Assembly: GCA_021783525.1 (NCBI GenBank)
Contig: JAJXTT010000002.1
Location: 1-41,409, forward strand
Direction: 5' to 3'
Length of the DNA stretch: 41,409 bases
Source of the DNA: Pseudomonadota bacterium
GTDB taxonomy: Bacteria; Pseudomonadota; Gammaproteobacteria; Burkholderiales; Gallionellaceae
Made by a program: the position numbers and the translations under genes
In this document: positions 1 to 41,409 of the stretch, one piece after another
Layout: each line of letters begins with the position of its first letter
Position numbering within the stretch: position 1 is the first letter of the stretch
Notes under the pieces: generated by a model
What the model saw: only the letters and a program-made list of their open reading frames with translations
Database searches by the model: none
What the model was told of the DNA's origin: nothing

Positions 1-1
1 G

Positions 2-202
2 CAGCGTTTCGTGAAGCGTGTCACCAGGGACGGCCGCACTGCCTCCATGGTACGCGGAATCGCATCGATGGCCAGGGATCTCGGACTGACCACCATTGCG
101 GAAGGAATCGAGGATGCCGACGCGGCTGCCCTGTTGCAGCAGCTCGGAGTCGACTGGGGTCAGGGGTACCAGTTCGGCAGGCCGGTGATTGAATGTTGGT
201 GA
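2..202 (+). CDS. C-terminal end of an EAL-domain (c-di-GMP phosphodiesterase) protein, truncated by window start
   Basis: Translation ...MVRGIASMARDLGLTTIAEGIEDADAAALLQQLGVDWGQGYQFGRPV matches the EAL-domain C-terminal motif (AEGIE...GQGY.FGRP); open upstream to window edge. Confidence 0.8.
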   Translation, partial: QRFVKRVTRDGRTASMVRGIASMARDLGLTTIAEGIEDADAAALLQQLGVDWGQGYQFGRPVIECW

Positions 203-449
203 CATTTCCGGCAATGGGTGAGCGTACCGGTCCGTGAATCTTGCGGGCTGCACAGTGTCCGGATGTTGCTCCGGACAGCGTAAGAGTAATATATCGCCGC
301 GCGGACCAGGCGCCATAGCGTGCCATTATTCTTAGCTGGTTATGCCTGGCTCTGCCATCGATGAGTTCAGGCAAATGTCAGCGACCAGGCTGTCGGGTGT
401 GGGCCTGGGGCGGATGTGTTGAGCTCTGTTCATTTAAGGAAGCAGCCAA

Positions 450-538
450 GCCTGAGTGGCGGAATTGGTAGACGCAAGGGACTTAAAATCCCTCGGAGGG
501 CAACCTCCATGCCGGTTCGATTCCGGCCTCGGGCACCA
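450..538 (+). tRNA. tRNA-Leu (anticodon TAA), CCA encoded
   Basis: 7-bp acceptor stem GCCTGAG/CTCGGGC, anticodon loop CTTAAAA (TAA), long variable arm, T-loop GGTTCGATTCC, terminal CCA. Confidence 0.95.
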
Positions 539-657
539 AAAATAATGACTTATCTGATATTCAGAAGTGCTCTAATTCTCCTCATTCGCTATTGGCTGCA
601 ATCCGGTCGCAAAACCGAACGGAGCGCCCCTCGGATAACCACCGACGGGGGCGCATC

Positions 658-1030
658 ATGGCTTCGTTCATTCCACGCAAAGGCCCGAACGGCAAGCGCG
701 TCTGGCAGGCGCACATCCGCCGGAGAGGGTACCCCGCACAGATCCGCACATTCGACAACTAAGGCTGCGGCGCAGGCCTGGGAGGCAGGCATCGAGCACG
801 AGATTAGCCGAGGCGTGTTCGTATCGCGTGCCGAGGCCGAGGGCACACCGCTGTCCGACGCGCTCCAGCGCTATCTCGCAGAGATTACCCCAACCAAAAA
901 GGCCACCACCATCGCGCGTGAGCGCAACCGGGTAAAGGTTCTGATGGACCTGCCCCTGTCCCGGCGCTCGCTTGCCTCGATCAAGGGGTCCGACATTGCC
1001 TTGATAAAGAGCCCCCGCCCCATAAAATGG
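658..1030 (+). pseudogene. Frameshifted remnant of a phage/ICE-type tyrosine integrase (N-terminal part)
   Basis: Frame 1 MASFIPRKGPNGKRVWQAHIRRRGYPAQIRTFDN* continues in the next frame as TKAAAQAWEAGIEHEISRGVFVSRAEAEGTPLSDALQRYLAEITPTKKATTIARERNRV, typical of integrase arm-binding/SAM-like N-termini; no catalytic domain follows. Confidence 0.7.
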
Positions 1031-1282
1031 AACGGCGGAAACCCATCCCGCTTCTTCGACGTTAACGTGCAATGACGGCATAGGCCCCTTCGTGCTATTT
1101 GTGACGCCCACACAGCAGGCATCTCGGGTGGTACTGGATAGTATCGCGGCCGCAGATATAGGGAAAATCGTATTCTCAGCATGGCGCGATGGACCCGGCG
1201 GTGAACAAGGACCATCTTGTCGATGGCGCCAGCTCTCTTTCGCCGCTGCTCTGGCGAGCACCCAGCAAGCGCATCTTCGCAC

Positions 1283-4258
1283 TCAGTCGCCACGGCGACC
1301 GGGGCTGCGCGCGGTCTTTCGGCGGGCGTGGCTTGGGCTCTTTTCTGTCTTGCGTGCGCCCGGCCACACGTCGAGCCACGTCTCGAACTGCGGGCATTCC
1401 AGCGGCTCGCTGATGAAATAGCCTTGACCCGTGTCGCAACCGAGTGCGACAAGCCGTTCCCAGGTCGCCTGGTCCTCGATCCCCTCGGCAACCACCTTGA
1501 GGCCGATGTCGTGCGCCAGCGTGATGGTGGAGCGGACGATCGCCTCGGAATCGGTGTTGGACAGCATGTCGCTTACGAACGACTTGTCGATCTTCACCGC
1601 GTCGACCGGCAGGCGCTTGAGGTAGGCGAGCGAGGAATGTCCCGTGCCGAAATCGTCGATGAAAAGCCGGATCCCCAAGTCGCGCAGCCGAACGAGCGCC
1701 TCGAGCGCCCGCTTCGGATCATCCATCATGGCGCTTTCGGTGATTTCTACCTCAAGCTTGCCGGACTCAATGCTCCAAGCCCGCAGCAGCCCTGCGATCC
1801 GCTCGATCAGGTCGGGGTCACGCAGGTTGCGCACGGACAGGTTGACGGCTATCGGCAAGTGGGGTCCGGCCTGGCGCCAAATGGACAGCTGGCGCAATGC
1901 GGCGGCAAGCACCCAGTCGGTCATGGGTTTGATGAGGCCCGTGTGCTCGGCAAGCGGAATGAAACTGTCCGGGGGGATCAGGCCCTCTTGCGGGTGGAGC
2001 CAGCGCACCAGCGCTTCGGCACCGCAGACCTGCCCGCTGCCGAGATCGACCTTGGGCTGGTAGTGGAGCACAAGCTCGTCCTTATCGATCGCCTGACGCA
2101 ACGCACTCGCCAAGGCGAGCCGGCGCGGGCTTTCTTCGTCGGAATTCGGCGCGTAGACGGTGTAATGCGTGCCCGTCTCTTTCCCCTGGTGCATGGCGAG
2201 ATCGGCATGGCGCACGAGTCGTACGGCGTCGGCGCCGTGTTGCGGGTAGAGGGCAATGCCGACCGTGGCGGTAATGTCGAGATGCAAGTCGCCCACCTCG
2301 AACGGCGGCGCCAGCACGCCGATAAGTTCCTGTGCCGCGCGCATCGCGTGCGCCACATCGCCGCCCGGTAGTAGCACGGCGAACTCATCCCCGCGCATGC
2401 GCGCGACTACTTCGTCTCCCCGGCAATGGTCGGCAAGGCGCATCCCGAAGTTCCTGATGAGCCGGTCTCCTTGGTCGAATCCCAGTGCAGCGTTGATCTC
2501 GCTCAGCCGGTCGATGTCAAGCAGCAACAAGGCGAGCGGCTGTTCCGGCGCCTCAGTGATCAGGTGCTGCAGGAAGTCCTCGAGATAGGCATGGCTCGGC
2601 AGTCCGGTGAGCCGGTCATAGTGGGCCATGCGACGGATGGTTTCATGGGCCGCGTCGTGCGCGGCGCGCGTGCGCAAGACACCCATTCCGAACGCGAGGT
2701 CTTCCGCCATTTCGGCGAGAAGGCTGAGTTCCTGGGCGTCGAACGCGTCGTTCTCGGCGGCATAGATGGCGAGCACGCCGATGACGCGATCCTGTACTGG
2801 CAGCGGGAAGGCCGCGCACGCGGCGTAGCCGCGCCGACTCGCTTCCTCCCGCCAGGGCGCAAATCCAGGCTCGGTCGCAAGCTGCCGTGTCACATAGGGC
2901 TTGGCCGTGCGGATGGCCGTGCCGGCCGGGCCGTGTCCGCGATCCGCGTCGTGCCAAGTGATGGCGCCCAGGGTCTCGGAGAGTGCCTTGAGGCCGCCCT
3001 CAAAACCCGCTTGCGCCACAGCACGTACAGTGCATTGCTCCGTCTGTTCCGCATAACCGGACCAGGCGAGGCGGTAGCCGCCGACCTCGACGATAATCCG
3101 GCACATCTGCGCGAGCAGCATCTCTTCGTCTGCGGCACGCACCACGACGCGGTTGCCGGCGCTGAGAACTTTGAGGGCGCGATTGACCCGCTCCAGCGCC
3201 GCAGCCATGTCGTCAAAACCGCGGGCGAGTTCACCGAGTTCCTCCTGGCCGTGCGGAAGGCCCGTGCGGGTGCCGAAATCGCCCTTGCCAAGACGCCGCG
3301 CGGCGTTGGCGAGTGCCTGCACGCGACGCAGCACCAGCACCTCACCGCCGACCCACGCACCGACGAGGGCGAGCGCGGCGACGAGCGCGAAGAGAATGAG
3401 ATCGCGCGCAAAATCCCGTCGCGCCGCCGCAAGGACCGCCGCTTCGGGGATACCGACACTCACATAGACGGTGCCGGAAGGTCCGCGGTGTAGCGGCGCA
3501 AACAGGTAGAGCCGAGTCACCCCATCGGGGTCCGCGATTTTCGCGAAGTGGTCCTGGGAGCCGGCCGACAGGGCGCTGACATAGGCCGGCGTCACCATTG
3601 ATTTCCCGACTAGGGGGATGCGGTCGGGCCGGTGCGCGAGTATTGTCCCGCGGCCGTCAATCACCGCAAGGATCGATCCGCTGGGAAGGCCACTGCCCGA
3701 CAGGAGTTTCTTGATCCAGGAGAGATTGAGTCCGGCGAATACGACACCCTGCACGCGTCCGCCGGGCCCCAACAGCGGATAGCCGAAGTTGATCGCGGGC
3801 AGGCCGGTGATGCGGCCGGTCTGGTAGTCCCCCACGGCGAAGTCGCGCACCCGCATGGCCCGGCGGAAGTAACCGCGATCATTGATGCGCACAGGCTGTC
3901 GCATGGGGCGCGCACTGCAGTCGACGCGCCCGTCGGCAGCAGCCACTCCGAAGTTCGTATAGTATGGGTAGGCAGCGAGCAGCCGCGCGAGGGTTCGGCC
4001 GCACTCGCCGCCGCTACCGGCGGAACGTACAGCGGGCAGCTGCGCGAGGCTCATCAGCAGCTGGCGCGTTGCGGCGATGAGCTGGTCCTGTTCCTCGACG
4101 GTCAGACGAATCAAGCCCTGCGCATTGCGCTTCGACTCAGTGACCGCCTGTCGGCGTTGGCTTATCGTCGTGTAGCTGATGAGCGCGAACGCCGGTATCA
4201 CGGCGATCAGGACGAGAAGGATCAGGCGTACCCGCAGGCTGAGAGCGATGTGTCGCAT
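1283..4258 (-). CDS. Membrane sensor with dCACHE-like periplasmic region, HAMP, GAF, GGDEF (RGDEF) and EAL domains
   Basis: N-terminal TM, periplasmic sensor region, second TM, HAMP-like segment, MRGDEFAVLLPGG, EALVRWLHPQEGLIPP, DDFGTGHSSL, AEGIEDQ. Confidence 0.9.
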   Translation of the reverse strand: MRHIALSLRVRLILLVLIAVIPAFALISYTTISQRRQAVTESKRNAQGLIRLTVEEQDQLIAATRQLLMSLAQLPAVRSAGSGGECGRTLARLLAAYPYYTNFGVAAADGRVDCSARPMRQPVRINDRGYFRRAMRVRDFAVGDYQTGRITGLPAINFGYPLLGPGGRVQGVVFAGLNLSWIKKLLSGSGLPSGSILAVIDGRGTILAHRPDRIPLVGKSMVTPAYVSALSAGSQDHFAKIADPDGVTRLYLFAPLHRGPSGTVYVSVGIPEAAVLAAARRDFARDLILFALVAALALVGAWVGGEVLVLRRVQALANAARRLGKGDFGTRTGLPHGQEELGELARGFDDMAAALERVNRALKVLSAGNRVVVRAADEEMLLAQMCRIIVEVGGYRLAWSGYAEQTEQCTVRAVAQAGFEGGLKALSETLGAITWHDADRGHGPAGTAIRTAKPYVTRQLATEPGFAPWREEASRRGYAACAAFPLPVQDRVIGVLAIYAAENDAFDAQELSLLAEMAEDLAFGMGVLRTRAAHDAAHETIRRMAHYDRLTGLPSHAYLEDFLQHLITEAPEQPLALLLLDIDRLSEINAALGFDQGDRLIRNFGMRLADHCRGDEVVARMRGDEFAVLLPGGDVAHAMRAAQELIGVLAPPFEVGDLHLDITATVGIALYPQHGADAVRLVRHADLAMHQGKETGTHYTVYAPNSDEESPRRLALASALRQAIDKDELVLHYQPKVDLGSGQVCGAEALVRWLHPQEGLIPPDSFIPLAEHTGLIKPMTDWVLAAALRQLSIWRQAGPHLPIAVNLSVRNLRDPDLIERIAGLLRAWSIESGKLEVEITESAMMDDPKRALEALVRLRDLGIRLFIDDFGTGHSSLAYLKRLPVDAVKIDKSFVSDMLSNTDSEAIVRSTITLAHDIGLKVVAEGIEDQATWERLVALGCDTGQGYFISEPLECPQFETWLDVWPGARKTEKSPSHARRKTARSPGRRGD

Positions 4259-4622
4259 GCTGAAAAGTCCATTTTTTGCCCAACCAAAAAACCATGCATC
4301 AAGCGTGCCATTCTTGCCCGGCATGCCAGGTCGAACCCGCGCTGGGCTTGGATCCTTAATATCATGAGCGACGGGCGTTCAAACAGGTTCGTGTTCCTCA
4401 ACCGTCCCATGCCCAGCCTAGAGGCTCATCTTGGCGTAACCGCTTCGCCGCAAGCCCCGTTTCCCACGAACTCCGTCACCTTGCCAGTGTCAGCAAGTCA
4501 CCGCCGCTTCGGCTCACTTCCTCTCGCAGCAGAGGAAGGGCATGCCCCGGTACCGCAACATCAACTCCGCCGGGTCTTGCATTCCAGACATGCTCAAGCA
4601 GCTTCACCCCCGTACGGGCGGG

Positions 4623-5165
4623 CTACGCTGGCTGGGTGTACCATACGTGATATCGCCAACCCATGCACGATTCACCGGCCAGCCACCAAACCGCCGATCC
4701 AGCAGGTTGGGCACCATCGCGCAGGGTGTGATTCGAATCGGTCGTCACTCGGTACGGCCACCGGTACACCGGGCGAGGCTTCTGGCGCTGCAGGCTGCGG
4801 CGTACCCGCTCATGGCCCGGCGCGGTTCCCTGCTTGCGCAATTCGCGAAGAATTCGATTGCGCCCATAGCGGCGAGGGCTGCCTGCATGGATCGCGGCAA
4901 CCTGCACGTTAAGAACCGGGTTGGCGAGGGTCCGCGCGCTTGGTGGCCGTTCTCGCCACTGGCAATAGCCGGTACGCGATACCGTCGGCAGCCGGCACAT
5001 CCGGGTGATGGCAAACCGGTCGCGATGCGCGTCGATCCAGGCGTACTTCACCGCGACCCCCTCGCGAAGTACGCCGCCGCTAATGGGATGGTCCGCCCTC
5101 TTCTGAAGGCCAATGCCCGGGGTTATCGCAACTTCGCCCAATACCGCATTGCCATCCTCTTCCAC
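4623..5165 (-). pseudogene. IS3-family transposase (OrfB) remnant
   Basis: KYAWIDAHRDRFAITRMCRLPTVSRTGYCQWRERPPSARTLAN...AAIHAGSPRRYGRNRILRELRKQG resembles the IS3 OrfB N-terminus; frameshifted after YRVTTDSNHTL, no DDE catalytic core. Confidence 0.75.
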
Positions 5166-5459
5166 TGCGGCAAGCTTGATCTCTATCCTTCGGCTTGTGC
5201 ACTATGACTATTCAGCCACTCACCCACACGAAAGCCGGAAGAGCCTATATTTAAGGGAAACCGCGATTGGTTTTGTCTTGGCCGGACAACAGGGAGGAAA
5301 GCATGAACCAGAAACTTAAGACCGAAGCCGCCGCGCTATGGGCTGTCTTGCGATCGCCGGGCGGCGGCGCCGTCGCCGTCGCGCGTTGGGTGAATACATG
5401 CCGTGAGCATCAGGTAATTCACCTTGTGGATCATGGTTTCACCCGAACACGGCCTGCTC

Positions 5460-8400
5460 ATGTCTAAGCGGATACAAAGCATTATATGGAGCGGTGCCAT
5501 CCGCTATCTCATGATGGCGCGACGATACGTTCATCAGAACAACATCAGTATCCTCGGAGGGTTGCTGCTCGTCGCGTTGACGGTGGCAACAGGCGTTTCT
5601 GTCTATGTCGTCATGGAGCGCCGGGCAGAGAGTCTTCTTACCCAGGGTCTTGCCGCATCCCTTGAGGACCGCATCGGCCTAGTCAAAGACCAGATCAGCC
5701 AATTGCTCATCAGTACCCGCATTATCGCTACCCGGCCGGCCCTGATCGCGGCGGTTCGCCGGATCGACCGGGTGCCGCAAGCGAATCCGAGCCGGGTTTT
5801 GTTGCAAAGAGGGGCCCGGTCCTTTCTGGTGGGGTATGGCCTTACGGCCATATCCTTCCGGACCGCGCAGAGTGGCGAAGTCGCGCGGGCCGGAAGCTTT
5901 CTTGCGGCCCCTGAGCTGCAAATCCCGCTAAGCAACGCCCGCCAGGCAGCGCTGCTGTGGAAAGGGCAGTTCTTTTTGCGCACGCACGCCGATTTCATTG
6001 ATCGTTTGGGACGGCGTGTGGGCAGCATTCAGGTCGAATCGCGCCTGCCGCTGCTCAGCCAGGCGCTGATCCACCTCCGAGCCATCGGCCGAACCGCGGC
6101 CCTCGCCGTTTGTGCGCCCCAGGGGAAGGCAATGCAGTGCGTGGTCAGCGCGCCAGGCAAGAACGGCGGACGTTCTGACCAAGTGCTTACCCGGCTCCCG
6201 CGTATGCTGCAGGGCCGCGCATTGCCGATGAGTTATGCCCTGGCAGGCAAGACCGGTGTGATTCTTGCGCGCAATTACCTGCACAAAGCCGTGGTCGCGG
6301 CCTATGCCCCGGTGGGTCAATCGGGTCTCGGAATGGTCCTGATGGTCAGCCAGGCGGAACTCTACGGCCCGGTGACCGATCAGCTAAAGGTCGTTGTGCC
6401 GCTTTTGGCGGTCCTGCTGCTGGCCGGGATGCTGTTGCTGCGCGGCATGATCACTCCCATGGCGCGCAGATTGGTCCGCTCGGAACGCGAAACGCAGTTA
6501 GCCAACGCCCGATTGCGCGAAAGTGAAATACATATCCGGGCTGTGCTGGATGGCGTGAATGACGGTGTCATCGCCATTCGCGAAGACGGGACCATCAGTG
6601 TCTTTAACCCGGCGGCCGAGCGGATGTTTGGTTATGCGGAGCGCGACATCGCCGGCCAGAACGTGGGCCTGCTGATGCCAGAGCCGGATCGCAGTCAATA
6701 TCATGGCCGCCTGCGCCAGCATCGCGGATCCGACAATGCCACCTTGTTCAAGGCGGCGAGCGAGATGGTCGGTGTGCGCAAGAACGGCACTGAGTTTCCC
6801 TTGGAACTGCAAGTGAACGAGATCCAGGCCGCCACGGGACGCCTGGCTATCGCCGTGGCCCGGGATATTACCGAACGGCGCCAGGCCGAGCAGGAACTCC
6901 GTATCGCGGCCACCGCGTTCGAGACCGGGGAGGGTATCGTGATTACGGATCGGGAGGCCCATATTCTGCGGGTTAACCATGCCTTCACACGCTTGACCGG
7001 CTATAGCGCCAAGGAGCTGATAGGCAGAACGCCCGCGATGCTGCATTCCGGGCGACAGGATGCCGAATTCTATCGCAGGCTATGGGAAATCCTTGACCGT
7101 GACGGTTACTGGCAGGGCGAAATATGGAATCGGCGCAAGGATGGCGGGGTGTACCTCGAATGGCTGACCATCACCGCGGTGACCAATGCGGATGGGCGGG
7201 TGACCCATTATGTGGGCGTGTGTTCCGACATGACACACCGTAAAGAGGCTGAAGCAGAGATCCATCAGCTGGCTTTTTATGACCCGCTCACGAAGCTTCC
7301 CAACCGGAGTCTGTTGTGGGACCGATTGCAGCAGGCACAGTCCTATGGCGCACGCCACAGGACCCATGGAGCGCTTCTGTTCATCGATCTGGATAATTTC
7401 AAGACGCTCAATGATACTCGGGGCCATCATATCGGTGATCTGATGTTGATCGAGGTCGCCAATCGTCTCAAGGATTGCGTGCGCCCCAGCGATACCGTGG
7501 CCCGTCTGGGCGGCGATGAGTTCGTGGCCGTGCTCGTCGATCTCAGCGAAGATGCGCAACAAGCGGTCACCCAGGCCCAGAGTATCGGCAAGAAGATGCT
7601 CACGGTCCTCAGTCAGTCGTATCAACTCCAGGGACAGGAACAGTACAGTTCTGCCAGTATGGGGATCACCCTGTTTCGGGGGGACGAGACCCGCATCACG
7701 GATCTCCTGAAGCAGGCTGACGCGGCGATGTACGACGCCAAGTCCGCGGAACGCAATACCCTGCGATTCTTTGACCCCGCCCTGCAGGTGGCGCTCGAGG
7801 GGCGAGCCGCCCTGGAGGCGGACTTGCGTCAAGCGATCCCCCTTCGGCAACTGGTTCTCTACTACCAGGCGCAGGTCAACGCGGGTCAGGAGGTGGTCGG
7901 TGCCGAGGTGCTGCTGCGCTGGCGACATCCTGAGCGCGGTCTGGTTTCGCCGATGGATTTTATTCCGCTTGCGGAAAGAACCGGTCTCATCGTGCCGATC
8001 GGGCAATGGGTACTAAAAGAGGTCTGTGCCCAGCTCAAACTATGGCAAGCGGATCCGCACATGCGCCATTTAGGGCTGTCCATGAACGTCAGCGCGTGCC
8101 AGTTGCGACAGCCGGACTTTGTCGATCAGGTACTGGGTACGCTCGCGGTAGCGGGTGTGGATCCCCGCACCCTCACGCTCGAGCTGACCGAGAGTCAGAT
8201 GCTGGGCCACATGAGCGATAGTATCGACAAGATAAAGCGGTTGCGCCACGCGGGCGTGCGCCTTTCGCTCGATGACTTCGGTACCGGGCAATCGTCTCTG
8301 GCTCATCTGCGGCATTTGCCCGTGGACGAGATCAAGATCGATCAGAGTTTTGTGCGCGATATCGCCACCGATATCGACCCCAACGATGCAGTGGCGGTGA

Positions 8401-8582
8401 TCGTTCAGATCATTATCTGGATCGCCGAGAACCTGGGCCTGGACCTCATCGCGGAGGGGGTAGAAACGGAACCGCAGCACGACTTTCTCAAGCGCAATGG
8501 CTGTCGCCGGTATCAGGGTTACCTGTTTGGCAGACCCATGCCGATTGCGGAGTTTCAGAATGGAGTGCGTGTTGACCATTGA
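5460..8582 (+). CDS. Membrane protein with tandem PAS, GGDEF and EAL domains
   Basis: Two PAS units (FNPAAERMFGYAERDIAGQN; VNHAFTRLTGYSAKELIGRTPAMLHSGRQD), RLGGDEF, AEVLLRWRHPERGLV, LDDFGTGQSSL, AEGVET. Confidence 0.92.
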   Translation: MSKRIQSIIWSGAIRYLMMARRYVHQNNISILGGLLLVALTVATGVSVYVVMERRAESLLTQGLAASLEDRIGLVKDQISQLLISTRIIATRPALIAAVRRIDRVPQANPSRVLLQRGARSFLVGYGLTAISFRTAQSGEVARAGSFLAAPELQIPLSNARQAALLWKGQFFLRTHADFIDRLGRRVGSIQVESRLPLLSQALIHLRAIGRTAALAVCAPQGKAMQCVVSAPGKNGGRSDQVLTRLPRMLQGRALPMSYALAGKTGVILARNYLHKAVVAAYAPVGQSGLGMVLMVSQAELYGPVTDQLKVVVPLLAVLLLAGMLLLRGMITPMARRLVRSERETQLANARLRESEIHIRAVLDGVNDGVIAIREDGTISVFNPAAERMFGYAERDIAGQNVGLLMPEPDRSQYHGRLRQHRGSDNATLFKAASEMVGVRKNGTEFPLELQVNEIQAATGRLAIAVARDITERRQAEQELRIAATAFETGEGIVITDREAHILRVNHAFTRLTGYSAKELIGRTPAMLHSGRQDAEFYRRLWEILDRDGYWQGEIWNRRKDGGVYLEWLTITAVTNADGRVTHYVGVCSDMTHRKEAEAEIHQLAFYDPLTKLPNRSLLWDRLQQAQSYGARHRTHGALLFIDLDNFKTLNDTRGHHIGDLMLIEVANRLKDCVRPSDTVARLGGDEFVAVLVDLSEDAQQAVTQAQSIGKKMLTVLSQSYQLQGQEQYSSASMGITLFRGDETRITDLLKQADAAMYDAKSAERNTLRFFDPALQVALEGRAALEADLRQAIPLRQLVLYYQAQVNAGQEVVGAEVLLRWRHPERGLVSPMDFIPLAERTGLIVPIGQWVLKEVCAQLKLWQADPHMRHLGLSMNVSACQLRQPDFVDQVLGTLAVAGVDPRTLTLELTESQMLGHMSDSIDKIKRLRHAGVRLSLDDFGTGQSSLAHLRHLPVDEIKIDQSFVRDIATDIDPNDAVAVIVQIIIWIAENLGLDLIAEGVETEPQHDFLKRNGCRRYQGYLFGRPMPIAEFQNGVRVDH

Positions 8583-8870
8583 CGCCAAGGGTGAAGGGAC
8601 ATCGGAAGCGGCGCTTGACACAATGTTCTCGAGAGTCGAGGCGTATCTTGCCAGTCGTCGACAATCGGGTTTCGCGCTGTGGATCGAAGGGGAGCAACTG
8701 GCCCGGTTCGCCCGGTTCGTAGACGCAACGCACTACTCAGGGTCCGTTAACGGTGAAGCTGGCCATGCAGTGGGCTCTCGCTTCGCGCCGGACCAAGCCG
8801 CTTACCGCCGCACGGCGCACCGAGGTGTGGCGAAGCTTCGCCCGATACTGTCAACACACGACGAGCACAC
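8560..8870 (+). pseudogene. Tyrosine-recombinase (phage-integrase family) N-terminal remnant, frameshifted
   Basis: MFSRVEAYLASRRQSGFALWIEGEQLARFARFVDATHYSG in one frame, continued as KLAMQWALASRRTKPLTAARRTEVWRSFARYCQ in another; decays after that. Confidence 0.65.
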
Positions 8871-9038
8871 GCTTGCTGTCGACTGCTGTAGAAGTCTTGA
8901 CGCCGATTTGCACGGCTCCTCCGCACTCTGCTCATTTTTTTCTTGCAGCAAATCTCGTTCCGCCTGAGAGCACCGGCCGAGACCGCAGAAAATCGCGGTA
9001 TTCGTTGATGCCCGTGTCTCGTAGGGCCAGATCGCGCT

Positions 9039-9084
9039 TGTCTTGTTTGCGACAGCGCAGCGGTCGAATGTCGGGTTCGCAACA
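9039..9084 (+). promoter_or_regulatory. Two NifA-type upstream activating sequences (TGTCTTGTTTGCGACA 9039-9054; TGTCGGGTTCGCAACA 9069-9084)
   Basis: Exact TGT-N10-ACA matches, 30 bp apart, about 70 bp upstream of the sigma54 element of nifH. Confidence 0.85.
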
Positions 9085-9152
9085 TGTGCGTACGGTAACG
9101 ATACCCCTGACAATCCGCTTATTTTCTAGGGAAAAGCGCATTTGTCGAACAG

Positions 9153-9167
9153 TGGCACGCCGCTTGC
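9153..9167 (+). promoter_or_regulatory. sigma54 (-24/-12) promoter of nifH: TGGCACGCCGCTTGC
   Basis: GG-N10-GC, full match to TGGCAC-N5-TTGC, ~155 bp before nifH ATG. Confidence 0.93.
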
Positions 9168-9301
9168 TCTATACCCAGTACACAGTTGCGTTGAGGCCGG
9201 ATTTGTAGCCGATACGAAGACCTAGAAAGCGTTGCAAACCTTTTTGGTACGGCGGTGCGGTGACTGTGCGGCAGCCAGCGAGGCTGGAAACGAATACTTG
9301 A

Positions 9302-10219
<918 letters not shown>

Positions 10220-10232
10220 CAACCAGGACGGC

Positions 10233-10321
10233 ATTCCGCCGATGACAGGGACCACGGGCGGAATCCGGGAGGCAGCAAAGCGCGCTCTGCGCATTACAAG
10301 GCCGATCGGTGCGCAGGGCGC
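10233..10321 (+). other. Two consecutive stem-loops in the nifH-nifD intergenic region
   Basis: ATTCCGCC/GGCGGAAT (10233-10264) and GCGCTCTGCGCA/TGCGCAGGGCGC (10282-10321, one G-U); no following T-tract. Confidence 0.6.
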
Positions 10322-10366
10322 ATTCGACACGAGAGCAATTCGAAACACGAGCAATTTGGAGGGAGC

Positions 10367-11818
10367 ATGAGCTTGGCAATCGAGAAAACTAAAGCACGCA
10401 ACAAAGAACTCATAGATGAGGTCCTGACGGCATATCCGGAAAAGACCGTGAAGAAGCGCGCCAAGCATCTCGCCACATTCGAGGACGGCAATCCGGATTG
10501 CAGCGTCAAGTCCAACATCAAGTCGGTGCCGGGCGTGATGACCATCCGCGGCTGCGCTTATGCCGGTTCCAAGGGTGTGGTCTGGGGGCCGATCAAGGAC
10601 ATGATTCACATCAGCCACGGCCCGGTGGGTTGCGGCCAGTACTCGTGGGGAGCACGCCGCAATTACTATATCGGCACCACCGGCATCGATACGTTCGTGA
10701 CCATGCAGTTCACCTCCGACTTTCAGGAGAAGGACATTGTGTTCGGCGGTGACAAAAAGCTTGCCAAGATCATCGACGAGATTGAAGCGCTGTTTCCGCT
10801 AAACAAGGGTATCTCGATCCAGTCGGAGTGTCCGATCGGCCTGATCGGTGACGATATCGAGGCGGTGTCCCGGAAAAAATCCAAGGAATACGATGGAAAA
10901 ACCATCGTGCCGGTGCGCTGCGAGGGGTTCCGCGGCGTGTCGCAGTCGCTTGGCCATCACATCGCCAACGACTCGATCCGGGATTGGGTGTTCGACAAGG
11001 CCGAGGACAAACACAAGGAATTCCAGAGCACGGCGTATGACGTCGCCATCATCGGCGACTACAACATCGGCGGTGACGCCTGGGCCTCGCGCATCCTGCT
11101 AGAGGAGATGGGTCTGCGCGTCATCGCCCAGTGGTCGGGCGACGGATCGATCGCCGAACTTGAGAACAGCCCAAAGGCCAAGCTCAACGTGCTGCACTGC
11201 TATCGTTCGATGAACTACATCTCTCGCCACATGGAAGAGAAGTACGGGATTCCCTGGGTGGAATACAACTTCTTCGGGCCGAGCAAGATCGAAGAGAGCC
11301 TGCGCAAGATCGCCAGCCACTTTGACGACAAGATCAAGGAGGGCGCGGAACGCGTCATCGCCAAGTACCGCGCAATCGTCGATGCCGTGATTGCCAAGTA
11401 CAAGCCGCGTCTTCAGGGCAAGACCGTGATGCTGTATGTCGGCGGCTTGCGGCCGCGCCATGTGATCGGCGCCTACGAGGACTTGGGCATGGAAATCGTC
11501 GGCACCGGCTACGAGTTCGGCCACAACGACGACTACCAGCGCACCACGCACTACGTGAAGGACGGCACGCTGATCTACGACGACGTCAACGGCCACGAGT
11601 TCGAGAAGTTCGTGGAAAAGATCCAGCCCGACTTGGTCGGCGCCGGCATCAAGGAGAAGTACGTGTTCCAGAAGATGGGCGTGCCGTTCCGCCAGATGCA
11701 CTCCTGGGACTACTCCGGACCGTACCACGGCTACGACGGCTTCGCGATATTCGCCCGCGACATGGACATGGCGATCAACAACCCGGTGTGGGGTATGACT
11801 AAGGCCCCTTGGAAGTAA
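10367..11818 (+). CDS. nifD: Nitrogenase MoFe protein alpha chain
   Basis: [63 protein letters not shown]. Confidence 0.98.
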
Positions 11819-11898
11819 ACGTGCAGGATGCGCCACACGTACCACCGACAAAAGGCGCGCAGAGCGCACGCAACGAAGCAGGCATCAGGAGCGGCAAC

Positions 11899-13437
11899 AT
11901 GAGCCAGAAATCTGACAACGTTCTCGACCACTTCAACCTGTTCCGTGGTCCGGAATACACCAACATGTTCGAGAACAAGAAAAAGAACTTCGAGTTCCCG
12001 CTTCCGGACGAAAAAGTCGAAGAGATGCGCGACTACACAAAGTCCTGGGAATACCGCACGAAGAACTTCGCGCGGGAAGCGCTGGTGGTGAACCCAGCCA
12101 AGGCGTGCCAGCCGCTTGGCGCGGTGTTCGTTGCGGTCGGATTCGAGGGCACGCTGCCATTCGTGCACGGTTCGCAGGGCTGCGTTGCGTACTACCGCAG
12201 TCACTTCAGCCGCCACTTCAAGGAGCCGACTTCGTGCGTGTCCTCGTCCATGACCGAAGACGCGGCGGTATTCGGCGGACTCAACAACATGATTGACGGA
12301 CTTGCCAACGCCTACAGTCTGTACAAGCCGAAAATGATCGCAGTGTCGACCACTTGTATGGCTGAAGTCATCGGTGACGACCTGAACGGCTTCATCCAGA
12401 ACGCCAAGGAGAAGGGCAGTGTGCCGGCGGGGTTCGACGTGCCCTACGCCCACACGCCAGCATTCGTCGGCAGCCATATCACTGGATACGACAATGGCCT
12501 AAAGGGAATTCTCGAGCATTTTTGGAAAGGCAAGGAACGCATCCCGAATGGCAAGGTCAACTTCATCGGGGGCTTCGATGGCTACACCGTCGGCAACCTG
12601 CGGGAAATCAAGCGCCTGTTCGGTATCATGGGCGTCGATGCCACCATCCTTGCTGATAACAGCGATGTCTGGGATACCCCCACCGACGGCCAGTTCCGTA
12701 TGTATGACGGTGGCACGACGCTCGAAGATGCCAGGGGCGCGCTGAACTCCAGGGCCACCATCTCGATGCAGGAGTTCTGCACTGAAAAGAGCCTTGCCTA
12801 CTGCGCCGAGAATGGCCAGGAAGTCGTGGCTTTCAATCACCCGGTGGGCGTAGCCGCCACTGACAGGTTTCTCATGGAGGTCGCGCGTCTCAGCGGCAGG
12901 CCGGTGCCGGCGGATCTGGAGAAGGAACGCGGCCGGTTGGTGGACGCGATTGCCGACTCCACTGCGCACATTCACGGCAAGAAGTTCGCTCTGTACGGTG
13001 ATCCGGACCTGACCCTCGGCCTGACTGCGTTCCTGCTGGAGTTGGGAGCTGAGCCCGTGCACATCCTTTCGACCAATGGTAACAACGATTGGGCGACTAA
13101 GGTGCAGGCGCTGCTCGACGGCTCGCCGTTCGGCAAAGGCTGCCACGTGTATGCCGGGAAGGACCTGTGGCACATGCGCTCACTGCTGTTCACCGAGCCC
13201 GTGGATTTCCTGATCGGCAATACCTATGGCAAATATCTGGAGCGCGATACTGGTACCCCGCTGATTCGTATTGGCTTCCCGATCTTCGACCGGCACCACA
13301 AGCACCGGTACCCCGTTTGGGGTTACCAGGGCGCGATGAACGTGCTGGTTACGATCCTGGACAAGATCTTCGACGAGATGGATAAGAATTCCATGGTTGC
13401 GGCGAAGAACGATTATAGCTACGACATAATTCGTTGA
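11899..13437 (+). CDS. nifK: Nitrogenase MoFe protein beta chain
   Basis: [74 protein letters not shown]. Confidence 0.98.
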
Positions 13438-13862
13438 GCGCAGCCGGCAGGCGAAGAATATCGTTGGCCGAGGAGAACCGGGTATGGGAACTGTCACTTT
13501 TCTAACGATGTCGCTGCCGAGGGCGATTATTGTAAGCATTGCGGGGCACAATCGGAGCACATTGCTGAGCTTGGCACGACGTCACGGAGCGCCGTTGCGC
13601 TGCCGTCGCCGGCGGCAGGGCTGCGGAAGGCGCACAAGTTGCGCAGTCAAGGTTGCAGCCGTGCGCCCGGCGCGCAAGTCCGTGGTGTGTCTGGACAGCA
13701 ATGAGCGCGAGACACTTCGGCGCGCCGGAAAGCTGACGGCCGCCCAGTACCGGGCGCGGACATGGGTGACGCGGTCGCCATACTGGCGGCTGGCTTGCCG
13801 CTATGTGCCTGGTGGCGACGACGTCTGGGTGGGGTTCTGAGCGCGTAACCGCGAGGCGATCC

Positions 13863-15251
13863 ATGAGCACGTTGTCGAACGAGGTCCAGGAAATCTTCAG
13901 CGAACCCGGGTGCGACAAGAACCGGGGCAAGTCGCAGAAGGAGCGCAAGGAGGGCTGCGCCAAGCGGTTGCAGCCCGGGGCGGCGGCCGGCGGATGCGCA
14001 TTCGACGGTGCCAAGATTGCATTACAGCCGATCACCGACGTGGCACACCTGGTGCATGGCCCGATCGGCTGCGAGGGCAATTCCTGGGATAACCGGCATG
14101 CCGCATCATCCGGCTCGCATCTGTACCGCACCGGATTCACCACGGACATCACCGAAATGGATGTGGTGTACGGTGGAGAAAAGCGCCTATTTCGATCGAT
14201 CCGAGAAGTGATTGAAAAATACAATCCGCCGGCGGTGTTCGTCTACCAGACCTGCGTCACCGCCATGATCGGCGATGACGTAGAGGCGGTGTGCAAGGCC
14301 GCGGCCACCAAGTTTGGTAAGCCAGTGATCCCGGTCAACACGCCTGGTTTCGTCGGCGCCAAAAACCTCGGTAACAAGCTTGGTGGCGAAGCACTGCTCG
14401 ATTATGTAATTGGCACCGAAGAACCGGAAATCACCACCCCCTATGACATCAATATCATCGGCGAATACAACTTGGTCGGAGAACTGTGGCAGGTGAAGCC
14501 GCTGCTTGATGAGCTAGGTATCCGTATCCTCGCCTGCTTAAGCGGAGATGCCAAGTATCACGAGGTCGCCTCGTCACACCGGGCGCGCGCGGCGATGATG
14601 GTCTGCTCCAAGGCAATGATCAACATCGCGCGCAAGATGGAGGAGCGTTACGAGATTCCGTTCTTCGAGGGATCGTTCTACGGGGTGTCCGACATGAGCG
14701 ACAGCCTGCGGCAGATTGCGGGCCTGCTGGTGCAACGCGGTGCTCCCGAGGAATTGCTTGAACGTACCGAGGCTTTGATCCGGCGCGAGGAAGCGCATGT
14801 CTGGGGGCGTCTGCAATCCTACCAGCAGCGCCTCTCCGGAAAGCGCGTGCTTCTGATCACCGGCGGGGTGAAATCATGGTCGGTGGTGGCGGCACTGCAG
14901 GAAGTCGGTATGGTGATTGTCGGCACCAGCGTCAAGAAGTCCTCGAAAGAGGACAAAGAACGCATCAAGGAACTTATGGGCGAGGATGCGCACATGATCG
15001 AGGATATGACCCCGCGCGAGATGTACAGAATGCTCAAGGACGCACATGCGGACATCATGCTGTCGGGTGGGCGCTCGCAGTTCGTGGCGCTCAAGGCCAA
15101 GATGCCCTGGCTCGACATCAACCAGGAGCGCCACCACGCTTATGCCGGCTACGAGGGGATGGTGGCGCTGGTCGAGCAGATCGACCGCGCGCTGTACAAC
15201 CCGATCTGGGAGCAAGTAAGGCGTCCCGCTCCCTGGGATTTGCAAACGTAA
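13863..15251 (+). CDS. nifE: Nitrogenase FeMo-cofactor scaffold protein NifE
   Basis: GAAAGGCAFDGAKIALQPITDVAHLVHGPIGCEGNSWDNR. Confidence 0.96.
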   Translation: MSTLSNEVQEIFSEPGCDKNRGKSQKERKEGCAKRLQPGAAAGGCAFDGAKIALQPITDVAHLVHGPIGCEGNSWDNRHAASSGSHLYRTGFTTDITEMDVVYGGEKRLFRSIREVIEKYNPPAVFVYQTCVTAMIGDDVEAVCKAAATKFGKPVIPVNTPGFVGAKNLGNKLGGEALLDYVIGTEEPEITTPYDINIIGEYNLVGELWQVKPLLDELGIRILACLSGDAKYHEVASSHRARAAMMVCSKAMINIARKMEERYEIPFFEGSFYGVSDMSDSLRQIAGLLVQRGAPEELLERTEALIRREEAHVWGRLQSYQQRLSGKRVLLITGGVKSWSVVAALQEVGMVIVGTSVKKSSKEDKERIKELMGEDAHMIEDMTPREMYRMLKDAHADIMLSGGRSQFVALKAKMPWLDINQERHHAYAGYEGMVALVEQIDRALYNPIWEQVRRPAPWDLQT

Positions 15252-15335
15252 GGGGTGCTGTGTGCGTCATCGACCGCTTCGGTGGGCTCGGAGCACCCTG
15301 CAACCGACAATGCTATGAGGATATTGGGTAGCAAT

Positions 15336-16697
15336 ATGGCAGCTGTCACACGCTCCAGGAAGTCCTGCACCGTCAACCCGCTCAAGATGAGCCAGCCGAT
15401 TGGCGGCGCGCTGGCGTTCCTCGGGCTCAATCACTGCATGCCTGTGCTGCACGGTTCACAGGGGTGTACCGCTTTCGGGCTGGTATTGCTCGTGCGTCAT
15501 TTCCGTGAAGCGATCCCGCTGCAGACCACGGCCATGAGCGAGGCCACGACCATCATGGGTGGAATGGAGAACATCGAGCAGGCGATCCTCAATATATTCA
15601 ATCGCGCCAAGCCGGAAATTATCGGAATTTGTTCCACCGGACTGACCGAAACCAAGGGCGATGACGTGGACGGATACCTGAAGCTGATCCGTGCGCGTCA
15701 CCCTGAGCTGGAGAGCGTCGCGATCGTGTACGTGTCTACGCCAGACTACAAAGAGGCCTTTCAGGACGGCTGGAGCAAGACCGTGGCGCGCATTGTGGAA
15801 CAGCTGACGGAGCCGACCGCCACGAAGCTCGCGAACCGGATCAATATTCTGCCTGGAAATCATCTGATGCCGGGTGACATCGAGGAACTGCGCGAAATCG
15901 TCGAGTCCTTCGGGTTCGATCCGATTGTGCTGCCCGACCTGTCCGGTTCTCTGGATGGTCATGTGCCGGATGATTTCAGTCCGACGACTCTGGGCGGAAC
16001 GGCCCTTAATGACATCCGCGGATGCGGCGCCTCGCGTCTCACCATCGCGGTCGGAGAGCAGATGCGCGCGGCCTGCGAGGTGCTGCAGGCTAAAACCGAC
16101 GTGCCCTACGAACTGTTCGATCGTCTCACCGGGCTGGAGGTCAATGATCGACTGATGGGGCTGCTGGCGCAGCTCAGCGGCCGGCCAGTGCCTAGCAAGT
16201 ACCGCCGCCAGCGTAGCCAGCTGGTGGATGCGATGCTCGACGGACACTTCTTTTTCGGCGGCAAAAAAATCGCCATTGGCGCCGAACCGGACCTGCTGTG
16301 GGGCATCGGCTCCTGGTTGGCGGAGATGGGCGCCGAGATTTCCGCTGCAGTTACGACCACCGATTCGCCATTGCTCGAAAAGCTGCCGGTGGAGGAGGTA
16401 GTGATTGGCGACCTCGAGGACCTTGAAATGCGCGCTGTTGGCTGCGACCTGCTTATCACCCATGCGCATGGTCGCCAGATGGCTGAGCGGCTGGACCTGC
16501 CGTTTGTGCGCATGGGGTTGCCGACTTTCGACCGGCTCGGCGCTGCCCACCAGCTCACAATCGGGTACCGCGGGACGCGCGACCTAGTTTTCGAAATTGG
16601 CAACGTGTTTCTGGCTAATTCCCCCGACCACACGCCCGATACCCGGGCGCGGGTCGAACGCGAAATCGATGTCCGTACGCCGGCTACAGCTCATTAG
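15336..16697 (+). CDS. nifN: Nitrogenase FeMo-cofactor scaffold protein NifN
   Basis: KSCTVNPLKMSQPIGGALAFLGLNHCMPVLHGSQGCTAFGLVLLVRHFRE. Confidence 0.95.
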   Translation: MAAVTRSRKSCTVNPLKMSQPIGGALAFLGLNHCMPVLHGSQGCTAFGLVLLVRHFREAIPLQTTAMSEATTIMGGMENIEQAILNIFNRAKPEIIGICSTGLTETKGDDVDGYLKLIRARHPELESVAIVYVSTPDYKEAFQDGWSKTVARIVEQLTEPTATKLANRINILPGNHLMPGDIEELREIVESFGFDPIVLPDLSGSLDGHVPDDFSPTTLGGTALNDIRGCGASRLTIAVGEQMRAACEVLQAKTDVPYELFDRLTGLEVNDRLMGLLAQLSGRPVPSKYRRQRSQLVDAMLDGHFFFGGKKIAIGAEPDLLWGIGSWLAEMGAEISAAVTTTDSPLLEKLPVEEVVIGDLEDLEMRAVGCDLLITHAHGRQMAERLDLPFVRMGLPTFDRLGAAHQLTIGYRGTRDLVFEIGNVFLANSPDHTPDTRARVEREIDVRTPATAH

Positions 16698-16728
16698 CGG
16701 CGCAACTGGAGTTGATAGAGGAGGGCGT

Positions 16729-17139
16729 ATGAAAGTCGCATTTGCCACCCAGGACCTTAAGCGCGTGGACGCGCACTTCGGCTGGGCCAAAAACATCGCT
16801 GTCTATGAGGTTACACCGACGGATCATTATTTCCTCGAGGCCGTGCAATTTGACGGCAATCTCGAGGAGGACGGCAACGAGGACAAACTCGCTCCCAAGA
16901 TCGAGGCCATCAGGGATTGCGCGATCCTGTATGTGGCCGCGATCGGCGGTTCGGGCGCAGCGCGGGTCGTGGCCAACAGGATTCACCCGATCAAGGTTGC
17001 GGAGCCGGAGACGATCGCCGGAATCCTGGATAGGTTGCAAACTGTGCTCAAGGGGACCCCGCCACCGTGGTTACGCAAGGTCATGATGAAAGGGCAGGCG
17101 AGACAATTTGATTTCGACGACGAAGCGCAAAATGTCTGA
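16729..17139 (+). CDS. nifX: Nitrogen fixation protein NifX
   Basis: [43 protein letters not shown]; position after nifN. Confidence 0.93.
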
Positions 17140-17611
17140 AGCAATAGCCACAGGAGTGAGCGCGACGACCGATCCGGCACAGTCTCGGTTCGTGAAGGAG
17201 CTGATCAAGCAATGGCGCGCGCAGGACGCGTACGGTTCCTGGGATGGCAAGAGTGACGTTGAACTGCTGGCGCCGTATATCCTGACAAAGGAGCAGCGCC
17301 GCGAGTTACCAGTCATGGGTGATCCCGATCCGGAAACCCTATGGCGGTTGGAGTTGTTCTACAACGCCGTCGGGCTCGCCATCGAGCGTGCTACCGATGT
17401 CATGGTGGCGCCTATGATCAAGATGCATCACGAGGGATTCGGACGGCTGGTGCTTATTGCCGGGCGGCTGATCGTGATCAACAGGAACCTGCGCGACGTG
17501 CACCGCTTCGGCTTTGAAAGTATGGAAAAGCTCGCCTCTGAAGGCGAAAAACACGTGGTCGCCGGGATTGAGATGGTGAACAAGTACCCGGACGTGGCCA
17601 GATATGGTTGA
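17132..17611 (+). CDS. NifX-associated nitrogen fixation protein (DUF269 type)
   Basis: [66 protein letters not shown]; overlaps nifX stop. Confidence 0.9.
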
Positions 17612-17701
17612 GGTGAATAAATTCCGTTGAGGAAGCCCCTGCGAATTTCGCGATCGGTCACTCGGATTGCACAACCTCGGAGGCTTTGAACAAAGGAGCA
17701 T

Positions 17702-17917
17702 ATGGAACAGCAAAGCATATCCGTCGATGTAGAAGCATTAAAGAAAGACATCAAGAAGCTCAATGCGCAGGCCACCAACCTCAAGATGAACCTGCACGAT
17801 CTGGCCGAGGATCTTCCGAGCGGCTGGGAAAGGATCCCGGAGGCCGCCGCGCAGGTCTATGAGGCCTACAGGAACCTTAGCAAGATGCGATCGCGCCTGG
17901 CGGCAATTGGTGGCTGA
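17702..17917 (+). CDS. CCE_0567/DUF683-family small nif-associated protein
   Basis: [48 protein letters not shown]; good RBS (AAAGGAG). Confidence 0.88.
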
Positions 17918-17921
17918 GCGC

Positions 17922-18242
17922 ATGCGCTACGTAACCGTCACCCTGAGACCGAGCGGGCGCGACTGGACGCCGCGCTTCGTTCAGGAAATCAACGACAAGA
18001 AGTGCATCGGCTGTGGCCGGTGCTTTCGTGTGTGCGGGCGCGATGTACTGCAGCTGGTCGGCATTGACGAGAACGGCGAGCGGCTGGTGCTGGCAGTGGG
18101 CGAGGATGAGGACGAGGACGGAGAATACGAGAAGAAAGTGATGACCGTAGCACACCCCGAGAACTGCATCGGCTGCGAAGCCTGCGCACGCATCTGCCCG
18201 AAGAAGTGCTACACGCACGTACCGCAGGTGGCTGGAGATTAA
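17922..18242 (+). CDS. fdxB: nif-specific ferredoxin III (two [4Fe-4S] motifs)
   Basis: [21 protein letters not shown] ... [19 protein letters not shown]. Confidence 0.92.
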
Positions 18243-18243
18243 C

Positions 18244-18804
18244 ATGGGTACTTATAAGTACGCCGCGTTGATGGGCGCCGCCTGCTATCCCGGCGACGCG
18301 CTGACTCTGGCGTTAGGTGGAGTATTGTCTCAATCGGCGATACACGGCCTGGGCACCGAGGAGCTCGGACGCCTGCGAGACCGCTATTTTCCAGAGGCCA
18401 ATGGGGAAATCACACGCTGTTTCGAGCAGCCCGGTGGCGGGTGTCCAGCGCTCCGTGATGACGAATTCTTGGATATTGTGCAATTGTTGCTCGATCATCG
18501 GTGCGACGACTCGGACGGAACCCGCTGGCTCGCGCATGCAATTGCCACCGCCTGCCTCGATAACAATCACCTCTGGCAGGATATGGAGCTTCCCAGTCGC
18601 GAGGTACTGTCCGGGCTGTTGCGCCGCTACTTTGGGGCGCTGTACGCAAAAAACGCGGATAATATGAAGTGGAAAAGGTTCTTTTACAAGCAGCTTTGCG
18701 AACGGGCCGAAGTAAATTTGTGCAAGGCTCCAAGCTGCAAGGCCTGCACTGACTATACGGTCTGTTTTGGCCCCGAAGAGGTTTTTCCTCCCGTCGGTTG
18801 CTGA
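18244..18804 (+). CDS. nifQ: Molybdenum donor protein NifQ
   Basis: C-terminal CKAPSCKACTDYTVC (Cx4Cx2Cx5C) motif and position downstream of nif genes. Confidence 0.92.
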   Translation: MGTYKYAALMGAACYPGDALTLALGGVLSQSAIHGLGTEELGRLRDRYFPEANGEITRCFEQPGGGCPALRDDEFLDIVQLLLDHRCDDSDGTRWLAHAIATACLDNNHLWQDMELPSREVLSGLLRRYFGALYAKNADNMKWKRFFYKQLCERAEVNLCKAPSCKACTDYTVCFGPEEVFPPVGC

Positions 18805-19264
18805 AGCCGGGACTGGATACAAGGGTGTGCGCTGTGCAACGATATCGGAGGCGCAATTCCGCGCCAGGCCAAGCCAGGACCAGGATGAAAATCCGGATAC
18901 GGGAACGGGCAACTAGCCGGCCAAGCGGACTGAACGCAAGAAGTCAACGTGAAAGCAGCCAGAGAGCCTTCGTGGTGACACACCGCGTTTTGCCGGGATC
19001 TGTCCGAAGAGCCAGAACCAGATTCATTTCATCCCGGCGCGCAATCTCGCATGCGGAAAGTACAAGGCAGCACCTTCGAGCCATGTTGTAGCGACCTGGA
19101 TCCGGTGTTCGACAACGTGCTTATAATGCAAACGAATACAGGCAGAGACGGACCCGAAAACATCGCCGACCTAATTGATGTTCGATATATGCTCGTCACT
19201 GGTTTTGGCTCTGTAATGACGGCCGACCGTGGGTATACGGAGTTGCGGTGTCACGTGGGCCAGG

Positions 19265-20341
19265 TCAATTCAGCAGCGCCATGCCCTTGACCTGAGCGAA
19301 GACCAGTGCGCCGGGCGCGAGGCCAAGCTGTGCGATCGACTTGGCGGTCACTCGCGCGAGCAGCGGCGTACCTTCGGCGTCCAGCTGTACGATGACCTGT
19401 CCCGGACGTTCTTCGGTGCATCCGGAAATATACACGGCGAAGACGTTGAGAATACTGCTGCCCTCCTGCGGCGCGAGCACGAGACTCACGTCGCGCGCAT
19501 AGACGCGCAGGCGCACGTGCGCGTTCACGGGCAGATCCTCGCGCGGCACCGTGATGCGCCCTCCCGGAAAATTGAGATAAGTGAGGTGGAATTTCTCGTC
19601 GTGTGCGGCAACAGTCGCTTCAATCACCGCCGCGGCGGCATCACCGTACGCCAGCGGCAGGTCGAGTCGCGTCATGAGTTCGGACAGCGGCCCCTGGGCG
19701 CGCACCTGCCCGTTTTCCATCAACACCAGGTGATCAGCAAGACGTGCAACTTCCTCCAGCGCGTGGCTCACATAGATCACTGGGATAGACAGGTCAGTGT
19801 GCAGGCGCTCTAGGTACGGCAGGATATCGTCTTTGCTGCGGGTGTCGAGCGCGGACAGCGGTTCGTCCATGAGCAGCAGCTTTGGACTTGTGAGCAGTGC
19901 GCGCGCGATGGCCACACGCTGGCGTTCACCCCCCGAAAGCCGTACCGGCCTGCGGTCGAGCAGGGGTGCGACGCCGAGCAGCGTCACCGCCCGATCGAAC
20001 GCCACGCGCCGATTGCTTTCAGGAACGCGACGCTGGCCGTACTCCAGGTTGGCACGCACGCTCAAGTGGGGGAAAAGGCTCGGTTCCTGGAAAACATAAC
20101 CGATCGGTCTGCGGTATGTTGGCAGAAAGTGATCCTGCTCCTCGTTTTGCCACCACGCGCCGTTGACCCGTAGCCACCCCTTGGGCGCACGTTCCAGACC
20201 GGCGAGGCAGCGCAGTACACTGGTCTTGCCACAACCCGACGGCCCGAACAGCACGGTGACACCGCGTGGCGGCGCGCAAAACGCGGCGTCGAGTTGGAAT
20301 GCCCCGAGCGACATGGTAAAGCGTGCGTCGGTGCCGATCAC
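19265..20341 (-). CDS. modC: Molybdate ABC transporter ATP-binding protein with C-terminal TOBE domain
   Basis: LFGPSGCGKTSVLRCLAGLERAPKG, LSGGERQRVAIARALL, LLLMDEPLSALD. Confidence 0.95.
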   Translation of the reverse strand: MIGTDARFTMSLGAFQLDAAFCAPPRGVTVLFGPSGCGKTSVLRCLAGLERAPKGWLRVNGAWWQNEEQDHFLPTYRRPIGYVFQEPSLFPHLSVRANLEYGQRRVPESNRRVAFDRAVTLLGVAPLLDRRPVRLSGGERQRVAIARALLTSPKLLLMDEPLSALDTRSKDDILPYLERLHTDLSIPVIYVSHALEEVARLADHLVLMENGQVRAQGPLSELMTRLDLPLAYGDAAAAVIEATVAAHDEKFHLTYLNFPGGRITVPREDLPVNAHVRLRVYARDVSLVLAPQEGSSILNVFAVYISGCTEERPGQVIVQLDAEGTPLLARVTAKSIAQLGLAPGALVFAQVKGMALLN

Positions 20342-21018
20342 AAGTCACGTCCCGCTAGCCGATGATTGAGCAGGCCGACTGTCAGCACGACGATAAAGGC
20401 GAATGTTGCCATGCTGGCGGCGAGCACGTTCGCATTGGCGTAGTGCAGTGATTCCACGTGATCGTAGATAGCCACGGATGCCACTTTGGTTTCGCCTGCG
20501 ATGTCGCCGCCGATCATGAGCACCACGCCGAATTCACCGACCGTGTGCGCGAAACCCAGCACGGCGGCCGTAAGAAGGCCGGGGCGCGCCAGAGGGATGG
20601 CGACGGTCAAAAACGCATCCCGGGGCGAGGCGCGCAGGCTCGCCGCGACTTCGAGCGGGCGCCGGCCAGCCGTCTCGAATGCGTTCTGGATCGGCTGTAC
20701 CACGAACGGCAGAGAATATATCACCGATGCCACGACCAGGCCGGAGAAGGTAAAAGGCAGGGCGCCTAGTCCGAGTGTCTGCGTGAATTGACCGATGGGT
20801 CCGTGTGGACCGAAAAGCAGCAACAGATAGAAGCCGAGCACTGTCGGGGGCAACACCAGCGGCATCGACACCAGCGCGCTTACCGGTTGTTTCCACCAAG
20901 AGCGCGTATGCGCGAGTTGCCACGCGAGCCAGGTACCGAGCACCATCAGGATCGCCGTGCTCAGGGCGGCGAGCTTGAGTGTCAGTACCACGGCGGTAAA
21001 ATCGGTAGCAGTTAACAT
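20338..21018 (-). CDS. modB: Molybdate ABC transporter permease
   Basis: SALVSMPLVLPPTVLGFYLL...GFAHTVGEFGVVLMIGGDIAGETKVASVAIYD. Confidence 0.95.
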   Translation of the reverse strand: MLTATDFTAVVLTLKLAALSTAILMVLGTWLAWQLAHTRSWWKQPVSALVSMPLVLPPTVLGFYLLLLFGPHGPIGQFTQTLGLGALPFTFSGLVVASVIYSLPFVVQPIQNAFETAGRRPLEVAASLRASPRDAFLTVAIPLARPGLLTAAVLGFAHTVGEFGVVLMIGGDIAGETKVASVAIYDHVESLHYANANVLAASMATFAFIVVLTVGLLNHRLAGRDL

Positions 21019-21032
21019 GACTGTTACTGCGA

Positions 21033-22104
<1,072 letters not shown>

Positions 22105-22112
22105 GACATACC

Positions 22113-22400
22113 TCAACCAAATTTAAACAGGATGCCGTAACCGCCGCGCGGATATTCCCACTGCACGTTGCGGTGCTCGGTGCAGATCACCCGGCAGGTG
22201 CCGCATTCAAGGCATCCATCGGTGATGAGTGTTACGCGCCCGTCGCCTTCCTGCGTATAACAGGCGGCCGGACAGCAGACGGTGCAGGGTTTAGATTTGC
22301 ATCCATAGGCGCAAACATCGGGGTTGCCGATATGGATGTGCGGCCGTCCGGCATCCACGCGGTAACGATTCTGAAAGAGCTTTTCCTCGACGCGGATCAT
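22113..22400 (-). CDS. fixX: Ferredoxin-like protein FixX
   Basis: [17 protein letters not shown]...[35 protein letters not shown]. Confidence 0.95.
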
Positions 22401-23695
22401 TCGAAGGCCCTCCACAGTTTGAATGCATCGCTTAGCAATCCGAGGCGCGAACGTGAAGCCACGAAACTCTTGCGGATCGAGCGTTCCTTGGCCTTTTTGT
22501 CGACGCCGTCGACGGCGATCAGCGTGTGGGCGGCACGGTTTAGAAGCTCTGGATACGAAGTAAAAAACTGCGGATTTCTTTCCACAATCGCCGGCAGACG
22601 CTTGTACTTTTCGAGATCCTTCATCACGAAGCTGTCATCAAGCTTCTCGCGGTAACGCGCGAGGTTTCTGGACGTGAGCGGCTTGTTTTCGGTGCGTAAC
22701 TCGATCACGGTCTCGGCCGCAAGACGCCCGGTGGTCATGGCCAGGTTCGAGCCCTCGCGATGCACGCCGTTCACGAACATGCCGGCGTCGCCGACGATCA
22801 TCCAGCCGTCTCCGTAAATGGGCGGAATCGAGTGGTAGCCGCCCTCGGGGATCAAATGGGCGGTGTATTCCTTCATCTCACCGCCGGCCAGTAGCGGGGC
22901 GATCACCGGATGTGCCTCCATGCGCTCCAGCAGGGCGTAAGGCGGTATGCTCTGCTTCTTGAAGTCCGAGAGCAGGCAGCCGACTCCGATGGTGAGCGAT
23001 TCCTTGTTGGTATAGAGAAAGCCGGTGCCGACCATGCCCTGGGTGATCTTGCCGGCCATCTCGATGACAACGCCCTCGTTGCCCGAGATGTTGAAGCGGC
23101 TGTGGATGGTTTCCTCGGGCATGAAGTGGATCTCTTTCACTGCGAGCGCCACTTCCCGCGGCTCCAGCTCCGGCCGAAATCCGGCTTTGCGCGCCAGCAG
23201 CGAGTTGACCCCATCGGCCAGAATCACCACGTCGGCATAGATCGAACCGCCCTCGCGATCGGTCTTGACGCCGACGACGCAGTTTCCATCCATGTGGAGG
23301 TCGGTCACGGTTGTCTCGCAAATCAGCAGTGCGCCGGCTTCCTGCACTTTTTTTGAGAACCACTTGTCGAATTGTGCGCGTATGATGGTATAGCGATTGT
23401 AGGGCGGCTTGTTGAACTCAGCCGAGCGATAGGTGGAACCGACGCACGACTCGTCGTCCAAGACCCATACCCTCTGTTCGATCAGATGGCGTTCCAGCGG
23501 CGCATCATCCCGGAAGTCCGGGATGATGCGTTCGAGCGCGTCGGAATAGAGGATCGCGCCCTGCACGTTCTTCGAACCCGGATACTCACCGCGCTCCAGT
23601 TGCAGCACCCTGAAACCGGCTTTCGCCAGGGTGTAGGCCGATGCATTTCCCGACGGACCGCCGCCGACCACGATGGCATCGAATTTCTCGTTCAT
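22397..23695 (-). CDS. fixC: FixC flavoprotein (ETF:quinone oxidoreductase-like)
   Basis: [46 protein letters not shown]. Confidence 0.95.
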
Positions 23696-23704
23696 TGTTT
23701 CTCC

Positions 23705-24808
23705 TCAAACTGCCAGTTTCTCCGTCGCCAGATGTTGTCGGAAAGCCGCCGTCAGCGCCGGCAGGATTTGCATGGCGTTACCGACGATGCCGTATGTGGC
23801 AAAGTCGAAAATCGGCGCGCTGGCATCTTGGTTGATGGCAACGATGACGTCGGAACCCTCCATGCCCACGCGATGCTGTACTGCGCCGGAGATCCCGGCA
23901 GCGATATAAAGCTTGGGGCGTACGGTCTTGCCGCTCTGACCGACCTGGTGGTCGGCACTGACCCAGCCGGATTGCACAACCGGACGTGTCGCGCCGACCT
24001 CGGCGCCCAACACCTCGGCCAGGTCCCGGACCAGCTGGAAGTTATCCGGACGCTTCATCCCACGGCCGCCGGCCACGATAATGTCGGCAAACGGCAAGTT
24101 GACTTCAGCGCGCTTGTCGTCGGCAATGAACTCCAGCAGCTTGGTGACGACGTCGGTTTCGAGCAGTGCCAGAGGCTCCTCTATGACGCGCCCGCTGCGG
24201 GTATCGTTGCGTGCCGGCATCGACATCACACGCGGACGCACAGTCGCCATTTGTGGGCGGTAATTGAGTGTGACGATGGTACATAGTAGGCTGCCTCCGA
24301 ATGTCGGGCGAGTGGCCGCAAGACTGCGGTTCTCGGGATCGATCGCCAGCCCGGTGCAGTCGGCGGTCAGCCCGGTCTGCAGGGTAGTGGCGACGCTGCC
24401 GGCCAGATCGCGGCCGAGAGTGGTCGCGCCGAGCAGCAGGATTTCCGGCTGGTGCTTGTTGACGAGATCGGTAAGTGCCCTGCTGTACGGTTGATTGCGG
24501 TACTGCGCGAGCACCGGATCCTCGAGCAGGAAGCAAAGGTCGGCGCCGTGGCAGAACGCGTCCTGACAGAAGCGGCGTGTGTGTTCTCCGGCTGCTCCCA
24601 GCACCACACCGGCAAGTTCCACACCGAGCTGGTCAGCAAGCTTGCGTCCCTCGCCGAGCAGCTCGAAGGACACCGGGTGGACTGCACCGCGTTCGTGCTC
24701 GATGAACACCCACACACCCTTGTAGGCCTTAAGTCTGGGGTCGAGTTCGAACTTGCGGCGGCCGGCGGGTCTGGCGGCCGGTGGGGTCGGGGCGGTCGGG
24801 TTGCTCAT
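23705..24808 (-). CDS. fixB: Electron transfer flavoprotein alpha subunit FixB
   Basis: [32 protein letters not shown]-terminal FAD-binding [31 protein letters not shown]. Confidence 0.95.
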
Positions 24809-24823
24809 GGTAGTCTCATCCAT

Positions 24824-25681
24824 TCATTCGCCGCGCCGGCCTATGGCGTCGCGCAACTGTGGGAATCTGGCGAACATTTTGGCCAGCAATGTGGCCGCGA
24901 CGTCGCCCGGCTGGTCGCTCTGGGTCTGGATGATTTCGGCCTTCTGGGTGCGCGGCGTTGGCGCAAAAACCTTGGATACCACGGTCGGCGATCCTTTGAG
25001 ACCGATCTTGCTGATGTCCTCGATCCCAGCTGCATCCTTGTCCCAAACCCTGATTGGATAGCGCGCGGCACGGAACATGTCGCTCATGGTGGCAAAGCGC
25101 ATCTCGTTGATACCTTCGAGAACGGTGATCAGCGCCGGCAGCCGCGTCTTCAGCACTTGTACACCACCTTCAGCACGCCGCTGCACGGTGAGTTCGCTCT
25201 TGTCGAGGTCGATGGTTTCAATCTTGCTCACGTAGGTCAGAAGCTGCATCTTGAGCCGGATCGCAATGCCGGGACCAACCTGCGCAGTATCACCGTCGAT
25301 GGTCTGCTTGCCGGCGAACACAAGGTCCACGGGTATGTCCAGACGGATCTTGCGAATCGCGCTCGCCAGCGCGTAACTTGTGGCGAGCGTGTCGGCACCG
25401 GCGAAAGAACGATCGGTAAGCAGAATCGCCTCGTCGGCGCCAAACGACAGCGCCTTGCGGAGCGCGCCCTCAGCCTGCGGTGGCCCCATACTCAGCACAG
25501 TGATGCGTGCGCCATAGCGGTCCTTGAGACGCAGCGCTTCTTCCAGTGCCACCAGGTCATAGGGATTAACGATTGCCGGCACGCCCTGGCGCATGATGGT
25601 GTTGGTCACCGGGTGCACGCGAATCTGCGCGCTGTCGGGAACCTGTTTGATACAGACGACGATATGCATGTTCAGGCTCAT
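24824..25681 (-). CDS. fixA: Electron transfer flavoprotein beta subunit FixA
   Basis: MHIVVCIKQVPDSAQIRVHPVTNTIMRQGVPAIVNPYDLVALEEAL. Confidence 0.95.
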   Translation of the reverse strand: MSLNMHIVVCIKQVPDSAQIRVHPVTNTIMRQGVPAIVNPYDLVALEEALRLKDRYGARITVLSMGPPQAEGALRKALSFGADEAILLTDRSFAGADTLATSYALASAIRKIRLDIPVDLVFAGKQTIDGDTAQVGPGIAIRLKMQLLTYVSKIETIDLDKSELTVQRRAEGGVQVLKTRLPALITVLEGINEMRFATMSDMFRAARYPIRVWDKDAAGIEDISKIGLKGSPTVVSKVFAPTPRTQKAEIIQTQSDQPGDVAATLLAKMFARFPQLRDAIGRRGE

Positions 25682-26022
25682 TCGCGACGGGACGGCAGGG
25701 TGCCGATCAGGCTGTCGAGCGCGACGTGTCCGCCATTGATGTTCCGGAAAACCTTGAAGACTTTTTCCTGCGCGGGCGTGGAGTGCACAAAGTCGTGATA
25801 TGCGCGTGCCAGCAGATTTTGACACGCAGCATGCAAAGACGGCGCATTCAGCTCGGCGAGTCCGGGTGTCGCCCGCAGGTACTGCTGGAAACGCTTCAGG
25901 ATGTGTAAGCGGTTGACGTGCACGACCGGCGGATCGAACGAGACAGAAAAATAATGGAAGAACTCCTCGGCAGCTGAAAGACGGCTAAGGTTCTGGTACA
26001 GGGCTTCGAGGGCTTGGGTCAT
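25678..26022 (-). CDS. nifW: Nitrogenase-stabilizing protein NifW
   Basis: LSRLSAAEEFFHYFSVSFDPPVVHVNRLHILKRFQQYL; located between fixA and cysE/nifV. Confidence 0.92.
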   Translation of the reverse strand: MTQALEALYQNLSRLSAAEEFFHYFSVSFDPPVVHVNRLHILKRFQQYLRATPGLAELNAPSLHAACQNLLARAYHDFVHSTPAQEKVFKVFRNINGGHVALDSLIGTLPSRRE

Positions 26023-26825
26023 AAATTTATCCTTGGCGGCATCCACTGGTCAGTGGGGTTGCGCTTGAGGTTGTCGCTGACTGACACCTGGACCGGATCG
26101 CAGCCGTCCACACAGACGTCACAATCGCCGCTGACCGGAACCCGTTTGCCGGTCACCGCGGCCAGTGGCGACACAAGTCGGGTGATGTGTTCGAGCAGGC
26201 AGGCGACTGCCTTGCCGACCGGGTCGGGCAGCAGATGATGATCGATGCCGTGTTCGGCGATGCGCCGATTGGCAAGCGGTAAACTCACGCGCCCAGGGAT
26301 GTCGATTACGGTCATCTGCGCCGGGACGTGCTGGATTACCACCGAGTTGGCGCCGATGCGGGTGTGCCGGCTGACGCTGATCGGACCGAGAGCCCTGGCG
26401 CCGGCTCCGACCACCCCGCCGTTGCCGAGCGTCGGGTGGCACATGCCCGGGTTCCAGGAAACACCGTCGAGGGTGACGCCATGGTAAAGCGTGACACCGT
26501 CTCCGATTTCGGCGGTTTCATTGGTCACGACAGCCCAGCTGTGATCGATAAAGAAGCGTCGGCCGATGCGCGTGCCGGAATCCATGCCGACCTGGGTGAT
26601 GGCACGTGTGAGAAAACCCAGAAACCGCGCCAGATAGCGCCAGTTGCGACGCCACAGCGCATCTGCCAGCCGATGGGCGATCAAGACATGAAGGTCCGGG
26701 TAGGTCGTGAGCCCCGCAAGGCGCGTGCGCGCTGCCGGGTCGCGCTTGAACACACAATGCAGGTCCTCGCGCGAGAGGGCAAAGAGGCCGCTCCGTGGGA
26801 TCATTGCGTCAATGCTGGCGCGCAT
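26019..26825 (-). CDS. cysE: Serine O-acetyltransferase (nif-cluster cysE/nifP type)
   Basis: Left-handed beta-helix hexapeptides, [57 protein letters not shown]. Confidence 0.92.
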
Positions 26826-27943
26826 GACACGGTCTCCAGGTAGAAGCGGTTGAGGTCAGCAGTATCCGGAGCCTGCTTGGTTGCTATCGCATGGCGGCGC
26901 ACGCGCACCAGGATTTCTCTGGCCCGGTGGTCATCCAGGCTGATGCCGAGGTGCGTATAGGCCTGGACGATCGCGGCGGCGCCAGAGTGTTTGCCGAGCA
27001 CGATCCGATGCGCCCGACCGACCGCGGCCGGGTCAAGGCCCTGATAGGTGCGTGCGTCCTTGAGCAGACCGTCGACGTGGATGCCTGCCTCGTGTGTGAA
27101 AACTGAGTCGCCCACAATGCTTTTGTTGGCCGCCACTGGCCGCCCGGAGGCGGCGCTCACCAGGCGCGAAATCGCCGGGAATTGCCGGGTGTCGATGCCG
27201 GTTTCGATGGAGTGGGTGAGGCGCAGCGCCAGAACCGCTTCTTCTAGTGGCGCATTTCCGGCGCGCTCGCCTAGCCCGTTGACGGTGGTGTTGATGTGCG
27301 TAGCGCCGGCCAGCACCGCGGCTACGGTGTTGGCGGTGGCCATGCCGAGGTCATCGTGGGCATGCATCTCGATATCGATGTCGATATCCTGGCGCAATTG
27401 CGCGATTTTTCGATAGGTCACAAACGGATCGAGCAGACCGAGGGTATCGGCAAAACGGAAGCGATGGGCGCCGGCAGCCTGTGCTCCTTCGGCAGCCACG
27501 CGCAGGAAATCAGGATCGGCACGTGAGGCGTCCTCCGCACCGACGCACACTTCAAATCCGAGATCGAGCGCGCGCGGCACCAAACGAGCGATCTGGCGCA
27601 GCACCCACTCCCGGTCGCGCTGTAGTTTGTAGACGATATGCAGGTCCGACACCGGAATTGAAAGATTGATGGCCTGGGCACGGCACAGGGCAGCGGCATC
27701 GAGATCAGTGGTGTTCATTCGTCCCCAGACCATCAGTCGTGCGGGCATATGCTGCAGGGCAATGGCCTGGATGGTTTCGCATTCTTCTGGACCCATGGCC
27801 GGCACGCCGACCTCCATCTCACGCACACCGGCGTCGGACAGGGCGCGCGCGATGGCGAGTTTTTCTTCGACCGTAAACGCTACGCCGGCGGTCTGTTCGC
27901 CGTCGCGCAGCGTGGTGTCATTGACGGTAACCGTAGTGATCAT
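26801..27943 (-). CDS. nifV: Homocitrate synthase
   Basis: [87 protein letters not shown]. Confidence 0.95.
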
Positions 27944-27980
27944 GGGCTGACCTGTTTTGGGGTGCTTCGGTGTTCATAAA

Positions 27981-27995
27981 GCAATCGACATGCCA
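27981..27995 (-). promoter_or_regulatory. sigma54 (-24/-12) promoter of the nifV-cysE-nifW-fixABCX-mod run: TGGCATGTCGATTGC
   Basis: GG-N10-GC on minus strand, ~40 bp before nifV ATG. Confidence 0.9.
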
Positions 27996-28078
27996 GCCCG
28001 AAAAAGTGGCGCTATTCAGCGGAAATCATGAGAATCGCATCGTACAGCGCAAGGGGGAAACACGACATTTGTAACGAT

Positions 28079-28094
28079 TGTCCGGTTTCCGACA
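28079..28094. promoter_or_regulatory. NifA-type UAS TGTCCGGTTTCCGACA
   Basis: TGT-N10-ACA, ~84 bp upstream of the nifV sigma54 site. Confidence 0.8.
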
Positions 28095-28186
28095 AGGTTT
28101 CGGATCGCAACGACAGGCTGTGCGCGGACATGGTGTGGCGGAGATAGTGGCGCGGTTCGCCCCATATGGGGAACAGCGATCGACAT

Positions 28187-28413
28187 CTAGCGCGCTTCGG
28201 CGGAAAGATTGAGTGTATAGCGCGGCATTTCGACAAGGAGGTCCTGTTTGCCGAGCCGAACCAGGAAACCGAGGCGCGCAAATGCTCGAACTCCCAGGCC
28301 TTTCCGAGTTGGCTCTCTTCGTCCTCGCCTTCCGGGCGCAGGGATTCGAATCCGGCGCGTACGATGACATGACAGGTGGTGCATACGCAGGCCTTTTCAC
28401 AGGCGTGCTCCAG
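28187..28413 (-). pseudogene. Decayed ISC-type [2Fe-2S] ferredoxin (fdx), 5'-truncated and frameshifted
   Basis: SLEHACEKACVCTTCHVIVRAGFESLRPEGEDEESQLGKAW then a frame change to ...ARLGFLVRLGKQDLLVEMPRYTLNLSAEAR*; N-terminus missing, 4th Cys ligand region altered (RLSCQA expected, RLGFLV seen). Confidence 0.8.
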
Positions 28414-28439
28414 CGACACACGCCGCGCTCGCCAGCATA

Positions 28440-28712
28440 AAGTGGAATGGCGGCTGGCTCATCGCCGTGCCACCGCGGAACACGAGCCGCACCTGTCCGT
28501 GCTGCGGGCAGGTCTCGGCTGAGAACCGCAGAACCCAAGCCCGGTTCGAGTGCATGGAATGCGGCTTCGAGGAAAACGCAGATGTGGTCGGCGCGATCAA
28601 TGTTTTAAGGGCGGGACACGCCCGGTTCGCCTGTGAAGTGAGCGGTGCAGCAATGCCGCCAGCAGCAGGAACCTGCCGAAGCGACCCGGGAGCGGCTCAA
28701 TGCCGCGCCTGA
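28440..28712 (+). pseudogene. C-terminal remnant of IS200/IS605-family TnpB (RuvC end/zinc ribbon)
   Basis: PPRNTSRTCPCCGQVSAENRRTQARFECMECGFEENADVVGAINVLRAGHARFACEVSGA: TnpB CxxC...CxxC zinc ribbon and NADxxGAxN motif. Confidence 0.88.
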
Positions 28713-28719
28713 GCGCCGT

Positions 28720-28755
28720 AGGAATCTCCGGCATTCAGGCCGGGGAGGATGTCAA
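28720..28755 (+). ncRNA. IS605-type right end / putative omegaRNA (reRNA) 3' scaffold hairpin
   Basis: GGAATCTCCGGCATTCAGGCCGGGGAGGATGTCAA: hairpin CTCCGGC/GCCGGGG immediately after tnpB, ending in TCAA as in IS605-family right ends. Confidence 0.5.
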
Positions 28756-28960
28756 ATCCTTGCGGCAGCCGTGATCCCGCTGTGCTACATCTGGGCTGCC
28801 TGGTGGGTTTGCACGCCGCTTTTGCGGCCGATATCGCTCCTACGCGGGCGCCCAACTGCAACCCCGCAAGTTTCGCATGCTACCTCGCCCCTATTTTTAA
28901 AAAATGGGCGGCCAGAGTCCTGTGAGTTATTGAGATCATTTCAAATCGGGTAGAATCGAC

Positions 28961-29284
28961 CTAAACGGAGAAACTATCGCCGCAGCCGCATTGTGCCTTC
29001 ACGTTTGGGTTGTTGAATTTGAAGCCTTCATTCAGGCTTTCGCGAATGAAGTCGAGTGTCGTGCCGTCGAGAAGCGCAAGGCTTTTCGGATCGATGAGCA
29101 CTGTTACCCCATGGCTGTCGAAGCAGCAATCATCCGGCAGGATTTCGTCGACAAACTCGAGCGTGTACGCGAAACCTGAGCAGCCGCTGGTGCGCACACC
29201 CAGCCGCAGGCCGATGCCCGTGCCGCGCTGAGCGAGAAATTTCTGTGCACGGGCAGCTGCAGCTTGTGTCAGAGCGACTGACAT
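28961..29284 (-). CDS. A-type Fe-S cluster carrier (IscA/HesB family)
   Basis: [25 protein letters not shown]...[18 protein letters not shown]. Confidence 0.92.
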
Positions 29285-29304
29285 GTGGGATTCCCCTAGT
29301 GTGG

Positions 29305-29649
29305 TCAGGTGGAGAACGAACTGCCGCAACCGCAGGTTGTCTTGGCGTTGGGATTTTTGACGACAAAGCGTGCGCCACCTAGCCCCTCCAGATAATCGAT
29401 CTCCGCCCCCACAAGATACTGGAAACTCATAGGGTCGATGACAAACGTGACGCCGTTTTTCGTGAACAGCATATCGCCCTCACCGGATGACTCGTCAAAG
29501 GTGAAGCCGTACTGAAATCCCGAGCAGCCACCGCCGCTTACGAAGATGCGAAGCTTCAGGTCGCTGCGCCCTTCGTCGGCCAGCAGGCCGCTGACCCTAG
29601 CTGCGGCATTATCGGTAATCCGGATCGGCATTGTGACATCGGTCATCAT
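29305..29649 (-). CDS. erpA: A-type Fe-S cluster carrier (ErpA-like)
   Basis: [23 protein letters not shown]...[18 protein letters not shown]. Confidence 0.88.
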
Positions 29650-29690
29650 GGTGGGTTACGTATTGATCACACTTCGTTGATCGACACTCA

Positions 29691-29705
29691 GCAACTCTCG
29701 TGCCA
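29691..29705 (-). promoter_or_regulatory. sigma54 (-24/-12) promoter of erpA-iscA: TGGCACGAGAGTTGC
   Basis: GG-N10-GC on minus strand, ~40 bp upstream of erpA-like start. Confidence 0.9.
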
Positions 29706-29789
29706 CGAACGTGCGCAAGCAAATAGTGCCGGGAATGCACGTGATTGCCGGTTTCCCTGTTCGGTTTTGTATGTCGGCTTTGTCGCGTT

Positions 29790-29805
29790 TGTCGGATATC
29801 CGACA
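29790..29805. promoter_or_regulatory. NifA-type UAS TGTCGGATATCCGACA (perfect palindrome) in the erpA/nifA divergent region
   Basis: TGT-N10-ACA; 85 bp from the minus-strand sigma54 site; preceded by two more TGTCG half-sites at 9-bp spacing. Confidence 0.82.
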
Positions 29806-29912
29806 TGTTGGTTCGCATTCTTCGATACGGCGGAAGGCGAGCGCGGATGTGCCGGCGCGGGCAACGCCGGTTCGCATGGAGCTGCAGGCGGATTTTCAAC
29901 ACGGACAGTGGT

Positions 29913-31595
29913 ATGACAATTGCTAAGGGTATTTCATCGGTAGGGAGATTGGGGCAGAAACATGTTGAGGAAGCTATGGGCAAATCAGCGGAAGGAGAAA
30001 GTGGCTCAGGGCTGATTGCTATCTACGAAATCAGCAAGATACTCAATTCGTCTCTGGATCTGAGCAAAACACTCAGAGAAGTACTCGCTGTTCTGGCGGC
30101 GCATTTCCAGATGCGTCGCGGGATGATCAGTTTGGTGCAGGAATCCGGCGAGCTGCACGCTGCTGGTGCATCCGGCTTGACGGTGGAGGAGGTCCGGCGC
30201 GGCCAATATCAGGCCGGGGAGGGTGTAGTCGGCCGAATTCTCACGTCCGGCGTGGCGATGGTGATCCCGGACATTTCCAAGGAACCGCTGTTTCTCAATC
30301 GTACCAGGTCGCGCGACCTGAGCGCCGACGCGGTGATCGCCTTTCTGGGTGTGCCAATCAAGCACGGCCGGGAGGTTCTCGGTGTCTTGAGTGTCGACCG
30401 CGACCGCAAGTCTGGGCAACGTCCAGTCAAATTCGAGCGCGATGTGCAGATCCTGAAGATGGTCGCCAATTTGATAGGCCAGACGGTAAAGCTGCACCGC
30501 AGCGTGTTGGCCGAGCATGAGCGGATGATGCGCGAAAGCCACCGCCTGCAAAAAGCACTGCAGAGCGAGGTCCGGGTAATGCACAGTATCAAGGAGGTCA
30601 TTGGCCACAGTAAACGCATGCAGCAGGTATTCGCCGAGGTCCACCAGGCCGCGCCCGGCCGCGCCACTGTGCTTCTGCGCGGTGAATCCGGCACTGGAAA
30701 GGAGGTGATCGCTCGCGCTATTCACAGCCACAGTCCGCGCTCCAACGCGCCATTCGTGCGAGTCAATTGCGCGGCGCTGACTGAAACTCTGCTCGAATCG
30801 GAACTGTTTGGGCATGAGAAGGGCGCGTTTACCGGTGCGACCCAGGAGCGCAAGGGCCGCTTCGAGCTGGCGAACGGCGGCACCCTGTTTTTGGACGAGA
30901 TTGGCGAGATTTCGCCATCGTTCCAAACCAAGCTGTTACGGGTATTGCAGGAACGGGAATTCGAGCGGGTCGGCGGCAACAAGGCGATTCTGGTGGACGT
31001 ACGTCTGATTTTCGCCACCAACCGCAACCTGGAAGAAGCAGTTTCGCGCGGAACGTTTCGCGAGGATCTCTATTACCGGATCAACGTTGTGACGATAGCG
31101 CTCCCGGCTCTGCGCGAGCGGCGCGACGATATTCCGCTGCTTGTGGAGCACTTTCTGGAGAAGTTCAACAAAGGCAATAATAGAATGTTGTCGGTCGTGC
31201 CCGAAGCCATGCAGATTCTGCTCGACTGCAACTGGCCGGGAAACGTGCGCGAACTGGAAAACTGCATCGAGCGCACCGCGACCATGACGCGTGGCGATGT
31301 CATTCGGGAACTCGACTTGCCCTGCCAGCAGGGAAAGTGCCTGTCGATGGCACTGCACGATCATGGATCCACCCGCAACATCCCGATCAGTCTGCCGTCA
31401 GCGTACGCCATGCCGGGTACAGGGATCCCTGCGACAGACAGTGTGGAGCCGCCGCAGTCGGAGCGCTCGCGTCTCGTCTGGGCGATGGAGCAATGTGGCT
31501 GGGTCCAGGCAAAGGCCGCGCGCCTGCTCAACCTCACACCCCGTCAGATCGGTTACGCTCTCAAGAAGTACAACGTCTCGATAAAGCACCTCTAG
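29913..31595 (+). CDS. nifA: Nif-specific sigma54-dependent activator NifA (GAF-AAA+-HTH)
   Basis: [29 protein letters not shown]-terminal [23 protein letters not shown]; Cx11Cx19Cx4C linker motif. Confidence 0.95.
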
Positions 31596-31609
31596 CCCCG
31601 CCCGCGCTT

Positions 31610-31664
31610 TGTTGCGAACGCGACAAAGCGCTACATGTTTCGCGGTCGTGTCGATATTGCGACA
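31610..31664. promoter_or_regulatory. Two NifA-type UAS upstream of nifB (TGTTGCGAACGCGACA 31610-31625; TGTCGATATTGCGACA 31649-31664)
   Basis: Exact TGT-N10-ACA matches, 39 bp apart, 56 bp and more upstream of the sigma54 element. Confidence 0.82.
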
Positions 31665-31719
31665 GAGACCACTCGCGCGACAACGGCTATTTGTCCGGAT
31701 TCGTTGGAATATTCACGCA

Positions 31720-31734
31720 TGGCATGCCGATTGC
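31720..31734 (+). promoter_or_regulatory. sigma54 (-24/-12) promoter of nifB: TGGCATGCCGATTGC
   Basis: GG-N10-GC, ~80 bp before nifB ATG. Confidence 0.9.
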
Positions 31735-31816
31735 TTTGTGCTACTCAGGCGTATTGTGAGTTGAAGGCACATGTCATGAACAGGTGTCTCGTCAGCTACC
31801 AAGAGCGGAGATACAC

Positions 31817-33376
31817 ATGAGGAAAGCAATCGATGTCAGCATTGGCGTCGTGCAGGAAATGAAGCCACTTGATAAGGTCATGCAGAAAATGGCCGAGCAT
31901 AAGGGCTGCGGGATGTCGGCTGGAAGTGGCAAAGCCAGTTGCGGGTCAGCGGCCGGACAGGGCGATCTGGCACCGGAAGTCTGGGAGAAAGTAAAAAACC
32001 ACCCATGCTATAGCGAAGAGGCGCACCACCACTACGCGCGCATGCACGTAGCCGTGGCGCCGTCCTGCAACATGCAGTGCAACTACTGTAACCGTAAGTA
32101 CGACTGCGCCAACGAGTCGCGCCCCGGTGTGGTGAGCGAAAAGCTAACTCCCCAGCAGGCAACAAGAAAAGTACTGGCAGTGGCCTCGGCCATCCCGCAA
32201 ATGACCGTGCTTGGCATCGCCGGGCCCGGTGACCCGCTCGCCAACCCGGAGAAGACCTTTAAGACCTTCGAGTTGATCTCGAAGGCCGCACCCGACATCA
32301 AGTTGTGCCTGTCGACCAATGGGCTCGCGCTGCCCGACCATGTTGACACGATCAAGAATTTAAATGTCGATCACGTGACCATCACGATCAATATGATCGA
32401 CCCCGAGGTGGGCGCTGAGATTTATCCGTGGATTTTCTACAAACACAGGCGCATCAAGGGCAGGGAGGCGGCGAAGATTCTTACTGAACGCCAGTTGCAG
32501 GGGCTCGATATGCTCACCGAGCGCGGCATCCTGTGTAAGGTCAACTCAGTGATGATACCTGGCATCAACGATCGGCACCTTGTGGACGTCAATAAGGCGG
32601 TGAAATCGCGCGGCGCCTTCCTGCATAACATCATGCCGCTCATCTCCTCGCCTGAGCACGGCACGGTGTTCGGGCTCACCGGCCAGCGCGGTCCGAGCGC
32701 GCAGGAGCTAAAGGATCTGCAGGACAGTTGCGAGGGCCAGATGAACATGATGCGCCATTGTCGCCAGTGCCGGGCCGATGCCGTTGGGCTGTTGGGTGAG
32801 GACCGATCTGCCGAATTCACTACCGAGAAGATTATGGCGATGGATGTGAACTACGACGCCGACACGCGCAAGGCCTATCAGCAGATGGTTGAGCAGGAAC
32901 GCCGGAGCAAAGTCGCGGCCCGCCAGGACGGGCTCTCGCAGCTAGCTGGCGAGACTAGCGACATCCGGGTGCTGGTCGCGGTTGCGACCCAGGGTTCGGG
33001 CCGGATCAACGAGCATTTTGGCCATGCCAGGGAGTTTCAGGTTTATGAGCTGAGCACTGGCGGTGCCAAGTTTGTCGGTCATCGGCGTGTGGATCTCTAC
33101 TGCCGGGGTGGCTACGGCGAGGAGGATTCGTTGCCGACTGTCATTCGTGCCATCAATGATTGCCACGCGGTATTCGTCGCCAAGATCGGTGGCTGTCCGC
33201 GCGGCGAGCTGATCCAGGCAGGCATAGAGCCCGTGGACCGGTACGCACACGAATTCATCGAGCAGTCGGCGTTCGCCTGGTTCAAGGGATACCTGGACAG
33301 GGTGAAGCGCGCAGAGATCCGGCACGCAGCGCGTGGCGATGCCGATATCCGTCAGGGCGCGTATGTCGTGGCATGA
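31817..33376 (+). CDS. nifB: FeMo-cofactor biosynthesis radical SAM protein NifB with C-terminal NifX-like domain
   Basis: [29 protein letters not shown]-terminal [29 protein letters not shown]. Confidence 0.97.
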
Positions 33377-33411
33377 CAGGTGCTATTCAAACTTATTCTA
33401 GGAGAACGAAG

Positions 33412-33636
33412 ATGGCTTACAAGATCGTAAAGTCTCAATGCACCGCCTGCGCTGCTTGCGAACCGGAGTGTCCGAACAACGCGATTCGCGAGAAGGATGG
33501 AACCTTCATCATCAAGCCGGAAAAGTGCACCGAGTGCATCGGATACTTCGATGATCCGCAGTGTGTCGCGGTCTGCCCGGTGGAAAATACCTGCATCATT
33601 GACGCCGGCTGCCCGCGTTACCAGGCGACGGCCTGA
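33412..33636 (+). CDS. fdxN: 4Fe-4S ferredoxin (fdxN-like)
   Basis: [52 protein letters not shown]. Confidence 0.88.
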
Positions 33637-33647
33637 GAAGCAGAGTT

Positions 33648-34016
33648 ATGAACGTCACGATCACTCCGGCCGCCGCGAAATTCATTCGCAGAATGATTCG
33701 TTTCAATGGCAGCGACCGGGACGGATTCCGCCTGGTGATGACCGCCACCGGTTGCTCTGGACTGGGTGCCGAGTTCAGCATCGCGACGACGCCGCGCGCC
33801 GGCGACAGCGTGCTTGAACACGACGGCCTCAAGCTGTTCCTGCCGCCCGAGAGCCGCCTGCTTCTGGAAGGTGTCACCATCGACTTCAGCGACACGCCGA
33901 TGAGCAGCGGCCTGAGATTCGTCAATTCAAACGCCGTGCCCTGCTCGGGAACCTGTTCCAGCAAGGCGCCTGCGACGTGCACGTTCGACGCCGCAGGTAT
34001 CGGGCGCAAGTACTGA
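33648..34016 (+). CDS. nif-cluster HesB/IscA-like protein
   Basis: MNVTITPAAAKFIRRMIRFNG..GFRLVMTATGCSGLGAEFSI...NSNAVPCSGTCSS. Confidence 0.85.
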   Translation: MNVTITPAAAKFIRRMIRFNGSDRDGFRLVMTATGCSGLGAEFSIATTPRAGDSVLEHDGLKLFLPPESRLLLEGVTIDFSDTPMSSGLRFVNSNAVPCSGTCSSKAPATCTFDAAGIGRKY

Positions 34017-34028
34017 CGGAGTGCTGCC

Positions 34029-34301
34029 ATGACATTCGCAACCGAAACCCGGAAACTGCCACCAACGTCGCAAGCGGTGCCGCTGGCGGACATTGCAATC
34101 AGACCATCTTTGGCGCGCGCCTCTTGCGCCATTCCAGCAGACGATGCACCGCTCGGCGGCGGTCTGCCACACGAAGTCGCCGAGCGCTTCGATGCCGACT
34201 TGCCCGACGGGGTACTGGCCGACGCCAATCCGCTGGTACGTGACCACTGCCGCCAGCGCACTGGGACGCATGCGGTGCTTGCCGGGGCGTGCGAGGGCTG
34301 A
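34029..34301 (+). CDS. Hypothetical protein in nifB-nifZ interval (90 aa)
   Basis: ORF filling the gap between nif-iscA and nifZ, same strand; no family recognised. Confidence 0.5.
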   Translation: MTFATETRKLPPTSQAVPLADIAIRPSLARASCAIPADDAPLGGGLPHEVAERFDADLPDGVLADANPLVRDHCRQRTGTHAVLAGACEG

Positions 34302-34305
34302 CGCC

Positions 34306-34608
34306 ATGGGTGACATCAATCGCAATAGCGACGTGCTGGAACTCAATGGTCCACCGCGTTTCGAATACGGCCAGAAGGTGCGCGCGCGCTGCACGATCCG
34401 CAACGACGGCACTTTTCCGGGCCGCAACATCGGCGACATTCTGGTTAAAAAGGGCGACGAAGGGTACGTCGCCAGCATCGGCACTTTCCTGCAGCAGTTT
34501 TACATCTATGGCGTGGACTTCGTGATACACGGTTACCAGGTTGGCATGAAGAGCCGCGAGCTGGACCCGGTGGAACCATCACAGCCGAATCAGGAACGCA
34601 CGGTATGA
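34306..34608 (+). CDS. nifZ: Nitrogen fixation protein NifZ
   Basis: PPRFEYGQKVRARCTIRNDGTFPGRNIGDILVKKGDEGYVASIGTFLQQFYIYGVDFV. Confidence 0.92.
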   Translation: MGDINRNSDVLELNGPPRFEYGQKVRARCTIRNDGTFPGRNIGDILVKKGDEGYVASIGTFLQQFYIYGVDFVIHGYQVGMKSRELDPVEPSQPNQERTV

Positions 34609-34901
34609 ACGTTAAAGTGGGACATTCAGGCCCCTCGTTTCGCGTCTCGGCCCCATCGGAGACCGACGCACGCGATCTGAAATATCAGCGCGGCCAGCAA
34701 GTACGCGCCGCCGTTGTCCTGAATAACGACGGCAGTCATACCGCGCACGATCCGGATGTCTGGCTGGTGCCGGACGATGCGTCTGGCGAGATCGTAAAAA
34801 CTGATGTGCACGTAGAGTCGAACACGCCGGTGTATATGGTGAAGTTTTCCTGGATTCGTCCCGTGGCGGGATTCCTGGAACAGGAAATCACGCCGGAATG
34901 A
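34605..34901 (+). CDS. Second NifZ-like protein
   Basis: RGQQVRAAVVLNNDGSHTAHDPDVWLVPDDASGEIVKTDVHVESNTPVYMVKF: same spacing of YGQ/VRA..NDG..VGF-like motifs; overlaps nifZ stop. Confidence 0.75.
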   Translation: MNVKVGHSGPSFRVSAPSETDARDLKYQRGQQVRAAVVLNNDGSHTAHDPDVWLVPDDASGEIVKTDVHVESNTPVYMVKFSWIRPVAGFLEQEITPE

Positions 34902-34911
34902 CGGGGCGGCG

Positions 34912-35277
34912 ATGACTGCCAAAGTGAGCGAAAGGTTTTTGGCCGGTCCGGGCGGTTGTCCGCACCCGAATGACGTCGATCGCAAGCGCATAGAACGCGC
35001 GCTGGCCAATCGTGGGCGATACCGTTACGTAACCCCGGTGGTGCGACCGGCAGTGCGAGGGTACCGCATCGAGAGTCCCTGTTGCTCGCGCAACGTCGAT
35101 CAGAATGGCGGCACTATCGATATCGCGCGGATCGAATTTGGTCTGCAGTTGTGCCGATGGCGACTGTATCGCCGTGATCACCGGCGGAACGAATGGGAAT
35201 TTTACGCGGAATACGCGACGCTCGCGGCGCTGGTAAACGAACTGAATGAGGATCTGAGGCGGGCATTCTGGCAATGA
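34912..35277 (+). CDS. Conserved-looking hypothetical protein between nifZ and nifS (121 aa)
   Basis: Full ORF overlapping nifS start by 4 nt (ATGA), translational-coupling arrangement; family not recognised. Confidence 0.7.
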   Translation: MTAKVSERFLAGPGGCPHPNDVDRKRIERALANRGRYRYVTPVVRPAVRGYRIESPCCSRNVDQNGGTIDIARIEFGLQLCRWRLYRRDHRRNEWEFYAEYATLAALVNELNEDLRRAFWQ

Positions 35278-36416
35278 ACGGCATCATCTATCTCGACAAC
35301 AACGCCACCACGCGGGTCGCTCCTGAGTGCCTGGACGCAGTGCTTGCCTGCCTGCGCGACGAATACGGCAACCCGTCGAGCAAGCACGCCGCTGGAGATC
35401 ACGCGCGCCGGCTGGTCAATGAAGCACGTGCCCAAATAGCCGAACTGCTCGGCGCGCAATCGGCCGAGATCGTCTTTACCAGCGGAGGGACCGAGAGTAA
35501 TCATCTGGCCATTCTCGGGGCGCTGGCACGCGATCCACGGCGCCAGCACGTGGTCACAAGTTCGGTCGAGCATCCTTCCACGCTCCAGTTGCTGCGCCAC
35601 CTGGAGGGGTGCGGAGTACGTGTCACGTTATTGCCGGTCGACGCCCAGGGCCGGCTGGACCCGGCTGCCGTCGAGGCGGCGATTGCGCCTGACACGGCCT
35701 TGATCTCGTTCTTGTGGGCCAACAACGAGACCGGGGTACTGTTTCCAGTTGAGCAGGTGGCGCGCATTGCGTGTGAGCGCAACGTGTTGTTGCATCTCGA
35801 TGCCGTACAGGTAGTTGGCAAACTCGCAGTGGACTTGCGGCAACTGCCGGCCGATTTTCTGTCATTGTCTGGACACAAGTTTCATGCTCCCAAGGGCGTG
35901 GGTGCGTTGTTCGTGCGCAAGGGTGTGACGCTGCCGCCGTTGCTATTCGGCCATCAGGAACGTGCGCGGCGTGGCGGGACGGAAAACGTTCCAGCTATCG
36001 TCGGACTCGGGATTGCAGCGGCTGTCGCGGCGGAGACCCTGGAAGCCGGCATGCATACGATGATGACGTTGCGTGCCAGACTGGAGCAGGGCGTGTGCGA
36101 GCGCGTGCCGTTCGCGACTGTGAACGGGGGCGATGCCGCGCGTGTTGCGAATACCAGCAGCATCCGTTTCGGAAACCTCATTGGCGAGGCGCTCGCCGCG
36201 CGCCTGGACCAGGCCGGCGTATGTGTCGGGCTCGGATCGGCCTGCACCGCCGGTTCTGGCGCGCCATCGCACGTGCTCACCGCCATGGGACTCGACGCAC
36301 GCGCGGTGCTGGCCAGCATGCGGTTTTCACTAAGTCGTTATACCACCGGTAAAGAGATCGAGCGCGTGCTCAACCTGCTGCCAGAAGTTGTGCGCAACCA
36401 GCCTGCGGCGGCCTGA
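35274..36416 (+). CDS. nifS: Cysteine desulfurase NifS
   Basis: IYLDNNATTRVAPE, SGGTESNHLAI, LSGHKFHAPKGVGALFVRKG, GSACTAGSGAPSHVL. Confidence 0.96.
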   Translation: MNGIIYLDNNATTRVAPECLDAVLACLRDEYGNPSSKHAAGDHARRLVNEARAQIAELLGAQSAEIVFTSGGTESNHLAILGALARDPRRQHVVTSSVEHPSTLQLLRHLEGCGVRVTLLPVDAQGRLDPAAVEAAIAPDTALISFLWANNETGVLFPVEQVARIACERNVLLHLDAVQVVGKLAVDLRQLPADFLSLSGHKFHAPKGVGALFVRKGVTLPPLLFGHQERARRGGTENVPAIVGLGIAAAVAAETLEAGMHTMMTLRARLEQGVCERVPFATVNGGDAARVANTSSIRFGNLIGEALAARLDQAGVCVGLGSACTAGSGAPSHVLTAMGLDARAVLASMRFSLSRYTTGKEIERVLNLLPEVVRNQPAAA

Positions 36417-36528
36417 CGGGGTCTGGATCCTGGCTGTAGCGAAGTGTGGCCGAGCTATCGAAACGTTCCCAGATTCTGGTGCATCGCAACTGCAGTAGGG
36501 CCACAAATCGAAATGATCGAGGATGACC

Positions 36529-36738
36529 ATGAAGGTAATGATCCGCAGAGACAGTGAAGGGGTGTTTTCCGCCTATGTCGCCAAGAAAGACCTGGAAGAG
36601 CCCATCGTAGCGATGGACCATCCGCAGCTGTGGGGCGGGTGCGTGACGCTTGCCAACGGCTGGCGGCTGGAACTGCCGGCCTTGGCCGCCGACACCGCGT
36701 TGCCGATCACGGTCGAGGCGCGCCGCTTGACCGAATGA
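36529..36738 (+). CDS. nifT: Nitrogen fixation protein NifT
   Basis: MKVMIRRDSEGVFSAYVAKKDLEEPIVAMDHPQLWGGCVTLANGWRLELPAL. Confidence 0.92.
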   Translation: MKVMIRRDSEGVFSAYVAKKDLEEPIVAMDHPQLWGGCVTLANGWRLELPALAADTALPITVEARRLTE

Positions 36739-36846
36739 CCATGGCGATCAGCGACCGGAACTTCACCGAATTCGCAACGCTGCTGGCCGGTCGTGCCAAT
36801 GTCAGTGCCAATGTGGTCATTTATCTCTAATTGTCAGGAGGAAGTC

Positions 36847-37059
36847 ATGGGGAATTCGGAGATTATGATTCACGTGCGGTTCTCGCAGGACGGCACAGCG
36901 CGCGAAGTGAGTGCGCGACCGGCTGCTTTGAGCGCCCAGGACTGGGTCAATCGCCTGAGCAAGGAGGCCGCAAACGTCTATTGGGCACTGTCCGGCGGAC
37001 GCGGGTTGTTCCAAGTATCAGTGGTACAGCTGCAGTTGCTGCAATCGGGGATGTCGTGA
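36847..37059 (+). CDS. Small hypothetical protein co-transcribed with nifT (70 aa)
   Basis: ORF with RBS (CAGGAGGAAGTC ATG) overlapping the start of the SIR2-like gene. Confidence 0.7.
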   Translation: MGNSEIMIHVRFSQDGTAREVSARPAALSAQDWVNRLSKEAANVYWALSGGRGLFQVSVVQLQLLQSGMS

Positions 37060-37907
37060 TGGCCGCGGTCGATGAAGTCTTCGCGGGTATCGCGAACGGT
37101 GCAGTCATTCCATACCTGGGTCCGGGAGTGCTGGCTGCCACGCCCGGCAGCGAGGCTTTGCCTGGCTCGCCAACGCGCCTGGTGTTACGGCTGGTGGCCA
37201 AAGCGAGCGTGCCGCACAAGATCCGGAACAACCTTACCGCTGCAGCCCAGTTCATCGAGAATTTCAAGCACCGCAAGACGGTGGTTAAGGCGATGACCGA
37301 GGCTTTCAGCGTCGAAGTTGCTCCCGGCGATCTGCACCACTACTTTGCATCGTTGCCACAACTGCCGGTGATCGTCTCTACTTGGTACGACGGTCTGTTG
37401 ATGAAGGCGTTCGCGTCACATGGCAGTTGGGGTGCGGTGCAGGGCGTGAGCCAGTCGGAGCACTTTGGCATATGGACGCAGTATTTCGACCGGAACGGTG
37501 CTCGGGTAGATGAAGCCCGCGCGCGCGATTGGGCAACGCTGCTATATCAACCGCTCGGGTCAATTGTGCCGGCTGCGAATTTCCTGGTGTCGGATACTGA
37601 CTTTGTTGAAGTTCTTACTGAAATCGACATCCAAACACCGATTCCGGCCCTGGTACAGGAGCGGCGGCGCGGCCGGCATTTCTTGTTTCTTGGCTGTCGT
37701 TTCGCCACCCAGCTTGACCGGCTGTTTGCGCGTCAAATCATGAAGCGTTCCTCTGACAGACACTGGGCGCTGCTAGAAGGCGATCTCACACACAACGAGG
37801 CGCGGTTTTTGGATGAGCAGAACATCGAGCGCATCGGTATGTCGCTGGTGGAATTCCTGACACATTCAGGAAAGTCCGGCACGCGGCCACCGGTGACGGC
37901 GGTTTGA
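37059..37907 (+). CDS. SIR2-like domain protein associated with nif cluster
   Basis: GAVIPYLGPGVLA at N-terminus, VSTWYDGLLMKAF (cf. TTNYDxLLE), LYQPLGSIVPAANFLVSDTDFVEVL (cf. KLHGSID...), FLFLGCRFATQLDRLF (cf. FLGYSFxDPxLxxLL). Confidence 0.8.
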   Translation: MAAVDEVFAGIANGAVIPYLGPGVLAATPGSEALPGSPTRLVLRLVAKASVPHKIRNNLTAAAQFIENFKHRKTVVKAMTEAFSVEVAPGDLHHYFASLPQLPVIVSTWYDGLLMKAFASHGSWGAVQGVSQSEHFGIWTQYFDRNGARVDEARARDWATLLYQPLGSIVPAANFLVSDTDFVEVLTEIDIQTPIPALVQERRRGRHFLFLGCRFATQLDRLFARQIMKRSSDRHWALLEGDLTHNEARFLDEQNIERIGMSLVEFLTHSGKSGTRPPVTAV

Positions 37908-37925
37908 ACTTTTGGAGGTGCGGTC

Positions 37926-38114
37926 ATGGCAGTCAGAATTTTTTGCGATTGCGGCAAGGAAATCACGCATGAAATTTCGCTCTGGGACCGGAAGACACGC
38001 TCTATATTCTGGATGGAGCAGAACCCGCCTTCCTGCGCCATCTGTTGGAAGCAGCAGGCACCGTCGCGGACCTCGGGCGATACCGGGATTCGACGGAAGG
38101 TGGCTGTGCAATGA
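37926..38114 (+). CDS. Small Cys-containing hypothetical protein (62 aa)
   Basis: MAVRIFCDCGKEITHEISLWDRKTRSIFWMEQNPPSCAICW: CxC...CxxC pattern; GGAG RBS just upstream. Confidence 0.55.
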   Translation: MAVRIFCDCGKEITHEISLWDRKTRSIFWMEQNPPSCAICWKQQAPSRTSGDTGIRRKVAVQ

Positions 38115-38134
38115 AAGCGCCTTGCCAGCCTCTG

Positions 38135-39107
38135 CTACGTCCGGTTATGTGCAGAAATAGGCTGAATCAGAGAGAAGTCAGCACCACCCCTGCAGTGCCG
38201 CAGAACGAGTGCCCAGGTTCCGCGACAAAGCTTTGCAAAATTTCCGTCCGAATTTCTTTGCGATATATGGAGGTATCCCATGTGAAAATGCAACTTCATG
38301 TGCAACCTCGCCGCAGTGAAAATTCCTGGAAAACTTTCCGGTGGTACGGAACCGCCGCCGGCCCGTAAGGTCGTTGCCACATTTAGAATTGCTGTTTGAA
38401 TGATGCAGGAGTCCTGCTTTGGGTTTGCGTCGCCACAGCGCCATGGTGAGCGCGTCGGTGGCAAGCTCTGCGGTGAGCCGGCTGCCCATGCCCAGCCGAT
38501 GACCGCCCGCGAGTAGAGATCGAGCACGACAGCAAGATAAAGCCAATCTTCGTCGGTCCAGACATAGCTGATGTCCCCCGCCCACACGCGATCCGGTGGC
38601 GTGACCGCGAACTGCCGGTCAAGCGTATTGGCCGCTACCGGCAGTTTGTGGGAAGAATTCGTGGTCGCCTTCCATTTTTTCACGGTTTCGGCCCGGATGC
38701 CGTGGCGGCACATCAGGTGCGCCACACGGTTTTCGCTGCAGGACTGTCCTTCCAACCGCAGCGCGCGCGTGATGCGCGGGCTGCGGTAGGTCTCGCGGGA
38801 TTGGGCATGGCAGGCACGGATGCGTACTGCCAGGGCCTCGTTGGATCGGGCACGGGGGCTTTCCGGCCTCCGGGCCCAGGCGTAATAAGCCCGCGTGAGA
38901 GACTTTGAGGGCACGAAACGGCACACCCGCACGGCGTTTGCGGGATTCGCGAACAGCCGGCAGAGCATCACGGCGGGGGCGAAGAAAGCGGCGAAAGCGG
39001 GGGCGAGAAGCGGGGGTAAGGGCGGAAAAGGTTCGGGAGACAAGTCGGACGGAGGCGAGAACGAAGAAGGTGCCGCCACGACAGGCAGCGCGGCCCCCTC
39101 GGATCAT
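38135..39107 (-). pseudogene. IS3-family transposase (OrfB) remnant, frameshifted and truncated
   Basis: AYYAWARRPESPRARSNEALAVRIRACHAQSRETYRSPRITRALRLEG...NTLDRQFAVTPPDRVWAGDISYVWTDEDWLYLAVVLDLYSRAVIGWAW; continues in another frame as GSRLTAELATDALTMALWRRKPKAGLLHHSN, DDE core incomplete. Confidence 0.88.
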
Positions 39108-39202
39108 GGGGAGAAGACGCTCGAGTAAACCGGCAGTGCCGGATTGCCCCGGTTATCTCAGGGCCGAATGGGCTTTGGCGGTTCGAGACTCCGCGATAGC
39201 TC

Positions 39203-39589
39203 CTATAAATCCTCAGGAAAGCCCGAGGCGCGGTTGGCGACCTTGCGGTCCCGTATCTTCCGGTACTTCAAAATCAGGGGGTCTGAGCTACGGCGAGGAT
39301 CCCCTTTGGGCGGGAATTTCGTTCCCCTGGCCTCCTCCGCCTGCTCTATGGCGACCTCCCGCCAGGCGCCGGCCTGATCCATCATGGTGAGGTACAGGCG
39401 ATCCAGCCGCTCGTACTTCGCCATCAGCTTCTTGAATTCAGCCTCCCACGCATCCGAGGCCTTTTTCCATGCGTGGGTGGCCTGCTGTGCCTTGTCTACC
39501 TCCAACCTCTGAAAATGATCCCGCAGGGAGGCGTTTGCGGCGCCGAACCCCAGAATGTCGTTGCCATCTATTTTCGGATCGTAAGGCAT
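39203..39589 (-). CDS. Hypothetical protein, copy 1 of a tandem paralogous pair
   Basis: ...KYERLDRLYLTMMDQAGAWREVAIEQAEEARGTKFPPKGDPRRSSDPLILKYRKIRDRKVANRASGFPEDL; strongly similar to the 39715 ORF. Confidence 0.7.
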   Translation of the reverse strand: MPYDPKIDGNDILGFGAANASLRDHFQRLEVDKAQQATHAWKKASDAWEAEFKKLMAKYERLDRLYLTMMDQAGAWREVAIEQAEEARGTKFPPKGDPRRSSDPLILKYRKIRDRKVANRASGFPEDL

Positions 39590-39714
39590 GGCTGCTTCTC
39601 CTCTTGGGTCTTGCCACTCCAGCGCAGGAAATCTGGATGTGTATGGTGAGATATATTACTACAGGTAACACACGTTGTCAATCCGTCCGCCGGTTCGGAA
39701 ATCCGCGATAATTC

Positions 39715-40134
39715 CTAATAATCCTCGGGCTTGCCCGCCGCGCGGTTGGCGATCTTGCGGTCCCGTATTTTCTCGTATTTCGAACCTAAAGGCTCCAGCG
39801 CTTTTTTGCGGCGCGGATCCCCTTTGGGCGGGAAAGGATGTCCTTGTATCTCCTCCGCCTGCTCTATGGCGATCTCCCGCCAGGCGCCGGACTGATCCAT
39901 TAGGGTGAGGTACAGGCGATCCAGCCGCTGATACTTCGCCAGCAGCTTCTGACATTCGGCCTTCCACGCGTCCGACAGCGGGTCCGCAGAACATGGACCG
40001 CTGCGCGGGTCGGTCAGGCGCTCGGCGACTCGGCGACTCGGCGAAGGACGGCGCGGTGGGTGATCTGGGTCACGGGGTTTTCGGGTAATCGGCGAACTGA
40101 GTCGCTGATTCTTGCGGGCGATTGGTTCTGGCAC
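39715..40134 (-). CDS. Hypothetical protein, copy 2 (N-terminus divergent, possibly truncated)
   Basis: ...KYQRLDRLYLTLMDQSGAWREIAIEQAEEIQGHPFPPKGDPRRKKALEPLGSKYEKIRDRKIANRAAGKPEDY. Confidence 0.55.
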   Translation of the reverse strand: MPEPIARKNQRLSSPITRKPRDPDHPPRRPSPSRRVAERLTDPRSGPCSADPLSDAWKAECQKLLAKYQRLDRLYLTLMDQSGAWREIAIEQAEEIQGHPFPPKGDPRRKKALEPLGSKYEKIRDRKIANRAAGKPEDY

Positions 40135-40385
40135 CCGGCGGTTTCACCCAGGACGGCTTTGGGTAGCCGGCCAGAACCGTTCCAGAATGCAGTGTCGCGC
40201 TGGGTGTTGGCCTTCATTTACGCCCCTTGGTTGGCTGCGCATACCCTACATTAGGGCGGCTTGTTTCTGCAACGATCCTGGCAGTGGAGCGGACCCTAAG
40301 GCGGGGACCGTACCCCAGGGTCGGCGCGAGGAAGTTCCGCTGGCGGCGCTCCTAGAGGAACAAAAAGGGGTGACATCATCCGTGC

Positions 40386-40417
40386 TGTGTGTTATGATAT
40401 GTACTCTACAACACACA
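40386..40417. repeat. Inverted repeat TGTGTGTT-N16-AACACACA upstream of lipoprotein gene
   Basis: 8-bp perfect arms flanking a TATGAT -10-like element; candidate operator. Confidence 0.5.
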
Positions 40418-40468
40418 TAGAGACGGGTGTTTGCAGACCACAGACTGACCAACCAAAGGAGACTCCTC

Positions 40469-40867
40469 ATGAGAACAAAGACTTTCGTACTGCTGGCCTC
40501 TATCGCGGGATCGGTTGCCACGCTGTCCGGGTGCACCACGATGGTCGGCAACCATCACCTGGCCAAAACCTCGCGCGCGGGGCTGAGTCAGGAACTGGTG
40601 CGGGGAAAGACAACCGAGTCGCAGGTGCGCGCCCTGATGGGCGACCCGACGAAGACGACCTTCGCAAGCCACGGAGGGACCCTCTGGACCTACTCCCTGA
40701 TGACCGCCCGTGCCTCGGCCAAGAACATCGCCCTGAGCAGCCTCACCTTCGGGTTCATGGGGAGGATCAAGCAGCGCCAGAAAACCGTGAACATGCTGTT
40801 TAACCGCCGCAAGGTGCTGGTCCGGTATTCGTACTCCAACGTGGATTCCTCGCCCAGCACCAACTAA
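40469..40867 (+). CDS. Lipoprotein with SmpA/OmlA (BamE-like) domain
   Basis: Signal peptide with lipobox (VATLSGC); ELVRGKTTESQVRALMGDPTKTTFASHGGTLWTYSL. Confidence 0.75.
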   Translation: MRTKTFVLLASIAGSVATLSGCTTMVGNHHLAKTSRAGLSQELVRGKTTESQVRALMGDPTKTTFASHGGTLWTYSLMTARASAKNIALSSLTFGFMGRIKQRQKTVNMLFNRRKVLVRYSYSNVDSSPSTN

Positions 40868-40944
40868 AAATCCCGCCACCCCCCCGGCGTCCCGTTCCCC
40901 GCGGGCTCCGCCGGGCGGCTTAACGCCGCACAGGAACGCCGGTA

Positions 40945-41409
40945 TTCTGTCCTCATGCACTGGACCACCCTCTGCTCAACCAGGACCCCGGGCTTTGCCG
41001 GTATCGCCCCTACGGGGCGCACGATCTCAATCTCCAGCCCGTCCCGGACTCGGAATACGAGGCGCTCGGGAGCCTCTATGCGAATCTCGAACGCCAGCCG
41101 GACAGCACGCGCATCAATTTTCAGGGGATTCCCTGCCGGTCGCAGCGCATCACCACCGTGGACGGGGTGAGCTACGTCCTGCGCCAGTTGCCCCGCACCC
41201 AGACGCTCGCCGAACTCGGCGTTCCGTCGATCATCATCCGCGACCTGCTCGCGCCGCAGCTGGCGGGGCTCGTGCTCATCGCCGGGCGCCCTCGTGCAGG
41301 AGCGCATCCGGCTCTTTGGCGGCGCCGCGCAGGTGATCGAAGACCCGCCGGAGATGGCCATCCAGAGCACGCTCGACAACGGGCTCATTCAGCAGATCAG
41401 CGTGAACTC
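40945..41409 (+). pseudogene. TraJ/DotB-like conjugation (type IVB) ATPase fragment, frameshifted at the Walker A position; runs off window
   Basis: LDHPLLNQDPGLCRYRPYGAHDLNLQPVPDSEYEALGSLYANLERQPDSTRINFQGIPCRSQRITTVDGVSYVLRQLPRTQTLAELGVPSIIIRDLLAPQLAGLVLIAG then frame change to GALVQERIRLFGGAAQVIEDPPEMAIQSTLDNGLIQQISVN. Confidence 0.6.

What the first reader, a model, noticed from the sequence alone, without database searches (positions are those of the whole stretch)
36847..38114. nif-linked SIR2-like protein with apparently lost catalytic residues, between two unknown small proteins
Directly after nifT comes a translationally overlapping set: a 70-aa protein (36847-37059), a 282-aa SIR2-like protein (37059-37907) and a 62-aa CxC/CxxC protein. 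In bacterial SIR2/NADase domains (e.g. the ThsA type) the conserved Asn of the TTNYD-like motif and the His of the KLHG-like motif are catalytic. Here the corresponding stretches read VSTWYDGLL and LYQPLGS, so both residues appear replaced. This suggests an NAD(P)/ADP-ribose-binding sensor or scaffold rather than an NADase or deacylase. Its place in a nif operon, with no draT/draG seen in the window, makes it a candidate redox or post-translational regulator of nitrogenase. The sequence motifs are observed; the function is inference.
Basis: partly seen in the sequence, partly recalled or inferred. Interest (0 to 1): 0.75.

Follow-up and report, generated by a model that had tools for sequence, protein, structure and literature searches.

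The report
Nif-linked SIR2-like protein, catalysis lost
Next to nitrogen-fixation genes sits a protein with the fold of NAD-cutting sirtuin enzymes but without their two cutting residues; relatives occur only in nitrogen-fixing bacteria of the genomes sampled, which points to a dedicated and still unexplained helper of nitrogenase rather than a deacetylase or toxin.

Summary
Observation confirmed. The 282-aa ORF is a SIR2_2-domain protein whose model matches ThsA, DSR2 and KomC. Profile alignment to ThsA puts Trp109 on the catalytic Asn and Leu166 on the catalytic His. It belongs to a nif-dedicated family with two branches. In the W-branch (window) Trp109 is invariant; the N-branch keeps Asn but has Leu/Met for His. 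None of 148 members has both. In 276 class-level genomes the family is in 24 of 28 nifD-bearing genomes and 0 of 248 others. nifT lies upstream in 75 of 80 W-branch loci; the other five are contig-edge cases.
The window lost 1,375 bp: most of a DUF6129 gene and a DegT-like gene whose family lacks the PLP lysine. The flanking small ORFs are less conserved.
Published data, linked by annotation and gene order: NifA-dependent expression (Rhodobacter); induction, with a deacetylase proposed (Zymomonas); 23% nitrogenase activity in a P. stutzeri mutant; no symbiotic defect in a Mesorhizobium mutant.
Best reading: a NifA/sigma54-expressed, non-catalytic accessory protein for nitrogenase maturation or protection. 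NAD binding is unproven and looks weakened.

The parts
37059..37907 (+). nif-linked SIR2_2-domain protein, 282 aa; W109 at the catalytic Asn position, L166 at the catalytic His position
   Evidence: dN/dS 0.20 against L001
36847..37059 (+). orf70: 70-aa small protein (L-S-G-G-R-G-x-F motif, predicted b-b-a-b-b-a), 1-nt overlap with the SIR2 gene; in 31 of 79 other relatives
   Evidence: no significant Pfam/NCBIfam/PHROG match, no significant Foldseek match
37926..38114 (+). orf62: 62-aa Cys-containing protein (CDC, CAIC); homologues only in L001 and L002 among fetched loci; weak constraint (dN/dS 0.88)
36741..36830 (+). deletion scar: start of the DUF6129 gene fused to the last codons of the DegT-like gene (1,375 bp missing relative to L001, junction 36797/36798)
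36523..36738 (+). nifT (fixU)
   Evidence: TIGR02934, PF06988
35274..36416 (+). nifS-type cysteine desulfurase
   Evidence: homologues before nifT in 56 of 79 relatives; family name from sequence and conserved neighbourhood
34912..35277 (+). orf121; the gene in this position in Methylococcus EFPC2 is annotated DUF3024 protein
34605..34901 (+). nifZ copy 2
   Evidence: conserved position in relatives; annotated NifZ in L185
34306..34608 (+). nifZ copy 1
33648..34016 (+). IscA/HesB-type iron-sulfur accessory protein
   Evidence: TIGR00049
33412..33636 (+). fdxN-type 2[4Fe-4S] ferredoxin
31784..33376 (+). nifB, first gene of the putative transcript that ends with SIR2
   Evidence: homologues in 65 of 79 relatives
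31720..31735 (+). sigma54 -24/-12 site TGGCATGCCGATTGCT upstream of nifB
   Evidence: 7 sites of the pattern in the window against 1.35 expected
31610..31664 (+). two NifA upstream activator-like sites TGT-N10-ACA (31610-31625, 31649-31664)

Best explanation
A nitrogenase accessory protein with a SIR2 (ThsA-type) fold that no longer performs canonical NAD+ chemistry. It is made with the nifB-fdxN-nifZ-nifS-nifT maturation genes, probably from the NifA/sigma54 promoter before nifB, and works by binding rather than catalysis: most likely as a protein-protein factor in maturation or protection of nitrogenase, in many genomes together with a DegT-like aminotransferase homologue that lacks its PLP lysine, a 2Fe-2S ferredoxin and orf70. 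Shown here: family, fold, loss of catalytic residues across the family, nif-restricted distribution, purifying selection. From papers: NifA-dependent expression of annotated homologues, and a strong activity loss in one mutant. Inferred: operon membership in this organism, the binding mode, the partner and the step served.
For: SIR2_2 domain E=1.9e-20. AlphaFold model pLDDT 87.8, pTM 0.88; best PDB matches ThsA E=2.2e-11, DSR2, KomC. Asn to Trp and His to Leu in profile alignments with ThsA. Trp at 109 in all 83 close relatives; His absent at 166 in those and in all 24 distant ones; 0 of 148 members with both Asn and His. Class sample: 24 of 28 nifD+ and 0 of 248 others (Fisher 9e-31 before correcting for kinship). 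Phylum sample: 17 SIR2+ genomes, 15 with nifD over cut-off and two with other nif-type hits. nifT upstream in 75 of 80 W-branch loci, five exceptions at contig edges. dN/dS 0.20 although the DegT partner is gone. sigma54 and NifA-like sites upstream of nifB. R. capsulatus Rcc03262 not found in a nifA mutant, in operon nifB1-rcc03265-nifZT-rcc03262 (PMC6925177). P. stutzeri PST1325, annotated SIR2 in PMC11332353, has 23% activity in a mutant called non-polar (PMC2820453). DegT-like lysine position is never Lys in 61 sequences.
Against: M. loti msi351, the sirtuin-like gene after fixU/nifT, gave fully effective nodules when disrupted (PMC3538637), so it is not generally required. Four of 28 nifD+ genomes in the class sample and over half in the phylum sample lack it. 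Eight alphaproteobacterial W-branch members keep the His, so some chemistry is not excluded. Many charged residues are invariant across both branches, which also fits an altered active site. No partner or ligand was identified, and co-transcription is inferred from spacing and promoter motifs only.
Confidence: 0.6

Rival explanations
1. A nucleotide sensor: it binds NAD(P)+, NADH or ADP-ribose without hydrolysing it and signals redox or ADP-ribosylation state to nitrogenase or to DraT/DraG.
For: SIR2 fold with both glycines of the GxG loop kept; N-branch copies sit directly beside draT, and beside a hemerythrin gene in several families; 10 W-branch loci carry draG-draT nearby.
Against: GAGxS became GPGVL and GFSFTD became GCRFxxQ in the W-branch, so the nucleotide site is altered. 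No dependence on DraT over diazotrophs: 14 of 24 SIR2+ genomes lack DraT and 3 of 4 SIR2- genomes have it. No binding data.
Confidence: 0.22
2. An active NAD+-dependent lysine deacylase of nitrogenase or NifA, as suggested for Z. mobilis ZMO1821, or an enzyme with a rearranged active site.
For: ZMO1821 is co-induced with nitrogenase, and NifA, NifH and NifK are acetylated in N2-fixing Z. mobilis (PMC8600466). Many invariant charged residues in the family; His kept in 8 members.
Against: Catalytic Asn is Trp in every W-branch member and His is Leu/Met in every N-branch member; none has both. The closest structures are NADase-type SIR2 domains. ZMO1821 itself was not sequence-checked here.
Confidence: 0.1
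3. An anti-phage NADase (Thoeris-like) that happens to sit in the nif cluster.
For: ThsA models match weakly: E=3.5e-4 for the window protein, 13 of 25 members at 0.001; best Foldseek hit is ThsA.
Against: Catalytic residues lost; no ThsB/TIR partner gene noticed; found only in nif+ genomes of the samples; NifA-dependent protein level in R. capsulatus (PMC6925177).
Confidence: 0.02
4. A decaying relic in this organism: the window lost DegT, ferredoxin and most of DUF6129, and SIR2 is only a leftover.
For: 1,375-bp deletion in the window and frameshifted DegT in L001; IS3-type transposase on the opposite strand just downstream.
Against: SIR2 is full length in both and dN/dS is 0.20, close to nifS at 0.15; rhizobial and Rhodopseudomonas clusters keep SIR2 right after nifT or DUF6129 with no DegT between.
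Confidence: 0.06

Closest known systems
ThsA SIR2 domain (Thoeris; PDB 6lhx, 8bto, 7uxt)
   Same: Same fold (Foldseek E=2.2e-11, TM 0.65) and local sequence match around the Asn motif and the YKxHG motif
   Different: Asn to Trp, His to Leu, altered GAGxS and GFSFTD motifs; about 200 residues shorter, without ThsA's second domain; nif-linked instead of defence
KomC and DSR2 SIR2 NADases (PDB 9xvc, 8zsf, 8wya)
   Same: Same fold; KomC is a stand-alone domain of similar length (264 aa), profile E=4e-5
   Different: KomC and DSR2 are catalytic NADases of phage defence; this family lacks the catalytic pair
Annotated nif SIR2 proteins: R. capsulatus Rcc03262, Z. mobilis ZMO1821, P. stutzeri PST1325, M. 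loti msi351
   Same: Same genomic setting; described in papers as nif-regulated or N2-induced (PMC6925177, PMC8600466, PMC2820453, PMC3538637); R. etli CFN42 RHE_RS30545 was fetched and is a W-branch member
   Different: Not joined into one family in the papers found, and the missing catalytic residues were not noted in the passages read; the four named sequences themselves were not fetched here
FAM118B (PDB 9r3e, 9r0p)
   Same: Weak profile match over 48 residues (E=0.3)
   Different: Not a significant match; no nif link

Membership tests
Pfam SIR2_2 (PF13289) | Score over the gathering cut-off | tested here: met
   73.8 bits against 24.5; N-branch 38.7 bits, rhizobial 73.2
Pfam SIR2_2 (PF13289) | SIR2-type Rossmann fold | tested here: met
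   AlphaFold pLDDT 87.8; best PDB matches ThsA, DSR2, KomC
SIR2 NADases (ThsA/DSR2/KomC type) | Catalytic Asn of the TTNYD motif | tested here: not met
   Trp109 in alignment with ThsA; Trp in all 83 close relatives
SIR2 NADases (ThsA/DSR2/KomC type) | Catalytic His of the K-L-H-G motif | tested here: not met
   Leu166 in the window; His kept only in 8 alphaproteobacterial members, which have Trp at the Asn position
SIR2 NADases (ThsA/DSR2/KomC type) | NAD+ hydrolysis | not testable with these tools
   needs purified protein
Thoeris defence system | ThsB (TIR) partner gene | tested here: inconclusive
   None noticed among the neighbours read; no TIR-profile search was run
Sirtuin deacylases (CobB type) | Catalytic His | tested here: not met
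   The corresponding position holds Leu in the window, judged by alignment to ThsA, not to CobB
nif-dedicated SIR2-like family (defined here) | Occurs in nif-bearing genomes only | tested here: met
   24 of 24 in the class sample; 17 of 17 in the phylum sample counting two with nifE-type or fragmentary nif hits
nif-dedicated SIR2-like family (defined here) | Downstream of nifT (W-branch) or beside nifH, often after draT (N-branch) | tested here: met
   75 of 80 W-branch loci, five at contig edges; N-branch layouts

The most novel reading that the evidence does not exclude
Two neighbouring pseudoenzymes, a SIR2-fold protein without its NAD chemistry and a DegT-fold protein without its PLP lysine, form a nitrogenase-specific module that handles a cofactor or assembly intermediate by binding, with a dedicated 2Fe-2S ferredoxin.
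Probability: 0.2. Interest if true: 0.82.

Novelty: new variant of a known kind. Interest (0 to 1): 0.62.

Why it matters
In the class-level sample, 24 of 28 nitrogen-fixing genomes carry this gene and no other genome does, yet it has no name or function. One paper assumes that a homologue is a deacetylase; the sequence argues against that. A mutant of an apparent homologue lost about three quarters of nitrogenase activity, so the question can be tested at once, and the protein may matter for moving nif clusters into new hosts.

Tried and rejected
NCBIfam and PHROGs gave nothing for the SIR2 protein. phmmer with the single protein found no SIR2 structure; profiles did. DraT dependence tested and not found. 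Viral structure library: one weak Sir2 match, E=3.6e-4. orf70 fold search gave no match below E=0.3. One alignment failed on a frameshifted orf70 in L010. A plasmid search was first given the wrong strand. Considered and rejected: defence NADase, and chance association with nif.

Full report
What was claimed and whether it is there. The three ORFs exist at the given places. The middle one is a SIR2_2-domain protein (PF13289, E=1.9e-20). Its start codon overlaps the stop codon of the 70-aa ORF by one base; the 62-aa ORF follows after 18 bases.

Fold and catalytic residues. An AlphaFold model on 54 homologues reached pLDDT 87.8 and pTM 0.88. Its best solved matches are ThsA (E=2.2e-11), then DSR2 and KomC, all SIR2 NADases of phage defence. 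Profile searches of PDB sequences align ThsA TTNYD with the family's xxWYD, so Trp109 takes the catalytic Asn; the ThsA construct in 8bto reads TTAYD at this place. ThsA YKMHG and YKLHG align with YKPLG, so Leu166 takes the His. The loops that hold NAD in SIR2 proteins differ too: GAGxS against GPGVL, and GFSFTD against GCRFxxQ. That these loops bind NAD is established knowledge of SIR2 proteins; that binding is weakened here is inference.

The loss is family-wide. The 80 best relatives in the genome collection are 54-64% identical, apart from a 96% sister contig, L001. Trp is at position 109 in 83 of 83 close relatives. A second, distant branch (about 28% identical) has Asn there in 24 of 24 but Leu at the His position; Met also occurs there in wider sampling. 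Among 148 aligned members none has both Asn and His. Eight alphaproteobacterial members keep the His, all with Trp at 109. The tree separates the W- and N-branches with full support across a long branch. A query from the N-branch finds, among 72,556 plasmids at E<=1e-10, only records from rhizobia, Methylococcus and Paraburkholderia, groups that the W-branch query also finds. The two branches are therefore most likely one family.

It belongs to nif clusters. nifT lies upstream on the same strand in 75 of 80 W-branch loci at 21-2,304 bp, and the five exceptions are at contig edges. N-branch copies lie beside nifH, in several genomes with draT between. In 276 genomes of the window's class, 24 carry the family; all 24 have nifD, and none of the 248 genomes without nifD has it. 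Fisher's exact p is 9e-31, which ignores kinship. G272's nifD is split over two contigs and was counted as present. In 349 genomes of the phylum, 17 carry the family: 15 have nifD over the cut-off, and G394 and G528 have nifE-type or fragmentary nif hits. 38 genomes there have nifD over the cut-off, so in the phylum as a whole it is common, not universal. Symbiotic plasmids carry it too, for example nifA-nifB-4Fe4S-nifZ-nifT-SIR2 on R. etli p42d.

The window's own copy. Relatives usually have, between nifT and SIR2, a DUF6129 protein, a DegT/DnrJ/EryC1/StrS-type protein (PF01041, E=4.6e-92) and often a 2Fe-2S ferredoxin and orf70. The PLP lysine of perosamine synthetase aligns with Gly or Ser in 54 of 61 DegT-like sequences and with Lys in none. 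In L001 the DegT-like gene is frameshifted; in the window a 1,375-bp deletion removed it. SIR2 stayed intact with dN/dS 0.20, near nifS (0.15), whereas orf70 (0.57) and orf62 (0.88) look weakly constrained, on few changes.

Expression. A -24/-12 site and two NifA-like sites precede nifB, and the genes from nifB to SIR2 run on one strand. That SIR2 is transcribed from there is inferred. In R. capsulatus the annotated SIR2 protein Rcc03262 is in operon nifB1-rcc03265-nifZT-rcc03262 and was not found in the nifA mutant (PMC6925177). In Z. mobilis ZMO1821 rises under N2 fixation, and the authors suggest a deacetylase (PMC8600466).

Genetics already published. A P. stutzeri PST1325 mutant, called non-polar, has 23% of wild-type nitrogenase activity at 0.5% oxygen, the lowest of nine mutants tested (PMC2820453). 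PST1325 was an unnamed hypothetical there; a later paper lists it as SIR2 family protein, just before nifH (PMC11332353). An M. loti msi351 insertion mutant formed fully effective nodules (PMC3538637). These sequences were not fetched, so their membership rests on annotation and gene order. The contrast could mean a role that matters for free-living, microaerobic fixation but not inside nodules; that is inference.

Mechanism. The combination of a kept fold, a lost catalytic pair, strict nif linkage and NifA control fits a non-catalytic accessory factor. A nucleotide sensor remains possible. Dependence on DraT was tested and not found: 14 of 24 carriers lack DraT, and 3 of 4 non-carrier diazotrophs have it. 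Linkage of N-branch copies to draT and, in several families, to a hemerythrin gene hints at regulation or oxygen handling in that branch.

Limits. The assembly is 63% complete. The names of the genomes behind the samples are hidden; that the order is Burkholderiales rests on G050 contig C13 having the length of the Sulfuricella T08 contig. The pocket could not be inspected in three dimensions.

Noticed in passing
G000:C67 (L161) and G000:C245 (L121): The same assembly holds a second nifHDK set with draT and an N-branch SIR2 split over two contigs, so G000 has two nif clusters or the bin is mixed; the window's cluster is unlike that of its genus mates.
   Followed up: partly
L002:6278-7423 and 60 other full-length homologues: DegT/DnrJ/EryC1/StrS-type protein in nif clusters whose PLP-lysine position is mostly Gly/Ser and never Lys: a second pseudoenzyme-like gene of the same operon.
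   Followed up: partly
L109-L118, L148, L150, L152, L153, L159: Hemerythrin-type gene downstream of N-branch SIR2 on the same strand; in some families also a 74-aa Cys-rich protein with weak DUF1289 similarity.
   Followed up: partly
window 38135-39079 (-): IS3-type transposase ORF (NF033516, below the family cut-off) directly downstream of orf62.
   Followed up: no
window 39203-39589 and 39715-40134 (-): Two similar ORFs of 128 and 139 aa without Pfam match, lying in a direct repeat (126 nt at 90% and 94 nt at 80% identity, about 515 bp apart).
   Followed up: no
window 26019-26825 (-): Serine O-acetyltransferase-like gene overlapping the nifV-like gene, as also in L023.
   Followed up: no
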